Source of the DNA: Acidobacteriota bacterium
GTDB lineage: Bacteria; Acidobacteriota; Vicinamibacteria; Vicinamibacterales; UBA2999
Assembly (NCBI GenBank): GCA_947482665.1
Contig: CANKJK010000004.1
Span: 124,001 to 188,000, forward strand
Length of the DNA stretch: 64,000 nt
Reading direction: 5' to 3'
In this document: piece by piece, positions 1-64,000 of the stretch
How the letters are laid out: each line of letters opens with the position of its first letter
Numbering within the stretch: position 1 is the first letter of the stretch
The notes under the pieces: model-generated
The model's input: the letters and a program-made list of their open reading frames with translations, nothing else
Database searches by the model: none
Told to the model about the DNA's origin: nothing
Program-made: the position numbers and the translations under genes

Positions 1-200
1 CAACGCGCCAACCGTCAATGCCGCGAGGGAGAGCGCTGCCCTATGCAGGCCCGTCAACGCCCCAATTCGTAGTGGCAACACCGTGGTTCGGCTGCTCATG
101 GGTTGTGTCCGACGTTCCAGGTCCCGCCGACGCGTGCTCTGGCGCCCGGTTCGCGCTGAGAGTATACGGCCAGGATCAGTGGACCGTTCGACGGTTCACC

Positions 201-440
201 ATGAACCTGGCTCTTCGATTCGACGACCTGAACGCCTACTCCGACGCGCTCAGCCTGCCGGCTGGGCGATGTGTCCCGGCCCGAGACTTCCCGAAGGTCT
301 ATACGAGGCCCTGGACAGTGGAAGTGATCCACAAGCGCTGTCCAGCGGGTGTCGAGGTGATGGAATACGCCGGCGTCGAGGGTGACCAGGCGGTCGCCGA
401 GGCGGCGGATGTGCGGCGGCTGAAGGGCCTCGCCAAGTAA
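201..440 (+). CDS. Possible C-terminal fragment of a hypothetical protein
   Basis: The frame is open from the window edge, but only the part after about position 201 has the strong G/C bias at third codon positions seen in neighbouring genes. The predicted tail contains YTRPWTVEV and VMEYAGVEGD. These recall the C-terminal ends (TRPWTV then EYACHEGN) of secreted hypothetical proteins that are common in Acidobacteriota. That resemblance is from memory and was not searched. It may be a real short gene, the end of a gene starting left of the window, or a decayed remnant. I assign no function. Confidence 0.3.
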   Translation: MNLALRFDDLNAYSDALSLPAGRCVPARDFPKVYTRPWTVEVIHKRCPAGVEVMEYAGVEGDQAVAEAADVRRLKGLAK

Positions 441-477
441 CTGAGGCGGCCCGCTCTGGCGCTCCGATACACATCTC

Positions 478-1266
478 CTAGCGGAAACGCTTCGCGAAGC
501 CGAAGAGGAGGGCATGGTCGGGGCCATCCCCAGTCAGCCGCGTATCCAGTTCAATATCGAGCTGGAAGCGCTGACCCGCCTGCCAGGCGAGCGAGAGAGC
601 AGCCGTCGACTGGGTATCGTGGCCCGACGGGTCGAGATCGCGAGACAGGTGTGCCTCGACCGCGAGCGAGACCGTCGCGCCCAGAGGATGCGAGATGCCC
701 GCCGCAGAGCCGAAGGCGACGTGACGGCCCGAACCGCTGGCATTGACCGCAGCACCCGCCTCAGGCGTCAGCGACAGCTGGAAGCCCTGAGCAAGATCGA
801 AACCCATTGGCAACAGCATCCCTGCACCCCAGTCCCCCGCGCCGCCAGGGGACCTGCCGACGGGCAACGTCACCGAGCCCTGGATGGCGATCGGGCCATT
901 GGGCCCGGCGAGTCCGCGTCGCCAGGCAATGGTCGCATCGCCAGTGGACGCCGTGGACACAACTCCGCGCGCCGGGTCGCGGACTCGATCGTGGACGTAG
1001 CCGGTGAAGCCGAACTCGAGTTCGACACGCTCGGACAGCCCCAGTCTGAGGGTCATGTCGCCCAGCGTCAGCGTGTCCTGGCGAGAGGCCGCGACGGCCT
1101 GATGGCCCCATCCGAGCAGACCCACCTCGGCCACCGACTCGCCTGGGGCGAGCGTGCAGGCGGGGGTGTTGAGACCCGGCCGGTTGGCGCAGAAGTCCCG
1201 CTCCTCCGCGTTGGCGGGGCTGGCGGCAAAGGCCAGCAACAGGACCGCGGGCAGCAAGAGTTTCAT
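478..1266 (-). CDS. Outer-membrane beta-barrel protein, phenol-degradation MetA-pathway transporter type
   Basis: A 262-residue exported protein. A signal peptide (MKLLLPAVLLLAFAASPANA, then EERD) starts at the ATG at 1266, which has GGGGAGAAG about 8 nt upstream; an in-frame start 18 nt further up lacks this support. The mature part alternates polar and hydrophobic stretches, with repeated short strands such as VELEFGFTGY and FQLDIELDTRLT, and ends in FAKRFR with an aromatic residue near the terminus, as outer-membrane barrels often do. The pattern fits the PF13557 family (putative phenol-pathway transporters), whose members are mostly uncharacterised. Two cysteines near the N-terminus (FCAN, PACT) could form a disulfide. 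It is transcribed alone, and its substrate cannot be inferred. Confidence 0.6.
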   Translation of the reverse strand: MKLLLPAVLLLAFAASPANAEERDFCANRPGLNTPACTLAPGESVAEVGLLGWGHQAVAASRQDTLTLGDMTLRLGLSERVELEFGFTGYVHDRVRDPARGVVSTASTGDATIAWRRGLAGPNGPIAIQGSVTLPVGRSPGGAGDWGAGMLLPMGFDLAQGFQLSLTPEAGAAVNASGSGRHVAFGSAAGISHPLGATVSLAVEAHLSRDLDPSGHDTQSTAALSLAWQAGQRFQLDIELDTRLTGDGPDHALLFGFAKRFR

Positions 1267-1421
1267 CTGTGCACTTCTCCCCAACAGGATGGCTCATATC
1301 GGCGGAAGGCGCTTTGCCTGAATGACGGTGCGCCCATTGTCAGAAGGCTGATAGCTGAAGCCGGGCCTGGTGCTGGCGCACCGGGTGCCCTCCGGTAAGA
1401 TCTCCTGCCAGGAGGTTCTTG

Positions 1422-2018
1422 ATGAAGCAGTTCGTATTGACGGCCCTGGCCGTGATGGCCCTCGCAGGCGGCATGGCGGCTCAAGGGCAGAAGGTGCCGA
1501 GCCCGGCTGGCACATCGGCTACGCAGGTTGGGCCGAAGTTCAGCAAGTGGATTGAGATCAGCTACGGGCGTCCCATCCTGCGCGGTCGCGCGGACATCTT
1601 TGGCGCCGGTGCAAACTACGGCAAGGGCCTGCTCGCGGGCGCGCCGATCTGGCGCGCGGGCGCAAACGTGTCCACGCGCCTCAATACGGAAGTGCCGCTG
1701 GTCATCGGCGGCAAGACCGTACCGGCCGGCGAGTACAGCGTGTTTATCGAGATCAAGGGCGAGAAGGACTGGACGTTCGTGCTCTCGAGCTACAGCGCAC
1801 TGGTCAACCCGAAGGAGCCGAAGCCGGATCACCTGTGGGGCGCCTACAACTACAAGACCGACAAGGACGTCGTGCGCGCACCGATGACCGTGTCGGCGTC
1901 GCCGATGCTCGTCGATCAGCTCACCTGGGGTTTCACCGACGTGACCGAGCAGGCTGGCCACCTGCAGCTCTCCTGGGCGAAGGCCGTCGCGTCGATCGCC
2001 TTCACCGTCGGGAATTAG
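1422..2018 (+). CDS. DUF2911 domain-containing exported protein
   Basis: A 198-residue protein with a signal peptide (MKQFVLTALAVMALAGGMAAQG). The ATG at 1422 has a strong AGGAGG Shine-Dalgarno at 1410-1415. The body matches the DUF2911 pattern: ISYGRPILRGR, IFG, YGKGLL, IWRAGAN, TEVPLVIGGKTVPAGEYSVF and DWTFVLS. The family is frequent in Acidobacteriota and Bacteroidota, is predicted to be periplasmic, and has no known function. The gene ends 17 nt inside the convergent apbE gene. A weak -10-like TAAGAT lies at 1395-1400. Confidence 0.85.
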   Translation: MKQFVLTALAVMALAGGMAAQGQKVPSPAGTSATQVGPKFSKWIEISYGRPILRGRADIFGAGANYGKGLLAGAPIWRAGANVSTRLNTEVPLVIGGKTVPAGEYSVFIEIKGEKDWTFVLSSYSALVNPKEPKPDHLWGAYNYKTDKDVVRAPMTVSASPMLVDQLTWGFTDVTEQAGHLQLSWAKAVASIAFTVGN

Positions 2019-3036
2019 GCGCCCGCCGGAAGCGCGTCTTCAACGCTTCCGACATCACCAGTTCCACACGACCTGATGTTCCCCGGTAGGCGATGACCGC
2101 CATCGCGCCGGGGAACGATTCCACCAGCGCCAGTCCCTTTTCGGGCCCCAGCAGATACGCAGGCTTGCTCAACGCATCGGCGAGCGTCGCATCCGGCGAG
2201 ATGATCGTCACGCTGAGCGCGGCATTGCTGGGCGCCATCGTGCGCGGGTCGATGAGATGCCCGTAGGTCTTGCCGCCTGACACGAAATAGTTGTGGTAGC
2301 CGCCCGAGGTGGAGACGCCTCCGCCATCGACCTGCAGCGAGCCGAGCAGTGCCGTCGGGGTCTCCGGGTCCTCGATGCCCACCTCCCACCGGGCCTTGTT
2401 CAAGGGCGTGCCGACGAGATACTGGTTGCCGCCGGCGTCCACAAGCCCTGAGTAGCCGCGCCGCTGCAACACGCGTCCGGCCACTTCGACTGCGAAGCCC
2501 TTGGCGATGCCGCCGAGGTCGAGCTCCACGCCCTTCCGTGTGAAGCGCACTGTGTGCGTGGCCTCGTCGAGGACGACGTTTTCGTAGCCGACGATGGCCC
2601 GGACCTGCTGCAGTTCGGTGGCGCTGGGCACGTGCGGCCGTTTGTCGTGAAAGCCCCAGAGCCGGACGAGCGGTCCCACCGTGATGTCGAACGCGCCGCC
2701 GCTGGCGCGGCTGACCCGCCGCGCCGCGGTCAGCACGCTCCACATCGGGTCGCTGACCTTCACGGGACGCAGTGCCGCGTCGGTATTGATGCGCGTCAGC
2801 TCGCTGTCCGGCTTGTAGTTGCTCATCAGCCGGTCGACCTCGACCATGGCGGCAAACGCCTCGTCGATCGCGGCGGCCCGTGAGGCGGCCACGCCGCCGG
2901 TGGCCTCAACCGTGATGGTGGTGCCCATGAGAACCCGGCGCACCGTCGTGGTGAGCGGGCCCTCGGCGCGCGGGACGGCCGACGCTAGCAGGAGCGCCGC
3001 CGCGAGGATGCCGGAGCACGTAAGGCTCCGGCGCAT
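2002..3036 (-). CDS. apbE: FAD:protein FMN transferase (ApbE family)
   Basis: A 344-residue exported enzyme that links FMN covalently to Ser or Thr of target proteins on the outer face of the membrane, using FAD and Mg2+. Visible family signatures are LMGTTITVEATG near the N-terminus, GGAFDITVGPLVRLWGF, VELDLGGIAKGFAVE, VDAGGNQYLVG, HLIDPRTMAP and DATLADALSKPAYLLG. The N-terminus (MRRSLTCSGILAAALLLASAVPRAEG) is a signal peptide. The gene is last in a compact minus-strand cassette and abuts the DUF3570 gene at 3036, so that protein is the obvious candidate target. The gene tail overlaps the convergent DUF2911 gene. Confidence 0.93.
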   Translation of the reverse strand: MRRSLTCSGILAAALLLASAVPRAEGPLTTTVRRVLMGTTITVEATGGVAASRAAAIDEAFAAMVEVDRLMSNYKPDSELTRINTDAALRPVKVSDPMWSVLTAARRVSRASGGAFDITVGPLVRLWGFHDKRPHVPSATELQQVRAIVGYENVVLDEATHTVRFTRKGVELDLGGIAKGFAVEVAGRVLQRRGYSGLVDAGGNQYLVGTPLNKARWEVGIEDPETPTALLGSLQVDGGGVSTSGGYHNYFVSGGKTYGHLIDPRTMAPSNAALSVTIISPDATLADALSKPAYLLGPEKGLALVESFPGAMAVIAYRGTSGRVELVMSEALKTRFRRAPNSRR

Positions 3037-4130
3037 CAGTGCTTGAGGGGCACGCGGAGGGCGGCCGTGACGGTTGCGGCCTGGAACTTCGTCGTGTTCC
3101 GGTAGTACTCGTACTGGAGCGTGAGGCTGGTGCCCTGGCGGAAGGCCATCAGCCCCTGCTTCGGCGTGAAGTTCAGTCGGCCCGTGTAGAGATCCGCGTC
3201 AAACGGGAAGATGCGGAAGTCCGCGGTGAAGAACTCCGGCTGGCCCGTGTAGACGGGTCGGTAGAAGGAGGCGCCGGTCTGTTCGTGCCGGCGATACACC
3301 CCGGCGATGGTGAGCTGCGGACTCACCTCGCGCGAGAGTCCGGCCGACCACGTGTTGGCGCGCACCTGCCAGTCGTCCTGGTAGCGGCGGAAGTCGGCTT
3401 CGAGATACATCCGCCCGGGCAGTGCCTGGCGGAGCTTCGCTGTGATCGAGTGCCGCAGGCGGAGCTCGGGGTGGTTGCCGAGCATGCGAACGCCGTCGAC
3501 GTTGGCGCGCAGGAACACGTTGTTCTGGAAGCCTGTGATCCGGCTGACCTCGTAGCCCAGTTGCACGGCCGTGCCCTTCGTCAGGGTCTGGGTGACGGTG
3601 CCGAACGCCGAGTGGGCGTACTGCCGGGCGACATCCTCGCTCGGATGGAGCACCGGCTGGTTGAGGGAGAAGGCGTAGCCACCTGCGATCGTCGTGTTCG
3701 CCTGATTGAGCGTCCGCGAGATCGAGGTCGAGCCCGTCGTGGCGGTGTAGAACTGCTCGCGGCTGAATTCGCCGCCGACCGAGACCTTCGTGTCGCCGTA
3801 CTTCCGGAAGAGCGAGGCGTTCACATAGGCGCGGGCATTGTAGGCGCCGTCCGGGTGGCAGCGGATGCAGGAATCCGACGCCGCCGAGATGGCGTCCACG
3901 CCGAAGCTGGCCCGGAGGCCGGTGCGCGTGGTGAAGTCGCGGCTCAGCTCGCCCGAGGGACTGAGCACGGTCACGCCGCGCGAATCCGTGAAGGCGTGCA
4001 TCGAGATGCCGTAGGACTCCTCGGCGGGCTGCTGCGCCGTGACCGGCCGCCCCACCACGAGCGCCACACCCATACCTGCCGCGGCAACCGCCGCGGCGAT
4101 GAGCAGGCCGCTCCGCTTACTTGCAGCCAC
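3036..4130 (-). CDS. DUF3570 family exported protein with a CXXCH motif and an ApbE-like acceptor motif
   Basis: About 364 residues. I prefer the GTG at 4130: it gives a clean signal peptide ending RPVTAQQ and overlaps the end of the DUF4266 gene, whereas an upstream ATG at 4196 would overlap that gene by 80 nt. The mature N-terminus has a DUF3570-like region (SRGVTVLSPSGELSRDF, LRASFGVDAIS), and the rest is many amphipathic strands typical of an outer-membrane barrel. DAISAAS (3876-3896) resembles the ApbE flavinylation consensus D-x-x-S/T-G/A-A-S/T, and three residues later comes CIRCH (3855-3869), a c-type heme site. The neighbours are ApbE, DUF4266, a TlpA-like thioredoxin and a CXXCH lipoprotein. 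Function is unknown; a redox role is inferred. Confidence 0.75.
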   Translation of the reverse strand: MAASKRSGLLIAAAVAAAGMGVALVVGRPVTAQQPAEESYGISMHAFTDSRGVTVLSPSGELSRDFTTRTGLRASFGVDAISAASDSCIRCHPDGAYNARAYVNASLFRKYGDTKVSVGGEFSREQFYTATTGSTSISRTLNQANTTIAGGYAFSLNQPVLHPSEDVARQYAHSAFGTVTQTLTKGTAVQLGYEVSRITGFQNNVFLRANVDGVRMLGNHPELRLRHSITAKLRQALPGRMYLEADFRRYQDDWQVRANTWSAGLSREVSPQLTIAGVYRRHEQTGASFYRPVYTGQPEFFTADFRIFPFDADLYTGRLNFTPKQGLMAFRQGTSLTLQYEYYRNTTKFQAATVTAALRVPLKH

Positions 4131-4344
4131 AGCCACCGCCCTGCAGGCTGTTGCCGCCGGCCGCGCCTTCGCGGGACTCCTGCCAGTGGCTGGCAAATGC
4201 CGCGAGTTCGCCGTCCGGGCTGAACTGCATGCACGGGCTCGCCAGGCGGCCGCGCTGCCATGGCTGTACCGTGGCGCAGGCAGTGAGGAGCGTGCTCACA
4301 GAGAGGACAGCCGCCAGCACGGCCAGGCGGACGAGTCGGGGCAT
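4117..4344 (-). CDS. DUF4266 small lipoprotein with C-terminal Cys-Gly-Cys tail
   Basis: A 75-residue lipoprotein. MPRLVRLAVLAAVLSVSTLLTAC ends in a lipobox (LTAC), giving a mature peptide of about 53 residues. Conserved-looking features are VQPWQRGRLASPCMQF, a SREGAAGG stretch and the extreme C-terminus GGGCGCK, which match my memory of DUF4266. The start is the ATG at 4344 overlapping the thioredoxin stop (TGATG); a GTG at 4347 is also possible. The end overlaps the proposed start of the DUF3570 gene. DUF4266 and DUF3570 genes are usually found together, so they may form a complex. The paired cysteines could bind metal, receive a modification or be reduced by the neighbouring thioredoxin. 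Confidence 0.82.
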   Translation of the reverse strand: MPRLVRLAVLAAVLSVSTLLTACATVQPWQRGRLASPCMQFSPDGELAAFASHWQESREGAAGGNSLQGGGCGCK

Positions 4345-4871
4345 CACTTCTCCTCCAGGAGTTGGACGATCTCACGGCGGTAGTCGGCCAGGACCTTGTC
4401 GTTGAAACCCTCGTGCGCGAAGCGGGTGACGCCCTTGCGATCGATGAGGTAGGAGGTGGGCATGCCCTTGAGCTTGAAGCCGGTTGGCGCCACGCCCTTC
4501 GGGTCGAAGAGCACGCGCACCGAGTGCCCGCGGCCTTCGAGAAACGTATTGGCGGCCTTGCGGTCTTCGTCCACATTGATGGCGACCACTTCGAGCCCGT
4601 GCTCCCGGTGCTCGCGGTAGAGCGCGTCGTAGGCGGGGAACGCGACCTTGCAGGGCACGCACCAGCTGGCCCAGATATCCACGAGCACGACCTTGCCCTT
4701 GAGCGATTCCAGGGAGACCGGCGTGCCCGCGGCGTCAGGCAGCGTGATGGACGGTGTGGTTTTCGGCACCAGGGCATCAGCGGCCAGAGCCGCGCGGCCC
4801 GGCGCGCCGAGCGCACCGACGACCAGGAGGGCACCCAAGAGCGGCGCAGAGAGACGAACGGGAATCATCAT
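4344..4871 (-). CDS. TlpA-like periplasmic thioredoxin
   Basis: A 175-residue thiol:disulfide oxidoreductase with an N-terminal signal or anchor segment (residues about 5-30) and a thioredoxin fold of the AhpC/TSA-Redoxin (TlpA/ResA) type. The active site is WCVPC (Trp70, Cys71, Cys74), preceded by GKVVLVDIWAS. The cis-Pro loop is KGMPTSYLID. ATG codons at 4871 and 4868 both overlap the upstream stop codon. In this cassette it probably keeps the cysteines of the CXXCH proteins or the DUF4266 tail reduced before cofactor attachment. That role is inferred from position and from the CcmG/ResA precedent. Confidence 0.88.
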   Translation of the reverse strand: MMIPVRLSAPLLGALLVVGALGAPGRAALAADALVPKTTPSITLPDAAGTPVSLESLKGKVVLVDIWASWCVPCKVAFPAYDALYREHREHGLEVVAINVDEDRKAANTFLEGRGHSVRVLFDPKGVAPTGFKLKGMPTSYLIDRKGVTRFAHEGFNDKVLADYRREIVQLLEEK

Positions 4872-5404
4872 CGGGTTTGCGCCGCTGCGTTGTTCACGAT
4901 CCAGGTGCGTACGAGGTCTGCCTTGCCCTGCGCATTGCCGCTCCAGTAGCGATACATGCTGCCGCCGCGCTGCGTGAAGCGGATGAGGACGCTGTTGGTG
5001 TTGCCCGCCGCCACTGCGCGCATGACCTGTGCGTAAGTGGTCATTGAGTAGTTGCCGTAGGGCCGGCTGCTGGAATGGCAGCGGGTGCAGTCGGCGTCGA
5101 AGATGGGTTTCAGGTCCTGTTGATAGGCCACGGTGATGGTGGCCGGTGCCGGAGGCGTTGTCGTGGTCGGGCTCCCCGCGGACCCGGTAGCCGGAGTCGT
5201 GGCTGGTGTGGTGCTGGCCGTGGTGCGGCCGGACCGATCATCACCGCTTCCGGTCGAGGTTGAGGTCGACCCCGAGGCGGAGATCGCACTTGGCGCCGTG
5301 ATGGAACTCACCGTGTCCGTGGGAGCCTGCTGCGTGATGCAGCCGATCGCAAGCACGGCCGAGGCGGTGATGCCGAGAGTTGCGAGAGTGAGACGGGTGT
5401 ACAC
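4868..5404 (-). CDS. c-type cytochrome-like lipoprotein (single CXXCH)
   Basis: About 178 residues. The first plausible start is the GTG at 5404, which gives VYTRLTLATLGITASAVLAIGC with a lipobox (AIGC). The frame stays open to 5485, but upstream starts would put extra residues before the signal sequence. A Ser/Thr/Pro-rich linker of about 70 residues follows, then a small cytochrome domain: VAYQQDLKPIFDADCTRCHSS carries the heme motif, and Met residues downstream (YSMTTYAQVM, GGSMYRY) could be axial ligands. It is the first gene of the redox cassette and overlaps the thioredoxin gene by 4 nt. The linker suggests a surface-tethered electron carrier. Confidence 0.78.
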   Translation of the reverse strand: MYTRLTLATLGITASAVLAIGCITQQAPTDTVSSITAPSAISASGSTSTSTGSGDDRSGRTTASTTPATTPATGSAGSPTTTTPPAPATITVAYQQDLKPIFDADCTRCHSSSRPYGNYSMTTYAQVMRAVAAGNTNSVLIRFTQRGGSMYRYWSGNAQGKADLVRTWIVNNAAAQTR

Positions 5405-5505
5405 GATAAGGCCTGACCTTGAACCTAGCAGGGATTGTGCCATGCAGGACAGGTCTCGGACTTGGAAGGAAAACCTTCGAACCACGTCTCAGCCATTCAC
5501 CGGGC

Positions 5506-5524
5506 GGGGACACGATCTGTCCCC
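5506..5524 (-). terminator. Intergenic hairpin downstream of rluA-type gene
   Basis: A perfect 7-bp inverted repeat, GGGGACA / TGTCCCC with a 5-nt loop, lies about 70 nt beyond the stop of the pseudouridine synthase gene and before the cytochrome gene. No T-run follows, so intrinsic termination is uncertain. Confidence 0.35.
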
Positions 5525-5590
5525 ACGGCGTGACGGTCAGAAGAGCGGCGTGAGCGTGCCCGTCTTCCGAGCCGCTGCCTCTCCCAACGG

Positions 5591-6517
5591 CTACTCCCGC
5601 GGGAGCGGGAGCACGAGTGTGTCGCAGAGCTCCGTCAGGTCTTCTGGGAGCGGCGCCTCGAGGGCGAGCGGCGCTCCACTTGCCGGATGCGGCAGCGTGA
5701 GTCGCCAGGCGTGCAGGGCCTGGCGAGGGAAGGTGTCGCCCGGCCGGCCGTAGACCTGGTCGCCGACGATGGGCCAGCCGCTCGCGGAGAGATGCACGCG
5801 GATCTGGTGCATGCGGCCGGTGATGAGCTCGCAGCGCACCAGCGCGGCGTGCTCGCCGCGGGCCACGACGGTGTAGCGCGTTTCCGATGGGCTCCCGTCC
5901 TCGCGCACGGCGACGCGCCGGCGATCGCGAGGGTCGCCGCCAAGCGGGAACGTGATGGCGCCGGAACCCGGCCGTGGCTGGCCATGCACCACCGCGAGGT
6001 AGGTCTTGCTGGCGAGGCCAGCGGTCATGGTCCGCTGCGCCTTCCGGTGCACCACGAGAGACTTCGAGACCAGGAGGACTCCCGAGGTGTCCTTGTCCAG
6101 TCGATGAAGCAAGCGCGGTGTGTCGTCGGACGTGGAGCCCTGGCCGAGATAGCCGAGGATGCCGTTGAACAACGTGCCGGCCGCGTGTTTGTAGGACGGG
6201 TGGACGACGACGCCCGCTGGCTTGTTGAGGGCGAGGAGTGCGTCGTCCTCGAAGAGGACGTCGAGTGCCTGAGCCTCGGGCTTGGGGAGGGCCCGCTCGG
6301 CCATCACCTCCTCCCCGCCCACGGCGATTTCGTCCCCCACGGCCACACCCACGGCGGGGCGCCCCGCCGCCCGGCCGTTCACCGTGACGAGTCCTGCGGC
6401 AATCCAGCGCTGCACCTTCGTCCGCGAAATCCGAGGCACCTCTGGGAGATGCCGGAGGATCACCTGGTCGAGGCGCAGGGTACGGTCGCCGCGGTCCGCG
6501 GTGAAGCTTCTCGGCAT
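5591..6517 (-). CDS. RluA-family RNA pseudouridine synthase
   Basis: A 308-residue enzyme isomerising uridine to pseudouridine in rRNA or tRNA. An S4 RNA-binding domain covers about residues 17-75 ([20 protein letters not shown]). The catalytic domain has the family motif HRLDKDTSG at 138-146 with catalytic Asp141, and later [10 protein letters not shown] and GDQVYG. The S4 plus catalytic layout matches RluC/RluD (23S rRNA), but the exact target cannot be assigned. The ATG at 6517 has an AGGAGG Shine-Dalgarno, so this mRNA is leadered, in contrast to the divergent msrA 20 bp away. Confidence 0.92.
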
Positions 6518-6525
6518 GGACCTCC

Positions 6526-6531
6526 TATAAT
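6526..6531 (+). promoter_or_regulatory. -10 element TATAAT of msrA, leaderless spacing
   Basis: A perfect TATAAT ends 6 nt before the msrA ATG at 6538 and no ribosome-binding site is present, so transcription should begin at or within a base of the start codon. Confidence 0.6.
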
Positions 6532-6537
6532 GGCGCG

Positions 6538-7182
6538 ATGGCCATGAACCTGCGTCTGCCGCGGCCGGACCAGGCGCTGCCGGGCCGGGCCGAGGCGCTG
6601 CCCGTCCGTGAGGCGCATGTCGTCAACGGGCACCGGCAGGTGCCGCCGTTCCCCGATGGGACCGAACAGGTGATCGTGGGCCTGGGCTGCTTCTGGGGCG
6701 CGGAGCGCAAGTTCTGGCAGACCGAGGGGGTCTACAGCACCGCCGTGGGCTATGCCGGTGGCTACACCCCCAATCCGACGTATCAGGAAGTGTGTTCCGG
6801 CATGACTGGCCACACGGAAGTCGTGCTGGTGGTCTTTGACCCCGCGGCCTGCCCCGTTGAGGAACTGCTGCGGGTGTTCTGGGAAAGCCACGACCCCACG
6901 CAGGGGATGCGGCAGGGGAATGACGTGGGCACGCAATATCGGTCGGCGTTCTACACGACCACACCTGACCAGGCCGCCGCTGCCGTGGCCTCGCGGGCGC
7001 TCTATCAGGATCGGCTGACGGCTGCAGGGTTTGGACGGATCACGACGGAGATCGCCGACGCGCCGGCGTTCTATTACGCCGAGGATTACCACCAGCAGTA
7101 CCTCGCCAAGAACCCGAATGGCTACTGCGGCCTCGGGGGCACGGGAGTGAACTGCCCGGTGGGTGTGACGGCGGCGCGCTGA
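6538..7182 (+). CDS. msrA: Peptide-methionine (S)-S-oxide reductase MsrA
   Basis: A 214-residue repair enzyme reducing methionine-S-sulfoxide in proteins and free peptides. The catalytic motif GCFWG is at 50-54 (nucleophile Cys51), followed by [12 protein letters not shown], the family's substrate-binding stretch ([12 protein letters not shown]) and EDYHQQYL. Cysteines in the C-terminal tail ([14 protein letters not shown]) are the likely resolving residues. About 40 residues precede the catalytic core, somewhat more than in minimal MsrA, with no obvious signal peptide, so it is probably cytoplasmic. The start is either the ATG at 6538 or the second ATG at 6544; the -10 spacing favours 6538. 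Confidence 0.96.
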
Positions 7183-7221
7183 GCGCGCCGGTCTTCAAGA
7201 AGGACGAGCGGGAACAGACTG

Positions 7222-7647
7222 ATGAGCAGAGTTGTTTACGAACTGGCGAAGGCGGCCCCCGATCAGGAGCGGCTGCGGGCGGACCGCAAGCTCCGCATCG
7301 TGACCGCCGCGGAAGAAGGTCTCGGCGTGAATGCCGTGCCCAACGGCGTCTATGGCTATACCTACTCGCCCGCGCTGGCGAATTCGCCGCTCTATGCGGA
7401 GCGCCGGTTCCGGTGTTACGAGACGCAGCGCCTGGCTGACGGCACTGTTCACCTCCTCGGATTTGTGTCGGAGGCCGACGCCGCCAAGTTGCGGGATCAG
7501 ACCGAGGCGGTGGAGGTCTGCCTGCAGCCAGAGCCGGAAGAGGGCGCCGAGTATTTCGTGGACCTGGAGTTCTCGCGCATCCTGCACCACCGCATCGTGG
7601 CCGTCCGCACCGAGCATGGCGTGACGATGAAGGTCGGGCCGGCCTAG
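7222..7647 (+). CDS. Hypothetical protein, 141 residues
   Basis: A cytoplasmic-looking protein with no signal peptide or membrane segment. Third codon positions are strongly G/C, so it is probably real. Sequence features are an Arg/Lys-rich N-terminal part (QERLRADRKLRIV), a Tyr-rich central part (NGVYGYTYSP), and a C-terminal acidic section (VCLQPEPEEGAEYFVDLEF). I do not recognise the family. It sits between msrA and a convergent P-type ATPase gene and overlaps neither. There is no clear Shine-Dalgarno, only an AAGAAGGACGAG stretch around 7197-7208, which is rather far from the ATG. Confidence 0.75.
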   Translation: MSRVVYELAKAAPDQERLRADRKLRIVTAAEEGLGVNAVPNGVYGYTYSPALANSPLYAERRFRCYETQRLADGTVHLLGFVSEADAAKLRDQTEAVEVCLQPEPEEGAEYFVDLEFSRILHHRIVAVRTEHGVTMKVGPA

Positions 7648-7664
7648 GCGCGGCCTCGACAGCA

Positions 7665-10238
7665 TCACAGGGACGCCGTGCGTGCGGCGTCCTTGAGCCG
7701 CGCCTGCCAGAGGGGCTTCAGCCGTTCGAGCACGCCCAGCACCAGCACCCCCGCGCCGAGCACGAGGAGCAGGTCGTCCGCGTGCAGCGGACCGAAGCGG
7801 AACAGGCGGCTGGCGAGCGGCCAGCGCAGCGTCAGCGTCAGCATCCCCGTCACCACCAGCAGCACCCACGCGAGCGCCGGATTCGAGAGGCGGAACGCGG
7901 CGGTCAGCGACGCGCTGAACGAGCGGTTCACGAAGATCAGCGCGACGATGGCGAACACGAGCGAGAAGAACGTGAGCGCTCGTACCTCGGTGTCCGGCAT
8001 GCCCCGGTGCGTAGCCACCACGAAGATCGTCCCAACAAGCACCAGCGCCAGTGCGCCCTGCAGCAGGCTCCACCCCACCATCGCGGCGGAGAAGATGGGC
8101 TCATCCGGAGCCCGTGGCGGGCGCCGCATCACATTCGCCTCTGCGCGCTCGGCTTCAAAGACCATGGAGCACACCGGGTCGATCACCATCTCGAGAAACG
8201 CGATGTGCATCGGGCCGAAGAGCACCGGCAAGCCGAGTACGAGGGGGAGCAGCGCCAGTCCGGCGATGGGCACATGCACGGCGACGATGAAGGCCATGGC
8301 CTTGCGCAGGTTGTCGTAGATGCGGCGGCCCAGACGAACGGCGGCCACGATGGAGCCGAAGTCGTCATCGAGCAGGACCAGCGCGGAGGCCTCGCGTGCC
8401 ACGTCGGTGCCGCGGCCACCCATCGCGATACCGATGTGCGCGGCCTTGAGGGACGGCGCGTCGTTGACGCCGTCGCCCGTCATGGCCACCACCTCGCCGT
8501 TGGCCTTGAGCGCGCTGACGATGCGCAGCTTCTGCTCGGGCATGATGCGCGCGAAGACGGTGGCCGTCCGCACCCGCTCGCGCAGCTGGGCGTCGTCGAG
8601 GGCGCTCAGGTCACCGCCGCTCACAACGGCGTGTCCGGTGTCGAGACCCACCTCCTGCGCGATCGCCAGCGCCGTGGCGGGGTAGTCGCCGGTAATCATC
8701 ACCACCCGAATGCCGGCGGACTGGCACTCGCGGACGGCGTCGGCGGCACTGGCACGCAGGGGGTCCGCGAGACCGACGAGCCCGGAAAAGCGGAAGGCAA
8801 AGCCGGCCTGGGACTCCGGCAGGTCGCGTCCGTCCATGGTGGCCCCGGCCACACCCAGCACACGCAGACCGCGAGCGGCCATGGCCTCCACGGCCGCGGT
8901 CATGGCGGCCCGGGCCTGCACATCCAGCCGGCACAGCCCGAAGATGGCTTCCGGGGCGCCCTTTGCGGCGACCGCCAATGAGGCGGCACCGCCAGCGGGC
9001 TGCCACACCTGGGACATCGCCAGCAGCTCGGGCCGCAGTCCGTAGGACCGCACGACGGTGTCGCCCGTAGCGGAGGGAGGGCTGATGCCGGCGGGTCCGG
9101 TGCCGAGCGCGTGGATCGCCCGCTCCATCGGATCCACAGGTTCGGGGGCAGACGCGCGGACCGCTGTGCCGAGCAACTCCTGGAACGGAGCTGCGACCTC
9201 CGTGCTGGTGCCAGTGGCCGGCCTGAACGATGCCCCTGAAGGCAGGCACAGCTCGGCCACGGTCATCCGGTTCTCCGTGAGCGTGCCGGTCTTGTCCGTG
9301 CAGAGCACGGTGGCGGCGCCGAGCGCCTCGATCGCCGAGGCGCGCCGCGTCAGCACGCGGGCGCGCGAGATGCGCCAGGCGCCCATCGCCATGAACACGG
9401 TGAGGACGACGGGCAACTCCTCGGGCAGCATGGACATGCCGAGCGCGATGCCGCCGAGGAGGGCGTCGAGCCAGCCGCTGCGCAGGAACCCGTAGAGCAG
9501 CACGGCCAGCACGCTGACGCTGCCACCGATCACGGCAAACACGCGGACGAGTCGCCGGATCTCAGTCTGGAGGCGAGGCGCTTCCGCTTCCAGGCTGTTG
9601 AGAGACTGGCCGATGCGGCCGATTTCACTCCGCGCACCGGTGGCCGCGACCTCGCCCACAGCTGTGCCGCGCACGATGAGCGACCCGGAGAAGACGTAAG
9701 GCAGGTCGTCTCCGCCTGGGCGGGGCGCCGGCGTTGACGCGGACGGTGCCGGAGCCGCGACCTTGCGGACGGGGACGGACTCGCCTGTCAGGAGCGACTC
9801 GTCCGTGTGGAGATCCTGGGAGTCGAGCAGCACGGCGTCCGCGGGGACTCTGTCGCCCTCCCCGAGCACGAGCAGATCGCCCCGCACCACTTCCCGACCC
9901 GCGATGCGCCGCTGCTCGCCACCTCGAATCACCAGCGCGCGCGGACTCGTGAGGTCGCGCAGGGCTTCAAGCACACGCTCGGTGCGGGACTCCTGCACGA
10001 CGGTCACCAGGATCGAGAAGGTCGCGAATGCGAGGAGGATCAGGGCTTCCTGGAGACTGCCGAGCACCAGGTAGACCACGCCCCCTGCCAGCAGGAGCGC
10101 CAGCATGGGTTCGCGGACGACCTCCAGCACGATCCGGAACGGCGTGCGCCGTTCCGGTCGCGGGATTTCATTGAAGCCGTCCTCCGCGAGCCGGGCCTGC
10201 ACGGTGGCATCACTCAGTCCTGGTCCTATGGTCGCCAT
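7665..10238 (-). CDS. Cation-translocating P-type ATPase (P2-type, Ca2+ ATPase-like)
   Basis: An 857-residue ion pump. All P-type signatures are visible: an N-terminal cation-ATPase domain (SDATVQARLAEDGFNEIP), actuator motif TGES at 151-154, the membrane motif PEELP at 272-276, phosphorylation motif DKTGT at 315-319, and the hinge TGDGVNDAPSLK. About ten membrane segments are arranged as in P2-type pumps. The layout resembles bacterial Ca2+ ATPases (PacL, YloB), but PEELP replaces the PEGLP of classical Ca2+ pumps, so the ion is uncertain (Ca2+, Mn2+ or H+ are possible). No regulator or partner gene is adjacent. Confidence 0.9.
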   Translation of the reverse strand: MATIGPGLSDATVQARLAEDGFNEIPRPERRTPFRIVLEVVREPMLALLLAGGVVYLVLGSLQEALILLAFATFSILVTVVQESRTERVLEALRDLTSPRALVIRGGEQRRIAGREVVRGDLLVLGEGDRVPADAVLLDSQDLHTDESLLTGESVPVRKVAAPAPSASTPAPRPGGDDLPYVFSGSLIVRGTAVGEVAATGARSEIGRIGQSLNSLEAEAPRLQTEIRRLVRVFAVIGGSVSVLAVLLYGFLRSGWLDALLGGIALGMSMLPEELPVVLTVFMAMGAWRISRARVLTRRASAIEALGAATVLCTDKTGTLTENRMTVAELCLPSGASFRPATGTSTEVAAPFQELLGTAVRASAPEPVDPMERAIHALGTGPAGISPPSATGDTVVRSYGLRPELLAMSQVWQPAGGAASLAVAAKGAPEAIFGLCRLDVQARAAMTAAVEAMAARGLRVLGVAGATMDGRDLPESQAGFAFRFSGLVGLADPLRASAADAVRECQSAGIRVVMITGDYPATALAIAQEVGLDTGHAVVSGGDLSALDDAQLRERVRTATVFARIMPEQKLRIVSALKANGEVVAMTGDGVNDAPSLKAAHIGIAMGGRGTDVAREASALVLLDDDFGSIVAAVRLGRRIYDNLRKAMAFIVAVHVPIAGLALLPLVLGLPVLFGPMHIAFLEMVIDPVCSMVFEAERAEANVMRRPPRAPDEPIFSAAMVGWSLLQGALALVLVGTIFVVATHRGMPDTEVRALTFFSLVFAIVALIFVNRSFSASLTAAFRLSNPALAWVLLVVTGMLTLTLRWPLASRLFRFGPLHADDLLLVLGAGVLVLGVLERLKPLWQARLKDAARTASL

Positions 10239-10357
10239 GCGCTTCGTTCTCTCAGGTCAATCACCTCGCTGCGGGACGTGCCATTGATGAGGCATCGTGG
10301 CCGCACCATGGGAATGTGGCTGTGCGATCGGACACAGCCGAGCCCACGACGCGTCGC

Positions 10358-10363
10358 TATAGT
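10358..10363 (+). promoter_or_regulatory. -10 element TATAGT upstream of crystallin-like gene
   Basis: TATAGT lies 21 nt before the ATG at 10385, with GAGGCGAGG between them as a possible Shine-Dalgarno. Confidence 0.4.
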
Positions 10364-10384
10364 CCGAGGCGAGGTCTTATCCAC

Positions 10385-11068
10385 ATGTCTACCACGCATC
10401 GCACCATTACCATTCTTGCTCTGTGTCTGCTGAGTGCGTTCGGCACGCGTGCCGGAGCTGCCGGCCGCGATGATGACCAGTGGGGTTCGAGGGAGATGCC
10501 GCGCTCCGGGGTCTGCCTGTTCAAGGATCCGAACTTCCACGGCGACTACTTCTGCATTGAGTCCGGCGACAGTCGCCGGAAGCTGCCCTACGACATGCGG
10601 GACAAGGTGTCCTCGATGCGTATGCTCGGCAACGTGAACGTGCAGGTCTTCACGGATGAACGATTCAAGGGTGCGTCGGGTCACTTCCTCACCGACGTCC
10701 GCAACCTGAAGCACCAGGGCTGGAACGACAAGATCTCGTCCGTCCGTGTCACCGCGACGGCGACCGCCTGGGAGAGTGGCCGCTTCCCCGGCTGGGGCCA
10801 CGCCAGCCTGCCCGAGCAGGGGGCCTGCTTCTATCGCGATCCTGGTTTCAAGGGAGACTACTTCTGCGTGGCGCGTGGAGGCAGCTATACGGAAGTGCCC
10901 GAAGGCTTCAATGACAAGATCTCGTCGATCCGACTCATCCGCGCAGGTGGCGTGATCGTGTTCGGCGACCGCGATTTTGAGGGCGCGTCTGCCCCCGTCA
11001 CCTCGGACGTTACCGACATGCGGCATGGTCCATGGAACGACAAGATTTCATCCATCAGGGTGTTCTAG
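10385..11068 (+). CDS. Exported two-domain beta/gamma-crystallin (peptidase inhibitor I36-like) protein
   Basis: A 227-residue protein with a signal peptide (MSTTHRTITILALCLLSAFG, then TRAGAAG). The mature part holds two similar halves, each with a Greek-key beginning (GVCLFKDPNFHGDYFCIE; GACFYRDPGFKGDYFCVA) and an ending with the D/N-K-I/V-S-S Ca2+-binding-type signature (DKVSSMRM, NDKISSVRV, NDKISSIRL, NDKISSIRV). It therefore carries four crystallin motifs, two per domain. One Cys pair in each domain (GVCLF/YFCIE, GACFY/YFCVA) probably forms a disulfide. Microbial relatives bind Ca2+ or inhibit proteases. The next gene starts very close downstream. Confidence 0.85.
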   Translation: MSTTHRTITILALCLLSAFGTRAGAAGRDDDQWGSREMPRSGVCLFKDPNFHGDYFCIESGDSRRKLPYDMRDKVSSMRMLGNVNVQVFTDERFKGASGHFLTDVRNLKHQGWNDKISSVRVTATATAWESGRFPGWGHASLPEQGACFYRDPGFKGDYFCVARGGSYTEVPEGFNDKISSIRLIRAGGVIVFGDRDFEGASAPVTSDVTDMRHGPWNDKISSIRVF

Positions 11069-11142
11069 CGCCTGACCCTCAGCAGAGTCGCGGAAGCCAC
11101 CCCCCGCAGGGGCGGGGGCCGCATCGGGCGATTCTGGAGCGC

Positions 11143-12600
11143 GTGGCCGTGCGGGCCATGCGCGAGCGGGGCTTCCTCCCCGAGCTGTCAGAGGACGGTC
11201 GCGCCCAACTCACTGCGCTGCAGGCGCCGCCCGCGATGCACGGCGGGACGGATTGGGACGGTGCCGCCGTCCGTGACCTGACGGCGCTGCCGTGGGCGTC
11301 CATCGACAACGACGACTCCCGCGACCTGGACCAGCTGACTGTCGCGGACGCACCCTCCGGCGACGTGCTCACGATTCGCGTGGCCGTTGCGGACGTCGAC
11401 GCGCTCGTCAAAGACGGGTCGCCCATCGACGCCTACGCCCGCCACAACACCACGTCGGTCTACACGGCCGGCCGGGTGTTTCCGATGTTGCCCGAACGCC
11501 TCTCGACGGACCTGACCTCGCTGAACCCGGACCAGACGCGCCTGGCCGTGGTCGTGGAGTTCGCCGTCGCGCCGGACGGGGCCATTCAGCGCTCGGCTGT
11601 CTATCGCGCACAGGTGCGCAACCACGCACAGCTGACCTACCACGGCGTGGCCGCGTGGCTGAGTGCGGAAGCACCGATCCCGGAGGCCGCCGCGGCCGTG
11701 CCGGGCCTGTCGGAGAATCTGCGGATGCAGCATCAGGCCGCTCAGGCGCTGCGGAATCGGCGGCACGAGCATGGCGCCCTCAGCCTCGAAACCATCCAGG
11801 CGCGGCCGCTCTTTTCGGGCGATCAGATTGAGCGCCTCGATGCCGAGCGCGCCAGCTTCGCCACGATGCTGATCGAGGACTTCATGATTGCCGCCAATGG
11901 CGTGACGGCCCGCTTCCTGGCCGATGCGGGTCTGCCATCGCTCCGGCGGGTCGTGCGCGAGCCCCGCCGATGGGATCGCATTGTGGACCTGGCACGCACC
12001 CACGGCACGGCGCTGCCGGCCGACCCGGACCCCGTGGCCCTCGACGCCTTCCTCCTGGTACAGCGTGCCGCCGATCCTGCCCGCTTTCCGGACCTCTCGC
12101 TGGCGGTGATCAAGCTGCTCGGTGCTGGGGAGTACATCGCCGAGCGGCCGGGCGCCACGGCGCCTGGGCACTTCGGTCTGGCCGTGCGGGACTACACGCA
12201 CTCGACCGCGCCCAATCGCCGCTATCCCGACCTCATCACGCAGCGGCTTCTCAAGAGCGCGCTGGCTGGCGTCGCGTCACCGTATCCCTTTGACACGCTC
12301 GTCGACCTGGCGGCACATGTGACGACGATGGAGGATGCGGCGCGCAAGGTGGAGCGGCAGGTCAGCAAGTCTGCCGCGGCGCTGCTGCTGGAGTCGAGAG
12401 TGGGGGAGGAGTTCGAGGCGCTGGTGACGGGTGCGTCCGAGAAGGGGACGTGGGCCAGACTGCTGGCCATTCCGGTGGAAGGGCGCGTGTCGCGCGGAGA
12501 GCGGGGGCTCGACGTGGGCGACACGATCCGCGTCCGGCTCAGCTCGACCGACGTGGAGCGCGGCTACATCGACTTCGACTGCATCGGCACGGCTCGCTGA
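11143..12600 (+). CDS. RNB-domain ribonuclease (RNase II/R family)
   Basis: About 485 residues of a 3'-to-5' exoribonuclease family. The RNB catalytic core is visible: SIDNDDSRDLDQLTVA contains the acidic metal ligands, followed by RVAVADVDALVKDGSPIDAYARHNTTSVY, YTAGRVFPMLPERLS and DYTHSTAPNRRYPDLITQR. A C-terminal OB-like segment (VEGRVSRGERGLDVGDTIRVRL) follows. The cold-shock and helicase-like N-terminal parts of full RNase R are missing. The start is uncertain: GTG at 11143 or 11149 and ATG at 11158 are possible, and the frame is open back to 11032 inside the crystallin gene. It may be co-transcribed with that gene. Confidence 0.86.
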   Translation: MAVRAMRERGFLPELSEDGRAQLTALQAPPAMHGGTDWDGAAVRDLTALPWASIDNDDSRDLDQLTVADAPSGDVLTIRVAVADVDALVKDGSPIDAYARHNTTSVYTAGRVFPMLPERLSTDLTSLNPDQTRLAVVVEFAVAPDGAIQRSAVYRAQVRNHAQLTYHGVAAWLSAEAPIPEAAAAVPGLSENLRMQHQAAQALRNRRHEHGALSLETIQARPLFSGDQIERLDAERASFATMLIEDFMIAANGVTARFLADAGLPSLRRVVREPRRWDRIVDLARTHGTALPADPDPVALDAFLLVQRAADPARFPDLSLAVIKLLGAGEYIAERPGATAPGHFGLAVRDYTHSTAPNRRYPDLITQRLLKSALAGVASPYPFDTLVDLAAHVTTMEDAARKVERQVSKSAAALLLESRVGEEFEALVTGASEKGTWARLLAIPVEGRVSRGERGLDVGDTIRVRLSSTDVERGYIDFDCIGTAR

Positions 12601-12634
12601 CGCGCGCGCATGCGGCGCGGACGCGGCTGATGCC

Positions 12635-12904
12635 CTAGAGCCCGGTGACCAGCGACCGGATGACCCAGAGCAGCAGCGCGAAAGGCATGCCGACCAGGAT
12701 GATCGCAAACGGCAATGCGACGACGATCAGGGCCAGGAGCGCCACATCCTGCAGCAGGGTTCCGGCCCGCTGACGCGGGGAGCGCTCCGCGATCGCCGTG
12801 GGGCGCACCGCGATGCGGCTGTGGCCGGCGGTCGCCGTGAGGTTCCCCGTGAGCACGGGCGGTACGGGTCCGGCCGCGGTGGTGGCATCAGTGAATGGGA
12901 CCAT
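12635..12904 (-). CDS. Small hypothetical membrane protein
   Basis: About 89 residues from the ATG at 12904; the frame is open to 12958. A polar, Thr/Ala/Pro-rich N-terminal half is followed by a long hydrophobic stretch (LLQDVALLALIVVALPFAIILVGMPFALLLWVI), enough for one or two membrane helices, with the C-terminus at the membrane. It is convergent with the RNB gene. No family is recognised. Confidence 0.5.
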   Translation of the reverse strand: MVPFTDATTAAGPVPPVLTGNLTATAGHSRIAVRPTAIAERSPRQRAGTLLQDVALLALIVVALPFAIILVGMPFALLLWVIRSLVTGL

Positions 12905-13039
12905 GGCGAGCCAGTATTCGCCCTCGGGTGGAGTAGCGCCGTTCCCGACTGCACACACGAATACCGGTAACCGTCGGAGAGCCGCGTACGCGGTCGTAGC
13001 GTGGTCGAGAGAGGGCGGGCGGTGCCCGCAGTCGGGCGA

Positions 13040-13888
13040 CTAGCGTGCGGCGCCGGTCTCGATCGGCCGGCCCGGGTCCGCCGACCATTCAGACCACGAC
13101 CCCACGTAGAGGCGCGCGCCCGGTAGCCCCGCATGTTCCAGTGCGAGCAGGTTCTGGCAGGCCGTGACGCCGGAGCCGCAATACATCACCACATCGGACA
13201 TCGGCTTTCCCTCCGTGGTGGCGGTGAGCGCGGCGCGGAGCTCCTCGGCGGGGCGAATAGTGCCCTCTGGCGTGAAGTTCAGCTTGAAGAAGTGATTGCC
13301 GGCGCCGGGGATGTGGCCGGCCGCCTTGTCCAGCGTTTCGTTCTGTCCGGCAAAGCGCTCGGGCGCGCGGGCATCCACCAGGCGGAGCGTGCCGTCCTGT
13401 GATGCGGCCGCGACGGTCTCCACGGGCACGCGCATCCCGGCGCGAAGCGCGGGAGTAAACGTCGCTGGCGTGCGGTGCTGCTCGCCGGACTGCACAGGCC
13501 GCCCTTCGTTCACCCACTTCGGGAATCCGCCATCGAGCACGGCGACGGCGTCGTGCCCGAGATAGCGCAGCATCCACCAGAGGCGCGCGGCAAACATGTT
13601 GTCGGCGTCGTAGCAGACCACCTGGGTGGCGGGGCCGATGCCGAGGCGTCCGAAGGTGGCGGCCATGGTCTCAACGGTGGGCAGCGGGTGCCGGCCGTTG
13701 GTGCCAGTGGGCGTGGTGGCCAGGTCGTGTGAGAGGCTCGCGTACACCGCGCCAGCGATGTGCGACTCGCGATATTGCGCGGCGCCGGCTGCGGTGTCCG
13801 TCAGGTTGTACCGCACATCCACGACGACCCACGTGGGGTCGTCCAGGTGTCCAGCCAACTCGGCGGTCGAGACCAGCGTGCGGTGCAC
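13040..13888 (-). CDS. sseA: Sulfurtransferase with two rhodanese domains (SseA/3-mercaptopyruvate type)
   Basis: A 282-residue tandem rhodanese protein transferring sulfane sulfur from 3-mercaptopyruvate or thiosulfate to thiol acceptors. The N-terminal inactive domain contains VVVDVRYNLTDTAAG and HIAGAVYASLSHDLA; the C-terminal domain has the active-site loop CGSGVTA, where CG[S/T]GVT is typical of mercaptopyruvate sulfurtransferases. The GTG at 13888 is preferred: it lies 2 nt after the htpX stop, with GAGGCGGG upstream. The frame is open 39 nt further up, inside htpX. It is probably co-transcribed with htpX. Confidence 0.9.
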   Translation of the reverse strand: MHRTLVSTAELAGHLDDPTWVVVDVRYNLTDTAAGAAQYRESHIAGAVYASLSHDLATTPTGTNGRHPLPTVETMAATFGRLGIGPATQVVCYDADNMFAARLWWMLRYLGHDAVAVLDGGFPKWVNEGRPVQSGEQHRTPATFTPALRAGMRVPVETVAAASQDGTLRLVDARAPERFAGQNETLDKAAGHIPGAGNHFFKLNFTPEGTIRPAEELRAALTATTEGKPMSDVVMYCGSGVTACQNLLALEHAGLPGARLYVGSWSEWSADPGRPIETGAAR

Positions 13889-13889
13889 G

Positions 13890-14774
13890 TTACCGGCCCG
13901 CCTCGAGCGCGGCGATGCGCTGTTCAAGCGGCGGGTGGGTGGAGAAGAACATCATCCAGCCGCGGGCGCCATTGATCTTGAGTGTCGCGAGGGCGGCCTG
14001 GCTCGTGTCCACCGGCTCGTGGGCGGCCATCAGGCGCCGCAGGGCCCCGATCATGTGCTCGCGCCCGGCCAGGTGCGCGCCGCCGGCATCGGCCCGGAAC
14101 TCGCGCTGGCGCGAGAACCACGCGGTGATCATCGAGCCGAGGATGCCGAAGACGACCTGCAGCACCATCATCACGAGGAACGACATGCCGTTGTTGCCGC
14201 GGCGCTCGTCGTCGCGCCCTGAGTTGGAGATGGCGAAGGCGATCACCCGCGAGAGGAACATGACGAAGGCGTTCACCACGCCCTGGAGCAGCGTCATGGT
14301 GACCATGTCGCCGTTGGCGATATGGGTGACTTCGTGCGCGAGCACGCCTTCCACCTCGGGGCGGTCCATGGAGCGCAACAGCCCGGTGGAGACGGCCACG
14401 AGGCTCTTGTTCCGGCTTGGGCCGGTGGCGAAGGCATTGAGTTCGGGGGAGTCGTAGAGGCCGACTTCCGGCATCGGGAGGCCCGCCTTGCGGGTCAGGC
14501 CTTCCACCGTGCGGTAGAGCCAGTCGGCCTCAGGGTTGCCGGTGTTGCCGTCGACGATCTGCAGACCCATGGCGCGTTTGGCCATGAAGCGTGACAGCTG
14601 CAGCGAAATGAAGGCGCCGCCCATGCCCCAGACGAGGCAGAACATGGCGAGCGAACCGAGGTCGATGCCGTTGGCCGTGGCGTAGTGGTCCAGCCCCAGC
14701 AGACGCAGGATGACCGTGAGCGTGAGGACGACCGCGAGATTGGTGACGAGAAACAGAACGATCCGTTTGCCCAT
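13890..14774 (-). CDS. htpX: Zinc metalloprotease HtpX
   Basis: A 294-residue integral membrane M48 protease that degrades misfolded membrane proteins. Two N-terminal membrane helices (IVLFLVTNLAVVLTLTVILRLLG; MFCLVWGMGGAFISLQL) precede the zinc motif HEVTH (about residue 148) in GVLAHEVTHIANGDM. Two further hydrophobic segments follow, then the third zinc ligand region FRADAGGAHLAGR. The length is normal for HtpX. The start is the ATG at 14774, giving the family-typical MGKRIVLFLVTN. No heat-shock-type promoter was recognised upstream. Confidence 0.95.
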   Translation of the reverse strand: MGKRIVLFLVTNLAVVLTLTVILRLLGLDHYATANGIDLGSLAMFCLVWGMGGAFISLQLSRFMAKRAMGLQIVDGNTGNPEADWLYRTVEGLTRKAGLPMPEVGLYDSPELNAFATGPSRNKSLVAVSTGLLRSMDRPEVEGVLAHEVTHIANGDMVTMTLLQGVVNAFVMFLSRVIAFAISNSGRDDERRGNNGMSFLVMMVLQVVFGILGSMITAWFSRQREFRADAGGAHLAGREHMIGALRRLMAAHEPVDTSQAALATLKINGARGWMMFFSTHPPLEQRIAALEAGR

Positions 14775-14872
14775 GGGCTCAGGATAGCAGGTCAGCCCGG
14801 GGCGACCGGGGCGGTGGCCGTGTGGCAGGGCGGCCAGGTGCACCGGGCCCTCGCGCTCGTTCAGAAGGGGCG

Positions 14873-15058
14873 CTAACCCCGGGAGTAGATGGCCTGGGAG
14901 AGGATGAGTCCGAGCACGGCGCCCACGCCGATCATGACGCCGATGCCGGTCACCTGCGCGGCGAAGACGCCACCCACGGCGCCGACGACCAGGCCGATCC
15001 ACATGTAACGGCCCCTCAGAACCTTCCGGCTCACCAATTCCCGCTGTTCTCGTCGCAT
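14873..15058 (-). CDS. Small glycine-rich membrane protein
   Basis: About 61 residues from the ATG at 15058. A basic N-terminus (MRREQRELVSRKVLRGRY) is followed by two Gly/Val/Ile-rich hydrophobic segments (MWIGLVVGAVGGVFAAQVT; IGVMIGVGAVLGLILSQAI), probably a membrane hairpin. The frame is open to a TTG at 15130. A TAGACT -10-like hexamer (15133-15138, minus strand) would give a leader of about 65 nt. No family is recognised. Confidence 0.5.
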   Translation of the reverse strand: MRREQRELVSRKVLRGRYMWIGLVVGAVGGVFAAQVTGIGVMIGVGAVLGLILSQAIYSRG

Positions 15059-15166
15059 CCGTCTCACCCGCACCGCTCCCTGAAGCGGGCGAAGGGGGGC
15101 CCGTCCTTGGACCCATCTGAACAAGTCCAATCAGTCTATAGGACTTAAGCGTCAGATAGCGGAATC

Positions 15167-16375
15167 TTAATCCAACTTGCGGGCAAGATGTTGCAGAAAC
15201 ATGCCGACGTCGGTCACAACGCCCACGGTCTGCATGGACCCCCGATCGCTCAGCTTGGTCACGACGGCCGGGTTGATGTCCACGCAGACGACCCGCACCC
15301 ACGACGGGAGCATGTTGCCGACGCCAATACTGTGGAGCATCGAGGAGAGCATCAGCACCATCTGGACGTTGGTCAGGGCCGCCGAATACTCGTTCTGGGC
15401 CTCGATGAGGTCCATGATCGTGTCTGGGAGCGGGCCGTCGTCGCGGATGCTGCCGGCCAGTACGTACCCGACGTTGTGCGTCACGCACTCGTACATCACG
15501 CCCGAGGTCAGCACGCCCTGCTGGACGGCTTCCTTGATGCCGCCGGCCCGGTTGATGGTGTTGATGGCCGCCATGTGGTTGCGGTGGCCTTGATCCACGG
15601 GCGTCCCCGCGACCAGGTCGATCCCGAGCGAGGTGCCCTTGAGGGCGTATTCGATGTCGTGCACGGCGAGGGCGTTGCCCGCAAGGACCACATCCACGTA
15701 GCCCTTCCGGATGAGCGCGCTGAAGTGCTCGACACCGCCCGTGTGGACGACGACGGGACCGGCGACGACCGCGATGCGGCCGCCACTCTTCTTCACCTCC
15801 GTCATCAGTGCGGCGACCTTCGTCACGGTGGCCTCCACCCGACGCTCGGAGGAGACGTCGTTGCTCATGAAGGCGAAGCCGAGGCGGTCGCGCTCGCGGA
15901 ACTCGGGCAGGACGCGCAGGCCTTCGTGTCCGCATACGACCATGTCGCCGGCGCGCACATCGCGGAGCTTCCGGCAGGAGGCTTGTCCGTCGATCACCAC
16001 GATCACGGCGTCCATGCGCTGCTGCTGCACCTCGACCCACTGTCCGCCGACCCTGACCTGGGTGCGGTGGTTGGTCGTGGAGTAAAAGTCGTCGCGGACG
16101 CAGCGGTCCTTCTCGGCCGGGGCCAGGATCGCGTCGCGCTCCTGGAGCAGGGTGCAGCCCAGGTGCGTGAGCTGCTTGAGCAGGTCGGCCAGGGCTTCAG
16201 GCGTCTCCGCCGTGAGGCGCATTTCGATGCGGCTCGCGTCGTCGTTGGTGCGCCCGATGTCGAAGCGCAGCACCTCGTAGGCGGCGTTCTGCTCGATGAC
16301 CTTGTCGAAGATGGCGCTGAGGTGGCCTGAATCGATCAGATGGCCGTGGGCTTCGATGATTTCACTGGCGCGCAT
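15167..16375 (-). CDS. TIGR00300 family protein (LOR/SDH-conserved, archaeal ornithine cyclodeaminase-like)
   Basis: A 402-residue protein. The N-terminal 100 residues (MRASEIIEAHGHLIDSGHL, FDIGRTNDDASRIEMRL) match the conserved region shared with LOR/SDH bifunctional enzymes. The C-terminal part holds a Rossmann-like stretch (GGRIAVVAGPVVVHTGGVEHF, VLAGNALAVHDIEYAL) and conserved HRNHMAAINTINRAGGI and GSIRDDGPLPD motifs. Archaeal members convert ornithine to proline and ammonia, and the same module ends the cyanobacterial AgrE/ArgZ proteins. This family knowledge suggests NAD-dependent ornithine deamination here, but the bacterial reaction is unproven. A CATAAT hexamer lies 7 nt and a GGGAG 1 nt before the ATG. 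Confidence 0.85.
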   Translation of the reverse strand: MRASEIIEAHGHLIDSGHLSAIFDKVIEQNAAYEVLRFDIGRTNDDASRIEMRLTAETPEALADLLKQLTHLGCTLLQERDAILAPAEKDRCVRDDFYSTTNHRTQVRVGGQWVEVQQQRMDAVIVVIDGQASCRKLRDVRAGDMVVCGHEGLRVLPEFRERDRLGFAFMSNDVSSERRVEATVTKVAALMTEVKKSGGRIAVVAGPVVVHTGGVEHFSALIRKGYVDVVLAGNALAVHDIEYALKGTSLGIDLVAGTPVDQGHRNHMAAINTINRAGGIKEAVQQGVLTSGVMYECVTHNVGYVLAGSIRDDGPLPDTIMDLIEAQNEYSAALTNVQMVLMLSSMLHSIGVGNMLPSWVRVVCVDINPAVVTKLSDRGSMQTVGVVTDVGMFLQHLARKLD

Positions 16376-16424
16376 GCTCCCTATTATGTGGCCCCCGGGG
16401 TGGATTCCTTCCAGCCGGTGCCGG

Positions 16425-17144
16425 CTATGCGGGCAGCACGAACTTGTAGCCCACCCCGCGCACGGTCTGCAGAATCGCGGGCGCCCCTGGGCCGTCAGCC
16501 AGGTAGCGCCGCAGCCGCACCACGAAGTTGTCGATGGCGCGCGTATCGGTGCTGTCCACCAGTCCCCACACGTCCTCGAGGATGGCCTTGCGTGAGATGG
16601 CGCGCCCGGCATTTCTCACCAGGTACCGAAGCAGGTCGCACTCCATCCGTGTGAGCCGATGCGTGCGGTCCTTTACCGTGATTTCCATCGCGTCGAAGTC
16701 GATCCGCCGGCCCGCGACGGTGCAGACATCCGGTGCCGCCGTGTCCGCGGTGGCGGGGTGGTCGCTGCGTTGCCACCGGCCCCGGCGCAGCAGTCCCTGG
16801 AGGCGCGCGAGCAGGATGGCCAGCTCAAACGGCTTGGGCACGTAATCGTCGGCCCCGGCCTCGAGCCCGCGGAGCACATCCTCGGCGCGACCCCGGGCGG
16901 TGAGCATGAGGATGGGGACGAACTGCCCGGCGGCTCGCACCTCGGCGGCCACGGCGTAGCCATCCTTGCCGGGGAGCATCACATCGAGCAGCACGGCGTC
17001 GAAGCGGTCGCGCTCGGCGAGCAGGAGTGTGGCCGCCTGGGCGCCGTTGCCGAGTACCTCGACCTCCATGCCTTCGGCTTCGAGATTGAAGCGCAGGCCG
17101 TTGGCAATATGCCGTTCGTCCTCGACGACCAGAATGCGGCTCAT
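16425..17144 (-). CDS. OmpR/PhoB-family response regulator
   Basis: A 239-residue transcription regulator. The receiver domain covers about residues 1-120, with the acidic pair EDE, phospho-acceptor Asp in DAVLLDVMLPG, switch residue in LMLTARG and Lys in DDYVPKPFE. The C-terminal winged helix (about 140-238) shows the OmpR signatures LTRMECDLLRYLVRNAG, ISRKAILEDVWG and AIDNFVVRLRRYL with ILQTVRGVGYKFV. It overlaps its partner histidine kinase by 4 nt (ATGA). Its targets are unknown; no repeat resembling a binding site was found upstream of the pair. Confidence 0.95.
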   Translation of the reverse strand: MSRILVVEDERHIANGLRFNLEAEGMEVEVLGNGAQAATLLLAERDRFDAVLLDVMLPGKDGYAVAAEVRAAGQFVPILMLTARGRAEDVLRGLEAGADDYVPKPFELAILLARLQGLLRRGRWQRSDHPATADTAAPDVCTVAGRRIDFDAMEITVKDRTHRLTRMECDLLRYLVRNAGRAISRKAILEDVWGLVDSTDTRAIDNFVVRLRRYLADGPGAPAILQTVRGVGYKFVLPA

Positions 17145-18034
17145 GCCCGGAGTGCGCGAGGCAGCTCGACGGTGAACGTGGCGCCGCGGCCCTCGCCCTC
17201 GCTCTGCGCGAACACCCGGCCGCCGTGGGCCTTGGCGATGGAGCGCACCAGGAAGAGGCCGAGCCCGGTGCCCTTGACCGTGGCGCCGTGGACGGGCACG
17301 CGGTAGAAGCGCCGGAAGATGCGCTTTAGCTGGGAGGAGGGAATGCCCACGCCGCTGTCCTGCACGCGCACCCAGACGGAGTCTGGCGTCGGCGTGGCCA
17401 GGGTCACCAGCACGCGGACGGCGTCGCCGGAGTATTTCACCGCGTTGTCGAGCAGGTTGGAGACGACCGTCCGGAGGTCGTCGGCCTCGCCCATGACCGT
17501 CAGCGGCTGATCCCCCTGCACGTCGAGCGCAATGGCGTCGGCCGGGAGGTGGTGCCGGAGGGCGGCCGTTTCCACGCACTCACGGGCCAGCGCGCTCAAA
17601 TCTACGCGCGAAAACGCCTCCGGTCGCTTCTGGCGGTCCACGCCGGCTTTGAGCACGTTATCGACCATCTGCTGGAGCCGGTCCGTGTCGGCGAGCATCA
17701 CGCCGTAGAACTCACGGCGCTGGTCATCGCTGAGCGTGCGGCGCTGGAGCGTCTCCAGATAGAGGCGAATCGACGCGATCGGCGTCTTCAGTTCATGCGT
17801 GACGGCGCTGATGAAGGTGTCGTGCTCCTCATTGCGCTTGATCTCGAGGACGAGGAAGACCGTGTAGAGGATGATGCCGGCGATGACGACGGCGAAGGAG
17901 GCGATGCCCCAGAGCAGCGGCGTGATCTGCTCGGCCGTGATGACAATCCAGCCGACGTTCAGCGAGACGGCCGCGGCCAGAGACGCGACGGCAAGCACCA
18001 CGACGAGACTGATCGCCTTTTGGCGGCGGGTCAT
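17141..18034 (-). CDS. Membrane sensor histidine kinase
   Basis: A 297-residue kinase. Two N-terminal membrane helices (LVVVLAVASLAAAVSLNVGWIVI; LLWGIASFAVVIAGIILYTVF) leave almost no periplasmic sensor, so it probably senses within the membrane or through a partner. The HisKA domain has the phospho-acceptor His in FISAVTHELKTPIASIRLYLE. The HATPase domain shows the N box LLDNAVKYSG, G1 VRVQDSGVGIP, F box RIFRRFYRV and G2 GTGLGLFLVRSI. It is first gene of the pair with the response regulator. A TAAGAT -10 sits 6 nt before the ATG, and no Shine-Dalgarno is visible. Confidence 0.93.
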   Translation of the reverse strand: MTRRQKAISLVVVLAVASLAAAVSLNVGWIVITAEQITPLLWGIASFAVVIAGIILYTVFLVLEIKRNEEHDTFISAVTHELKTPIASIRLYLETLQRRTLSDDQRREFYGVMLADTDRLQQMVDNVLKAGVDRQKRPEAFSRVDLSALARECVETAALRHHLPADAIALDVQGDQPLTVMGEADDLRTVVSNLLDNAVKYSGDAVRVLVTLATPTPDSVWVRVQDSGVGIPSSQLKRIFRRFYRVPVHGATVKGTGLGLFLVRSIAKAHGGRVFAQSEGEGRGATFTVELPRALRA

Positions 18035-18040
18035 GGGGAG

Positions 18041-18046
18041 ATCTTA
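18041..18046 (-). promoter_or_regulatory. -10 element TAAGAT of histidine kinase gene, leaderless spacing
   Basis: TAAGAT ends exactly 6 nt (CTCCCC) before the ATG at 18034. Confidence 0.5.
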
Positions 18047-18076
18047 GTCCCGCCGGGGAGCGCCGGTGGCGCTGGC

Positions 18077-18097
18077 CGCGAGGGATGCGCCCTCGCG
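18077..18097 (-). terminator. Hairpin between desaturase and kinase genes
   Basis: A perfect 8-bp stem (CGCGAGGG / CCCTCGCG) with a 5-nt loop lies about 130 nt after the desaturase stop, within the otherwise empty 189-nt gap 18035-18223. No T-run follows. Confidence 0.35.
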
Positions 18098-18223
18098 CGG
18101 GTGGCCGCGGGCGGGGTGCCCCGCCGGGCGCGCAGGCCTGAGTCGTGGCCTGCGGAGTTGGCCGAGCACCCGGTGGGGCTGCCTGCGGACAGGACCCGCC
18201 ACCGGGCGCTCACGGCCGGTGTG

Positions 18224-19114
18224 CTACGCGACGGCCTGGCCGTCCACTTCGATGCGGTCGTTCTCGTCGTACGGCACGATCTCGGAGAGCTTGGCGACCT
18301 TGATGTCCCAAGCGAGGCCGAACAACTTCAGGGTGTTGATGCCGATCCAGTTCAGATCCAGCTCATACCAGGCCAGGCCGTGACGAGCCGAGGTCGGGTG
18401 CGCGTGGTGGTTGTTGTGCCAGCCCTCGCCGAAGGTGAGCAGCGCCACCCACCAGTTGTTCGTGGAGTCGTCGCGCGTGGCGAACCGCCGGCTGCCCCAC
18501 ATGTGCGTGGCGCTGTTGACGGCCCAGGTTGTGTGCAGGCCGAACACCGTGCGGACGCCCATGCCCCAGAGCACATAGGGAATGCCGCCGAAGGCCAGCA
18601 GGAGGACACCCACCACCACCTGCGGCACCCAGTGCCACTTGGTGAGCGCCACATGGAACTTATCCTTGGCGAGGTCCGGCGTGTAGCGGGCGAGGAGCGC
18701 CGTCTCCTGATGCAGGCCCTGACCCGTCAGGATCCAGCCCATGTGCGCCCAGAAGCCACCTTCGCGGGGGGTGTGCGGGTCGCCTTCCCGGTCCGACTTC
18801 TGATGGTGAACACGGTGCGTCGCGACCCAGAAGATCGGACCGCCTTCAAGGGCCAGCGTGGCGCAGATCGTGAGGAAATACTCCATCCACTTCGGGGTCT
18901 TGTAGCTGCGGTGCGTCAGCAGCCGGTGGTAGGACATGCCGATGCCGAGCATGCCGGCCACGAAATACAGCACGACCGCCGTGATGATGGCGCCGGTGTC
19001 GATGTAGAAGAAGGCTGCGACGGCGGCGATGTGGAAGGCCACCATGGCGATGGTGGTGATCCAGTTGATGCCTTTCGAGTACTTCCGGCCGAAGAGCAGA
19101 GTGGGTTGAGCCAT
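18224..19114 (-). CDS. Acyl-CoA/fatty-acid desaturase (membrane di-iron)
   Basis: A 296-residue membrane enzyme that introduces a double bond, probably at position 9, into acyl chains. The three histidine boxes are visible: HRLLTH after helix two, HRVHHQKSD, and HNNHHAHP. Four hydrophobic stretches fit the usual topology. The start is the ATG at 19114 with AAAGGAG immediately upstream; a longer open frame to 19330 has no support. An electron donor gene is not adjacent. The family works aerobically, so the organism is expected to use oxygen. Confidence 0.94.
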   Translation of the reverse strand: MAQPTLLFGRKYSKGINWITTIAMVAFHIAAVAAFFYIDTGAIITAVVLYFVAGMLGIGMSYHRLLTHRSYKTPKWMEYFLTICATLALEGGPIFWVATHRVHHQKSDREGDPHTPREGGFWAHMGWILTGQGLHQETALLARYTPDLAKDKFHVALTKWHWVPQVVVGVLLLAFGGIPYVLWGMGVRTVFGLHTTWAVNSATHMWGSRRFATRDDSTNNWWVALLTFGEGWHNNHHAHPTSARHGLAWYELDLNWIGINTLKLFGLAWDIKVAKLSEIVPYDENDRIEVDGQAVA

Positions 19115-19242
19115 GGCTCCTTTGTGGGGCGGGCGGGATGCCCTGCGACCCGGAACAACGGTATCCGAGGTCGGCGGCCGCGGTCTGTAATACTTATGTA
19201 CGGCGCTAAGTGACTGAATACACAGGGCTAAACACAGGCAGA

Positions 19243-20307
19243 ATGGTCGCGCTGAGCATCCATGCGGACTACCGCTGCGGGCACTCCGGGCGGTGCTGCG
19301 GCACGGACTGGGACGTCCCCGTGGAGTCATCCGCGCGGGCGGCTATCGAGGCCGGCCAGCAGGAGCGGCGCCTGCCGCTCGTCGAGCCGTTTGCCGCGGG
19401 CTTTCCTCCTGAGGGCTACGCCGGCGTCCTCAGGCGCGAGCGCGGTGCCTGTGTCTTCTTCGACCAGGCCTCGCGCCTCTGTGCCGTGCACGGCCAACTC
19501 GGTCAGGGAGCATTGCCGGTGACCTGCCGCCAGTTTCCCCGCATTGCCCGGACGGGCCCACGCGGGGTCGCGATCACCCTGTCGCACTACTGCCCGACCG
19601 CGGCCAGGCTGCTCCTGCGGGAGGATGTGCCGCTGGCAGTCGTGGAGCAACCGGAGGCCTTTCCTCCCGGGAGCTACGAAGGACTGCAGGCGGACGACTG
19701 GCCTCCGCTCCTGCACCCGCGGATGCTGATGGACGAGGCGTCCTACGACGCCTGGGAGGCACACGTCGTGTGGCGGTGCGCCACCGTGTCGTCCCTCTGG
19801 TCGGCGTTGGCGACGATCCGGCGGGATGCCGAGGCGCTCTGCCGGTGGCGGCCGGAAGACGGCGTCTTGATGGACGCCGTGCTCGCGTGCCGCTCGCGCC
19901 CGGTGGTGCAGGTGGGCGTGCCGGATGGCGCGTGGGTCCACTCACGTGTCCGCGACGCACGAGAGGCCGTGCCCGAGGCAGAACCCGTGGAGGAGCGGCT
20001 CGATCTGTCGGCCGGGCTCGCGGCGATGGTGTCCTTTGAGCGTGCCGCGCTGCGGCTGGTGGCCGCGCATGGCTTTGCGAGCTGGTGCGCGTATCAGGCG
20101 CGCGGCATTGCCGCGCATGTGCGCAGCCTTGAAACCGTGGCGGCGGTGCTGCTGGTGGAGGTTGCGCGGGTGAAGGCGTCCTCAGACTCGTGGGGGACGG
20201 AGGGGTTTCTCGCGGCGGTGGGCGCTACGGACTTTCTGCTCAGGCACGAGGCCTCGCGGGAAGCGCTGGCCGCGGTCTGGACGCGGCGCGAAGTCGGCGC
20301 CGGTTAG
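19243..20307 (+). CDS. YkgJ-family cysteine-cluster protein
   Basis: A 354-residue protein whose N-terminal 140 residues carry the Fe/Zn-chelating cysteine cluster: YRCGHSGRCCGTDWDV, GACVFFDQASRLCAVHGQLG, LPVTCRQFPRI and HYCPTAARLL. The order CxxxxxxCC, C, CxxH, CRxFP matches the YkgJ/FliB-like family, proposed to bind an Fe-S cluster or zinc. The C-terminal 200 residues have no recognised domain. The ATG at 19243 begins just before the cluster and is preferred over an ATG-less frame upstream. Its stop overlaps the convergent AttH-like gene by 4 nt. Confidence 0.8.
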   Translation: MVALSIHADYRCGHSGRCCGTDWDVPVESSARAAIEAGQQERRLPLVEPFAAGFPPEGYAGVLRRERGACVFFDQASRLCAVHGQLGQGALPVTCRQFPRIARTGPRGVAITLSHYCPTAARLLLREDVPLAVVEQPEAFPPGSYEGLQADDWPPLLHPRMLMDEASYDAWEAHVVWRCATVSSLWSALATIRRDAEALCRWRPEDGVLMDAVLACRSRPVVQVGVPDGAWVHSRVRDAREAVPEAEPVEERLDLSAGLAAMVSFERAALRLVAAHGFASWCAYQARGIAAHVRSLETVAAVLLVEVARVKASSDSWGTEGFLAAVGATDFLLRHEASREALAAVWTRREVGAG

Positions 20308-21695
20308 TCGCCCCGGAACGTTTCCGCCGAGCCGGCCGCACTGAAGGCGATGGGCACGCTGCCGAGGTTGCCGCTGACCGTGTACTGTCCGCGCATCTGG
20401 AGAAAGGTGAGCGGCGTGGCCATCGGGCCCGACATGCGGTTGCGCTCGATGCTGTGGACGTCCAGGTCCAGCTTCACCGCCAGCGTGGGGCTTCTGCCTT
20501 CAATCACGATGCGGGTCGGGTTGGCGGTGCCGGGGGCGTCTGTTTCGGTGATGGTGACGCCGGTGGCGTAGCCCATCGGGCCGTTGGGGCCGATGGCGCC
20601 GAGGAATCCCGGGACGCGCGCCGGGTCCGCCGCGTCGGCGGGCGGGAACACGCGGCCGTAGACGAACGAGATCTCGCCCTGCTGCACCTGGCCCCACTGC
20701 CAGGAGACCCCTTCCCAGAAACCCCAGTTGTGATCGTGATAGCCAGAGGCGCCGTCGAGCGAGACACGCGTGCCGCCCGCCGTGAGCGTGCCTGAGGCGC
20801 GCCCGGTCATCACCGGGACGACATAACCCGATCGCCAGCCGCCCGCACCCGCCAGCTCGATGGGCGGCAGTTGCCGACCTGCCACGCCTTCGACCACCAG
20901 ATCGCCGACGAGGCGTTGGCCCTTGGCCGAAGTGAGGTCGAGGTGGATGTCATAGCGCAGACCGTGCAGGCGTACGGTGTTGGGTCCGATGGTGAGGTCC
21001 GGTGCCCGGGCCACCTGCGCGTCATCCAGCAGCGCGCCGGCGGCGTAGGACTCCATCCGCCCCTCTCGCTCCAATTGCAGGCGAACGCCCGCGGTACGAC
21101 GGCCATCGGGCGTCCTCGGTCCTGCGAGGAACGTCAGGTAGAACCGCGTGTGTTCGGCGCGGCCGTTGAAGTAGAGCCACTCAGCCCAGGACGCGGCCCG
21201 CGCGGGCACATCGGGAATCGCGTGGAAGCCGTCGATCGCGCGTAGCGCGTCACCCGGGTCCTTCGAGGCCCACGGCCGGTCGGCCTCGGTGTCCGCCCAT
21301 GCACGGATGCCGGAGATTTCCCGGTCGCCGAGCAGGCGCTCGAGGCTTGGAATACCGGCCTGTGCTTTCACCGCGGTGATCGCGCCGTTGGCCTCGACGA
21401 GGAAGAGCCCGCCACGGTTCAGGGGTGAGGCGGCCAGGACGCTCGACGCCAGTGGTTCGCGGGCGAGTGGACCGGCGAGCATCAGGCGAGCTGCTTCAAG
21501 CCGCTGGAAGCCGGGCCCGGTGACGACGATGTCGCCCCCGCCGGCCAGTTCCGGAGCCCGTGCCTGGTCGAGCACCACCTCGGCGACGCCGAGCAGGATC
21601 ACCATGACGGAGACACCGACGCCGAAGCCGGCCGCGAGTACCGCCGTCCGTATCGGGTGTGCCGCGAGCGTGCGCAGCGCCAACCGGAGAATCAC
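20304..21695 (-). CDS. AttH/CrtC-like lipocalin domain fused to an FtsX-type N-terminal segment
   Basis: A 463-residue protein. Residues 1-45 look like the first membrane helix of an FtsX/MacB permease (ILRLALRTLAAHPIRTAVLAAGFGVG), followed by a permease-like start of the periplasmic domain (GGGDIVVTGPGFQRLEAARL). From about residue 110 the protein resembles AttH and hydroxyneurosporene synthase-like proteins, with the hallmark GASGYHDHNWGFWEG at about 315-330. No second, third or fourth helix is seen. It starts with a GTG overlapping the ATPase stop (GTGA) and is the last gene of an AttEFGH-like operon. It probably handles a lipophilic substrate outside the inner membrane. Confidence 0.75.
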   Translation of the reverse strand: MILRLALRTLAAHPIRTAVLAAGFGVGVSVMVILLGVAEVVLDQARAPELAGGGDIVVTGPGFQRLEAARLMLAGPLAREPLASSVLAASPLNRGGLFLVEANGAITAVKAQAGIPSLERLLGDREISGIRAWADTEADRPWASKDPGDALRAIDGFHAIPDVPARAASWAEWLYFNGRAEHTRFYLTFLAGPRTPDGRRTAGVRLQLEREGRMESYAAGALLDDAQVARAPDLTIGPNTVRLHGLRYDIHLDLTSAKGQRLVGDLVVEGVAGRQLPPIELAGAGGWRSGYVVPVMTGRASGTLTAGGTRVSLDGASGYHDHNWGFWEGVSWQWGQVQQGEISFVYGRVFPPADAADPARVPGFLGAIGPNGPMGYATGVTITETDAPGTANPTRIVIEGRSPTLAVKLDLDVHSIERNRMSGPMATPLTFLQMRGQYTVSGNLGSVPIAFSAAGSAETFRGD

Positions 21696-22375
21696 CGGAC
21701 CCGTTCCTCGCTCACCAGCACGCCGTCGCGCATCGTGAGGATGCGTCGCGCCCGCCGGGCAAACACCGCGTCGTGCGTGACGATGACGAGGGCCGTGCCG
21801 TCCGCATTCACCCGATCGAGCAGCTCCGCGATGTGCTGCCCGGTCGTCTGGTCGAGCTCGCCCGTGGGCTCGTCGGCCAGCAGCAGTCGCGGCCTGTTGG
21901 CCAGCGCGCGCGCGATGGCGATGCGCTGCATCTCGCCGCCGGAGAGCTGCGAGGGCCGGTGGTCCGCACGCTTTGAGAGCTCCACGTACTCCAGGAGTTC
22001 ATGCACCCGGTGCGCGCGTTCGGACTTCGACACGCCCGCCTCGGCCATGGGCAGCTCGATGTTTTCGGCCGCGGTCAGCATGGGCAACAGGAAGAATCGC
22101 TGAAAGACGAAGCCGATCTTCCGGAGCCGGATGCGGCTGCGAGCGACATCGCCCAGTGTCGCCACATCCTCGCCATCGACGGTGAGCGTGCCCGACGAGG
22201 GTGTGTCCACGACGCCGAGCAGATGGAGCAGGGTGGACTTGCCGCAGCCCGAGGGTCCGCACAGCGCCACGAAGTCGCCGGGATCCACGGCGAGCGACAC
22301 GCCGCGCACGGCGGTCACCGGACCGGCCGGCATGGGGAACACGCGCGTCAGATCACGCGCTTCGATCACGCTCAC
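21692..22375 (-). CDS. ABC transporter ATP-binding protein (LolD/MacB type)
   Basis: A 227-residue ATPase energising the two neighbouring FtsX-type permeases. Walker A is CGPSGCGKST, the Q loop is FVFQRFFLLPMLTA, the signature is LSGGEMQRIAIARAL, Walker B is LLLADEPTGELD and the H loop is VIVTHD. The start is the GTG at 22375 overlapping the permease stop (GTGA), and the end overlaps the AttH-like gene the same way, so the four genes are translationally coupled. Confidence 0.93.
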   Translation of the reverse strand: MSVIEARDLTRVFPMPAGPVTAVRGVSLAVDPGDFVALCGPSGCGKSTLLHLLGVVDTPSSGTLTVDGEDVATLGDVARSRIRLRKIGFVFQRFFLLPMLTAAENIELPMAEAGVSKSERAHRVHELLEYVELSKRADHRPSQLSGGEMQRIAIARALANRPRLLLADEPTGELDQTTGQHIAELLDRVNADGTALVIVTHDAVFARRARRILTMRDGVLVSEERVR

Positions 22376-23559
22376 GAGACCACCTCCCGCCTGAGCGTCG
22401 CGGCGATGGGGAGCGTTGCGACGAGGCGCATCGGATAGAGCGCCGCGGCCACGGCGGTGAAGGCAAACAGCAGGCCGTGGATGAGCAGCGCGCGCGGCTG
22501 GAAGACGAAGAAGTGCAACGACGCGGGGATGCCCGGGATCCCCTTCAGAATCCAATCCAGGAGCCGCGAGAGGGCCAGGCCCACTGGCAGGGCCAGCACG
22601 GCGCCGCTACCCACGATCAGCACCGCTTCGGCGAATACATCCGCGATGGCGCGCCGCCGCGAGAAGCCGAGTGCCCGCAGAGCGGCAATTTCACCCGTGC
22701 GCTGGTTGACCGAGACGGTGAGCAGCACCGTGACGAGCAGGAAGGCGAAGCCGATGGTGACCGTCGTCAGCACGAAGGAGATCTGCCGGAAGTAGGAGAG
22801 TCCGCCTTCCTGTAGCCGCACGAGTACCTGGGCGTTGGTCATGGCCGTGAGTGTGGGCACGGCGCGCTCGACGGCGGCCTTCGCCGCAGCCGGCGTCGTG
22901 CCCTGGGCCGTGGCAATGAGGAGCTGATCCGCCGATTGGGCGCCGCCTCCGCCGCTCACGCGGTCCACGTCTTCCAGCGACAGCCCGACGGTGCTGCCGC
23001 GTTCGCTTTCGAAGGGGAAGTCGGCGACGCCGACGATCTGCACCCGGAACGGCGGCGTGACCGTGCGCACGCCCGGCGCGCTGGTGCGGAGTTCCAGCGG
23101 CCCGCCAACTCGCGCGTCGAGCAGTTCGAGCACGTGCTGGTTGACGAGGACTTCGCCCGAGGCACGGACGTCCCGTCCCTCAAGGACGGTCCAGGCCCCG
23201 ACGCTGCCTGGTTCGGCGCCCATCACGCGGACCGCGAAGGGTCTGGCGGTATGGACGACCAGGCCGTCCGAGAGGCGGAGAGGGGTGACGCGTGCCACTT
23301 CGGGGAGGGTCCGCAGGCGCGTCGCGATCGCGCCCGCGTGTTCGATCAGGGGCCCGCGACCCGGTGGTGCCGTGCCGATCGCCGCGCGCAGGTCGTAGCC
23401 GGTCGTCGAGAGCATCCGCTCCATGGAGATCACAAGCCCGTTGGACAGCAGCAGCATGTCGAAGAGCAGGGCGCCGACCGCCGCAACACCTGCGATACCC
23501 AACAGGGCCCTGGCTGGTTGGCGCACGAGGCTGCGGAGGGCAAAAGCAAAGGCGCTCAT
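22372..23559 (-). CDS. FtsX-type ABC transporter permease
   Basis: A 395-residue permease with the normal layout: one helix at the N-terminus (RALLGIAGVAAVGALLFDMLLL), a periplasmic MacB-like domain of about 230 residues, then three C-terminal helices with the FtsX signature around TGEIAALRALGFSRRRAI. The ATG at 23559 overlaps the upstream stop. In the AttEFGH comparison it corresponds to one of AttF/AttG. Such permeases extract or pass lipophilic molecules in the periplasm rather than importing solutes. Confidence 0.9.
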   Translation of the reverse strand: MSAFAFALRSLVRQPARALLGIAGVAAVGALLFDMLLLSNGLVISMERMLSTTGYDLRAAIGTAPPGRGPLIEHAGAIATRLRTLPEVARVTPLRLSDGLVVHTARPFAVRVMGAEPGSVGAWTVLEGRDVRASGEVLVNQHVLELLDARVGGPLELRTSAPGVRTVTPPFRVQIVGVADFPFESERGSTVGLSLEDVDRVSGGGGAQSADQLLIATAQGTTPAAAKAAVERAVPTLTAMTNAQVLVRLQEGGLSYFRQISFVLTTVTIGFAFLLVTVLLTVSVNQRTGEIAALRALGFSRRRAIADVFAEAVLIVGSGAVLALPVGLALSRLLDWILKGIPGIPASLHFFVFQPRALLIHGLLFAFTAVAAALYPMRLVATLPIAATLRREVVS

Positions 23560-24413
23560 CGTCGTGCCAGCGTCATCAACTGCTTGCGCAGGAGCGACCA
23601 CGACGCCGCCGCGCTGGCCACCACGCCGAGCGGAATCGCGATTGCGAGGCACACGGCGACGACACCCGGCGTCACGCGGACGAAGACGAGCGCGGTGTTG
23701 TAGTGCCACTGAAAATAGCGGTTGATGGCGAACTGCGAAGCGGCGGCGAGCCCGATCCCGAAGACCGCGCCGCCGACGGCCACCACAAGCGACTCCAGGA
23801 AGATCTGGGCGAGCACGCGGCGCGTCGTGAGGCCGATGAGGCGCAGCACACCGACCGTGTCGCGCCGTTCGTCGACGAGCATGACGGAGAGCGCCAGCAG
23901 GAACAGCGCGCTGGCGATGATGGTGACGATCGCAATGGCGAGGTGAAAGCGCTCGATGACGACGAAGGTGCCCGCGCCGGAGACGGCGGCCCTGGCCTGG
24001 CGGGCGACGATGCCCGGCGTGCCCGTCATCAACTGCGTCGCGATCGTGGAGGCCTGCCGGGGATCGCGCAGCACGAGATTGACCTGGTCGACGGTCTCGG
24101 CGGCCATCAGATCGGCAGGTCCCGAGACGAGCCGTGCCATGTCCGGGAGGTGGAGGCGCACCTTGAACTTGGACTCGCTGATCTCCATGGGGTCCGGCGT
24201 CGGCTCATAGATGCCGAGAACACGGAACGTCTGAGCGGACTGACCGTCTCCGCCCGGAGCGAGACGGATCTGCGACCCCGGGGAGAGCGCCTTCGCTTCA
24301 GCCAGTTGCCGGGAGATGAGCACGCCGGGGGCGGGTTCCGCCGCGTCCACACCGCCACCGCTGACTGCCAGCGTGACGGCGGATGCCATGACCCAGAGAC
24401 GAGCCCGCCGCAT
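23556..24413 (-). CDS. FtsX-type ABC permease, apparently short at the N-terminus
   Basis: A 285-residue permease. After a short hydrophobic leader (LWVMASAVTLAVSGGGVDAAEP) it enters directly into the second part of a MacB-like periplasmic domain (GVLISRQLAEAKALSPGSQIRL, RVLGIYEPT), then three C-terminal helices with DERRDTVGVLRLIGLTTRRVLAQ. Compared with its neighbour it lacks about 100 residues: the canonical first helix and the early periplasmic domain. That piece may be supplied by the AttH-like fusion encoded downstream. The ATG at 24413 overlaps the exonuclease stop (TGATG); a GTG at 24416 is an alternative. Confidence 0.78.
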   Translation of the reverse strand: MRRARLWVMASAVTLAVSGGGVDAAEPAPGVLISRQLAEAKALSPGSQIRLAPGGDGQSAQTFRVLGIYEPTPDPMEISESKFKVRLHLPDMARLVSGPADLMAAETVDQVNLVLRDPRQASTIATQLMTGTPGIVARQARAAVSGAGTFVVIERFHLAIAIVTIIASALFLLALSVMLVDERRDTVGVLRLIGLTTRRVLAQIFLESLVVAVGGAVFGIGLAAASQFAINRYFQWHYNTALVFVRVTPGVVAVCLAIAIPLGVVASAAASWSLLRKQLMTLARR

Positions 24414-25168
24414 CACAGCTCGAAGGTCGCGACCACGGGCCCGTGGTCCGACGTCCCGATTTCGCGGTGCGAGACGCAGGTCTCGGCGTGGCCCGCGAGG
24501 GCACCGCTGGCAAGGATGTAGTCGATGCGCCAGCCGATGTTGCGCTCGCGCATCTGGCGCCAGGGCGGCCACCAGCTGTAGAGATCGGGCACGTCCGGGT
24601 TGAGCGCGCGCTGCACGTCCACCAGGTCGTGTCCGAGCAGCCCGCCAAAGAGCGCGCGTTCATCGTCCCGCTGGCCGATGGTCGTGGCCTTGCGTTCCTT
24701 CGGGTGCACGTCCAGGTCACGGTGCGCCACGTTCAGATCGCCGCACAGGATGAGGGGGCGGCCCGAAGCGGCGTGGCTCGCGGCCAGCTCCGTGAGGCCG
24801 TGCAGGAAGCGGATCTTGGCGTCGTAGTCCTTGCCGCCATTGGGCACATAGACGGAAGCGACCGTGGCCTGTGGCAGCTCAGCCGTGACGATGCGGTGCT
24901 CGAAGTCGAAGGCCGGATGCGCGAAGACCGGCGCGTGCGCGGCCACGGTATCGCGCACCAACAGCGCGACACCGGAATAGCCCTTCCCGCCGTGCCAGCG
25001 GCTCCAGTAGCCGTCGATGCCGGTGACCCAGACAGGGAGCTGCTCCGGAGCAGCCTTGATCTCCTGCAGGCAGAGCAGGTCGGGCTGGCGTTGCTCCAGG
25101 AACACCTGGACCTGCTCCTGGCGCGCGCGGATCCCGTTGACGTTCCAGGTGGCGACGGTGAGGCGCAT
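24413..25168 (-). CDS. xth: Exodeoxyribonuclease III
   Basis: A 251-residue DNA-repair nuclease of the exonuclease III/AP endonuclease family, cutting at abasic sites and degrading 3' ends. Motifs: TWNVNGIRAR at the N-terminus, LCLQEIKA with the metal-binding Glu, GYSGVALL, LILCGDLNVAH with catalytic Asp and Asn, RIDYILAS, and the C-terminal SDHGPVVATF with catalytic Asp-His. The length is standard. It is first in a run of overlapping genes leading into the ABC transporter, so it may be co-transcribed with it without a functional link. Confidence 0.95.
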   Translation of the reverse strand: MRLTVATWNVNGIRARQEQVQVFLEQRQPDLLCLQEIKAAPEQLPVWVTGIDGYWSRWHGGKGYSGVALLVRDTVAAHAPVFAHPAFDFEHRIVTAELPQATVASVYVPNGGKDYDAKIRFLHGLTELAASHAASGRPLILCGDLNVAHRDLDVHPKERKATTIGQRDDERALFGGLLGHDLVDVQRALNPDVPDLYSWWPPWRQMRERNIGWRIDYILASGALAGHAETCVSHREIGTSDHGPVVATFEL

Positions 25169-25187
25169 CGGTGAAGGGAACGCCGGC

Positions 25188-25631
25188 TCAGACGCGGAAC
25201 TCGTCCGCCTGCCAGTCCGTGACGAGCTTCTTGATCGCGTTCCGGTCCGTCAGCTTGTCGTCGAGCACGCGCCGGGTGAGTGCGGGCAGTTCCGCGTCAC
25301 TCGCGAAGCGAAGCGAGACGAGCTGGCCGAGCGACAGCTCGCCGATCCGGCTCTGGAGGTCTGCCGGGAGCAGCTGCTGCAGGCGGACGCGCGTCTCCAG
25401 CCGGATGATCCGGTCCTGGACGCGCAGGGCGTTGGTGCGGGTGAAGGCGATGGCGACCATCAGCGCCAGGGCCATGAGGAGGAAGGCCGCCGTATCGAGC
25501 GACGGGCCCGTGGCCACCCGGTAGAGGGCGTACACGATCGCGACCAGCGCGAAGAGGGTCCCGGCCGCATAGGCGTTTGGGACGCGCCGTACGTGGGTGT
25601 CGAACGTCTGCTTGGTTTCGGTGCCTGCCAT
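25188..25631 (-). CDS. DUF6526 family membrane protein
   Basis: A 147-residue protein. Two close hydrophobic helices near the N-terminus (AAGTLFALVAIVYALYRVA; TAAFLLMALALMVAIAFTR) are followed by a soluble, charged C-terminal half with RIIRLETRVRLQQLLP and a tail rich in Arg/Lys and Asp. The pattern, including the TFDTHVRRVPNAYAAG start, fits DUF6526 as I remember it. Function is unknown. A GAGGAG Shine-Dalgarno precedes the ATG at 25631. Confidence 0.75.
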   Translation of the reverse strand: MAGTETKQTFDTHVRRVPNAYAAGTLFALVAIVYALYRVATGPSLDTAAFLLMALALMVAIAFTRTNALRVQDRIIRLETRVRLQQLLPADLQSRIGELSLGQLVSLRFASDAELPALTRRVLDDKLTDRNAIKKLVTDWQADEFRV

Positions 25632-25686
25632 CGGATCTCCTCGCATGGCGCGGTGCGCGCCGTCAGTCTTCAGAGTACCGCAAGTG

Positions 25687-25692
25687 TAGAAT
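25687..25692 (+). promoter_or_regulatory. -10 element TAGAAT of hemQ, leaderless spacing
   Basis: TAGAAT ends exactly 6 nt (CGGCCC) before the ATG at 25699; no Shine-Dalgarno is visible. Confidence 0.55.
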
Positions 25693-25698
25693 CGGCCC

Positions 25699-26517
25699 AT
25701 GCACAATCCGTTCGTTCCTGAGACGCACGAAGGCTGGAGCGTTCTGCACCTGATGTACCGCGTCCGGCGCGACCTGACGCGGATGCTGTCGGAGCCGGAG
25801 CGGGCGGCGATCGCCGAGGAGGCCCGCCAGGCGCTGACGGTGCCGGGCGGCAGCGGAGCGACGGCGTATGTGCAGATGCTCGGCCACAAGGCCGACTTCA
25901 TGGTGATTGTGTTCCGGCGCACCTTCGACGAACTCGGGCAGGCGCAGTTGAATCTGGCGTGCACGGCGCTCTCGGACCTGCTCGAACCCACCGAATCGTA
26001 CGTGTCGGTTGTCGAACTCGGCATGTACGAGATGACGGCGAAGGTGCACGAGCAGCTCGGTGCGAAGTTCACGCCCGGTTCCGAGGAGTTCGAGCGGGCG
26101 TTCGATGCCGAGATGGAGACGCAGCGCCAGCGGGTCATCTCACGCCTCTTCCTCGATGTGCCGCACGCCCGCCACGTGTGCTTCTATCCGATGAACAAGC
26201 GCCGCGGCGAATCGGTGAACTGGTACTCCGAGAGCTTCGAGCGGCGTGCGGCGATGATGCGCGAGCACGGCATGATTGGCCGGCACTATGCCGGCAAGGT
26301 CACGCAGATCATTTCTGGCTCCATCGGATTCGATGACTGGGAGTGGGGCGTCGATCTCTTCGCCGACGACCCGGTCGTCTTCAAGAAGCTGATCTACGAG
26401 ATGCGGTTCGACGAGGCGAGCGCGAAGTTCGCGGAGTTTGGGCCGTTCTACGTCGGCTTGCAATTCAAGGGCGAGGAACTGGCGTCGTTTCTCGGCGGCC
26501 GCCTTCCCGCGCTGTAG
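25699..26517 (+). CDS. hemQ: Coproheme decarboxylase HemQ (chlorite dismutase family)
   Basis: A 272-residue cytoplasmic enzyme that decarboxylates Fe-coproporphyrin III to heme b in the coproporphyrin-dependent route. Diagnostic residues are visible: YPMNKRR at 163-169 (the catalytic Tyr and Lys of coproheme decarboxylases), NWY at 174-176, and the proximal-heme region GRHYAGKVTQIISGSIGFDDWEW (His196). The distal Arg characteristic of true chlorite dismutases is not evident, supporting HemQ. A TonB receptor and an iron permease lie downstream. No other heme-synthesis genes are in the window. Confidence 0.9.
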   Translation: MHNPFVPETHEGWSVLHLMYRVRRDLTRMLSEPERAAIAEEARQALTVPGGSGATAYVQMLGHKADFMVIVFRRTFDELGQAQLNLACTALSDLLEPTESYVSVVELGMYEMTAKVHEQLGAKFTPGSEEFERAFDAEMETQRQRVISRLFLDVPHARHVCFYPMNKRRGESVNWYSESFERRAAMMREHGMIGRHYAGKVTQIISGSIGFDDWEWGVDLFADDPVVFKKLIYEMRFDEASAKFAEFGPFYVGLQFKGEELASFLGGRLPAL

Positions 26518-26522
26518 GCGCG

Positions 26523-29438
26523 ATGGCTCTCATGGGCTCGCCCGCCAGAGATGTAGCGGCGTTGCGCATCTCAGGACGCTGGGCCAACCACGCAATCGTC
26601 GCGCTGCTCCTGATAGCGCTGCTCGTTCCTGCGGGCGTGTGCGCCCAACAGGCCGGCGGGGTCATCACCGGCCTCGTGGTCGACCCGCAGGGCCTGACTG
26701 TCGCCGGCGCCTCCGTGACGGTGCGTGGGGAAGGCTGGGCCGCCTCGGCTTCCACCACGGCCGCAGGCCGCTTTCGTTTCGCGAACGTGCCGCCAGGCCT
26801 GTCCGTACTCACCGTGGAGCATCAGGGCTTCGCCGCCAGTGCCCTGGAGGTGGCGGTCGGTATCGGCGGCGTAAGGGAAGTCACGATGACCCTCGCTCTC
26901 GCAGGCGTGACCGCGACCGCGAGCGTGGACGCTGTCGTCCGCGACCGATCCGAGGCCGACGCATCGCGTACCTTTGCCGCGGCACAGCTCGCCGACCTCC
27001 CCACGCCGCGCGACCTCTTCTCGCTTGCGCGCGCCGTGCCCGGTGTGCTCCTCGATCGGGTGAACGTGGCGGGGGCCGAGAGCGGGCAGCAACCGGGTTT
27101 GTCCTCGAAGGGGACACGCGGCTTCGACACGACGTGGACCGTGGACGGCGTGGTCATCACCGACATGGCTGCGGCTGGTACGTCGCCGTTCTACTTCGAT
27201 TTCGACAACGTGGACGAAGTGCGGTTCACGACGGCTGGCCAGAGTCTGCGGCAGCCCACCGGCGGCCTCGGGGTGGAGATCGTGCTCCCCCGCGGGACGA
27301 ACCGCTGGCGCGGTGGGGCTCGCATCGACGGTGCGTCGCGTGGCATGGAGGCGGCAAACCTGCCGGAGGACTTGCGGGCCATCGGCGTGCTGCCCGCCCA
27401 GGCGGACCACACCGAGCGCCTGCTCGATGCGGGCGCATTCGCCGGAGGACCGCTGCTGACGAATCGCCTCTGGCTGCACGCGTCCTATTCCGCCCAGGAT
27501 GTCCGCGTGGTCCGGGGTGGCCTGGCGGATCGTACGGAGTTGCGGAATCCCTCGCTCAAGCTCACCTGGCGGGCATCCAACCGCGACCTCCTCAGCGGTC
27601 TGTACTTCGACGGCGACAAGCGCAAAGAGGGGAGGCCTCCCGCCGGCACGGCCACCATTCTCTTTCCGGCCGCCTCGGCCCTGCAGAACCAGCACAGCGC
27701 CTACGCCGGGGGGCCGCATGGTCTCTGGAAGATTTCGGACGACCATGCGTTCGGAGCCGGCCTCACCGGCAGCGTGACCGCCGCCTATGTCAACACGGGC
27801 TTCGAGCTCGCACCCGAGGGGGGCATGGATGTGTCGTCAGGGCGGAGCGTCCGGCTGAGCCGCTCATTCGGGTCCGTGAATCTCGTTCAGAACTCGCGCC
27901 CGCAGTGGAGTGTGTCCGGGGACGTGACCGCGACGGCGCGGTTTCTCGGCGCCGATCACTCGTCGCAATTCGGGGCGCTCTGGCGGCGGGTGGACGCGCG
28001 CACGCGCACGCGCTGGCCGGGCAACGGCCTGCTGGCCCTCGACAACTCGCTGACGGACCGCCGGGTGCGCGTCTTCCGGGAAGGTAACGGCACCAATCGC
28101 GTCGAATCCGAAGGTGCCTTCCTGCAGCACAGCCTGCAGCGCGGGCGCTTCTCCCTCTCGGGCGGCGCTCGCGTGGACCACCAGACCGGCGAGGCGCTGG
28201 CCAGCTCGTCCGCCGCGAACCCGACCCTGCCGGCGCTGGTTCCCGGCACAGACTTCGCCGGCGCGCGGCTGCCCTTCGCCTGGAACACCGTGTCGCCCAG
28301 AGTGGCCGTGAGCGTCACGGCAGGGACACGGCACCCGGTCGTGCTCCGTGCGAGTCTCAGCCGCTTTGCCGGTCAGCTCCCGACGGCCGTCCCCGCGGTC
28401 CTCAATCCCGCGACCGGCGTTGGGTTTCGCGAGTTCCGGTGGAACGACCTCAATGGTGATCAGCTCGCGTCCCTGGACGAGGTGCTGCTCGACCAGCAGA
28501 TCCAGGTCGGCGGCGGTCTGAATCTTCAGGCGTTGAATACGCCGTCACCGCTCAGTCCTAACCGGCTCGGCACCCTCGTGCCGCCGCGCACCACGAGCGC
28601 CGTCGCCGGAGTCGATGTGGACCTGATGCGCAGCCTGACGCTCCAGGTCCGCTACACCGAGGAGCGTGCGACCGGCGTCTTCGGCGTGGCGCAGACCCGG
28701 CTCGGCGTGGGTCGGAACGACTACGCGCCGGGTCCAGCGGTGCGCGGCACTCTGCCTGACGGACGGACGTATGACGTTGCCACGTGGATTCCAAATCCGC
28801 AGGCCATTGCTGCCGGTGGAGGCGGCTTCGAGCTCGGGAGCTGGCCCGGATACGCGAGCGGCTATCGCGGGCTGGAGGTGGCTCTCGAGCGCCGGATGAC
28901 GGGCTGGGTTGGTGGCCGTGTGTCCGCGTCTCTGAACGACGCGGTTGAACATTACAGCGCGGCGGGGCGGTATGACCTGTTTGGCAATCCCACCCCGACA
29001 GATACCGAGCCGCTGGTGGACGGGGGGCCATACGCCCCTCAGAGCGGGCAGATGTTCCTGAACGCCCGCTGGCAGGTGGATGCGACGGGGCAGTTCCGCC
29101 TGCCGCGAGGCATCCATCTCTCGACTGTCGTCCATGCGCGTCAGGGGTATCCCTTCATGCCCTTTGTCCCCGCGTCACTCGGCGCGGATGCGGTGTCCGT
29201 GCTGCTCCTGCCAGTCGATACCTACCGGTATCCGGCGCTTCGTCTCACGGACCTGCGTGCCGCCCGGCGCTTTGCCCGGGGCGCGGCGTCGGTCACGCTG
29301 GGCGTCGACGTGCTCAACCTCTTCAACGTCAATACGGCGCTCGTCCGGGTCCGCAACGCCGCTGCGGCGAACTACCAGCAACTCACCGGGTATGTGACCC
29401 CCCGGATCGCCCGGCTGAGCTTGCGTCTCGGGTTCTGA
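26523..29438 (+). CDS. TonB-dependent receptor with carboxypeptidase-regulatory N-domain
   Basis: A 971-residue outer-membrane receptor. A membrane signal (NHAIVALLLIALLVPAGVCAQ) is followed by a CarboxypepD_reg-like beta-sandwich (about 45-125: GVITGLVVDPQGLTVAGASV, AGRFRFANVPPGLSVL), a plug (RGFDTTWTVDGVVITDMAA), and a long barrel ending in RLSLRLGF with the C-terminal Phe. This is the SusC/OmpA-like receptor type abundant in Acidobacteriota. The start ATG is 5 nt after hemQ, and FTR1 follows 87 nt later, suggesting iron or heme uptake. Substrate specificity cannot be read, and some members import glycans or peptides. Confidence 0.88.
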   Translation: MALMGSPARDVAALRISGRWANHAIVALLLIALLVPAGVCAQQAGGVITGLVVDPQGLTVAGASVTVRGEGWAASASTTAAGRFRFANVPPGLSVLTVEHQGFAASALEVAVGIGGVREVTMTLALAGVTATASVDAVVRDRSEADASRTFAAAQLADLPTPRDLFSLARAVPGVLLDRVNVAGAESGQQPGLSSKGTRGFDTTWTVDGVVITDMAAAGTSPFYFDFDNVDEVRFTTAGQSLRQPTGGLGVEIVLPRGTNRWRGGARIDGASRGMEAANLPEDLRAIGVLPAQADHTERLLDAGAFAGGPLLTNRLWLHASYSAQDVRVVRGGLADRTELRNPSLKLTWRASNRDLLSGLYFDGDKRKEGRPPAGTATILFPAASALQNQHSAYAGGPHGLWKISDDHAFGAGLTGSVTAAYVNTGFELAPEGGMDVSSGRSVRLSRSFGSVNLVQNSRPQWSVSGDVTATARFLGADHSSQFGALWRRVDARTRTRWPGNGLLALDNSLTDRRVRVFREGNGTNRVESEGAFLQHSLQRGRFSLSGGARVDHQTGEALASSSAANPTLPALVPGTDFAGARLPFAWNTVSPRVAVSVTAGTRHPVVLRASLSRFAGQLPTAVPAVLNPATGVGFREFRWNDLNGDQLASLDEVLLDQQIQVGGGLNLQALNTPSPLSPNRLGTLVPPRTTSAVAGVDVDLMRSLTLQVRYTEERATGVFGVAQTRLGVGRNDYAPGPAVRGTLPDGRTYDVATWIPNPQAIAAGGGGFELGSWPGYASGYRGLEVALERRMTGWVGGRVSASLNDAVEHYSAAGRYDLFGNPTPTDTEPLVDGGPYAPQSGQMFLNARWQVDATGQFRLPRGIHLSTVVHARQGYPFMPFVPASLGADAVSVLLLPVDTYRYPALRLTDLRAARRFARGAASVTLGVDVLNLFNVNTALVRVRNAAAANYQQLTGYVTPRIARLSLRLGF

Positions 29439-29481
29439 CCCGGCCTCCGGTCGATCCATTCCCATCCGGCCGGATCTGCGC

Positions 29482-29487
29482 TAGACT
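29482..29487 (+). promoter_or_regulatory. -10-like TAGACT upstream of FTR1 gene
   Basis: TAGACT lies 38 nt before the FTR1 start and directly precedes the Fur-like box, which would then cover the transcription start. Confidence 0.4.
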
Positions 29488-29495
29488 CCAATCCT

Positions 29496-29514
29496 GAGAT
29501 TGCTTCTCACTATC
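29496..29514. promoter_or_regulatory. Candidate Fur box
   Basis: The 19-mer GAGATTGCTTCTCACTATC matches the Fur consensus GATAATGATAATCATTATC at 13 of 19 positions, with the right half best conserved (TCACTATC). It overlaps the predicted transcription start of the iron permease gene. No fur gene is in the window. Confidence 0.5.
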
Positions 29515-29525
29515 AGGTTGTTTCT

Positions 29526-30302
29526 ATGCTGCAGGCATTCGTCATCACGCTTCGTGAAGGCCTTGAGGCCTTTCTCATCGTCGCCATCAGCCTGGCCTAT
29601 CTCCGCAAGAGCGGCCGGGGTGCGTTGGTGAGCGCTGTCTACTGGGCGATTGGGGCGGCTGTGGCTGCCAGTGCCCTGGCGGGTTATCTGTTGTTTACCG
29701 CCGCCAACCAGGAATGGCTCGACGGCCCGCTGGCCATGCTGGCCGCAATCTCGGTGAGCTGGCTCATCGTGCACATGTGGCGGTCGGGGCGGCACATGAA
29801 GCGCGACATCGAGGGGCGCCTGGGCGAGTCAAGCGTCAAGCCCGGAATCGGCGCCTTTGCCGGCGTCTTCCTCTTCACCGTGCTCATGGTGACGCGCGAG
29901 GGGATGGAGACGGCGCTGCTGCTGATGCAGCTGCGCGGCACGCTGCACCTCGCGGTCGGAGGGGTGATCGGCGTGCTGGGGGCTGCGGGTGTGGCGTCAC
30001 TCTGGTCGCGCTTCGGACACCGCGTGAACCTCACGCTGTTCTTCCAGGTCACCGCGATCTTTCTCTTCGTCTTCGTCATCCAGCTGGTCGTCGGGGGCGT
30101 GCACGAGATGTCCGAACAGGGCTTCCTCCCCTTCAGCTCCGCGATTCACGACGCGACGGAGGCCTGGGGGCCGGACAGCGCCTTTGGGCACACGCTCACC
30201 TATCTGATGGTGCTGCTGCCGCTGGGCTGGCTCGGCGCGTCGACGTTGTTTGGCTCCCGCGCGCTCGTGCCTGCCGAAGCCGGCAAGTCCGCGGCACGGT
30301 AG
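29526..30302 (+). CDS. FTR1-family high-affinity iron permease
   Basis: A 258-residue integral membrane protein with seven hydrophobic segments. The two REGLE-type iron-binding motifs are present: REGLE at 10-14 and REGME in LMVTREGMETALL. This is the pattern of FTR1/EfeU permeases that take up iron across the inner membrane. EfeO/EfeB partners or a multicopper oxidase are not next to it, so this is a lone FTR1. A candidate Fur box lies directly upstream. The TonB receptor gene before it could provide the outer-membrane step. Confidence 0.92.
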   Translation: MLQAFVITLREGLEAFLIVAISLAYLRKSGRGALVSAVYWAIGAAVAASALAGYLLFTAANQEWLDGPLAMLAAISVSWLIVHMWRSGRHMKRDIEGRLGESSVKPGIGAFAGVFLFTVLMVTREGMETALLLMQLRGTLHLAVGGVIGVLGAAGVASLWSRFGHRVNLTLFFQVTAIFLFVFVIQLVVGGVHEMSEQGFLPFSSAIHDATEAWGPDSAFGHTLTYLMVLLPLGWLGASTLFGSRALVPAEAGKSAAR

Positions 30303-30359
30303 CCCCAGACCCCATTGGCGGTTTGACGAGTACCGCGGCGTAGGCCACACTCGCTCGTC

Positions 30360-31454
30360 ATGTCCGGCCGGCGCCTGCCCTTCGTCGATTGGCTCCGTGG
30401 CATCGGTGTGCTCATCATGATCGAGGCGCACGTCTTCGATGCGTGGATGCGCCTTCCGGATCGCGCCACGGTGCACTTCAAGTACGCGCGCATCCTTGCG
30501 GGTTGGGCCGCGCCCACGTTCCTCTTTCTCGCGGGTCTGTCCCTGACGATGGCCATGGGGCGTCAACTGGGGAAGGGTGGGTCAGCGCGTGATGTGGCGC
30601 GGTCGGGCCTCCGGCGCGGCTGGCGCATCGTCGGCCTTGCCTTCCTCTTCCGCCTCCAGTCGGTGCTTCTCAGCGGGGGAACCCTCAGGACCCTTCTCAA
30701 GGTCGACATTCTCAATGTGATGGGCCTGGCGATGGTGGCGACGGCTGCCGTCTGGAGCCTGGGCCGGCGGCCCTGGCCCCGTGCGCTCCTACTCATCCTC
30801 GCGGCTGCCACCATCTCTCTGGTCACCCCCCTCGTCCGGCTGGCCGGTTGGCCCGAGCCCCTGCCAGACGCCCTCGAGGCCTACCTCCGGCCCGTGGCTG
30901 GCAGGGCCACGTTCACGCTCTTCCCATGGGCCGGCTTCGTCCTTGCCGGGGGCGCCGCCGGTCTGGCCATGGCCCGTCTCGTGGACGGGGACAGTCAACG
31001 GCGGCTCATGGGCTGGTTCGCCGGCGGGGGAGTGGTGGCGACCGCCCTCGGCTACGGGCTCTCGTGGCTCCCGTCGCCCTATGTGGACTCCCAGTTCTGG
31101 ACGTCGTCGCCCACCTTCTTCCTGCTCCGCTGCGGCGTGCTACTCCTGGCGCTTGCCGGCACCTGGGCCCTGACCCCCCAGCTGACCGGCCGCTGGACGA
31201 CCCTCGGCCGCTGGCTGACCACACTCGGCACCTCGTCCCTGTTCGTCTATTGGGTCCACATTGAGATCGTCTACGGGCTCATCAGCCGCCCGTTGCACGC
31301 GCGGTTCTCGTTCTACGAGACCGTGCTGGTCTATGCCGTGTTCGTCGTGGCGGTCTACGGGATGGTCCGCCTGAAGGACGCCGTGCTGACCCGGTGGTCC
31401 GGGGGCGACTGGTTTGGGACCTCCGCCGAACCCCTCCGCCCACTATCCTCGTAA
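30360..31454 (+). CDS. Multi-pass membrane protein, HGSNAT/DUF1624-like acyltransferase
   Basis: A 364-residue protein with about ten hydrophobic helices. The start RRLPFVDWLRGIGVLIMIEAHVFDAW fits the heparan-alpha-glucosaminide N-acetyltransferase-like/DUF1624 group, where the conserved D-x-x-R-G and the His of the first helix take part in acyl transfer. Further conserved-looking parts are YARILAGWAAPTFLFLAGLS and SSLFVYWVHIEIVYG. Known members acetylate sugars using acetyl-CoA across a membrane. The acceptor here is unknown. No glycan cluster is adjacent. Confidence 0.78.
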   Translation: MSGRRLPFVDWLRGIGVLIMIEAHVFDAWMRLPDRATVHFKYARILAGWAAPTFLFLAGLSLTMAMGRQLGKGGSARDVARSGLRRGWRIVGLAFLFRLQSVLLSGGTLRTLLKVDILNVMGLAMVATAAVWSLGRRPWPRALLLILAAATISLVTPLVRLAGWPEPLPDALEAYLRPVAGRATFTLFPWAGFVLAGGAAGLAMARLVDGDSQRRLMGWFAGGGVVATALGYGLSWLPSPYVDSQFWTSSPTFFLLRCGVLLLALAGTWALTPQLTGRWTTLGRWLTTLGTSSLFVYWVHIEIVYGLISRPLHARFSFYETVLVYAVFVVAVYGMVRLKDAVLTRWSGGDWFGTSAEPLRPLSS

Positions 31455-31490
31455 GACATTGGTCGCCAATAAGTTATAGGATTGCCCGTC

Positions 31491-31505
31491 GGACCGTTCC
31501 GGTCC
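31491..31505 (+). terminator. Hairpin after the HGSNAT-like gene
   Basis: A perfect 6-bp stem with a 3-nt loop (GGACCG TTC CGGTCC) lies 37 nt after the stop at 31454, in the 119-nt gap. No T-run follows; the outer GTCGG/CCGAC offers a competing pairing. Confidence 0.3.
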
Positions 31506-31533
31506 CCGGCCGACCCCGAATGGCAAATACCCG

Positions 31534-31563
31534 TTGAGTTTGCGGACCCCCGGTCGTTACAAT
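31534..31563 (+). promoter_or_regulatory. Sigma70-type promoter of DGQHR gene
   Basis: A -35 TTGAGT at 31534-31539 and a -10 TACAAT at 31558-31563 are 18 nt apart. The -10 ends 10 nt before the ATG at 31574, so the leader would be only a few bases long and no Shine-Dalgarno is present. Confidence 0.55.
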
Positions 31564-31573
31564 CCGCGTCTTT

Positions 31574-32704
31574 ATGATCAACGTCGCCGCGATCCGGATG
31601 CAGCAGTTCGGGGTGCAGTTCTATCAGGCATCTCTCAGCGCCAGTGACATCGACAAACTCGTTCGATTCGAGGTGCTGAACTACGGTGAGTCTGGGCAAC
31701 AGCCCGTCCGTGGTGGGAAGAAGAAATCACCGAAGGTGAACTGGGATCTGCTGGAGCGGCGGATTGCATCCAGCGAGAAGGCCTACCAGCGCCAGATCAT
31801 CAGGCGGAAGATCGATGAGCTCGTCGAGTACTACGAGCAGTGCCGCCAGGCGCGTGACCTTCCTTCCATTGCCGGCGCCGTCATCATTTCCTGTGACGAG
31901 AAGCTGACCTTCGAGCCCGTCGAGTCCGGCTCCTGGGTGGGCCGCCTCAAGGTGCCCGAGCGCGAGGGCATCCTGCGCGCCATCGACGGCCAGCACCGCC
32001 TGCTCGCGCTGCACGCCGACATCGATCGCTTCGGCGACGAGCCCTTCACCGTGCCGGCCATCATCTTCGACCGGCTGCCGGAAGATCACGTCGTCCAGAT
32101 GTTTGTCACCATCAACGCGAAGCACACGCGGCTCAATGCCTCGCATCTGGTGAGCCTCTCCGGCCGGCAGCTCTATCGCGACGAGGCGCTCGCCGCGTCG
32201 CACGACGTCGTGCGGGCGCTGAGCGAGCGTGAAGACTCTGCCCTGCACAACGAAATCAAACTGCTCGGTGTCGGCAAGGGCCGCGTCGGGCAGGCTCCGC
32301 TCGCGCAGGAGCTCAAGAAGTTGTTCTCGGGAGATGCCTTCGGCGGTCCCCGCAAGGCGGCCGAGTTCCGCGACGACGCCAAGAAGTTCTACGTCAACTA
32401 TTTCAAGCAGATCGCCGTGGTCTTCGGTGCGGCCTGGAACGGCCGGAAGTACAGCATCAAGTCCGCGACCGCGCTGCGTGCGTTCATCCGCGTGGCTCCG
32501 GATGTGGTCCGCCGCCTGGATCAGGAGCACGCGGATCGCTCAGACTTCCGCGCGATCGGCCGTGTGATCGCGCCGTGGGGCCGCCGCATCGGCGACCAAC
32601 GGTTCGAGTCCGAGGGCGCGTGGAAGCGCACCGACACGACGGTGGATACGCTCACGCGCGAGCTGAAGCTCGCGCTCGAGTATCCGGAAGGCGCTGGCGG
32701 CTAA
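31574..32704 (+). CDS. DGQHR-domain protein (DndB-like), orphan
   Basis: A 376-residue protein with the hallmark DGQHR at 138-142 (REGILRAIDGQHRLLAL) and the companion motif QMFVTINAKHTRLNASHL at about 175-192. DGQHR proteins include DndB, the regulator of phosphorothioate DNA modification, and proteins of other defence islands. Neither Dnd modification genes nor restriction or toxin genes are nearby; the neighbours are a membrane acyltransferase and a PxpA homologue. The Lys-rich stretch GGKKKSPKVNWDLLERR could bind nucleic acid. Its function in this setting is unknown. It has its own promoter. Confidence 0.87.
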   Translation: MINVAAIRMQQFGVQFYQASLSASDIDKLVRFEVLNYGESGQQPVRGGKKKSPKVNWDLLERRIASSEKAYQRQIIRRKIDELVEYYEQCRQARDLPSIAGAVIISCDEKLTFEPVESGSWVGRLKVPEREGILRAIDGQHRLLALHADIDRFGDEPFTVPAIIFDRLPEDHVVQMFVTINAKHTRLNASHLVSLSGRQLYRDEALAASHDVVRALSEREDSALHNEIKLLGVGKGRVGQAPLAQELKKLFSGDAFGGPRKAAEFRDDAKKFYVNYFKQIAVVFGAAWNGRKYSIKSATALRAFIRVAPDVVRRLDQEHADRSDFRAIGRVIAPWGRRIGDQRFESEGAWKRTDTTVDTLTRELKLALEYPEGAGG

Positions 32705-32708
32705 GCGC

Positions 32709-33443
32709 CTGCATCAGGCCTCCATCGATCTGAACGTTGACGCCGGCGAGTGCCCCGGGCCTGAAGGCCTGGCGCTTGATCGGCGTCTCTTTGCGTACGT
32801 CTCCTCTACGAGCCTTGCCTGCGGCGGCCACGCGGGTGACTCCGGCACCATGGCCGAACGCGCGCGGGCGGCGCTTGATGCCGGATTGGCCCTCGGGGCG
32901 CATCCCGCGTATCCCGACCGCGAGGGCTTCGGGCGCCGCGACCTGCCTCTGCCCCCACTCGAGATTCGTGACGCCGTCCGCGCCCAGTGCGAGGCGCTCC
33001 TCGCCGTGATCGTGAGAGCGGGCGGCGTGATGCGGCACATCAAGCTGCACGGTGCGCTCTACCACCGCGCGCATCGGGACCAGGCCGTGGCGGAGGCGGT
33101 GGCCGACGCGGTCATCGCACTGAATCCGGAACTCATCGTCGTCGGCTTGGCAGCGTCGAGGCTCGCGGAGGCGTGTGTCGAGCGCGGGCTGGCCTTTGCG
33201 CGCGAAGTCTTCGCGGACCGCGGTTACTCGGCGGACGGCCACCTCCTGCCCCGTGGAGTCGCCGGCGCCCTGCTCGCGGCGGACGCCGCTGCCGCGCAGG
33301 CGCTGCGGTTGTTCACGGACGCAGACACGCTGTGTCTCCACAGCGATTCGCCCGGGGCGGAGCAGACGGCCCGGCGGATCCGGCGCGCCCTTGAAGAGGG
33401 GGGCGTCGCCGTGCAGCCTATGTCTCTGGGGGGACGTCCCTGA
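32709..33443 (+). CDS. pxpA: LamB/YcsF-family protein (5-oxoprolinase subunit A, PxpA-like), non-canonical start
   Basis: About 244 residues. PxpA with PxpB and PxpC hydrolyses 5-oxoproline to glutamate. Conserved motifs are IDLNVDAGE near the N-terminus, STSLACGGHAGD, ALGAHPAYPDREGFGRR, HIKLHGALYH, FADRGY and GHLLPRG. The conserved N-terminus begins at 32724, but between the in-frame stop at 32664 and the first ATG (32850) there is no ATG, GTG or TTG. I therefore place the start tentatively at CTG 32709; starting at 32850 would delete the first motifs. The gene begins 5 nt after the DGQHR stop. The end overlaps the convergent ligase gene by 26 nt. PxpB/PxpC are absent here. Confidence 0.8.
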   Translation: MHQASIDLNVDAGECPGPEGLALDRRLFAYVSSTSLACGGHAGDSGTMAERARAALDAGLALGAHPAYPDREGFGRRDLPLPPLEIRDAVRAQCEALLAVIVRAGGVMRHIKLHGALYHRAHRDQAVAEAVADAVIALNPELIVVGLAASRLAEACVERGLAFAREVFADRGYSADGHLLPRGVAGALLAADAAAAQALRLFTDADTLCLHSDSPGAEQTARRIRRALEEGGVAVQPMSLGGRP

Positions 33444-35112
33444 GCGAGCGGCGAAGGATCTTGCCGACGAGCGTCTTGGGCAGACTCTCCCGGAACTCGA
33501 CCGCGGCCGGCACCTTGTAGGCCGTGAGTCTGGCCCGGCAGTGGGCCCGCAACTCCTCTCCGGTTGCCTGGTGCCCCGCCCGCAGCACCACGCAGGCGTG
33601 CGGCACTTCGCCGCGAGCGGCGTCGGGCTTGCCCACCACGCCCACCTCCATCACCGCGGGATGGCTGGCGAGCACCTCCTCGATCTCGCGCGGCCACACC
33701 TGAAAGCCGCTGACTTTGATCAGGTCCTTCAGGCGGTCGACGATGAAGAGATAGCCGTCCTCGTCGCGATACGCCAGGTCACCCGTGTGCACCCACACCC
33801 CGCCCGGGCCATGCTCGCGCAGGGCGAGGGCGGTCTCTTCCGGGTTCTGCCAGTACTCGCGCATGCGCTGTGGCGCCCGCAGGATGAGCTCGCCGACCGC
33901 ATCGATGCCGAGTTCCACATCACCGGTGTCCGGGTCGACGATCCGGACCTCGACGTCGGAGACCGGGATGCCGATGGAGCCCGCCTTCTGCACGCCGCGC
34001 ACCGGGTTCACGCAGGCCGCCATCATCGCTTCGGTCAGCGAATAGCCTTCGATGATGCGGGCGCCGGTCGCGGCCTCGAACTGTTTCTTCGTCTCCGCCA
34101 TCAGCGGTGCCGCGCCGGAGAAGCACAGCTTGATCGAGCTCAAGTCGACCTTGCCGCTCTGCACCCGTGGATGATTCAGGATCGCGTTGTAGAGCGTCGG
34201 GACGCCATTGAAGCAGGCCGGACGCAGTCTCTGGATCGTGGTCAGGACGTCGTCGATGTCCCGGGGATTCGGCACCAGCGCCAGCGGGTTGCGGCCGATG
34301 ACGGCCAGCGCCTGCACGCCGACGTTCGCGTAGACGTGAAACATCGGCAGGGGCAGCATCACCGTGTCCACCCAATCCTCGCGGGCCGGACGCGTCCAGA
34401 TGCGCAGCTGCATGCCCGCGGCGACGTAGTCGCGGTGTGTCCCGAGCACGCCCTTGGGAGTACCGGTAGTGCCGCCGCTGGAGAGAATGACCGCGGGGTC
34501 GTCCGGTGACAGCGCCACATCAGGCCCGGGCTCACCCGCGTAGCGCGCGAGCAGCGTACCCAGCCAGTGATGCGATGGATCAATCCGGACGCGGTGTCCG
34601 CCCTTCTTCTCGACCGCCAGCGTGAACAACACGCGAGTAAGCGGCGGCAGGTACTCCTTGATCGAGGTGACGATCACATGCCGGACGCCTGTCGCGGCCT
34701 GGAGTGCCGCGACCGAGTGGTAGTACGGCGTCATGGTGACGATTGCTGTCGGTGTAGACCCGCGCAAGGCGCCTTCCAGCTCCCGCGGCGTGTAGAGCGG
34801 ATTGAGCGGCACGACAATCGCGCCTGCGCGCCAGGCGCCGTACTGGGCGATGAGGAGCTGCGGCGTGTTCGGGAGGACCAGCGCGACGCGGTCACCCCGC
34901 TGGACGCCGAGCGCGACGAGGGCGGCCGCGAAGGCGCGGCTCTGTGCCACCAGGGCCTGGCTGGTCAGCGTCGCGCCCTTGAAGAGCGCGGCCGGATGCG
35001 TGGGGCGTTCCCGGGCCGTGTCGTCGAGGAAGTCGACGAGCGTCCGCTCGGGATACGGCGCCAGCGACGCCGGGACATCAGGGTCGTAGTGGGTGGCCCA
35101 CCCTCCGGACAT
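33418..35112 (-). CDS. Long-chain fatty-acid--CoA ligase (FadD-like AMP-binding enzyme)
   Basis: A 564-residue adenylate-forming enzyme activating fatty acids as acyl-CoA via acyl-AMP. Motifs: SSGGTTGTPKGVLGTH (A3, phosphate-binding loop), LPMFHVYANVGV, GAAPLMAETKK, EGYSLTEAM (A5), WVHTGDLAYRDEDGYLFIVDRLKDLIKVSGFQVWPREIEE (A7-A8) and the catalytic Lys near the end (PKTLVGKILRR). There is no signal or membrane anchor. The start ATG at 35112 follows a TAGAAT hexamer by 6 nt. The chain-length preference cannot be read. Confidence 0.93.
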   Translation of the reverse strand: MSGGWATHYDPDVPASLAPYPERTLVDFLDDTARERPTHPAALFKGATLTSQALVAQSRAFAAALVALGVQRGDRVALVLPNTPQLLIAQYGAWRAGAIVVPLNPLYTPRELEGALRGSTPTAIVTMTPYYHSVAALQAATGVRHVIVTSIKEYLPPLTRVLFTLAVEKKGGHRVRIDPSHHWLGTLLARYAGEPGPDVALSPDDPAVILSSGGTTGTPKGVLGTHRDYVAAGMQLRIWTRPAREDWVDTVMLPLPMFHVYANVGVQALAVIGRNPLALVPNPRDIDDVLTTIQRLRPACFNGVPTLYNAILNHPRVQSGKVDLSSIKLCFSGAAPLMAETKKQFEAATGARIIEGYSLTEAMMAACVNPVRGVQKAGSIGIPVSDVEVRIVDPDTGDVELGIDAVGELILRAPQRMREYWQNPEETALALREHGPGGVWVHTGDLAYRDEDGYLFIVDRLKDLIKVSGFQVWPREIEEVLASHPAVMEVGVVGKPDAARGEVPHACVVLRAGHQATGEELRAHCRARLTAYKVPAAVEFRESLPKTLVGKILRRSLRDVPPET

Positions 35113-35118
35113 CCGGCG

Positions 35119-35124
35119 ATTCTA
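35119..35124 (-). promoter_or_regulatory. -10 element TAGAAT of the acyl-CoA ligase gene, leaderless spacing
   Basis: TAGAAT ends exactly 6 nt (CGCCGG) before the ATG at 35112, in the 16-nt gap after argF. Confidence 0.5.
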
Positions 35125-35128
35125 CCTG

Positions 35129-36085
<957 letters not shown>

Positions 36086-36101
36086 GTCCACTGACTCCGA
36101 T

Positions 36102-37319
36102 CTAGGTCCGGTACTCGCCGTTGATACGCACGTACTCAGCGCTGAGGTCGCACGTCCACACCGTCGCTTCGCCTGTGCCCTCGCCGACCTGGACATCGAT
36201 CCGGATCGTGTCGCCCATGAGGTACTGCGCCGCCAGCGGGGCGGCGTCATCGTGCGGCAGTCCGTTCTCGAAGAGCAGCACGTCGCCGACGTGGACGACG
36301 GCCTTCAGCGGATCGAACGGCACGCCCGCGCGGCCGGATGCCGCGAGGATCCGGCCCCAGTTGGGGTCCGCGCCATGAATAGCCGTCTTGACGAGCAGGG
36401 AGTTGGCCACCGTCCGCGCGACCTGGCGCGCGTCCGACTCCTGTGCCGCGCCGTGCACGTGGACGCCAATCAGCTTGGTCGCGCCTTCGCCTCCGCGCAC
36501 GATGGCCATGGCCAGGTCATGCGCGACGGCCGTGAGTCCCGCCACCAGTGCCCCGTAGCCGGCCTCGTCGATGACGACACCGCTTGCGCCCGATGCCAGC
36601 CCGAAGAGGGAATCGTTGGTCGAGGTGTCGCCGTCGATGGTGATCGCGTTGAAGGTTTCCTTCGCCACGTCTACGAGCGCCCGCTGCAGCAGCGCTGGTT
36701 CCACGGAGGCATCCGTCGTGAGGAAGCCGAGCATCGTGGCCATGTGCGGCTCGATCATGCCCGCACCCTTGGCCATGCCGCCGACCGTGAAGGTGCCCGC
36801 GGCCGTCGTGACGCTGACCGCCTGTTCCTTGGGCGCGCGGTCCGTGGTCATGATGGCCCGCGCCGCGTCGCCGCCCTTGCCACGTGCCAGTGACCGGACG
36901 GCAGTCGGTATACCCGTGCGGAGGGCGTCCATCTTCAGGTTGACGCCGATGACCCCGGTCGAGGCGACCAGCACCTGATGCGGGTCGCAGCCGAGCGCAT
37001 CGCCCACCAGGCGGGCCATCTCGATCGCGTCCTTCGCGCCGGCGTCGCCCGTGCAGGCGTTGGCGCAGCCACTGTTGACGACAATCGCCCGAGCGTGACC
37101 AGCCGTCCGCGTGAGGTGGGACTGGCAGAGCAGGACCGGGGCGGCCTTCACCAGATTCGTGGTGAAGATGCCGGCAGCCGAGGCCGGCCCGTCGGCCGCG
37201 AGGACGGCGAGGTCGAGCGCTTCAGCCTTGATGCCGCAGTGCAGCGCCGCCGAGGAGAAGCCCGCGGGCGCCGTAACGCCCCCCTGGGCGGGTGCAATCG
37301 TGAATGTCGACGTGGACAT
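36102..37319 (-). CDS. argJ: Glutamate N-acetyltransferase / amino-acid acetyltransferase ArgJ
   Basis: A 405-residue enzyme that recycles the acetyl group from N-acetylornithine to glutamate, and in bifunctional forms also uses acetyl-CoA. The precursor self-cleaves at the conserved Ala-Thr-Met-Leu site, here [21 protein letters not shown], making the new N-terminal Thr the nucleophile. [12 protein letters not shown] and [11 protein letters not shown] are also family hallmarks. No argA is seen, so ArgJ probably supplies the first step as well. It lies 3 nt from argD. Confidence 0.95.
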
Positions 37320-37322
37320 AGG

Positions 37323-38525
37323 TCAGGCGGCTTTCACATCCGTGAAGACGGTATCGAGGATCTCGACGGCCTTGTCGAGGTCCGTGGTGTCAATCGTGAG
37401 GGCCGGCAGCATCCGGAGCACGGTTTCATCCGTGCGGTTCACCAGCAGCCCGCGCTCCCGCGCGAGGTCGATGAACGGCAGCGCGTCGACCGAGAGCTGT
37501 AGTCCCCGCATGAGACCGGCGCCGCGGATCTCCGTGATGACCGGGTGCTTCGCCGCTAGTCCCTTCAGGCGTGACTCGAAGTGCGCGCCGACCCGGCGGA
37601 CATGCTCAAGCAGGGACCCGTTGGTGAGCTGTTCCAGCACGACGATGGCGGCGCGGCAGGCCAGGAGATTGCCGCCGTAGGTCGTGCCGTGGTCGCCCGG
37701 CGAGAGCGCCGCCGAGACCCGCTCGGACACCAGCGTGGCGCCAATCGGCACGCCGCCACCGAGTGCCTTGCCGACCGAGACCAGGTCCGGCGAGAGGCCC
37801 AGCGCCTGGAAGTAGAACGGATAGCCGGTGCGGCCGAGCCCGCTCTGGATCTCGTCCGCGATGTAGAGCGTGCCCGTCTTCGCGCAGGCCTCGTTGATGG
37901 CCGCGGCGAATTCGCGCGAGAGGGGTCGCACGCCGCCTTCACCCTGGATCGGCTCCGCGATGATCGCGGCCGTCCGGTTGCTGACCGCCGCCACCAGGGC
38001 GGCCGGGTCGGCCGGGTTCACGAAGGTGACGCCGGGAATCAGCGGATTGAACGGCTCACGGTAGTGCGCGTTGTGCGTGACCGAGAGCGCGCCCATGGTC
38101 CGGCCCGAGAAGCCGTGCTCAAGCGCGACAAACTCCGTCCGAGACCGCTCGCCCGCGGTGTACCAGTAGCGCCGCGCGAACTTGAGGCAGGCCTCCATCG
38201 CCTCCGCGCCGCTGTTGCAGAAGAAGGTGCGCGGCAGGCCCGAGAGCGCGCTCAGCCGCTTTGCCGCCTCGCCCTGCAGCGGGTGGTAGTAGAGATTCGA
38301 GACCTGCATGAGCGTCGCGGCCTGCTCAGCGATGGCAGCGGTCAGCGCCGGGTCCGCGTGCCCGCGTGCCGCCACGCCGATGCCCGAGAGCATGTCGAGA
38401 TACGCCTTGCCGTCGGCGTCGTAGAGATACATGCCCGCGCCACGGACGAACACCACAGGCTGACGCTTGTAGGTGGGCACGATGTGCTGGGCTTCCAGCG
38501 CGCGGACGTCGTCGAGCGTGCTCAT
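37323..38525 (-). CDS. argD: Acetylornithine aminotransferase
   Basis: A 400-residue PLP-dependent class-III aminotransferase converting N-acetylglutamate semialdehyde to N-acetylornithine. Visible: YLDMLSGIGVAARGH, NSGAEAMEACLKFAR, HGFSGRTMGALSVT, the Asp that contacts PLP in YIADEIQSGLGRTG, and the Lys in SVGKALGGGVPIGA that forms the Schiff base. The length is standard. The stop overlaps nothing, and the start overlaps the argB stop by 4 nt (ATGA). Confidence 0.95.
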   Translation of the reverse strand: MSTLDDVRALEAQHIVPTYKRQPVVFVRGAGMYLYDADGKAYLDMLSGIGVAARGHADPALTAAIAEQAATLMQVSNLYYHPLQGEAAKRLSALSGLPRTFFCNSGAEAMEACLKFARRYWYTAGERSRTEFVALEHGFSGRTMGALSVTHNAHYREPFNPLIPGVTFVNPADPAALVAAVSNRTAAIIAEPIQGEGGVRPLSREFAAAINEACAKTGTLYIADEIQSGLGRTGYPFYFQALGLSPDLVSVGKALGGGVPIGATLVSERVSAALSPGDHGTTYGGNLLACRAAIVVLEQLTNGSLLEHVRRVGAHFESRLKGLAAKHPVITEIRGAGLMRGLQLSVDALPFIDLARERGLLVNRTDETVLRMLPALTIDTTDLDKAVEILDTVFTDVKAA

Positions 38526-39352
38526 GCGGTGACCTCGGTTCCTGTGCCGGCCTTGAGTGGCTTGCGGGGATCCAGCCCCGTGAGCCCCGTGCGGCCGTTC
38601 ACGATGTAGACGCGGCCCGCGCCGCCCTTGAGGGCGGACCGGCAGGCCTGCAGCTTGGCGATCATGCCGGCGTTGGCGGTGCCGCTGGTGATGAGCGCCT
38701 GCGCGGCCTTGCCGGTGAGGGTCTGGATGGTCCGGCCCTCGGAGTCAAAGACGCCTGACGTGCCGCCCGAGATGATGAGGGCATCGGCGCCGGTGGTGGC
38801 CGCCAGATGCGCCGCCAGCACGTCCGCGTTCACGTTGAGGATGTCGGCGCGACTGGTGGCGCCCAGGCACGCCACGACCGGGACGAAGCCCGCGTCGAGG
38901 AGCGTGAGCAGCAGTGTCGGTTCCGTGCGGCCGGCCGGTACACCCACGAGGCCCAGACTGACCGTGGCGCCACTGGTGGAGACAAAAGGCGGCGCCGGCT
39001 TCATCGTCGCGACGCCGGCGTCGGCGCCGGTCAGGCCCACCGCGGCGACGCGTGCCTTCCGGGCCGCGGTTACGAGGCGGGTATTGAGCGTGCCGGCCAG
39101 CACCGAGGTGACCACGCTGAGCGTCGGCGCGTCCGTCACCCGCAGGCCGTCTATCTGCACCTTCGTGATGCCTGCCTGGGCGAGCGCGGCGTCGATTTCC
39201 TTGCCGCCGCCGTGTACGACCACCAGCCGACCCTTCCTGGCCAGGCCTGCGATGGCCGACGCCACCGTCGTCAGATCCGCGGGCTGTTCGAGGAGTTCAC
39301 CGCCGAGCTTCAGGACCCACGTGGGCGTTTTCTGAGCGCGAGTCCTCGCCAT
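38522..39352 (-). CDS. argB: Acetylglutamate kinase
   Basis: A 276-residue amino-acid kinase phosphorylating N-acetylglutamate. VLKLGGELLE and VVVHGGGKEIDAAL are the phosphate-binding segments; NVNADVLAAHLAA and LIISGGTSGVF fit the kinase core. The C-terminal ALITSGTANAGMIAKLQAC corresponds to the GGMxxK region. The protein lacks an N-terminal arginine-sensing helix, so feedback inhibition by arginine is less likely. The ATG at 39352 overlaps the argC stop (TGATG); the longer open frame upstream is the shadow of argC. Confidence 0.93.
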   Translation of the reverse strand: MARTRAQKTPTWVLKLGGELLEQPADLTTVASAIAGLARKGRLVVVHGGGKEIDAALAQAGITKVQIDGLRVTDAPTLSVVTSVLAGTLNTRLVTAARKARVAAVGLTGADAGVATMKPAPPFVSTSGATVSLGLVGVPAGRTEPTLLLTLLDAGFVPVVACLGATSRADILNVNADVLAAHLAATTGADALIISGGTSGVFDSEGRTIQTLTGKAAQALITSGTANAGMIAKLQACRSALKGGAGRVYIVNGRTGLTGLDPRKPLKAGTGTEVTA

Positions 39353-40356
39353 CAGAGCAGTCCGGTCCGCTGATCGAGGCCCAGCACGATGTTCATGTTC
39401 TGCACGGCCTGACCCGCCGCGCCCTTGACCAGGTTGTCGAGGCACGAGATCAGGATGATGCGGCCCGTGTGCGCGTCCACCTTCCAGCCGACATCGCAGA
39501 AGTTGGTGTAGGCCACGTGCTTGATCTCGGGCAGGTGGCTGCCGGTGAGGCGCACGAAGGGCGCATCGGCATAGGCCGCATGCATCACCTCGTCGACGCG
39601 TGCCGCCGTCGTGCCCGGCACGAGCGTCGCGTAGATCGTTTCGAGGATGCCCCGGTCGAGCGGCACCAGGTGCGGCACGAAGGTCACCTCGCGCCCGAGT
39701 TCCTGCTCGATCTCGGGACCATGCCGGTGCGAGAAGAGTCCGTAGGCCGCGACTGACCCGTGGTTCTCCGAGAAATGCGTGCGGTCGCTCGGGGCCTTGC
39801 CCGCACCCGAGACGCCGCTCTTGGCGTCCACGATGACCGAACCGCTCAGCAGGCCCGCATCCGAGAGCGGCGAGAGCGCCACGAGCGCAGCCGTGGGGTA
39901 ACACCCGGGGCACGAGATGAGCCGCGCGGTCTTCATCGAGAGCGCGTCCCGCTCGGCCAGGCCGTAAACGACGCCGTCGGGGAGTGGTCCGGTGGCCGGA
40001 TACCACTTGTCGCGGTGCGCGTTGTCGCGGATCCGGTAGGCGCCGGACAGATCAATCACCCGGCGGCCGCCCGCGAGCAGTTTTGGCGCCACGTCAGCGG
40101 AGGCCGCTTCCGGCAAGGCCAGAAACACGATGTCGGTGTCCGCGATCAGGCGGTCGATATCCAGCGGCACGACCGGGTCGTCCCAGATGCGGGCGAGTGC
40201 CGGCATCGGGCGCGGCGTGCTGGTGGCGCCAGAGGACATCGCGGCGACGAGGCGGACGGCAGGATGGCGCGCCAGGATGCGGACCAGTTCCTGGCCGGCG
40301 TAGCCGGTGGCGCCGGCAATGGCGACGCGCGTAGTGGACGTGGAGGCGGTGCCCAT
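39352..40356 (-). CDS. argC: N-acetyl-gamma-glutamyl-phosphate reductase
   Basis: A 334-residue NADPH-dependent reductase. The Rossmann motif AGATGYAGQELVRIL is at the N-terminus, the catalytic Cys lies in ISCPGCYPTAALVAL, and SGVSGAGKAPSDRTHFSE and FVPHLVPLDRGI are typical. It is the first gene of argCBDJF and is divergent from argR across 79 nt containing ARG-box-like sites, so it is probably repressed by ArgR. Confidence 0.95.
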   Translation of the reverse strand: MGTASTSTTRVAIAGATGYAGQELVRILARHPAVRLVAAMSSGATSTPRPMPALARIWDDPVVPLDIDRLIADTDIVFLALPEAASADVAPKLLAGGRRVIDLSGAYRIRDNAHRDKWYPATGPLPDGVVYGLAERDALSMKTARLISCPGCYPTAALVALSPLSDAGLLSGSVIVDAKSGVSGAGKAPSDRTHFSENHGSVAAYGLFSHRHGPEIEQELGREVTFVPHLVPLDRGILETIYATLVPGTTAARVDEVMHAAYADAPFVRLTGSHLPEIKHVAYTNFCDVGWKVDAHTGRIILISCLDNLVKGAAGQAVQNMNIVLGLDQRTGLL

Positions 40357-40363
40357 GGGTGCG

Positions 40364-40377
40364 GATATCTCTATTCA
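40364..40377. promoter_or_regulatory. Weak ARG-box-like site
   Basis: GATATCTCTATTCA matches 9 of 14 positions of TGAATWWWWATTCA and lies 6 nt from the stronger site at 40384. Confidence 0.3.
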
Positions 40378-40383
40378 GGGAAA

Positions 40384-40397
40384 AGCATATTTATACA
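40384..40397. promoter_or_regulatory. ARG-box-like site
   Basis: AGCATATTTATACA matches 11 of 14 positions of the ArgR operator core TGAATWWWWATTCA, inside an unusually AT-rich patch between argC and argR. Confidence 0.5.
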
Positions 40398-40426
40398 GCA
40401 GCGATGGTATGCTGTCGAGCCGAAGT

Positions 40427-40440
40427 TGAATAGTTATGAA
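40427..40440. promoter_or_regulatory. ARG-box-like site overlapping the argR start codon
   Basis: TGAATAGTTATGAA matches 11 of 14 operator positions and includes the argR ATG; it lies 43 nt from the site at 40384, about four helical turns. Confidence 0.4.
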
Positions 40441-40885
40441 AGCGCAACGTCAGCAGGCGATTCTTGAGGCCGTCGGGCAGGAGCCCATCCGGAGCCAGGA
40501 GCAGCTCAGGCGCCGGTTGAAGGCGCATGGCTTCAGCGTCACGCAGGCCACGCTCTCCCGCGATGTGCGTGAGCTGGGGCTGATGAAGGGCGGCGCCGAC
40601 GGCGCCTACGTGCTGCCGGATGCCTCATCCTCGTCCGGACCCGCCACGCTGCTCGACCGCGCCGCCGCGGAGTATCTGGTGCGCGTGGATCGCGTGGAGC
40701 AGATGGTGCTGATGCGGACGGGGCCAGGCCAGGCGGGCGTGCTGGGCGTGGCGCTCGACCGCGCGCGCCTGGCGGAAGTGGTCGGCACACTGGCCGGAGA
40801 CGACACGATTCTCGCGATCGCGCCGGATGTGCGGCGCGCGACCGCACTGGTAAAGCGACTGCAGCAACACGTTCGGGGGACCTAG
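40436..40885 (+). CDS. argR: Arginine repressor ArgR
   Basis: A 149-residue arginine-dependent regulator. The N-terminal winged helix (about 1-70) has QQAILEAVGQEPIRSQEQL and the recognition helix FSVTQATLSRDVRELGL. The C-terminal domain (about 75-149) contains the hexamerisation and arginine-binding pattern AGVLGVALDRARLAEVVGTLAGDDTILAIA, with the Asp-Asp pair that contacts arginine in known ArgR proteins. It probably represses the divergent argC operon and itself. It is followed by argH after 4 nt. Confidence 0.94.
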   Translation: MKAQRQQAILEAVGQEPIRSQEQLRRRLKAHGFSVTQATLSRDVRELGLMKGGADGAYVLPDASSSSGPATLLDRAAAEYLVRVDRVEQMVLMRTGPGQAGVLGVALDRARLAEVVGTLAGDDTILAIAPDVRRATALVKRLQQHVRGT

Positions 40886-40889
40886 GGAG

Positions 40890-42311
40890 ATGAGCACGCG
40901 TACGCCGGATTCGCCGGAACAGCCGGCCGACCGACTGTGGTCGGGTCGTTTCGACACCGCTCCAGATCCTGAAGCGTTTGATTTCGGGGTGTCCTTTCCC
41001 TTCGACCGGCGTCTGTTCGAGGACGACGTGACGGGCAGCCAGGCCTGGGCGACGGCCATCCGCGATGCCGGCGTGCTGACCGAGGCGGATCACGAGGCGA
41101 TCCAGGCGGCGCTCACCGCCATTCTCGCGGCGGGGCAGGCCGACCCGGCGAGCGTGACCGGTCCCGACGAGGACGTGCACAGCTATGTCGAGCGGAAGCT
41201 GGTCGAGCGCGTCGGCGATGCCGGACGCCGGCTGCACACCGGCCGCTCGCGCAATGAGCAGGTATCGCTCGATCTGCGGCTCTATCTCCGGCGCCGCATT
41301 CCCGCGATCCAGCAGGCCCTGCTCGCGCTCGTGCGCACCTTCGTCGATCTGGCCGAGACGGCCGGTGATGCCGTGATGCCGTCCTACACCCACCTGCGGA
41401 AGGCGCAGCCCGTCCTCGTGGCCCACTTCCTGCTCTCGCACGCCGCGCCGTTGCGCCGCGATTTCGAGCGGTTCGCGCGCGCCTCGGATGAGGCCGACGC
41501 GCTCACCCTTGGCAGCGGCGCGATCGCCGGCACCAGTTACAGCGTGGATACCGCCGCGCTCGCGTCCCGGCTCGGCTTCTCGCGGGTCGTGCTCAACAGC
41601 ATGGATGCGTCGTCCGATCGCGACTACGTCGCCTCGTTCCTCTACGCCGTCGCGCTGACGATGGTGCACCTGAGCCGCATCGCCGAGGACTTCATCATCT
41701 TTACTGGCGAAGAGCACTTGTTCTTCGAGCTGTCGGATGCCTCGGCGACCGGCAGCAGCATGATGCCGCAGAAGAAGAACCCTGACCCGCTGGAGCTGGT
41801 GCGTGGCAAGAGCGGCCGCGCGCTGGGCCGGCTCACTGGATGGCTCACGACCATGAAGGCATTGCCGACGGGCTACAACAAGGACCTCCAGGAGGACAAG
41901 GAGGCCACGTTCGACGCCGAACAGACCGTGCTCGTCTCGCTGGCGGCGAGCCGCGCCGTCGTCTCGCGGCTGGGCATCAATCGTGAGCGCACGGAGCGCG
42001 CGGCCTCGGGGCTGCTGCTGGCCACCGACGTCGCGGACTACCTGGTGCGGCGCGGGGTCCCGTTCCGCCGCGCCCATGAAATCGTCGGCACCATGGTGCG
42101 GAATCTGCTCGCCGAAGGTCGCGATTTCTCCGACCTCTCGCCGGCCGAGTGGAAGGCCGCCAGCGACGCCTTCGGGGACGACGCGCCCGAGGCGGCAACC
42201 GCCCGCGCCTCGGTCGGGGCGAAGCGCACCCCGCAGTCCACCCAGCCCGCCGCCGTGGCCGCGGCCATTGGAGAAAGCCGACAGTGGCTGGCCTCCAAGA
42301 CCCGGGCGTGA
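40890..42311 (+). CDS. argH: Argininosuccinate lyase
   Basis: A 473-residue enzyme cleaving argininosuccinate into arginine and fumarate. LWSGRFDTAPDPEAFDF at the N-terminus, DVHSYVERKLVERVGDAGRRLHTGRSRNEQ, and the superfamily signature GSSMMPQKKNPD with the catalytic Ser are all present. The ATG at 40890 follows GGGAG with short spacing. It is co-transcribed with argR. Argininosuccinate synthase (argG), the preceding step, is not in the window. Confidence 0.95.
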   Translation: MSTRTPDSPEQPADRLWSGRFDTAPDPEAFDFGVSFPFDRRLFEDDVTGSQAWATAIRDAGVLTEADHEAIQAALTAILAAGQADPASVTGPDEDVHSYVERKLVERVGDAGRRLHTGRSRNEQVSLDLRLYLRRRIPAIQQALLALVRTFVDLAETAGDAVMPSYTHLRKAQPVLVAHFLLSHAAPLRRDFERFARASDEADALTLGSGAIAGTSYSVDTAALASRLGFSRVVLNSMDASSDRDYVASFLYAVALTMVHLSRIAEDFIIFTGEEHLFFELSDASATGSSMMPQKKNPDPLELVRGKSGRALGRLTGWLTTMKALPTGYNKDLQEDKEATFDAEQTVLVSLAASRAVVSRLGINRERTERAASGLLLATDVADYLVRRGVPFRRAHEIVGTMVRNLLAEGRDFSDLSPAEWKAASDAFGDDAPEAATARASVGAKRTPQSTQPAAVAAAIGESRQWLASKTRA

Positions 42312-42399
42312 TGGTGCTACACTCTGCTGACCCCTGCGCGCACCGCGCGCGACCCGTCTACAACTGAAGGCAGAAGAAGACTGACTCCGGGGGGAGTGC

Positions 42400-43155
42400 A
42401 TGCAGCAGCGCCGGCTTCGGCTCGGTGACACCGTGGACGACTACTGTCCGCGAGAACGACGTGTAACCAACCACGCCATTGCGGCCATGGTTGAAGACCA
42501 GATAACCCATACCCGGTGTTCCGCCTGTCAGGTGGACCACGAATACAAGGAGGCCCGCGTGCCCTCCCAGCGTCGCAAGCGTCCCGACGGGTCGCCCGTC
42601 CAGGAAAAGCCCTCGGCCCGTGTCGTGCCCCATACCGCGCCCGAGGAAGAGGCGGCCGTACTCGCCGCGCTCGAGAGCGTGAGTGTCAGCCTCATCATCG
42701 AGGAGATCACAGAGTCTGCCGACGAGGAGTCAGCCGACAACGCTGGCAACCGCGACGATGACGGGCCGGCGCACCGCCGCCTGATTCGCGCCACCTTCCC
42801 GAGGCCCGAGGGGCAGCCCCCCGAGTGGAAGGAACCGGAATTCACGAACCGCCAGCCCACGCATCGCGGCCGCTTTGGCCATGGCGGTGGACAGGGCGAG
42901 CCCAACGGCAATCGGGCCGGTGGTGGCCGCAGCCGTGGCCCGCGCCCCGGCGGTGGTGGCGGTGGCCGAGGGTCCTTCCAAGGCGCCGGCAACGGTCAGC
43001 CCCGTGGTGACGGTCAGCCGCGCGGTGAAGGTCGGCCGCGCGGTGAAGGTCGGCCGGATGGTCAAGGTGGGCAGGGCGGCGGCCAGGGCCAGCCCGGCCA
43101 GGGACAGGGTGCTGGCGGTGGCGGCGGTCGTCGCCGTCGCCGCCGAGGACGTTAG
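42400..43155 (+). CDS. RGG-tailed protein with an N-terminal zinc-ribbon-like region
   Basis: A 251-residue protein. Residues 1-55 include YCPRERRVTNHAIAAM and RCSACQVDHEYK, suggesting a small zinc-binding knuckle. Residues 60-130 are acidic. The last 90 residues are almost only Gly, Arg, Gln, Pro, with repeated PRGEGRP and a final RRRRRRGR, a pattern of RNA-binding RGG boxes. Low-complexity tails are unusual in bacterial soluble proteins. A GGGGGGAG Shine-Dalgarno precedes the ATG. The next gene is fabI, 6 nt away. I recall similar N-termini in related Acidobacteriota but know no function; RNA binding or translation control is only a guess. Confidence 0.72.
   Translation: MQQRRLRLGDTVDDYCPRERRVTNHAIAAMVEDQITHTRCSACQVDHEYKEARVPSQRRKRPDGSPVQEKPSARVVPHTAPEEEAAVLAALESVSVSLIIEEITESADEESADNAGNRDDDGPAHRRLIRATFPRPEGQPPEWKEPEFTNRQPTHRGRFGHGGGQGEPNGNRAGGGRSRGPRPGGGGGGRGSFQGAGNGQPRGDGQPRGEGRPRGEGRPDGQGGQGGGQGQPGQGQGAGGGGGRRRRRRGR
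43018..43053 (+). repeat. Two exact tandem copies of an 18-bp unit
   Basis: CCGCGCGGTGAAGGTCGG is repeated at 43018-43035 and 43036-43053, with degenerate copies on both sides, inside the RGG tail. It encodes the Pro-Arg-Gly-Glu-Gly-Arg unit and could expand or contract. Confidence 0.85.
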
Positions 43156-43161
43156 GAACAC

Positions 43162-43932
43162 ATGGATCTCACCGGGAAATTCGGCCTGATCGTCGGCGTT
43201 GCCAACAAGCGTTCGATCTCCTGGGCCATCGCCCAGGCGGCGGCGCAGGCGGGCGCCAGGCTTGCGCTCACCTACCCCAATGCCCGGCTCGAGGAAAACG
43301 TGCGCGAGCTGGCGGCCACGCTGGACAACGCCGTGGTGCTGCCGTGCGACGTCACCAGTGACGAGCAGATCGCGGCACTGACGCCCTCGCTCGACCAGGC
43401 CTTCGGCGGGCTCGATTTCGTGGTGCATGGCGCGGCCTTCGCGCCGGCCGCCGAACTCAGCAACCGGTTCGTGCAGACCTCACGGGAAGGCTTCCACACC
43501 GCGCTCGATGTGAGCGCCTATTCGCTGGTCGCCCTGGCGAATGCCTGCGTGCCGCTCCTGGAGAAGCGTGGGGGTGGCAGCATCGTGACGCTCTCGCACA
43601 TCGGCGCGGAGCGCGTGTTCCCGAACTACAACGTGATGGGCGTGGCCAAGGCCGCGCTCGAAGCCAGTGTCCGCTATCTGGCCGCGGATCTCGGTCCGCA
43701 GAACATCCGCGTCAACGCGGTCTCGGCGGGTCCAATCAAGACGCTCGCCTCGGCGGGCATTCCCGGACTGTCCGTGATGATGCAGGCGCAGCGCGAGCGC
43801 GCACCGCTCCGCCGCGGGATGGAACTGGGCGAGATTGCCGACGCGGCGCTCTTCCTGCTCAGCCACGCCTCGCGGGCCGTGACCGGCGAAGTGATGATGG
43901 TCGACGCCGGCTATCACGTCGTCGGCCTCTAG
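43162..43932 (+). CDS. fabI: Enoyl-[acyl-carrier-protein] reductase FabI
   Basis: A 256-residue NADH-dependent enzyme completing fatty-acid elongation. It is a divergent SDR: GVANKRSISWAIAQAAAQAGARL replaces the usual TGxxxGxG, as in all FabI. The catalytic Tyr and Lys are in FPNYNVMGVAKAALEASVRYLA, and AGPIKTLASAGIPGL is the substrate-loop region. Triclosan-sensitive FabI enzymes share this architecture, but sensitivity is not predictable here. It is paired with the RGG protein gene upstream and convergent with the oxidoreductase gene downstream. Confidence 0.95.
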   Translation: MDLTGKFGLIVGVANKRSISWAIAQAAAQAGARLALTYPNARLEENVRELAATLDNAVVLPCDVTSDEQIAALTPSLDQAFGGLDFVVHGAAFAPAAELSNRFVQTSREGFHTALDVSAYSLVALANACVPLLEKRGGGSIVTLSHIGAERVFPNYNVMGVAKAALEASVRYLAADLGPQNIRVNAVSAGPIKTLASAGIPGLSVMMQAQRERAPLRRGMELGEIADAALFLLSHASRAVTGEVMMVDAGYHVVGL

Positions 43933-43935
43933 CCG

Positions 43936-44649
43936 CTACTTCCGTCCCCACTCCTCGCGCCGGATGGCTGCATCCGGCACGCCCAGACCCACGAGAGTGG
44001 TGACGGAGGCTTCCACCATCTGAGGCGGGCCACAGACGAAGCAGAGTGTGTGCGCCGGGTCGTGCAGTACGGAGTCGAAGTGCGCGCGGCCGATGCGGCC
44101 CCGCAGGCCCTCCCAGTCCTCGTCTTCCCGGGTGACCGTGCGGTGCAGTTCCAGGCTGCCAGCCGCCGCCAGTGCCTCGAATTCCGGCAGGAATGCAAAC
44201 TCGTCCGCCCGGCGCGCGCTGTACATGAGCGATGTCCGCACGGAGGGGTGTGCGCGGCTGGCGTGGTCGAGCATCGCCCTGAGCGGCGCGATGCCCGTAC
44301 CGCCCGCGATGAAGAGCAGCCGGGGCGCTTCCACAACCGCGGGAAACAGAAACGTGCCGAGGGGGCCGTCGACCTCGAGCCGTGCCCCCGGCGCCAGCGA
44401 GAGGAGCGGGTGCTCCTGCTCGGCTGCCTGTCCGAGGCCGACCAGCAGTTCGATGGCACCGATCTCAGCGGCGCGCTCGGGCGAACATGCGATCGAGTAG
44501 GGGCGGAGGGCTGAGCCCGCCGGGCCGACCAGGACGGCCTGTCCGGCACTGAAGCAGAAATCCGCGCTGTCGACGGCGATGGAAATCAGGCGTGAGCGGG
44601 GCGTGATCGGGTCCACCCGCCGCAGCGCGGCGGTCAGCAGGAGCGGCAC
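43936..44649 (-). CDS. FNR-type flavin oxidoreductase
   Basis: A 237-residue ferredoxin-reductase-like protein with an FAD-binding beta-barrel (RPYSIACSPE, the FAD-contacting RxYS motif) and an NAD-binding domain (LLFIAGGTGIAPLRAML; CFVCGPPQMVEASV). No Fe-S domain is attached, so its electron partner is separate and unknown. The GTG at 44649 is preferred because a TACACT hexamer ends exactly 6 nt before it; a longer frame to 44697 lacks such support. Homologues deliver electrons to oxygenases, ferredoxins or nitric-oxide reductases. Confidence 0.85.
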   Translation of the reverse strand: MPLLLTAALRRVDPITPRSRLISIAVDSADFCFSAGQAVLVGPAGSALRPYSIACSPERAAEIGAIELLVGLGQAAEQEHPLLSLAPGARLEVDGPLGTFLFPAVVEAPRLLFIAGGTGIAPLRAMLDHASRAHPSVRTSLMYSARRADEFAFLPEFEALAAAGSLELHRTVTREDEDWEGLRGRIGRAHFDSVLHDPAHTLCFVCGPPQMVEASVTTLVGLGVPDAAIRREEWGRK

Positions 44650-44655
44650 CCGGCG

Positions 44656-44661
44656 AGTGTA
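44656..44661 (-). promoter_or_regulatory. -10 element TACACT of FNR-type gene, leaderless spacing
   Basis: TACACT ends exactly 6 nt (CGCCGG) before the GTG at 44649. Confidence 0.5.
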
Positions 44662-44744
44662 CCCCGCCGCCTCAGCGGTCCGTCGATCGGGCGCCACGCG
44701 CCCGGAGTAAGCTACGGATCTCGACCGTTACGGAGGATTCACGC

Positions 44745-45869
44745 GTGCCTCATCGCTCACCCGGCTCGCCCGGAAAGTCTCGTACCAATCACCTGTCCGG
44801 CAGACCCATCCGCTACTACCGGCCCAAGGGCAGTCCGGAAGTGCGGCATCTGATCGACGAGGGCTTCCAGGCCTTCAACGCCGCCCGCCTGGGTGAAGCC
44901 TGCCGCATCTTCACGGACAAGATGCTCCAGCCCGAGAACGACACGACCATCGGGCTTACCGTGGCCGGGGCGCTGACGCCTGCCGGCCTGGGTGGCTGCG
45001 TCGTCGAGCTGATGAACCGCGGCATGGTGGACTTTGTCATCAGCACCGGCGCGAACCTCTATCACGACCTGCACTACGCGCTGAACTTCACGCTGCATCG
45101 CGGGTCGCCCTTTGTGAACGACGTCGAGCTCTACGACCAGGGCGTCATCCGCATTTACGACGTGCTGTTCCCGGCGAGCGTGCTGCTCGAGACGGATGCG
45201 TACGTGCGCGACTTCCTGGTGCGCTCCGGGCTGAATGGGCCGATTCCCACCTCCGAGCTGCACTACCGCCTCGGACTGGACCTGCTCGATCGGCAGCCGG
45301 GCTGCGAGGAGCACTCGGTGCTGGCGGCGGCCGCCAAGGCCGGCGTGCCGATCTACACCTCGTCTCCTGGCGACAGCTCCATCGGCATGAACATCGCCTA
45401 CCACGAGCTCATCAACAACAGCACGCTGATGATCGATCCCAACCGCGATGTGAACGAGGTGTGTGCGTTCATCCTCGCGGGTAAGAAGAACGGCTGCGTG
45501 ATTCTCGGCGGCGGCTCGCCGAAGAACTTTTACCTGCAGGGACAGCCCACGCTGTGGGAGGTGTACGGCATCCCCAAGGGCGGCAACGACTACTTCATCC
45601 AGATCACGACGGATTCCGTCGTGTGGGGCGGACTCTCCGGCGCCACGCCGGCCGAGGCCGTGAGCTGGGGCAAGGTGAATCCTGGCGTGCTGCCCGATAC
45701 CGTCGTGGCCTACTGCGACTCGACGATCGCCTTTCCGCTCTTCTGCGAGTACGCAGTGGGTGGGGCGATCGGACAGCGGCCGCTCAAGCGGCTCATCGAG
45801 AAGCGTGAGTCGCTCGTGGCCACGCTGCGGGCCCAGGCGCTCGAGGCGCGTAGCGAATCGGCGCAGTAG
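44745..45869 (+). CDS. Deoxyhypusine-synthase-like protein
   Basis: A 374-residue member of the deoxyhypusine synthase superfamily (NAD and spermidine binding). Landmarks: TVAGALTPAGLGGCVVELMNRG, DFVISTGANLYHDLHY, and the active-site loop GGGSPKNFYLQGQPT where Lys260 occupies the position of the catalytic Lys of true deoxyhypusine synthase, then SGATPAEAVSWGK. Bacteria lack eIF5A, so these proteins probably make homospermidine or act on another polyamine. A GTG start at 44745 has GGAGGA upstream. Next to it is a DUF5615 protein. Confidence 0.88.
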   Translation: MPHRSPGSPGKSRTNHLSGRPIRYYRPKGSPEVRHLIDEGFQAFNAARLGEACRIFTDKMLQPENDTTIGLTVAGALTPAGLGGCVVELMNRGMVDFVISTGANLYHDLHYALNFTLHRGSPFVNDVELYDQGVIRIYDVLFPASVLLETDAYVRDFLVRSGLNGPIPTSELHYRLGLDLLDRQPGCEEHSVLAAAAKAGVPIYTSSPGDSSIGMNIAYHELINNSTLMIDPNRDVNEVCAFILAGKKNGCVILGGGSPKNFYLQGQPTLWEVYGIPKGGNDYFIQITTDSVVWGGLSGATPAEAVSWGKVNPGVLPDTVVAYCDSTIAFPLFCEYAVGGAIGQRPLKRLIEKRESLVATLRAQALEARSESAQ

Positions 45870-45880
45870 TCAACCCGGCC

Positions 45881-46321
45881 GTGCGCACGCTTGCGTCTGA
45901 GTTGGCCGGGCACGCCGATACGGGGACGGACCAGCCGCGGATTTACGCGGACGCCAACCTCTCGGCGACGCTCGTCACCTACCTGCGGCAGCGCCTCGGC
46001 TGGGATGTGCTCCATGTGATTGAGGAGGATGACCTCCGGCGCGCCAGCGACCTGGAGCACTTCCGCCTGGCGCGGCAGCTGCGCCGGACCCTCATCACGC
46101 TCGACCACGACTTTCTCGACGACCGCCGCTTTCCGCATGCCGAGAGTGGCGGCGTCATTCTGCTGTCCGCGCCAGACGAGCACCGCTACCGGCAGATGCT
46201 GAAGCGGCTCGACGCGGAGGTGTTCCGGGCGGGCCAGGGGAGTGTGGACGCCCGGGCGGTGGTGCCTATGCCGCTCATGGGCAGGAAGCAGCATCTCCAG
46301 CCGGAGTGGCTCCGGACCTAA
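45881..46321 (+). CDS. DUF5615 PIN-like protein
   Basis: A 146-residue protein. IYADANLSATLVTYLRQRLGWDVLHVIEEDDLRRASDLEHFRLAR, TLITLDHDFLDDRRFP and SGGVILLSAP form the Mut7-C/DUF5615 PIN-like fold, with the Asp residues that usually bind Mg2+ (YADAN, LDHDF). Family members are predicted RNases, often in toxin-antitoxin pairs. No antitoxin-sized gene is next to it; it starts 11 nt after the deoxyhypusine-synthase-like gene, with a GTG at 45881. Confidence 0.75.
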   Translation: MRTLASELAGHADTGTDQPRIYADANLSATLVTYLRQRLGWDVLHVIEEDDLRRASDLEHFRLARQLRRTLITLDHDFLDDRRFPHAESGGVILLSAPDEHRYRQMLKRLDAEVFRAGQGSVDARAVVPMPLMGRKQHLQPEWLRT

Positions 46322-46368
46322 GCCGCCGGACCGCCCCGTCTGAGGTTTCGACTATTCTGGGGTGCCGC

Positions 46369-46770
46369 ATGTATTCCGTCGCCAAGCGCATCGACTTCTG
46401 TTACGGGCACCGCCTGCTCGACTATGACGGCGTGTGCCGGCATCTGCACGGCCACAATGCGGTCGCCGAGATCGAGGTGGACGCGGCGGCGCTGGACGGC
46501 CGCAACATGGTCGTCGACTTTCGCGACATCAAGCGCGTGGTGAAGGCGTGGCTCGACGAGCACCTCGACCACAAGATGATCCTGCGTCAGGACGACCCGA
46601 TGGTGCCGATGCTCCAGTCGCTCGGCGAGCCCGTCTTTCTCATCGACTCCAATCCGACCGCGGAACGCCTTGCGCGCTTGATCTTCGAGACCTGCCGCCA
46701 GCTTCAACTCCCCGTGGTGTGCGTCACGCTCTGGGAAACCCCGACCTCGTGGGCCAGCTACCGCGCCTGA
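46369..46770 (+). CDS. queD: 6-carboxytetrahydropterin synthase / PTPS-like protein (QueD family)
   Basis: A 133-residue enzyme of the T-fold family, acting on 7,8-dihydroneopterin triphosphate in queuosine or pterin synthesis. Zinc ligands are visible in CYGHRL and CRHLHGHN, and the catalytic acidic/His parts in MVVDFRDIKRVVKAWLDEHLDH. The length is typical of QueD. Other que genes are absent. A TATTCT -10-like hexamer ends 10 nt before the ATG. The tail overlaps the following phosphatase gene by 22 nt. Confidence 0.9.
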   Translation: MYSVAKRIDFCYGHRLLDYDGVCRHLHGHNAVAEIEVDAAALDGRNMVVDFRDIKRVVKAWLDEHLDHKMILRQDDPMVPMLQSLGEPVFLIDSNPTAERLARLIFETCRQLQLPVVCVTLWETPTSWASYRA

Positions 46771-47429
46771 TCGCGTTCGACCTCGACGGCACGCTGATCG
46801 ATTCGCGCCGCGACCTGACCGACTCGGCGAACGCGCTCGTCGTCGAGCTGGGCGGGACCCCGCTGACCGAAGAGGCCGTGAGCCTCATGGTGGGCGAGGG
46901 TGCGCGCCTGCTCGTCCAGCGGGTGACCACCGCGGCCGGTCTCGGCGACCCGCCTGGCGCGCTGGAGCGGTTCCTGGAGCTCTACGCCGAGCGCCTGCTG
47001 GTGCACACGCGTCTCTATGCGGGTGTCCTCGGCGCGCTTGACGCCGCAGCGCGTGTGGCCACGGTCACGCTCCTCACCAACAAACCCCTCGCGCCGACCC
47101 AACGGATTCTTGAGGGACTGGGCATCGGCGACCGGTTCGCGCATATCACTGGAGGAGACGGCCGCTTTCCCCGCAAGCCGGATCCCGCGTCGCTCCAGGA
47201 GCAGATGCGCCTGGTCGGCGCGGATCCGTCGACCACGCTCCTCGTGGGGGACTCCGCGATTGACCGCGACACGGCCGCGCGGGCCGGCGCACGGTGCTGC
47301 CTCGTGCTCTATGGCTTCAGCCGGATCACGCTGCCCGAGCGTGTCGACGTGCCTGGAGGGTGGACGGTCACGCACGCCTCGGAACTACCGGCGGTGTTCA
47401 CGGCCTTCAGCGCGGCACTGACCCCGTAG
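46749..47429 (+). CDS. HAD-superfamily hydrolase, phosphoglycolate phosphatase-like
   Basis: A 226-residue phosphatase. The nucleophile motif is FDLDGTLIDS near residue 8, motif II is TLLTNKP, and motifs III-IV are FPRKPDPASLQEQM and VGDSAIDRDTAARAG. A helical cap between about residues 18-80 places it with Gph-type enzymes. The GTG at 46749 is inside the end of queD, so the two are translationally coupled. Preference for phosphoglycolate is plausible but not shown. Confidence 0.88.
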   Translation: MGQLPRLIAFDLDGTLIDSRRDLTDSANALVVELGGTPLTEEAVSLMVGEGARLLVQRVTTAAGLGDPPGALERFLELYAERLLVHTRLYAGVLGALDAAARVATVTLLTNKPLAPTQRILEGLGIGDRFAHITGGDGRFPRKPDPASLQEQMRLVGADPSTTLLVGDSAIDRDTAARAGARCCLVLYGFSRITLPERVDVPGGWTVTHASELPAVFTAFSAALTP

Positions 47430-47438
47430 ACGCGGCGC

Positions 47439-48113
47439 CTATCCGGCCGCGCGGACCTGCAGCTTGCTCGCAGCGCGGGTGCCGAGAGCGAGACGGCGGT
47501 CGCTGCTCCCAGACACGACCACGCTGTCGGCGGACTCATCCCGCCCCTCGACCCGGATCGTTTCTCCCGGCTTCAACTGGTTTGTCTCGACGAACTGGAG
47601 GAACGCGCGGTTCTGATCCAGCACGCGTGTGACGACAACCGGTTGGCCCACCGGGCAGGTCAGCAGCGTGTCCTGCGGCTGCGTGACGATGGCGCCGTCC
47701 GCATTCGGAATCGGATCGCCATGCGGGTCCACTTCGGGGTGGCCGAGCATCTCGTCGATGCGCTCGATGAGGCGGTCCGAGACGACATGCTCGAGATGTT
47801 CCGCCTCGTCATGCACTTCGTCCCACCCGAAACCCATGACTCTGACGAGGAAGAGCTCCACCAACCGGTGCCGCCGGAGCACCAGGCCGGCCAGCCGTTC
47901 GCCCTGCGAGGTCAGGGCGACGCCCGCATAGGGCTCATATTCCGCCAGGCCGGCGTCCGCCAGGGTCTTGGCCATCGTGGTGGCGGTCCCAGGGGTGACG
48001 CCGAGGGATGCGGCCAGTTGCCCCATTGGGAGCAGGCGCTGGCCGGGCCTGAGGCCGTTCGCCCCCATGTGGATGGCCTTCAGATAGTTCTCAACCGTGC
48101 TGGACGCAAGCAT
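47439..48113 (-). CDS. mntR: DtxR/MntR-family metal-dependent regulator
   Basis: A 224-residue transcription factor. An N-terminal winged helix (about 1-65: VENYLKAIHMGANG, MGQLAASLGVTPGTATTMAKTLADAGLAEYEP) is followed by the dimerisation and metal-binding domain (LVLRRHRLVELFLVRVMGF, WDEVHDEAEHLEHVVSD) and a C-terminal SH3-like FeoA domain (about 150-224). It is divergent from mntH, the usual target of MntR, so it most likely controls manganese uptake and itself. A TACACT -10-like hexamer (48125-48130) overlaps a 17-bp imperfect palindrome. Confidence 0.9.
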   Translation of the reverse strand: MLASSTVENYLKAIHMGANGLRPGQRLLPMGQLAASLGVTPGTATTMAKTLADAGLAEYEPYAGVALTSQGERLAGLVLRRHRLVELFLVRVMGFGWDEVHDEAEHLEHVVSDRLIERIDEMLGHPEVDPHGDPIPNADGAIVTQPQDTLLTCPVGQPVVVTRVLDQNRAFLQFVETNQLKPGETIRVEGRDESADSVVVSGSSDRRLALGTRAASKLQVRAAG

Positions 48114-48122
48114 TTACGGCAA

Positions 48123-48139
48123 GAAGTGTAGCCGACTTC
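48123..48139. promoter_or_regulatory. Imperfect palindrome in the mntR-mntH intergenic region
   Basis: GAAGT and ACTTC are separated by 7 nt and cover the mntR -10. It is a candidate operator, but does not match a known MntR box closely. Confidence 0.35.
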
Positions 48140-48153
48140 TATGAGGAACGACT

Positions 48154-48181
48154 TTGAGTTTCCAATGGGAGCGCATATAGT
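48154..48181 (+). promoter_or_regulatory. Sigma70-type promoter of mntH
   Basis: A -35 TTGAGT at 48154-48159 and a -10 TATAGT at 48176-48181 are 16 nt apart, leaving a leader of about 17 nt before the GTG at 48205. Confidence 0.55.
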
Positions 48182-48204
48182 TTTGAGCGGTCAAAAACAA
48201 GAAC

Positions 48205-49557
48205 GTGTCTACCCAAATTCCCACGCAGTCCGATCAGTCCGGTTCAGGCTGGCGCACGTCCGCGTCGTCGGTCAGTCTGCCCGAAGTACACGGCTCCATC
48301 GCCGTGCCGACGGGTGCCGGCTTCTGGCGGAAGCTCTTCGCCTTTGCCGGGCCGGGCTACCTCGTGGCGGTCGGCTACATGGACCCGGGCAATTGGGCGA
48401 CCGACCTTGCCGGTGGCGCGCGCTACGGCTACACGCTCCTCAGCGTGGTCATGCTGTCGAATCTGATGGCGATCCTGCTCCAGGCCCTCGCGGCCCGGCT
48501 GGGCATCGCGAGCGGTCGCGACCTCGCGCAGGCCTGCCGCGACAGCTACTCGAAGCCCACCACGGTCTTCCTTTGGATCCTCTGTGAGATAGCCATCGCG
48601 GCGTGCGACCTGGCCGAGGTCGTCGGTGCGGCCATCGCCCTCAATCTGCTCTTCGGCCTGCCGCTCATCTGGGGCGTGTGCCTCACGGCGCTCGACGTGC
48701 TCGTCGTGCTCTTCCTCCAGCATCGGGGGTTCCGGTACGTCGAGGCCCTGGTCGTCACGCTCATCGTCCTGATTGCCGGGTCGTTCGCCGTGGAGTTGTG
48801 GCTGGCGAAGCCGGATGTCGTGGCGGTGGCAAAAGGCTTCGTGCCGACCACCGCGCTCCTGCACGACCGCGAGATGCTCTACATCGCCATCGGCATCCTT
48901 GGCGCCACGGTGATGCCGCACAACCTTTACCTGCACTCCTCCATCGTGCAGACGCGGAAGTACCTCGACAATCTGGCCGGCAAGGCGGAAGCGATCCGCT
49001 TTGCCACGATTGACTCGTCCGTCGCGCTCATGTCGGCCCTCTTCATCAACGGCGCGATTCTGGTGATGGCCGCTGCGGTCTTCCACGGCACGGCCTATCA
49101 GGATGTTGCGGACATCGGGGACGCCCATCGCCTGCTGGAGCCGCTGATGGGGACGAAGGCGGCGAGCGTGCTGTTTGCCGTCGCGCTGCTGTGCTCAGGT
49201 CAGAACGCCACGCTGACCGGGACCCTCGCAGGGCAGATCGTGATGGAGGGCTTCATCAATCTGCGCCTCCGCCCGTGGTTGCGGCGCCTCGCCACCCGGC
49301 TCATCGCCATCGTGCCGGCGGTCATCGTCGTAGTGCTCTACGGCGAACGGGGCACGGGCCCGCTGCTGATCCTGAGCCAGGTCGTGCTGAGTCTGCAGCT
49401 CTCCTTCGCGGTATTTCCGCTCGTAATCTTCACGAGCGATCGCCGGAAGATGGGCTCGTTCGCCAGCCCGTGGTGGGTGCAGGCGCTCGCCTGGCCGACG
49501 GCGGTCGTGATTGCCGCGCTGAACCTCTACCTGCTGTGGCAGACTTTCGTGGGCTGA
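48205..49557 (+). CDS. mntH: Nramp-family divalent metal transporter
   Basis: A 450-residue proton-coupled Mn2+/Fe2+ importer with 11 hydrophobic segments. The metal-binding motif DPGN is at 60-63 ([16 protein letters not shown]) and the second, MPHN, in [13 protein letters not shown] further motif near [19 protein letters not shown] is typical. The start is a GTG giving [11 protein letters not shown]. It is divergent from mntR, which supports manganese as the physiological substrate. Confidence 0.93.
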
Positions 49558-49562
49558 CCGCC

Positions 49563-49991
49563 ATGTACTCCCGGATCCTTGTCGCCATCGAACACTCCGC
49601 CGCCGACCGCACCATCGTCGACCACATTGCGCCGCTGGCGGCGCTGACCGGCGGCGAGCTGCTCCTCGTCCACGTGGCGGATGGCTGGGCCGCCCGCAAC
49701 TTCGACTCGCTCAAGCTCCGTGAGTCGGAGGAGATGAAGGACGACCGCGCGTATCTCGAGGGCGTGGCCGCCGAGCTGGCCGGCCGTGGTCTGCGGGTCT
49801 CTACCGAGCTGGCGAAAGGCGATCCGGCCCGTGAGATCCTGCGCGTGGCGGACGCGTGGCACGCGGACCTCATCGCGATGTCGACCCACGGGCATCGGTT
49901 CGTCAACGATCTGATCCTCGGCACCACCGTCGATCACGTACGGCACACCACGCGCATTCCGGTACTGCTTCTCAAGGCGCCACCCGCGTGA
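49563..49991 (+). CDS. Universal stress protein (UspA family)
   Basis: A 142-residue protein with RILVAIEHSAADRTIVDHI at the N-terminus and the ATP-binding signature region ADLIAMSTHGHRFVNDLILGTTVDHVRHTTRIPVLLL at the C-terminus (G-x2-G-x9-G-S/T type, here with variations). It follows mntH by 5 nt and precedes the methyltransferase with a 4-nt overlap, suggesting one operon. It probably binds ATP and acts under stress. Confidence 0.88.
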   Translation: MYSRILVAIEHSAADRTIVDHIAPLAALTGGELLLVHVADGWAARNFDSLKLRESEEMKDDRAYLEGVAAELAGRGLRVSTELAKGDPAREILRVADAWHADLIAMSTHGHRFVNDLILGTTVDHVRHTTRIPVLLLKAPPA

Positions 49992-50704
49992 GCCTCCGCT
50001 CGGCGCTCGCGGCGCCGGAGAGCAAGCGGCAGGTGACGCGCCGCGTCTTCGCGACGATCGCCGACCGGTACGACCTCATTACCCGGCTCCTTTCCTTCGG
50101 CCGCGATCGTCACTGGAAGCACCATCTGATCACGCTGGCCGCGCTCGGTCCGCAGGACGTGGTGCTCGACCTCGCCTCGGGCACGGGCGACTTCGCCTAC
50201 CTGGCGCTGCCGCGCGTGGCGCGCGTGGTCGGACTGGACGTGACGCACCGGATGCTCGTGCTCGCGAGGAGCAAGACCCCGCAGGCGCGGCGGGTCCACT
50301 TTGTGACCGGCGACATGACGGCGCTGCCCTCGCCGGACCAGACCTTCACCGTCATCACCACCGGCTACGGCCTGCGCAACGTGCCGGATCTGCCGCAGGC
50401 CATTGCCGAGGCGCATCGGGTCCTGAAGCCCGGGGGGCGCTTTCTCTCGCTGGACTTCAACCGCCCCGCACAGCCAGTGGTGAGGGCCGTGTACCTGGCC
50501 TATCTGCAGGTCGTGGGCGCCTCGCTCGGGTGGCTGCTGCACCGGGACCCGGACACCTACCGCTACATCCCCGAAACGATCCGTCGCTACCCGGGTGCCG
50601 AGGGCGTGGTGACGCTGCTCCGCGCGGGCGGCTTCGAGGAAGCCCGGGCGCTCCCGGTGCTCGGGGGCCTGATGACCATCCACACCGCTCGCCGCGGAGC
50701 GTAG
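49988..50704 (+). CDS. UbiE/MenG-like quinone C-methyltransferase
   Basis: A 238-residue SAM-dependent enzyme. The family hallmarks VFATIADRYDLITRLLSFGRDRHWKHHLI, VLDLASGTGDFAYL, YGLRNVPDL and AHRVLKPGGRFLSLDFNRP are visible, matching demethylmenaquinone/2-methoxy-6-polyprenyl-benzoquinol methyltransferases. The GTG at 49988 overlaps the usp stop (GTGA). Whether it makes ubiquinone or menaquinone cannot be told from this sequence. Confidence 0.88.
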   Translation: MSLRSALAAPESKRQVTRRVFATIADRYDLITRLLSFGRDRHWKHHLITLAALGPQDVVLDLASGTGDFAYLALPRVARVVGLDVTHRMLVLARSKTPQARRVHFVTGDMTALPSPDQTFTVITTGYGLRNVPDLPQAIAEAHRVLKPGGRFLSLDFNRPAQPVVRAVYLAYLQVVGASLGWLLHRDPDTYRYIPETIRRYPGAEGVVTLLRAGGFEEARALPVLGGLMTIHTARRGA

Positions 50705-50740
50705 TGGCCACCGCATGAGCCGCCGCTAAGATCGTTCCCA

Positions 50741-51175
50741 GTGGAGATCGATACCGCACAGTGGTCCGGCGAGGGCGACTTCACGACCCGCGTGATCGAC
50801 GCGCTGCGTGCGCTACCGGACGTGGCGTTCCTTCGGGTGGAGGATGCCCCGGCCTCGCGGACCGACGCCGGGTTCAGTTTCCTCAGCAACGAAATCTTCG
50901 TGAAGTTCGCCGAGGTGCCGGTGACCACCCGAGCGACCGTGCTGGGCGTGCTGCCGGTGACCCGCCGCACGCTGCGGCCGGCGCTGACACTCAGCGGACT
51001 CGAGGCGGCGCTCCGGGTGCGCGCCGAGATCGGGGAACCGGACTACAGCGACGACGGGATGCTGCAGTACCTCCGCACAGAGCGGATCGTGCCTCCGTAC
51101 CAGACGAAGGGATACAAGCTGGTGGAGCTGCTGCGGATCTACGAAGTCGGGACGCCCAGCCGGGCTGGCACGTAG
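50741..51175 (+). CDS. Hypothetical protein, 144 residues
   Basis: An acidic, soluble protein beginning MEIDTAQWSGEGDF from the GTG at 50741, with VAFLRVEDAPASRTDAGFSFLSNEIFVKF, SGLEAALRVRAEIGEPDYSDDGMLQYLRTERIV and a C-terminal KLVELLRIYEV. No motif is recognised. A TAAGAT hexamer ends 8 nt before the start, so this may be another near-leaderless gene. It lies between the methyltransferase gene and a convergent hypothetical. Confidence 0.75.
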   Translation: MEIDTAQWSGEGDFTTRVIDALRALPDVAFLRVEDAPASRTDAGFSFLSNEIFVKFAEVPVTTRATVLGVLPVTRRTLRPALTLSGLEAALRVRAEIGEPDYSDDGMLQYLRTERIVPPYQTKGYKLVELLRIYEVGTPSRAGT

Positions 51176-51188
51176 GCGCGGGTGCCGG

Positions 51189-51617
51189 TCAGCGTTCGAG
51201 CCAGGGGGCGAGCGCGCCCAGCAGGTACTCGAGCACGATCTGTTCACTGATGGTGGCCGGCGAGGCGCCACCGGCGAGCGCCTGCTCGTCGCGCACCAGC
51301 CGGGAGCCGCGGCCACGGCTCGTGCGGCCGACGACGCGCGGGGCGTCACCGGAGCTGTCGAAGTCGATCTCGATGAAGTCCTCGCGGCCGGCGTCGGCGG
51401 TCAGCCGCACCATGCCGGAGGGCGTCGAGATGCTCCATGAAAAGCCCTCGGACTTCAAGGCCGAGACGAGGTGCCGCACGACGGGCACCGCGATCCGTTC
51501 GAGAAACACGCCATACGCGGCCTGCGCCTCGTTGGTCGCCTCCCGGCGAATCTTGGCGATTCGACGGGCGTCCGCGATGCGGGTCTGGAGCTGCTTGCGA
51601 ACGAGGGAGACTTCCAC
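51189..51617 (-). CDS. Hypothetical protein, 142 residues
   Basis: The N-terminal half is a probable long helix (SLVRKQLQTRIADARRIAKIRREATNEAQAAYGVFLERI), followed by a beta-rich part (FSWSISTPSGMVRLTADAGREDFIEIDFDSS) and a C-terminal SEQIVLEYLLGALAPWLER. The GTG at 51617 is preferred over a longer frame to 51737 because a TACAAT hexamer ends 6 nt before it. It is divergent from the SIMPL gene. No family is recognised. Confidence 0.7.
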   Translation of the reverse strand: MEVSLVRKQLQTRIADARRIAKIRREATNEAQAAYGVFLERIAVPVVRHLVSALKSEGFSWSISTPSGMVRLTADAGREDFIEIDFDSSGDAPRVVGRTSRGRGSRLVRDEQALAGGASPATISEQIVLEYLLGALAPWLER

Positions 51618-51623
51618 CCGGCA

Positions 51624-51629
51624 ATTGTA
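51624..51629 (-). promoter_or_regulatory. -10 element TACAAT of the hypothetical gene, leaderless spacing
   Basis: TACAAT ends exactly 6 nt (TGCCGG) before the GTG at 51617. Confidence 0.5.
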
Positions 51630-51665
51630 CTGCGCGCGTGCCTGTCCTTTGGCCCTCGGGCTTTC

Positions 51666-51671
51666 TATACT
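51666..51671 (+). promoter_or_regulatory. -10 element TATACT of SIMPL gene, leaderless spacing
   Basis: TATACT ends exactly 6 nt (GGCGCC) before the ATG at 51678, 36 nt from the divergent -10 element. Confidence 0.55.
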
Positions 51672-51677
51672 GGCGCC

Positions 51678-52379
51678 ATGACTCATCGCGTGCGGTTCAT
51701 CCCGCTTCTGGCAGCCATTTTCCTCTCCGTCGGCCATCTCCAGGCCCAGGCGGTCGACGGGCCCACCGTCGCCGTCTCCGGAGAGGGAGTGGTCACCGCC
51801 GTGCCGGACCGGGCCTCCATTGCGGTGACCGTGGAGTCGCGCGCCGTCGCCCAGCGTGACGCGCAGCGCAAGACGGCGGATGTGATGAAGGCCGTGCAGG
51901 ATCGCGTCCGTGCGCTCGGCGTGCCGGCCGAGGCGGTCCGGACGACCGGCGTGAATCTCTTTATCGACGCGGACTTCGTCAACGGACGGCGTGTGACGAA
52001 GGGCTACGTCTCGTCCAACGCCGTGGACATCCGGATCGACGCCATCGACCGCGTCGGTGAAATCGTCGACGGCGTCGTGGCCGCAGGGGCTACCGCCGTG
52101 AGCGAAATCCGGTTCGAGGTGAAGAACCGGCCGGCGCTTGAACGAGAGGCGCTGAAGCTCGCTGTCCAGGACGCGCGTGGCAGGGCCGACGCCATGGCGG
52201 CCGGGGCGGGCCGCATGATCGACCGCGTGCTGCGGATCGAGGAACAGGGCGTGCCGGCGCCGATGCCGATGCCCGTGCGGGCGATGGCGATGCGCGAAGC
52301 CGCCGCGGCCGACACGCCCGTCTCTGCCGGGCAGCTTGAGTTCCGGGCGCGCGTGAACCTGACGGCGACGCTCAAGTGA
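51678..52379 (+). CDS. SIMPL-domain (DUF541) periplasmic protein
   Basis: A 233-residue exported protein with a signal peptide (MTHRVRFIPLLAAIFLSVGHLQAQ). The SIMPL/DUF541 pattern is clear: VSGEGVVTAVPDRASIAVTVES, VRTTGVNLF, YVSSNAVDIRIDAIDRVGEIVDGVVAAGATAVSEIRFEV and ALKLAVQDARGRADAMAAGAGR. Members form ring-like oligomers in the periplasm, with roles in oxidative stress or signalling. The next gene overlaps by 4 nt. Confidence 0.9.
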   Translation: MTHRVRFIPLLAAIFLSVGHLQAQAVDGPTVAVSGEGVVTAVPDRASIAVTVESRAVAQRDAQRKTADVMKAVQDRVRALGVPAEAVRTTGVNLFIDADFVNGRRVTKGYVSSNAVDIRIDAIDRVGEIVDGVVAAGATAVSEIRFEVKNRPALEREALKLAVQDARGRADAMAAGAGRMIDRVLRIEEQGVPAPMPMPVRAMAMREAAAADTPVSAGQLEFRARVNLTATLK

Positions 52380-53062
52380 CGCCTGCTGACTACGCCAAGG
52401 CTCGACGCACGCTGATGCGCCGCGACCCGGTACTCGGCGCCGTGATCAAGAAACACGGCCCGTGCGGGCTGGCGGAGTCGCAGCACACCGATCCGTTCAA
52501 GGCGCTCATCCGCGCCATCGTCTCGCAACAGTTGTCGACGAAGGCCGCGGCGACGATCCAGCAGCGCTTCGAGGCGCTCTTCACGGCCGGCGGAGATACC
52601 GGCAATCCTCTGCGGGAACGTCGCGGGCACCGGGGCCGGTTCCCGACGCCCGCGGAGGTGATGGCCGTCCCGGACGAGGCGCTCCGGGCCGTCGGGCTGT
52701 CGCGCATGAAGGTGTCCTTCATCCGCGATCTCTCGTGCCGGGTGATGGAGGGCTCGCTGCGCCTGCAGGATCTCGACGCGCTGGACGACGAAGCCGTTAT
52801 CGCGGCGCTCGTGGCGGTGAAGGGGATCGGCCGGTGGACCGCCGAGATGTTCCTGATGTTTCGCCTGCACCGGCCCGATGTGCTGCCGGTGGGCGATCTG
52901 GGGATCGTGCGCGGCTTCCAGAAGGTCTATGGATGGAAGAAGGAGCCCTCGCCCGCGAAAATGACCCGGACGGCCGAGGCGTGGCGTCCCTACCGCTCCA
53001 TTGCCTGTTGGTATCTGTGGGAGCATCTTGAGAACAAGCCCGTTACTGACCGGGAGGATTAG
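52376..53062 (+). CDS. DNA-3-methyladenine glycosylase II-like (HhH-GPD family, AlkA type)
   Basis: A 228-residue base-excision enzyme. LIRAIVSQQLSTKAAATIQQRFEAL is the first helical part, the helix-hairpin-helix is LVAVKGIGRWTAEMFLMF, and the catalytic Asp lies in LPVGDLGIVRGFQKVYG. There is no Fe-S cluster motif after the catalytic region, unlike MutY/EndoIII. It starts from a GTG overlapping the SIMPL stop (GTGA). Confidence 0.9.
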   Translation: MTPADYAKARRTLMRRDPVLGAVIKKHGPCGLAESQHTDPFKALIRAIVSQQLSTKAAATIQQRFEALFTAGGDTGNPLRERRGHRGRFPTPAEVMAVPDEALRAVGLSRMKVSFIRDLSCRVMEGSLRLQDLDALDDEAVIAALVAVKGIGRWTAEMFLMFRLHRPDVLPVGDLGIVRGFQKVYGWKKEPSPAKMTRTAEAWRPYRSIACWYLWEHLENKPVTDRED

Positions 53063-53065
53063 CTG

Positions 53066-54247
53066 ATGATGAATCGAGTCACCCGCCGCGTCAGCGGTCT
53101 CGCTGCCGTTGCAGCCGTTCTCGCCGTTGCCGCCACTGGTGTCGTGGGCGCGACGCGCGCGCAGACGTCGGACGCTCCAGTGGTGGTCCCGCTCGTGGGC
53201 AAGCTCTCCGCCCCGGCTGGATTCACCGTGGAGGTCTATGCGGCCGGCGTTCGCGCGGCACGTCAGCTCACCGTGGCGCCATCGGGGACGGTGTTCGTGG
53301 GGGCGATGGGGCTCGGGTCCAAGGGCACCTTCGCGGTGAACGCCCTGGTCGACCGCGACAAGGATCACAAAGTTGACGCCGTGATCCCGGTGGCCGCCGG
53401 CCTCGATACACCGAACGGTGTCGCCTTCTACAAAGGTGCCCTCTACGTGGCCGAGATGCATCGCATCATCCGGTTCGACGACGTCGAGGCGCATCTCGGG
53501 CAGCCACAGATGCCAACGGTCGTGATCGATGGCCTGCCCGGCACGGCGATGCACGGCTGGAAGACGATCCGCTTCGGGCCCGACGGCAAGCTGTACGTCA
53601 CCATCGGCGCGCCGTGCAACGTGTGCGAGGTGAAGCCGGACGAGCCACGCACGGCCTCCATCGCGCGGATGAATCCGGACGGATCGCAGTTCGAGATGGT
53701 CGTACGCGGCGTCCGCAACAGCGTCGGTCTGGCCTGGCACCCGGCGACAAAAGAGCTCTGGTACACGAACAACGGCCGCGACATGCTGGGTGACGATGTC
53801 CCGCCAGACACCCTGAACCGCGTGACCAGAGCCGGGCAGGATTTCGGCTTTCCCTACTGCCATGCCGGTGAGATTGCCGACCCCGAGTTTGGCCAGAAGC
53901 AGCCCTGCGCCAGTTTCACGCCGCCGGCCCGGAAGCTCGGCGCGCACGTGGCCGCCCTGGGCCTGGCGTTCTATACCGGGAAGATGTTCCCGGAGGCCTA
54001 CCGGAATCAGGTCTTCATCGCCGAGCATGGCTCCTGGAACCGGTCGAAGAAGACCGGATACCGCGTCAGCCTCGTGAGGCTGGACGCGAAAGGGAACGCC
54101 GTCGGCTACGAGCCCTTCCTTCAGGGGTGGCTCGAAGGGGAGAAGAACTGGGGCCGTCCCGCCGATGTGGCCCTGCTGGCTGACGGCTCGCTCCTGGTCT
54201 CGGACGACCAGGCGAACGCGGTCTACCGGGTCAGCTACCGGAAGTAG
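53066..54247 (+). CDS. Sorbosone-dehydrogenase-like PQQ-dependent sugar dehydrogenase
   Basis: A 393-residue exported beta-propeller protein of the soluble glucose/sorbosone dehydrogenase family. After the signal (LAAVAAVLAVAATGVVGATRAQ) come propeller repeats with NGVAFYKGALYVAEMHRIIRF, GWKTIRFGPDGKLYVTIGAPCNVCE, VRNSVGLAWHPATKELWYTNNGRD, IAEHGSWNRSKKTGYRV and DVALLADGSLLVSDDQANAVYRV. These include residues that bind Ca2+ and PQQ in known members. A Cys pair (CNVC) is of the type found in this subfamily. The substrate is unknown. Confidence 0.85.
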   Translation: MMNRVTRRVSGLAAVAAVLAVAATGVVGATRAQTSDAPVVVPLVGKLSAPAGFTVEVYAAGVRAARQLTVAPSGTVFVGAMGLGSKGTFAVNALVDRDKDHKVDAVIPVAAGLDTPNGVAFYKGALYVAEMHRIIRFDDVEAHLGQPQMPTVVIDGLPGTAMHGWKTIRFGPDGKLYVTIGAPCNVCEVKPDEPRTASIARMNPDGSQFEMVVRGVRNSVGLAWHPATKELWYTNNGRDMLGDDVPPDTLNRVTRAGQDFGFPYCHAGEIADPEFGQKQPCASFTPPARKLGAHVAALGLAFYTGKMFPEAYRNQVFIAEHGSWNRSKKTGYRVSLVRLDAKGNAVGYEPFLQGWLEGEKNWGRPADVALLADGSLLVSDDQANAVYRVSYRK

Positions 54248-54252
54248 CAGGG

Positions 54253-54258
54253 TATAAT
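54253..54258 (+). promoter_or_regulatory. -10 element TATAAT of the cysteine operon
   Basis: A perfect TATAAT 25 nt before the cysM ATG. No convincing -35 was found. Confidence 0.55.
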
Positions 54259-54283
54259 TTCGATCTTTCCCGACCCCCGAACA

Positions 54284-55231
54284 ATGTCTTCTACTGTGCA
54301 GTCCGAGCGGCGGAGTGTGGCCTCGATCGTCGACTTGATCGGCAACACGCCCCTCGTGCGGCTGCGGAGCTTCGAAGAGGGGCTCACGAACGTCGAACTC
54401 TACGCGAAGCTCGAGGGCAAGAACCCGGGCGGGTCGGTGAAGGACCGGGCCGCGGCCCGCATGGTCGCCAAGGGCGAGGAGTCGGGGGCGCTGCGCCCCG
54501 GCAAGACCATCCTCGACGCCACCTCAGGCAACACCGGCATCGCCTTCGCCATGATCTGCGCCGCTCGGAATATCCCGGTCAAGCTCTGCATCCCTGAGAA
54601 TGTGACGCCCGAGCGGAAGCGCATCCTCAGGGCCTATGGGGCCGAGCTCATTCTGACGAGCCCGCTTGAAGGCTCCGACGGGGCGATCCGCAAGGCGCGC
54701 GAGGTCTACGCCGAGGACCCGGACCGGTACTTCTACGCGGACCAGTACAGCAACGACGCCAACTGGGGCGCCCACTACGCGACGACCGGCCCCGAGATCA
54801 TCGAGCAGACCGGCGGGCGCATCACGCACTTTGTGACCGGGCTCGGCACCAGCGGCACCTTCATGGGCACCGGGCGTCGGCTGCGTGAGTTCAACCCGAA
54901 GATTCGCCTGATCTCCATGCAGCCGTCCGAGCCGCTCCACGGCCTGGAAGGGCTGAAGCACATGGAAAGCGCCATCGTGCCGCCCATCTACGATCCGTCG
55001 CTGGCCGACGAGGACGTCCGTGTGGGGACACTGGAGGCGCAGGACCTGACGCGCCGTCTCGCCAGGCAGGAGGGCATCCTGGTGGGTGTCTCGAGCGGCG
55101 CGAATCTGGCCGGGGCTCTGCAGGTTGCCCGGAACACTTCTGATGCCGTCATCGTCACCATCTTTTGTGACGGCGGCGAGAAATATCTCTCCGAACGATT
55201 CTGGGACGCGGTCCCCGAGGAGTCCCGCTGA
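54284..55231 (+). CDS. cysM: Cysteine synthase B (CysM), carrier-protein-dependent type
   Basis: A 315-residue PLP enzyme. The Schiff-base Lys is Lys53 in GGSVKDRAAARM, the PLP-phosphate region is SGNTGIAFAMIC, and the substrate loop is TSGTFMGTGRRL. Mycobacterial CysM uses O-phosphoserine and a thiocarboxylated CysO as sulfur donor. The three genes downstream encode that carrier system, so the same chemistry is likely. Co-occurrence with a JAMM protease and carrier is the main argument, since the sequence alone also fits OASS-B. The stop overlaps the next start (TGATG). Confidence 0.93.
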   Translation: MSSTVQSERRSVASIVDLIGNTPLVRLRSFEEGLTNVELYAKLEGKNPGGSVKDRAAARMVAKGEESGALRPGKTILDATSGNTGIAFAMICAARNIPVKLCIPENVTPERKRILRAYGAELILTSPLEGSDGAIRKAREVYAEDPDRYFYADQYSNDANWGAHYATTGPEIIEQTGGRITHFVTGLGTSGTFMGTGRRLREFNPKIRLISMQPSEPLHGLEGLKHMESAIVPPIYDPSLADEDVRVGTLEAQDLTRRLARQEGILVGVSSGANLAGALQVARNTSDAVIVTIFCDGGEKYLSERFWDAVPEESR

Positions 55232-55644
55232 TGGCCGTCACGTTGAAGAAGTCCGTTGGTGAGGCGATCCGTGCCCATGGTGTCGAGACCTATCCGAACG
55301 AATGCTGCGGGGCGATGTACGGCCGCGACGGCGTGGTGTCGAAGGTCTTCAAGCTGCCCAACACCACGGAGGAAGGTCCCCGCCGCCGGTTTCTGGTAAG
55401 ACCCGGCGATTACCGTGAGGCGGAGCGCAAGAGCGCGGAACTTGGCCTCGACCTGATGGGGTTCTACCACTCCCACCCGGACCACCCGGCCCGGCCGTCG
55501 CAATACGATCTCGATCACGCCTGGCCCTTCTTTTCCTATGTGATTGTCTCGGTGCACGAGGGCGTGCCCCAGGACATGACCTCCTGGCTCCTGCAGGATG
55601 ACCGTTCCGCCTTTTCAGAGGAAGCGTTGACTCATGGCGATTAA
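55231..55644 (+). CDS. mec: JAMM/MPN+ metalloprotease, Mec-type
   Basis: A 137-residue zinc isopeptidase. The JAMM residues are present and correctly spaced: Glu24 in YPNECCGAMY, then His80, His82, Ser90 and Asp93 in HSHPDHPARPSQYD. Mec+ of actinobacteria releases cysteine from CysO-Cys. In this operon the carrier gene encodes two residues after its Gly-Gly, so this protease probably also trims the precursor, as QbsD and HcyD do for their carriers. The gene overlaps cysM and the carrier gene (11 nt). Confidence 0.92.
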   Translation: MAVTLKKSVGEAIRAHGVETYPNECCGAMYGRDGVVSKVFKLPNTTEEGPRRRFLVRPGDYREAERKSAELGLDLMGFYHSHPDHPARPSQYDLDHAWPFFSYVIVSVHEGVPQDMTSWLLQDDRSAFSEEALTHGD

Positions 55645-55915
55645 GGTTCTGATTCCGACTCCGCTCCGGCCCTTCACCGACAAGCTCGACACCGTGGAGG
55701 TGTCCGGCAACACGGCGGGTGAGGCCCTGACGGCTCTGGTGTCCAAGTACGACGGCCTCAAGAAGCACCTCTACAACGAGGAAGGCAAGCTCCGGAGCTT
55801 CGTCAACATCTACGTGAACGACGAGGACATCCGCTATCAGCAGAAGGAGCAGACGCCCATCAAGGATGGCGACTCCATCAGCATCATCCCGTCGGTCGCC
55901 GGGGGTGCGTGGTGA
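55634..55915 (+). CDS. cysO: CysO-like sulfur carrier protein with C-terminal Gly-Gly-Ala-Trp
   Basis: A 93-residue ubiquitin-like MoaD/ThiS-family protein. VSGNTAGEALTALVSKYDGLKKHLYNEEGKLRSFVNIYVN and DGDSISIIPSVAGG match the family; the Gly-Gly is adenylated and converted to a thiocarboxylate. Unlike mycobacterial CysO the protein does not end at GG but at GGAW, so it needs processing before activation. The gene overlaps both neighbours, which suggests tight coupling of protease, carrier and activating enzyme. Confidence 0.94.
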   Translation: MAIKVLIPTPLRPFTDKLDTVEVSGNTAGEALTALVSKYDGLKKHLYNEEGKLRSFVNIYVNDEDIRYQQKEQTPIKDGDSISIIPSVAGGAW

Positions 55916-57090
55916 CAGCTCCGGCCGATCTCCCGTCGCTCAGCGCGGAGGAGATCAAGCGGTACAGCCGTCACCTGATCATGCCCGAGATGGGCATCGA
56001 CGGGCAGAAGCGGCTGAAGGCCGGCAGCGTCCTCTGCGTCGGTGCCGGCGGCCTCGGGTCGCCCGCGGCGATGTATCTGGCGGCGGCGGGCGTGGGCCGC
56101 ATCGGCGTCGTGGACTTCGACGTCGTCGACTACAGCAACCTCCAGCGGCAGATCATTCACGGCACCAAGGATGTGGGCCGCTCGAAGCTGGCGTCCGCGA
56201 AGGATCGACTCCTCGACATCAACCCGCACATCCAGGTCGACACCTACGAGGAAGCGCTGTCGTCGTCCAATGCGATGCGCCTCTTCGAACCGTACGACGT
56301 CATCCTCGACGGCACGGACAACTTTCCGACGCGGTATCTCACCAACGATGCCTGCGTGCTCCTCGGCAAGCCCAACGCTTACGGCAGCATCTTCCGCTTC
56401 GAGGGGCAGGCCTCGGTCTTCGCCACCAAGGGCGGACCATGCTATCGGTGCCTCTATCCCGAGCCGCCGCCTCCAGGGCTCGTGCCAAGCTGCGCCGAGG
56501 GCGGCGTGCTGGGTGTACTGCCGGGCATCATCGGGGTGATCCAGGCGACGGAAACCATCAAGCTGCTCACCGGTATCGGCGAGCCGCTCATCGGCCGCTT
56601 CCTGATCTATGACGCCCTGCGGATGAAGTTCCGTGAGCTGAAGCTGAAGCGCGACCCGGAGTGCCCGGTCTGCGGTGACCACCCGACCGTGACGAAGCTC
56701 ATCGACTACGACGAATTCTGTGGGATCCGTCCCGACGTGACGGCGGAGGCAGCAGCTGTGGCCGCAGGCAATCAGTGGGAGATTTCGGCGGTCGAACTCA
56801 AGGCCCGCCTCGACAAGGGCGACAAGCTCTTCATCCTCGACGTGCGCGAGCCCAACGAGTACCAGATCTGCAAGATCGAGGGCTCGACGCTGATTCCGCT
56901 CGGCGAGGTGCCGCGGCGCTACCAGGAACTGCCGAAGGACGTGGAGATCATCTGCCAGTGCAAGATGGGCGGGCGCAGCCAGAAGGCGCTCGACTTCCTG
57001 CGCACGGTGGGCTTCACGAACATGAAGAACCTGAAGGGCGGCATCCTCGACTGGATCGACAAGGTCGACCCGAGCCAGCCGAAGTACTAG
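55912..57090 (+). CDS. moeZ: MoeZ/MoeB-type adenylyltransferase-sulfurtransferase (ThiF plus rhodanese)
   Basis: A 392-residue E1-like enzyme that adenylates the carrier's C-terminal Gly and transfers sulfur. The N-terminal ThiF domain (about 10-275) shows the nucleotide motif GAGGLGSPAAMYLAAAGVG, DFDVVDYSNLQRQIIH, a zinc site with the pairs CYRC and CPVC, and PSCAEGGVLGVLPGIIG. The C-terminal rhodanese (about 285-392) has the active Cys in ICQCKMGGRSQKALD. The GTG at 55912 overlaps the carrier stop (GTGA); a GTG at 55909 is equally in frame. It is the last gene of the operon. Confidence 0.93.
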   Translation: MTAPADLPSLSAEEIKRYSRHLIMPEMGIDGQKRLKAGSVLCVGAGGLGSPAAMYLAAAGVGRIGVVDFDVVDYSNLQRQIIHGTKDVGRSKLASAKDRLLDINPHIQVDTYEEALSSSNAMRLFEPYDVILDGTDNFPTRYLTNDACVLLGKPNAYGSIFRFEGQASVFATKGGPCYRCLYPEPPPPGLVPSCAEGGVLGVLPGIIGVIQATETIKLLTGIGEPLIGRFLIYDALRMKFRELKLKRDPECPVCGDHPTVTKLIDYDEFCGIRPDVTAEAAAVAAGNQWEISAVELKARLDKGDKLFILDVREPNEYQICKIEGSTLIPLGEVPRRYQELPKDVEIICQCKMGGRSQKALDFLRTVGFTNMKNLKGGILDWIDKVDPSQPKY

Positions 57091-57182
57091 CGCTTCTCAT
57101 ATCGCGGGATTCCAGCGGCTGCTCCGGACTCACTCCGGGGCGGCCGTTTCACTGTACGGCGGGCTGAGGTACCGGAATACCG

Positions 57183-57228
57183 GGATTGGAACGGCCGCTC
57201 GCATTGCTCACAATCCGCTAGCGGCCGT
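57183..57228 (+). ncRNA. Candidate structured leader with pseudoknot topology
   Basis: In the 157-nt gap after moeZ, GGATTG (57183-57188) can pair with CAATCC (57211-57216), and ACGGCCGCT (57191-57199) with AGCGGCCGT (57220-57228). The order of arms is that of an H-type pseudoknot. CAATCC could instead pair with ATTG (203-206) in a nested hairpin. A GGAGGAG Shine-Dalgarno follows 5 nt later at 57234-57240. No known riboswitch was recognised. Confidence 0.35.
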
Positions 57229-57247
57229 GCCGTGGAGGAGCTCACAC

Positions 57248-59395
57248 ATGAGATGGAATACGTTGCTGAAGGGTGCCGGACTGCTGCTGCTCTCCACGTC
57301 CGTGCTGGGAACGCTGTACGCCCGTCAGGACGCAGCCGTCGCGATCGACAGCGATGACCTGGGGGGCGTGGTCACGAGCGCCAAGGGGCCGGAGGCCGGC
57401 GTCTGGGTGATCGCCGAAACCCACGACCTGCCCACGCGCTTCATCCGCATCGTCGTGACGGATGACCGCGGGCGCTATGTCGTGCCTGATCTGCCCAAGG
57501 CCAGCTATGACGTCTGGGTGCGCGGCTACGGGCTGGTGGATTCGCCGCGGGTCAAGGGCGCGCCGGGGCAGAAGCTCAACCTGACCGCGATCGTGGCGCC
57601 GAACGCCCAGGCGGCAGCGGCCTACTACCCGGCGAACTACTGGGCGTCGTTGCTCAAGATTCCGGCGGAGTCCGAGTTCAAGGGTGGGGCGGAATCCAGT
57701 GGGCTCACGGTTGACGAGCTCCGCGTGTCGCCACCTGCCCGGAACCAGAAGGAGTTCATGGGCATTCTGACCACCAACGGGTGCGTGACGTGCCACCAGT
57801 TGGGGACGAAGACCACGCGTGAGCTGCCGCGCGGCGGTGGACCGTTCAGCGACACCAGGCAGGCGTGGGACACGCGGGTGCAGTTCGGGCAGAGCGGCGC
57901 GTTCATGACCAGCCAGTTCTCGCAGCTGCACTCACGTCCACGAGCGCTCGCCATGTTCTCCGACTGGACGGAACGGATCCAGAAAGGCGAGGTGCCACCG
58001 CAGCCGCCACGGCCGTCTGGCGTCGAACGCAACATCGTGATGACGTCGTGGGCATGGGGCGGCCCTGGCGAGTTCGTGCACGACGAAGCCTCGACCGATG
58101 AGCGCCATCCCACGATCAATGCGAACGGCCCGCTATACGGCACGATGGAGTTCAGCGGCGACACGCTGATCCTCGACCCGGTCACCAACACGGCCTCGCG
58201 CATGGAGCTTCAGCTGATCGATCCGAATAACAAGCCGCCGCTGGCGTGGAACCGCTCGGCCCTGAAGCCGTCGCCGTACTGGGGCGAGGAGATCTTCTGG
58301 AACAGCCGGACCATCCCGCACAATCCGATGCTGGACGAGAAGGGCCGCGTGTGGTTTACGGCAGCCATCCGTGGGCCGCAGAACCCCGCGTGGTGCGACG
58401 AGCTGCCCTCGGCCAAGTACTCGAAGCTCGCCCGGTCGAGTCGGCAACTCACGGTCTACGACCCGAAGACCAAGAAGATCACGCCGATCGATACGTGCTT
58501 TGGCACGCACCACATCGAGATCGCCTTCGACAAGGACAGCACGATCTGGGTGAACAGCGGTGGGTACTTCAACATCCGGGTGTGGGACGAGACGGGCGAC
58601 ATCAAGAAGGCCCAGGGCTGGGTGCCGTTCATTGTCGATACCAACGGCAACGGAAAGCAGGATGCCTACGTTGGCGTGGACGCTCCAGTCGACCCGTCGA
58701 AGGACAAGATGGTCAAGGGCGGGGGATACGACGTATCGGCCAGCCCCGCCGACAATTCGATCTGGTTCGCCGAGTCGGGAACGCCGGGACGCCTCTATCG
58801 CCTTGCGCCGGGTGCGAATCCTCCGATGACGGCCCTCACCGAGGTCTACGAGATCACCGACAAGGACGGTGCGCATACAGTGCGCGGCGGCCCTGAGCTC
58901 GACAAGAACGGCGTGGCCTGGATGGGGCTCGGCAGTGGCCACATGGCCAGCTTTGATCGTCGCAAGTGCAAGGTGCTGAACGGGCCCACGGCGGCAACCG
59001 GGACGCATTGCCCCGAGGGCTGGACGGTGTACCGGATGCCTGGCCCGCGGTTCCAGGGGACGGATGGCTGGGCCGACGCGCACTATCTCTCGTGGACGGA
59101 TCCGTTCAATACGTCTGGTCTTGGCGAGAACACCCCGTTCACGACCGGCAGCAACTCCGATTCGCTCATCGCGATGCAGCCCGGCGGCAAGTTCGTGAAC
59201 TTCCGCGTGCCGTATCCCATGGGCTTCCTGCCGAAGGGAATGGATGGTCGTATCGACGATCCCAAAGGCGGGTGGAAGGGCCGCGGCATCTGGTCGGTCT
59301 ATGGCGGCCAGGTGATGTGGCACCAGGAAGGCGGCAAGGGCGAGACCTCGAAGGTGGTGAAGTTCCAGGTGCGGCCGACACCGCTGGCGAAGTAG
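57248..59395 (+). CDS. Exported CXXCH protein with carboxypeptidase-regulatory and propeller domains
   Basis: A 715-residue secreted protein with a signal peptide (NTLLKGAGLLLLSTSVLGTLYARQ). A CarboxypepD_reg-like domain covers about residues 35-105 (GGVVTSAKGPEAGVWVIAETH, YVVPDLPKASYDVWVRGYG). Next comes a c-type heme-like motif, CVTCHQLG at about 180, and then a long section with virginiamycin-B-lyase-like propeller repeats (DEKGRVWFTAAIRGPQNP, FDKDSTIWVNSGGYFNI, SPADNSIWFAESGTPGRLYRL). The GTG/ATG choice is clear: the ATG at 57248 has GGAGGAG. The architecture recurs in Acidobacteriota; a quinone- or PQQ-linked lyase or oxidase role is only a guess. Confidence 0.8.
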   Translation: MRWNTLLKGAGLLLLSTSVLGTLYARQDAAVAIDSDDLGGVVTSAKGPEAGVWVIAETHDLPTRFIRIVVTDDRGRYVVPDLPKASYDVWVRGYGLVDSPRVKGAPGQKLNLTAIVAPNAQAAAAYYPANYWASLLKIPAESEFKGGAESSGLTVDELRVSPPARNQKEFMGILTTNGCVTCHQLGTKTTRELPRGGGPFSDTRQAWDTRVQFGQSGAFMTSQFSQLHSRPRALAMFSDWTERIQKGEVPPQPPRPSGVERNIVMTSWAWGGPGEFVHDEASTDERHPTINANGPLYGTMEFSGDTLILDPVTNTASRMELQLIDPNNKPPLAWNRSALKPSPYWGEEIFWNSRTIPHNPMLDEKGRVWFTAAIRGPQNPAWCDELPSAKYSKLARSSRQLTVYDPKTKKITPIDTCFGTHHIEIAFDKDSTIWVNSGGYFNIRVWDETGDIKKAQGWVPFIVDTNGNGKQDAYVGVDAPVDPSKDKMVKGGGYDVSASPADNSIWFAESGTPGRLYRLAPGANPPMTALTEVYEITDKDGAHTVRGGPELDKNGVAWMGLGSGHMASFDRRKCKVLNGPTAATGTHCPEGWTVYRMPGPRFQGTDGWADAHYLSWTDPFNTSGLGENTPFTTGSNSDSLIAMQPGGKFVNFRVPYPMGFLPKGMDGRIDDPKGGWKGRGIWSVYGGQVMWHQEGGKGETSKVVKFQVRPTPLAK

Positions 59396-59410
59396 CCAGC
59401 GGCGTCTGGT

Positions 59411-60550
59411 CTATGCGCCAAACCACTTCCGCACGCGGCTGGCGCCAAATTGCCGCTTCTCCTCCACGAACGACTCTGACTGCCCCTGGAAGGTGCCAGT
59501 GGGTTTCGGGCCGCTGAGGAAATCGACATCCACGCGGCCGACGTGGCCTTCGCCGAATTCGATGTAACAGGACCCACGTCCGGTGTACGGAGCCGGACCG
59601 TCGCCGCCCCTGAGCTGGGCGGTGATGGCGTCGGCGACCACCTGCGCCGAGCCCTCCGCGAACACGCCGGCTTTCGGCGTGCCGACGCCGTTGACATCGC
59701 CTACGGCGTACACACCGGGAAAGGCCGTGGCCAGGGTCTGCTTGTTGACCGGAACCCAGTGGTAAGGACCGTCGCACAGGCCCGAGTCGACGACCACCTG
59801 TGGCACGCGGTGCACCGGCACGCCGAGCAGCAGATCGCACGGCAGCTCCGAGCCGTCGCTCAAGGTCACGACCTTCCGCGCGCCATCCACGCCGGTCACC
59901 AGCGTGTCCCGGATGAACCGGATACCCCGCTCGGCGAACGCGGCCAGAATGGCCGTGGACGTATCCGGCGACGGCGGGATGGGGGTGCCAAACGGCATGA
60001 CCAGCGTGATGGAGGTCTCGGCGCGCCGACCACGCGTGGTCAGGTAGTCGTGCAGGAGCAGCGCGGCTTCGCTGGGCGCCGGCGGACACTTGAAGCTCTT
60101 GCCCATGATGCCAATCACCGCGGCGCCACGTTCGAATCGGGGCAGCACGTCGCGCAGCGCAAACGCCCCAGGCACTGAATAGAACTCGTGGCCCCCCTCG
60201 ACCAGCCCCGGCGTTGCGGCCTGGTCGATGTCTGCCCCGAGCGCGACAATCAGAATGTCCGCCTCGAAGGTCCCGGCAGACGTCTCCACTCGCCGGGCCC
60301 GCGGATCGATTGCGCGGACCTCCGCCTGCACGAGGCGCACGCCCGGCTTTGAAATCTGCCGGTAGGGATGGCGCACCGTGTCGGGCAGCTGGCGGCCGAA
60401 CATCACGTCCAGCTTCGAGAAGCCGAAGACGAAGGCGTCGTTCTTGTCGATGAGGACGAGGTCGAGCGCGTCGCCAAACCGCTCGGACAGTAGCGTCGTC
60501 AATTCCAGGCCGCCGAAGCCGGCCCCCAGCACCACGATTCGAGTCGCCAT
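59411..60550 (-). CDS. SQR-like FAD-dependent oxidoreductase
   Basis: A 379-residue flavoprotein of the pyridine-nucleotide disulfide/NDH-2/sulfide:quinone reductase type. The FAD motif RIVVLGAGFGGLELTTLL begins at the ATG at 60550, which I prefer to the ATG at 60559. A second dinucleotide-like region, a Cys in IMGKSFKCPPAPSEAALLL and the C-terminal FAD segment GVYAVGDVNGVGTPKAGVFAEGS are visible. The KCPPAP Cys matches the central SQR cysteine, but the other two redox cysteines of classical SQR are not obvious. A TATCCT hexamer ends 8 nt before the ATG. Confidence 0.85.
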   Translation of the reverse strand: MATRIVVLGAGFGGLELTTLLSERFGDALDLVLIDKNDAFVFGFSKLDVMFGRQLPDTVRHPYRQISKPGVRLVQAEVRAIDPRARRVETSAGTFEADILIVALGADIDQAATPGLVEGGHEFYSVPGAFALRDVLPRFERGAAVIGIMGKSFKCPPAPSEAALLLHDYLTTRGRRAETSITLVMPFGTPIPPSPDTSTAILAAFAERGIRFIRDTLVTGVDGARKVVTLSDGSELPCDLLLGVPVHRVPQVVVDSGLCDGPYHWVPVNKQTLATAFPGVYAVGDVNGVGTPKAGVFAEGSAQVVADAITAQLRGGDGPAPYTGRGSCYIEFGEGHVGRVDVDFLSGPKPTGTFQGQSESFVEEKRQFGASRVRKWFGA

Positions 60551-60582
60551 AGGTCGCAAGGATACCAGCGGGGCAGTGCGGC

Positions 60583-60588
60583 GATACT
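60583..60588 (+). promoter_or_regulatory. -10-like GATACT of aminopeptidase gene, leaderless spacing
   Basis: GATACT ends exactly 6 nt (ACGTCG) before the ATG at 60595. The first base departs from TANNNT. Confidence 0.4.
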
Positions 60589-60594
60589 ACGTCG

Positions 60595-62580
60595 ATGCGG
60601 ATCCTGCTCACGCCCCTGGTTCGCGCGCTGACGCCCACGGTGGCCCTTGTGTTGACGTGTGCATGCGGGTCGAGGCCGGCACCGCCATCGCCCGAGGCCA
60701 GCAGCACCGTCGCTTCGGCGTTTGAGCGCGACATCCATTCCTTCGCGCGGCCGGACGAAGCGCGGGTCACCCACGTCGACCTGAGGCTGACGGTCGATTT
60801 CGCTACCAGGACGCTCGCGGGCACCGCCACGCTCACGATCCGTCGCGCGCCCGGGGCGAAATCCGTCGTGCTCGACACGCGCGGGCTCACGGTGTCTGGC
60901 GTCACCAGCGCGGATGGCGCCTCCCTCACTGTCACGCGCGGCACGGCCGATCCGATCCTGGGCCAGGCCCTGAGCATCGCGCTCCCTGACGGCGTGACGC
61001 AGATCGTCGTCGCGTATGTGACGGCCCCTGATGCGGCGGCCCTGCAGTGGCTCGCGCCTAGTCAGACGGCGGGCGGCGTGCACCCGTATCTGTATTCGCA
61101 GGGTGAGGCGATCCTGACCCGCACGTGGATTCCGACGCAGGACAGCCCCGGGATTCGACAGACCTACACGGCGCACATCACAGTGCCCAGGGCGCTGCGC
61201 GCGCTGATGAGCGCCGAGTCGTTGACGCCGGACGGCGTGGAGGGTCCGGCGGGCCGCACCTTCGACTTCCGGCTCACGCAGCCCGTGCCGCCGTACCTCA
61301 TCGCGCTGGCCGTGGGCGACCTCGCGTTTCGGCCGCTGGGCCCGCGTACAGGGGTGTATGCCGAGCCGTCTGTCGTCGACGTGGCCGCGTCGGAATTCGC
61401 GGAGCTGGAGCAGATGGTCGTGGCGGCCGAAGCGCTGCTGGGGCCGTATCGCTGGGGGCGCTACGACGTGCTGGTCATGCCGCCATCCTTTCCCTTCGGA
61501 GGGATGGAGAACCCGCGCCTGACCTTTACCACTCCGACGATCCTGGCTCGCGACCGGTCGCTCGTGTCGTTGCTGGCACACGAACTGGCCCACTCGTGGT
61601 CGGGAAACCTGGTGACCAACGCTACGTGGAGCGACTTCTGGCTCAACGAGGGTGTGACGACCTACGTGGAAAACCGCATCATGGAGGCGGTCTACGGACC
61701 ACGGCGGGCCGAGATGCTCCGGGTGCTTGAGCGGCGGGAGTTGCTGAAGACCATCGCCGACCTGGGCGGGATGGACGCCCCCGACACGATTCTCCACGTG
61801 AATCTGGCTGGCCGCGATCCGGATGATGGCGCGACACAGATTCCCTACGATAAGGGCGCGGCACTGCTCCGAGTGCTGGAGCAGAGCTGCGGCAGGCCGC
61901 AGTTTGATGCCTACCTGCGGTCCTACATGGATCGCCACGCGTTTCAGTCCGCAACCACGGCGGGATTCCTTGCTGATGTGCGGGGGCGGCTGTGCACTGC
62001 TGACACCGCCGATGGGTCCTCCAAGGCCGGCACGACGCAGGCGATACGGTCGCCCGAGTGGGAACGCACCGTTCGGCTAGATGAATGGGCCTACAAGCCT
62101 GGGCTCCCGAGCAATGCCGTGGTCGCGACCTCGGAGGCCCTTGAGGCCGCCGGCGCCCAGGCGCATGCGTTTGCCGGAGGGACGGCGGCGAGGGCCTTGC
62201 GCACCCAGGGGTGGAGCACCGAGGAGTGGTTGCACTTCCTCGCCGAGCTGCCGCCGGCACTCTCGCCAGGCCAACTCGCTGATCTGGACCGCGCCTTCGG
62301 CTTTACAAAGCGGGGCAATTCGGAAGTGCTGTTCGCCTGGCTGCGGATCGCGATCCGGCAGCACTATCAACCCGCGATGCCTGCGCTGGAGCACTTCCTC
62401 CTCTCGCAAGGGCGGCGCAAGTTCGTGCGCCCACTCTACGAAGACCTGATGGGCGTGGCGTGGGGACGTCCCGAGGCGCGGCATATCTATGCCAGGGCCC
62501 GGCCGCTGTACCACGCGGTCACCACCGGAGCGGTGGACAAGATCCTCGGCGTTGGCGTGAGCGAGCCGAGGAAGCCGTGA
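60595..62580 (+). CDS. M1-family zinc aminopeptidase, lipoprotein
   Basis: A 661-residue metallopeptidase of the leukotriene-A4-hydrolase/aminopeptidase B type. It has a lipobox in VALVLTCACGSR, then an N-terminal beta domain. The zinc site is HELAH at 329-333 with the third ligand Glu352 in WLNEG (HEXXH-x18-E); the exopeptidase motif is GGMENPRLTF. A C-terminal helical domain (about 470-650) matches the LTA4H family. It is probably surface- or periplasm-anchored and degrades peptides. The start has no Shine-Dalgarno. Confidence 0.92.
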   Translation: MRILLTPLVRALTPTVALVLTCACGSRPAPPSPEASSTVASAFERDIHSFARPDEARVTHVDLRLTVDFATRTLAGTATLTIRRAPGAKSVVLDTRGLTVSGVTSADGASLTVTRGTADPILGQALSIALPDGVTQIVVAYVTAPDAAALQWLAPSQTAGGVHPYLYSQGEAILTRTWIPTQDSPGIRQTYTAHITVPRALRALMSAESLTPDGVEGPAGRTFDFRLTQPVPPYLIALAVGDLAFRPLGPRTGVYAEPSVVDVAASEFAELEQMVVAAEALLGPYRWGRYDVLVMPPSFPFGGMENPRLTFTTPTILARDRSLVSLLAHELAHSWSGNLVTNATWSDFWLNEGVTTYVENRIMEAVYGPRRAEMLRVLERRELLKTIADLGGMDAPDTILHVNLAGRDPDDGATQIPYDKGAALLRVLEQSCGRPQFDAYLRSYMDRHAFQSATTAGFLADVRGRLCTADTADGSSKAGTTQAIRSPEWERTVRLDEWAYKPGLPSNAVVATSEALEAAGAQAHAFAGGTAARALRTQGWSTEEWLHFLAELPPALSPGQLADLDRAFGFTKRGNSEVLFAWLRIAIRQHYQPAMPALEHFLLSQGRRKFVRPLYEDLMGVAWGRPEARHIYARARPLYHAVTTGAVDKILGVGVSEPRKP

Positions 62581-62604
62581 TGCGCTGGCTGAGGGCCCTT
62601 GGCG

Positions 62605-63336
62605 TTAGAACCTGAGTTCCGGTTCCAAAAATCGTCGGAGCCCGATGAGCTTCGCTCCCTTGACCAACGCCCGCAAGAGGTGAAACCGGGCGAAGGTCAC
62701 GGCGCAGACTGCTAGATGCAATGCCTGACGGGTCGCGCTGGAACCCTCGGACGACCGAGACCGGCACACCGCCCACCATGCGTACGGGAACAAGCGCATC
62801 TCGCGCACAAGTCCACACCGTTCAATCTCGAAGTGCCGGCCGATCATGAAGGTGAGATCCCAGAACCGGAAGTTCTGGGGGTGCAGGATCGGGTCGTAGG
62901 GCTGGCCGATGTTGCAGTAGAACCAGGCGGTGCCGCCTGGCGTCAGGCGCGGCGCCATGTACTCCACCAACTGCTCGGGGGCGTCCATGTGGTCCAGGCA
63001 GTTGAGACAGGCCACGAGGCTGTACTGCCGGTCGGGCATGCTGACCTGAATCGGGAACTTCTTCACCGGAACCAGCTGGTTGTAGCCCTCACCCAGCGGG
63101 TCGACAGGCGTGATGTCCGCCTGGGCAGGCGCAAACTCCTCGAACATCGAGATCGGGCCTGAGCCCACATCGAGGATGGAGGTACGGCTCCAGTCGATGG
63201 TCCCTGGGTGAAATAGATCCTCGTAGAGGCCGTGGTGATCCACCTCGTCGTGCCTTCTGTTGGCCGCCCACGTCCGTGCGGACTCAAACTCTCCTCTCTG
63301 CGATGCCTCGCTGGGGCGGCCCGGAGTCGGTGACAT
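62605..63336 (-). CDS. Class I SAM-dependent methyltransferase-like protein
   Basis: A 243-residue protein. SILDVGSGPISMFEEFAPAQADITPVDPLG is the SAM-binding motif I plus an acidic loop, and MDAPEQLVEYMAPRLTPGGTAWFYCNIGQ is motif II/III. The C-terminal part is basic (LFPYAWWAVCRSRSSEGSSATRQALHL). No target is suggested. The ATG at 63336 is preceded by TAGACC ending 6 nt before, a degenerate version of the leaderless pattern seen elsewhere. It is convergent with the M1 peptidase gene. Confidence 0.75.
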   Translation of the reverse strand: MSPTPGRPSEASQRGEFESARTWAANRRHDEVDHHGLYEDLFHPGTIDWSRTSILDVGSGPISMFEEFAPAQADITPVDPLGEGYNQLVPVKKFPIQVSMPDRQYSLVACLNCLDHMDAPEQLVEYMAPRLTPGGTAWFYCNIGQPYDPILHPQNFRFWDLTFMIGRHFEIERCGLVREMRLFPYAWWAVCRSRSSEGSSATRQALHLAVCAVTFARFHLLRALVKGAKLIGLRRFLEPELRF

Positions 63337-63369
63337 CTCTGGGGTCTATCGCACGATCTGGAGTGCACG

Positions 63370-63390
63370 CGTCTGGCGGCCGGCCAGACG
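63370..63390 (-). terminator. Hairpin downstream of FG-GAP gene
   Basis: A perfect 8-bp stem (CGTCTGGC / GCCAGACG) with loop GGCCG lies 8 nt after the stop of the FG-GAP gene and before the methyltransferase start. No T-run follows. Confidence 0.4.
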
Positions 63391-63398
63391 GATCAGCA

Positions 63399-64000
63399 CT
63401 ACGGCAGCCACGTCAGGGGATCGTCGGGCGTGACGGTCCGCACGGAGTAGGCCGTCTTAGCCGCTCCGGGGTAGCAGCCGCCAATGATCACGTTATAGGC
63501 CATCGGGTCCGCCGTCTTCAGGAAGTAGATATCGCGATACCCGCGGCCGCCGCAGACGCTGCGCGCGTCGAGCCGGTCAGAAAAGTGGGCCAGTGTGAAC
63601 CGGCCCGCGCCATCGTTCAGCCAGACGGCGTTGGGGGACTTCGAGGCGGTCCGGTGGTCGGCGGCGCTCGAGTACGTGGGCCCGAATACGACGAGGTCCG
63701 GAAATCCGTCGAAGTTGACGTCGATGACAGTGGCGTCGATGCCGAAATCGTTGTCGTTGTAGGTCTGGAGGGCCGGGAAGGCGTCGAGTTTCTCAGTGAG
63801 CGTCCGATTGGGGCCGCCGGTGTACAGCACGAACCGAGCGGCGTCCAGGCCGGTTGCTGGCGTCGTGCTCAGGATCTTCACCAGGTCCGGGTAGCCGTCC
63901 GCGTTCAGGTCGGCCGTGACCTCACCCTGCCAGTTACCGAACGTCGGCGTCACGAGCGCGTTCGGCGGAAGCGACGCCACCACCGGGCCCGTGGGCGTTC
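63399..64000 (-). CDS. FG-GAP/VCBS-repeat protein, truncated by the window edge
   Basis: The C-terminal about 200 residues of a larger exported protein. The frame continues to the right edge, so the N-terminus is missing. Repeats with the calcium-binding signature of FG-GAP/integrin-type propellers are visible: VTADLNADGYPDLVKI and DVNFDGFPDLVVFGP (DxNxDGxxDL). Further Cys residues (VCGGRGY, IIGGCYPG) may form disulfides. Such proteins are surface adhesins or carbohydrate-associated propellers. The reading is clear but the full architecture is unknown. Confidence 0.8.
   Translation of the reverse strand, partial: TPTGPVVASLPPNALVTPTFGNWQGEVTADLNADGYPDLVKILSTTPATGLDAARFVLYTGGPNRTLTEKLDAFPALQTYNDNDFGIDATVIDVNFDGFPDLVVFGPTYSSAADHRTASKSPNAVWLNDGAGRFTLAHFSDRLDARSVCGGRGYRDIYFLKTADPMAYNVIIGGCYPGAAKTAYSVRTVTPDDPLTWLP

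Follow-up and report, generated by a model that had tools for sequence, protein, structure and literature searches.

Gene clusters that join ApbE and DUF3570 to a thioredoxin and DUF4266, with and without DsbD, were reported by Méheust et al. 2021 (PMC8238504). In that work the DUF3570 protein of Chlorobium luteolum was flavinylated at [S/T]GA[S/T] motifs; redox cycling was proposed for the CxC tail of DUF4266; and some DUF3570 clusters contained an iron transporter. The same authors noted interchange between flavins and cytochromes, among domains and partners, in envelope electron transfer; their main text makes no mention of CxxCH. The ApbE target motif ends in the modified Ser or Thr, and in a model substrate a change of G to A left about 50% flavinylation (PMC12052999). 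Cyc2, a monoheme porin of 16 strands, is able to oxidize Fe(II), and MtrAB and PioAB join a 26-strand barrel to a decaheme protein (PMC8406198).

The cassette considered here lies in the window, the whole stretch of 64,000 nucleotides that was analyzed. It is fairly likely to be a heme-type variant of the flavinylation module, in which a monoheme outer-membrane barrel transfers electrons, probably with FMN beside the heme and with the flavin dispensable. Like the clusters of Méheust et al. (PMC8238504), it has the four families, exported proteins, and the DUF4266 CxC tail, and its gene order is that of most Acidobacteriota flavin-type clusters. The clade to which it belongs differs from them in several ways: a CxxCH stands in the flavinylation loop, two more His residues are invariant, the flavinylation motif is off consensus, a cytochrome lipoprotein is linked, and ApbE is sometimes dead or absent. 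The new element of the module is the CxxCH, no more than three residues away from the flavinylation site.

A five-gene operon

Five genes occupy positions 2002-5404 of the minus strand, in the order cytochrome lipoprotein, TlpA, DUF4266, DUF3570, and ApbE (Table 1). Every junction is an overlap: 4 nt between the cytochrome lipoprotein and TlpA; 1 nt (ATG 4344) or 4 nt (GTG 4347) between TlpA and DUF4266; 14-20 nt between DUF4266 and DUF3570, set by the choice of DUF3570 GTG; and 1 nt between DUF3570 and ApbE. TlpA matches the Redoxin and AhpC-TSA families in Pfam (E~1e-20). A promoter scan found no sigma-70-like site.

Table 1. Features of the cassette, in window coordinates
Feature	Position	Strand	Basis or remark
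Monoheme cytochrome lipoprotein gene	4868..5404	minus	Sequence, family alignment, weak Pfam matches
TlpA/ResA-like exported thioredoxin, WCVPC active site	4344..4871	minus	Pfam/NCBIfam
DUF4266 lipoprotein, C-terminal end GGGCGCK	4117..4344	minus	PF14086, E=3e-18; start ATG 4344, alternative GTG 4347
DUF3570, heme-type, signal peptide and predicted 16-strand barrel	3036..4130	minus	PF12094, E=2e-29; start GTG 4130, alternative GTG 4136
ApbE FAD:protein FMN transferase	2002..3036	minus	PF02424, E=4e-82; catalytic Ser/His/Asp
Putative heme c motif CIRCH (C88, C91, H92)	3855-3869	minus	14/14 in clade, 0/29 outside; strand 3-4 loop
Former or degenerate flavinylation motif DAISAAS (D79 to S85)	3876..3896	minus	Aligns with flavin-type D-x-x-[ST]-G-A-S
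His45, candidate distal heme ligand	3996..3998	minus	Invariant in 14/14 heme-type, 0/29 elsewhere
His162, candidate distal heme ligand, LHP loop, strands 7-8	3645..3647	minus	Invariant in 14/14 heme-type, 0/29 elsewhere

The five-gene set recurs in 12 of the 14 genomes that encode a heme-type DUF3570; of the two exceptions, one has an ApbE truncated by the contig end and the other has no ApbE. Because of this recurrence, and because DUF3570 carries CxxCH in all 14, the operon is not a chance arrangement. Additional conserved operon members were sought and rejected: no neighbor besides the five genes is conserved across the clade.

The first-pass annotation, made from the sequence alone, had described five tightly packed minus-strand genes of these families, as the coordinates, the Pfam and NCBIfam matches, and the junctions bear out; the CTRCH lipoprotein, the WCVPC thioredoxin, the GGGCGCK end, and the CIRCH of DUF3570 are all present in the sequence as it stated. 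Its expectation of co-conservation beyond one genome agrees with the recurrence in 12 of 14, and its view of an exported redox module with heme motifs in two proteins is supported by the CxxCH of both the lipoprotein and DUF3570. Its belief that the function was undescribed was mistaken: the module and the flavinylation of C. luteolum DUF3570 had both been reported (PMC8238504).

A heme motif in the flavinylation loop

A profile search of the class identified close relatives of the window DUF3570 in 14 of 193 genomes, and patterns drawn from six members, scanned across GTDB, gave ten relatives, all within the same 14 genomes. Flavin-type relatives from other classes came from a phylum-wide Pfam search of Acidobacteriota; flavin-type sampling comprises Acidobacteriota and one Vibrio. 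The resulting alignment holds 43 DUF3570 proteins: 14 heme-type, 19 flavin-type, and 10 SAS-type. The heme-type proteins form a single clade (support 100/100) in a tree with long internal branches and an arbitrary root.

At the flavinylation site, the flavin-type proteins read Dxx[ST]G[AS]S-[PA]; the SAS-type proteins have Dxx[ST]SAS, with another [ST][SG]AS after it; and the heme-type proteins read DA[IV][ST][AG][AS]S-DSCxRCH. Residues D79 and S85 are invariant in all 43. Throughout the heme clade, CxxCH begins three residues past the serine that ApbE flavinylates elsewhere. The only His or Cys residues invariant in the 14 heme-type proteins are H45, C88, C91, H92, and H162, all of them absent from the 29 others; 13 of the 14 contain exactly two Cys. 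A CxxCH accompanied by two further His residues, kept in step with it, is what would be expected of a bis-His heme c site. Moreover, the CxxCH stands in a predicted exported protein, and matches to cytochrome c assembly proteins were found in all nine genomes tested, as would be expected of a c-type cytochrome.

The flavinylation motif itself has drifted from consensus in 13 of the 14 members, its G replaced by A or its A by S. The window protein reads DAISAAS where [S/T]GA[S/T] would be expected, three members read SASS, and one (G072) keeps a perfect DAITGAS. A possible second intact motif in the window DUF3570 was rejected: the stray HEQTGAS, which the clade does not conserve, is part of the barrel stretch "QTGAxFY". 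With the heme motif and an extra cytochrome gene both gained, the genomes of this clade appear to document either the exchange of one redox cofactor for another or the use of the two together. (The first-pass annotation had missed both the placement of the DUF3570 CxxCH at the flavinylation loop and the specificity of the cytochrome lipoprotein to the heme-type clade.)

A predicted one-chain barrel

The AlphaFold2 model of the window DUF3570, built with ten sequences, has 16 strands (mean pLDDT 72.6, pTM 0.68), and its top Foldseek matches are OprD/Occ porins (E~1e-9, TM 0.4-0.5). We infer that DUF3570 is a porin-like barrel of the outer membrane. The CxxCH loop, residues 84-95, follows strand 3; pLDDT in this loop is below 50, in a model without heme. 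Loops average about 10 residues after odd strands versus about 5 after even strands. These longer odd-strand loops, together with the usual porin orientation, would place the CxxCH site on the outer side, along with the loop that carries H162 and the outward end of the H45 strand.

Like Cyc2 (PMC8406198), the window DUF3570 has a single CXXCH and 16 strands (in a model of moderate confidence) in one chain. However, the motif that defines Cyc2, AXPXFAR[QK][TY] five residues before CXXCH, is absent, and FGVDAISAASDS precedes CIRCH. Whereas the Cyc2 heme is N-terminal (PMC8406198), the heme motif here is internal, past strand 3; and unlike Cyc2, the window protein is homologous to DUF3570 and sits in an ApbE, TlpA, and DUF4266 context. 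Because the defining motif and the N-terminal heme position are both missing, the resemblance is one of working, not of membership. The cassette also recalls MtrAB and PioAB, in that a predicted outer-membrane barrel is partnered with a cytochrome; unlike those systems, it has one CxxCH each in DUF3570 and the lipoprotein, and a 16-strand model.

Partner proteins

The cytochrome lipoprotein displays a lipobox (AIGC), a linker rich in Pro, Thr, and Ser, CTRCH, and a conserved Met in GSMYRYWSG. For the window protein there are only weak cytochrome c matches (PccH, Haem_bd, and PSCyt1), under the Pfam gathering scores. The family strengthens these matches: PccH is matched weakly by 10 of 10 members and PSCyt1 by 9 of 10, and both CxxCH and Met are invariant in the cytochrome domain of the family alignment. 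The CxxCH domain shows a weak resemblance to the PccH and PSCyt1 monoheme cytochromes; unlike these, the window lipoprotein has a long Pro/Thr/Ser tether and no confident fold match, a fold search with its model having returned nothing usable. The gene is linked to all 14 heme-type clusters versus none of the 29 other DUF3570 clusters, a count that led to its rejection as a general member of such clusters. Its gain is part of the same event as that of the DUF3570 heme motif. Among the 29, one weak lipoprotein match lies about 4 kb off, on the opposite strand, in L120; among the heme-type clusters, the G046 gene has one in-frame stop.

Every cluster encodes TlpA, whose WCxPC is kept by each heme-type member; DUF4266 is encoded in 42 of the 43 clusters. 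The C-terminal CxC of DUF4266 is kept in all members, and its final residue is K in all 14 heme-type proteins. Fifteen of the 19 flavin-type clusters encode TlpA and DUF4266 as one reading frame, an arrangement that speaks for thioredoxin action on the CxC tail of DUF4266 regardless of which cofactor DUF3570 carries.

ApbE and the fate of the flavin

Alignment with solved ApbE and FmnB proteins places the catalytic Ser, His, and Asp in the window ApbE. The suggestion that this enzyme is already dead was rejected on these residues and on the resemblance of its STSGGYHNY to the STSGSYRNY of solved ApbEs. Ser and His are intact in nine members of the heme clade, the window included. In G093 and G141, the catalytic Ser is replaced and the stretch carrying His is missing; ApbE dN/dS is 0.36 in these lineages versus 0.17-0.27 elsewhere in the clade, the lower values indicating purifying selection on the remaining enzymes. 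No ApbE match was obtained at any place in the G046 genome (97% complete). By the tree, ApbE has been lost or broken on at least two separate occasions. Since it is dead in two members and absent from one genome, FMN is not needed for the module; these natural losses are built-in controls. The residue four past the catalytic Asp is K in 8 of the 10 readable heme-clade ApbEs, and T in all flavin- and SAS-type ApbEs, a difference that weighs against the preferred reading.

The G046 DUF3570 still reads DAISAASDSCARCH, keeping S85 without any ApbE, so conservation of this serine need not mean flavinylation. On the other side stand G048, G072, and G081, whose DUF3570 motifs are DAITAAS, DAITGAS, and DAITAAS, respectively. 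In each, the cluster ApbE is the only one in the genome, and a search for two substrate families found neither an FMN_bind nor a DUF2271 protein, which makes DUF3570 the obvious ApbE substrate. The window's genome (3.53 Mb, 97% complete) encodes a second ApbE elsewhere, close to two FMN_bind genes; the ApbE of the cassette therefore probably serves the cassette alone.

The first-pass annotation had combined heme with covalent flavin. Its pairing is compatible with the intact window ApbE, but the DAISAAS motif and the repeated loss or breakage of ApbE weigh against it. For the window's lineage, FMN beside heme seems to us nearly an even call.

Weighing the alternatives

The more specific proposal is an outer-membrane barrel with covalent FMN (Ser85) and covalent heme c (Cys88/Cys91) in one loop, three residues from each other, the pair being built on a single peptide by ApbE and the cytochrome c machinery, in a clade showing steps from flavin-only through both to heme-only. 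It is tentative, at somewhat under an even chance. The main rival to FMN beside heme is heme alone: pure replacement of one cofactor by the other, the window ApbE being a remnant, or acting on another substrate, or serving as an FAD hydrolase. We consider replacement unlikely, if worth serious attention. It would explain why 13 of 14 motifs have changed, why G046 has no detectable ApbE and yet conserves S85, and why G093 and G141 have lost catalytic residues in lineages with elevated dN/dS. It fits poorly with the Ser and His kept by the other nine readable ApbEs at low dN/dS, with the three genomes whose cluster ApbE stands alone, FMN_bind and DUF2271 not having been found there, and with the one perfect DAITGAS.

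Quite improbable is a convergent Cyc2-like iron oxidase, in which the barrel takes electrons from dissolved Fe(II) and the lipoprotein cytochrome receives them. The gross architecture does recall Cyc2 (PMC8406198), with a single CXXCH and 16 strands in a short chain, a periplasmic monoheme cytochrome is linked, and an iron transporter occurs in some DUF3570 clusters (PMC8238504); but the Cyc2 motif and N-terminal heme position are wanting, linkage to a metal-specific gene is not seen across the clade, and sequence cannot tell the direction of electrons. The least credible reading by far takes CxxCH for a thiol or metal site, and TlpA and DUF4266 for a relay in surface thiol chemistry. The near-universal presence of these two proteins, their frequent fusion in flavin-type clusters, and the retention of the CxC tail throughout make thiol transfer central to the module. 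Yet the motif is CxxCH rather than CxxC, its His and two further His residues are invariant in step, a second CxxCH protein co-occurs in 14 of 14 clusters, and cytochrome c assembly genes are present.

A proposed mechanism

The preferred reading, a heme-type variant of the flavinylation module, suggests the following working. The sequences themselves establish the operon, the placement of the motif, the co-occurrence, the invariant candidate ligands, and the loss of ApbE; attachment of heme, an outer-membrane location of the barrel, FMN on Ser85, and the order of the partners are inferred. In the flavin type, ApbE puts FMN on a serine that alignment places in the strand 3-4 loop. In the Vicinamibacteria clade, a c-type heme motif has arisen in this loop, three residues past that serine. 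The cell's cytochrome c machinery would attach heme to both DUF3570 and the lipoprotein, and TlpA would keep the CxxCH cysteines, the DUF4266 CxC tail, or both, reduced. The barrel heme would probably be bis-His, pairing H92 with H162 or H45. In the window's lineage, a presumably still competent ApbE probably continues to modify Ser85, next to the heme, with FMN, perhaps in only a part of the molecules; sister lineages would have given up the flavin. Once inserted into the outer membrane, the DUF3570 barrel could exchange electrons, in either direction, with the lipid-anchored monoheme cytochrome, which would reach its heme from the periplasmic side on a flexible tether. The barrel would then be a small one-chain outer-membrane redox conduit, or a surface redox site.

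The interchange of flavin and cytochrome would here occur at one site of one protein family. One fold could be examined carrying FMN, carrying heme, and perhaps carrying the two together, and DUF3570 could be examined as a redox-active porin. If the proposal is true, Cyc2 would be joined by a second one-chain porin with a single heme, of interest for how Acidobacteria exchange electrons.

Distribution

A scan of viral contigs found no relatives, and a plasmid search with the cytochrome lipoprotein found nothing. The plasmid search with DUF3570 returned distant Vibrio matches only, which were taken as a flavin-type reference. The heme-type members named here are draft genomes from metagenomes, and the named records that show a close relationship are MAGs of Acidobacteria and Vicinamibacteria.

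DUF4266 tails and DUF3570 types

The identity of the final DUF4266 residue matches the type of the neighboring DUF3570 protein across loci L082-L124. The tail reads GCGCK in 14/14 loci with heme-type DUF3570, GCGCN beside the flavin type, and GCGC[ST] beside a third, SAS type. This match may be a sign that the DUF4266 tail touches the DUF3570 site, or may reflect descent alone.

SAS-type DUF3570 proteins carry TSAS and a second motif, [ST][SG]AS, in place of [ST]GAS, in clusters ordered mostly ApbE-DUF4266-DUF3570-TlpA. The ApbE of these clusters retains its catalytic residues, suggesting that the flavinylation motif Gly may be replaced by Ser. In flavin-type clusters, each of the 18 ApbEs that could be read has Gly at the position held in other ApbEs by the catalytic Asp (Vc Asp285); in 15 of the 19 flavin-type clusters (L099-L102, L105-L114, and L116), TlpA and DUF4266 form a single fused reading frame.

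Features and their locations
Feature	Location
SAS-type DUF3570 (third type)	loci L095-L097, L115, L117-L122
DUF4266 C-terminal end	window 4117-4125
Flavin-type DUF3570 clusters	loci L098-L114, L116, L024
Genes flanking the cassette	window 478-2018 and 5591-10238
Second flavinylation locus, L123	window's own genome (G000), contig C3, about 105467-109341
DUF3570 between cytochrome lipoprotein copies, L086	genome G147, about 6910-8999

Genomic setting

The flanking genes are not conserved together with the cassette. Family matches identify a barrel protein resembling Phenol_MetA_deg, a DUF2911 gene on the plus strand, and an RluA-family pseudouridine synthase; beyond these, sequence reading alone points to an MsrA-like and a cation-ATPase-like gene. 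The second flavinylation locus comprises ApbE, two FMN_bind genes, and a gene adjoining ApbE that carries cysteine motifs of the iron-sulfur type.

Gene order is altered in the heme-type cluster of G147, where one cytochrome lipoprotein gene lies on each side of DUF3570. An Acidobacteriota heme-type cluster is also present in CALQBJ020000185.1 (locus L056), a record whose Bifidobacterium breve label is probably wrong.

Follow-up and report, generated by a model that had tools for sequence, protein, structure and literature searches.

Can a covalently bound flavin and a c-type heme occupy one short stretch of a single protein? We met this question at a five-gene cassette in the window (the whole 64-kb stretch of DNA that was analysed), where a DUF3570 protein carries a putative FMN attachment motif followed closely by CxxCH. 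An earlier note on this DNA had proposed that FMN and heme would sit side by side here if both sites are used.

Previous work demonstrated experimentally that the DUF3570 protein of Chlorobium luteolum is flavinylated by its ApbE, and that this flavinylation is abolished only when both of two motifs are changed (Meheust et al., 2021; PMC8238504). The same study described a DUF3570-DUF4266-thioredoxin-ApbE cassette, sometimes with DsbD; from evidence on separate domains or separate genes, it proposed that flavinylated proteins and cytochromes are interchangeable electron carriers outside the cytosol. The motif that ApbE modifies reads D-x-x-[S/T]-G-A-[S/T] and receives FMN at its final position, and a Gly-to-Ala change in the motif reduced flavinylation of one substrate that was tested (PMC12052999). 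Within the collection of papers searched, DUF3570 or DUF4266 is mentioned in PMC8238504 alone, and ApbE occurs together with CXXCH in one paper, on methanotrophic archaea, which names ApbE once.

A predicted flavin site and a predicted heme site in one DUF3570 protein

The DUF3570 gene occupies 3036-4136 on the minus strand; its likely start is a GTG at 4136 or 4130, overlapping the 3' end of the DUF4266 gene, and the ORF ends at 3036. The product belongs to the DUF3570 family, as judged by its match to the PF12094 profile (E value 1.9e-29; 103 bits against a curated cut-off of 25). Translation of the minus strand at 3855-3896, inside this protein, gave DAISAASDSCIRCH, which together with the profile match confirmed the DAISAAS-DS-CIRCH segment described by the earlier note. 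DAISAAS (3876-3896, minus strand; motif 1) follows the ApbE rule (PMC12052999) with Ala in the Gly position, and its predicted FMN acceptor is the Ser encoded at 3876-3878. A two-flavin DUF3570 protein would have a second flavin motif after motif 1; the window protein has CIRCH (3855-3869, minus strand) at that place instead. The features expected of a c-type cytochrome are present as well: CxxCH, predicted export through a signal-peptide-like N-terminus upstream of CIRCH, and cytochrome c assembly genes in the genome, which encodes three such proteins (judged by size, one CcmF-like, one CcmC-like and one more).

When the mature protein was shuffled 200,000 times, CxxCH appeared 31 times and motif 1 appeared 2,682 times, and the two never appeared six or fewer residues apart. 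The stronger argument that the pair is not due to chance is its conservation in 14 genomes. Only three stop-to-stop frames of more than 80 codons contained CxxCH in the whole window, and two of them belong to the cassette. An isolated CVTCH was seen in a plus-strand frame at 57035-59392; it is probably not a heme site, since the ORF at 57227-59395 weakly matches CarboxypepD_reg. The window also encodes a beta/gamma-crystallin-like protein (PF00030, PF03995) at 10316-11068 on the plus strand.

Some alternating strands in the sequence make an outer-membrane beta-barrel fold plausible for DUF3570. A structure prediction from two sequences, the window protein and its homologue L014, had a mean pLDDT of 28 and was discarded, and a PDB search returned only two matches with E values of about 0.4, neither of them convincing.

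The heme type forms a single clade in Vicinamibacteria

We searched for PF12094 in 59 relatives, 396 genomes of the phylum and 193 of the class (all centre genomes of the homologue search belong to Acidobacteriota). Motif 1 was present in 42/42 of the DUF3570 proteins that were read. CxxCH right after motif 1, which defines what we call the heme type, occurred in 14 genomes, each from the class Vicinamibacteria; in that class it accounts for 14 of the 17 DUF3570 proteins above the cut-off; none was found in the rest of the sampled Acidobacteriota. The heme-type proteins of these genomes showed 49-68% identity to the window protein and shared the pattern DSC-x-RCH immediately after motif 1. In a tree with 27 ordinary members they formed a single clade (support 100/100). 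Long branches meet there, which leaves the position of this clade in the tree less secure than its unity. The motif pair, on whose conservation among cassette homologues the earlier note had made its proposal depend, is thus kept in 14 genomes of one clade. A contig scan with patterns specific to the window protein matched L014 alone. A tblastn search of plasmids with the window protein gave no match, and one with an ordinary DUF3570 protein matched two Hymenobacter plasmids only; no DUF3570 was found in viral contigs.

Ordinary DUF3570 proteins differ at the place of the heme motif. In 21 of the 27 ordinary members of the tree, motif 1 is followed by another S-A-S or G-A-S motif, usually at a distance of 7 to 13 residues; the remaining six had the first motif only by the pattern used, with L022 borderline. 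The earlier note had correctly placed another S-A-S stretch here in ordinary members, but it did not recognise this stretch as the second ApbE flavin site (PMC8238504). Because the stretch replaced by CxxCH is itself an ApbE flavin site, we consider it fairly probable that in the heme type a c-type heme site has taken over from the second covalent FMN site, giving a predicted FMN-heme pair through which electrons would pass between flavin or thiol carriers and a cytochrome. The side-by-side arrangement of FMN and heme is hence supported by the sequences, with the correction that the heme motif replaces a second flavin site and was not added beside a single flavin.

Two further variants were noticed among the relatives. 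The DUF3570 proteins of L015-L019 keep motif 1 and have TTPSG or SPSG-like stretches where a second flavin motif would be expected; these may bear one flavin only. In those of L035 and L036 (genomes G375 and G229), the two flavin motifs are separated by an insert of 40-50 residues rich in His and Asp (HDHDHD...DDDD), which might bind metal next to the flavins.

Residues of both predicted sites are conserved

We aligned the 14 heme-type proteins and numbered the residues from the mature window protein (3039-4034, minus strand). The invariant residues include His13, Phe15, Asp17, Arg19, Asp47, Ala48, Ser53, Asp54, Ser55, Cys56, Arg58, Cys59, His60, His130 and Pro131. The mature heme-type proteins have exactly two cysteines, both inside CxxCH (13/13), and ordinary mature members have zero or one. 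In a mixed alignment of 20 proteins, His13, CxxCH and His130 were restricted to the heme type, so that members outside the heme clade lack the motif and have other residues in place of both histidines. His13 (3996-3998, minus strand), in the context H-x-F-x-D-[S/T]-R, and His130 (3645-3647, minus strand), in the context N-x-P-x-[L/V]-H-P, are therefore two candidate distal heme ligands.

If CxxCH binds heme, motif 1 could be a relic, with ApbE serving another substrate or none. The conservation of motif 1 bears directly on this explanation. Asp47 and Ser53, with which the ApbE motif begins and ends, do not vary in either kind of protein in the mixed alignment, as a retained flavin site would predict; position 50 is only Ser or Thr among the aligned DUF3570 proteins, the alternation that the ApbE rule demands; and one heme-type protein, L041, carries the canonical TGAS form (DAITGAS-DS-CARCH). 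On the other side, most heme-type members carry Ala or Ser instead of the motif's Gly, which we count against the FMN-heme pair, and a heme three residues away could be a steric problem that hinders ApbE, or the reverse. The distribution of ApbE, described below, has a part on either side. Taken together, we regard the relic explanation as unlikely.

The same proximity, with the first Cys only three residues past the acceptor Ser, raises the further alternative that the two attachments are mutually exclusive, a single molecule having either FMN or heme. Both motifs have been retained together across the clade at about 50% sequence identity, and we give this alternative very little weight.

The cassette contains an ApbE and an added cytochrome

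The cassette is compact and lies on the minus strand in the order cyt1, thioredoxin, DUF4266, DUF3570 and ApbE. The four-gene set of DUF3570, DUF4266, thioredoxin and ApbE is complete in the window and also in most relatives. The ApbE (2002-3036) is an FAD:protein FMN transferase with a signal peptide (PF02424, E value 4.2e-82) that aligned with the solved FMN transferase 7esa. Alignment with solved FMN transferases indicated that its STSG, YGHLIDPRT and ADALS active-site segments are kept; the roles of the catalytic Ser, His and Asp of these segments were assigned in PMC12052999. The genome encodes a second ApbE (L100; G000:C3:105467-106312). DsbD is absent from this cluster, and the only DsbD_TM match of the genome is on another contig (C3:230398).

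ApbE was found in 12/14 heme-type cassettes, which, with the active site kept in the window copy, argues against motif 1 being a relic. The idea that every heme-type cassette has an ApbE was rejected. In G411 the contig stops at DUF3570, and the assembly contains no ApbE. In G039 (L056) both motifs are kept, a protein kinase gene follows DUF4266 where ApbE would be, and no ApbE was found in the assembly, which is 97% complete; its cyt1 carries an in-frame TAG. This genome may represent decay or loss of the cassette, or an incomplete assembly. A protein that retains motif 1 without a detectable ApbE fits the relic explanation and weakens the dependence of the heme type on ApbE.

The thioredoxin (4344-4871) is TlpA/ResA-like and periplasmic, with a WCVPC motif (Redoxin PF08534, E value 3.7e-20; the TlpA/ResA models were below the cut-off). 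The DUF4266 protein (4117-4347; PF14086, E value 2.8e-18) is a lipoprotein ending in GGGCGCK, which includes a CxC. The fifth gene, cyt1 (4868-5485), encodes a small lipoprotein with a LAIGC lipobox, CTRCH and an invariant Met (GSMYRYW); an invariant CxxCH with an invariant Met is as expected of a monoheme cytochrome c.

We compared 14 heme-type loci, including that of the window, with 28 other loci. cyt1 was present in 14/14 heme-type cassettes and in 0/28 of the others, whereas ApbE and thioredoxin occurred in both kinds and DUF4266 in most. The only genes widely common to the heme-type loci were the five of the cassette. One of these cyt1 copies, that of G039, is the one with the stop codon. 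Gene order is altered in L056 and L064, and cyt1 is retained in both. L064 (genome G482) is a rearranged heme-type cassette in which DUF3570 has shifted upstream and cyt1 occurs in two copies. Since the heme type is one clade, the 14 loci are not independent, and the linkage of the cassette partly reflects shared ancestry.

Exclusivity of cyt1 to the cassette was rejected, as about ten other genomes encode relatives, either on their own or next to multiheme cytochromes. Four of them (L112, L115, L107 and L114) have no DUF3570 gene nearby and are encoded close to multiheme cytochromes that contain 11 or 5 CxxCH motifs. CxxCH motifs in the thioredoxins of L071-L073 (WCGPCH, WCAPCH) were rejected as heme sites; they are the thioredoxin active site.

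The thiol carriers in the cassette suggest another use for the CxxC of the heme-type protein, namely a disulfide, redox-active or structural, on which TlpA and the CxC of DUF4266 would act, with no heme. The two cysteines, the only ones in the protein, do have thioredoxin-like spacing. Yet ordinary cassettes share the thiol carriers, and DUF3570 there has no CxxC. The invariance of His60, the two further histidines that accompany CxxC, the monoheme cytochrome present every time and the cytochrome c assembly genes of the genome all speak against this use, and we judge the disulfide explanation quite improbable.

A predicted FMN-heme pair linking thiol carriers to a cytochrome

For the FMN-heme pair we propose the following mechanism. 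ApbE would attach FMN to Ser53 of DAISAAS, and heme would be joined to Cys56 and Cys59 by the cytochrome c maturation machinery of the cell; His60 would be its proximal ligand, and the distal one would likely be His13 or His130. Because three residues can hold the Ca atoms no more than about 10 A apart, electrons could pass directly between FMN and heme. The FMN would act as a converter between two-electron and one-electron steps toward the thiol carriers of the cassette (TlpA and the DUF4266 CxC). Between the heme and the lipoprotein cytochrome cyt1, electrons would be exchanged one at a time. The flow is probably toward cyt1, since the invariant Met of cyt1 suggests a higher potential; this is the weakest step, based on typical potentials only. 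We infer from these sequences that one molecule would carry both FMN (on Ser53) and heme (on Cys56/Cys59), and likewise which histidine is the distal ligand, how the partners are ordered and which way electrons flow. The complete picture, one envelope protein with a predicted ApbE-FMN and c-heme three residues apart, which would have arisen when a heme naturally took the equivalent position of a flavin and which with the recruited cyt1 would gate the passage between thiol/flavin carriers, moving two electrons, and a cytochrome chain moving one, is put forward tentatively, at slightly less than an even chance.

Relation to known systems

Cooperation of a flavin and heme c in one periplasmic protein is seen in flavocytochromes c such as Shewanella FccA. 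FccA has no ApbE motif, and its large catalytic domain, which adjoins a tetraheme domain, binds FAD without a covalent link. If the proposed pair is real, we know of no covalent flavin that lies closer to a c-heme. The multi-flavinylated RnfG of Christensenellales with a multiheme domain is also predicted to have ApbE-FMN and c-hemes on one chain (PMC8238504); its cofactors are in separate domains, whereas both attachment sites of the heme-type DUF3570 lie within 14 residues. A further close counterpart is the described DUF3570 cassette (PMC8238504), alike in family, motif 1 and the partners ApbE, DUF4266 and thioredoxin; the heme type differs in having CxxCH for the second flavin motif and an added monoheme cytochrome lipoprotein.

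The exchange seems to have occurred within one protein and at one site, in a cassette that otherwise stayed intact and gained a cytochrome partner. The two-flavin and flavin-heme members of this one family make the interchangeability of flavins and cytochromes directly testable, and the heme-type DUF3570 offers a clue to the role of DUF3570 cassettes.
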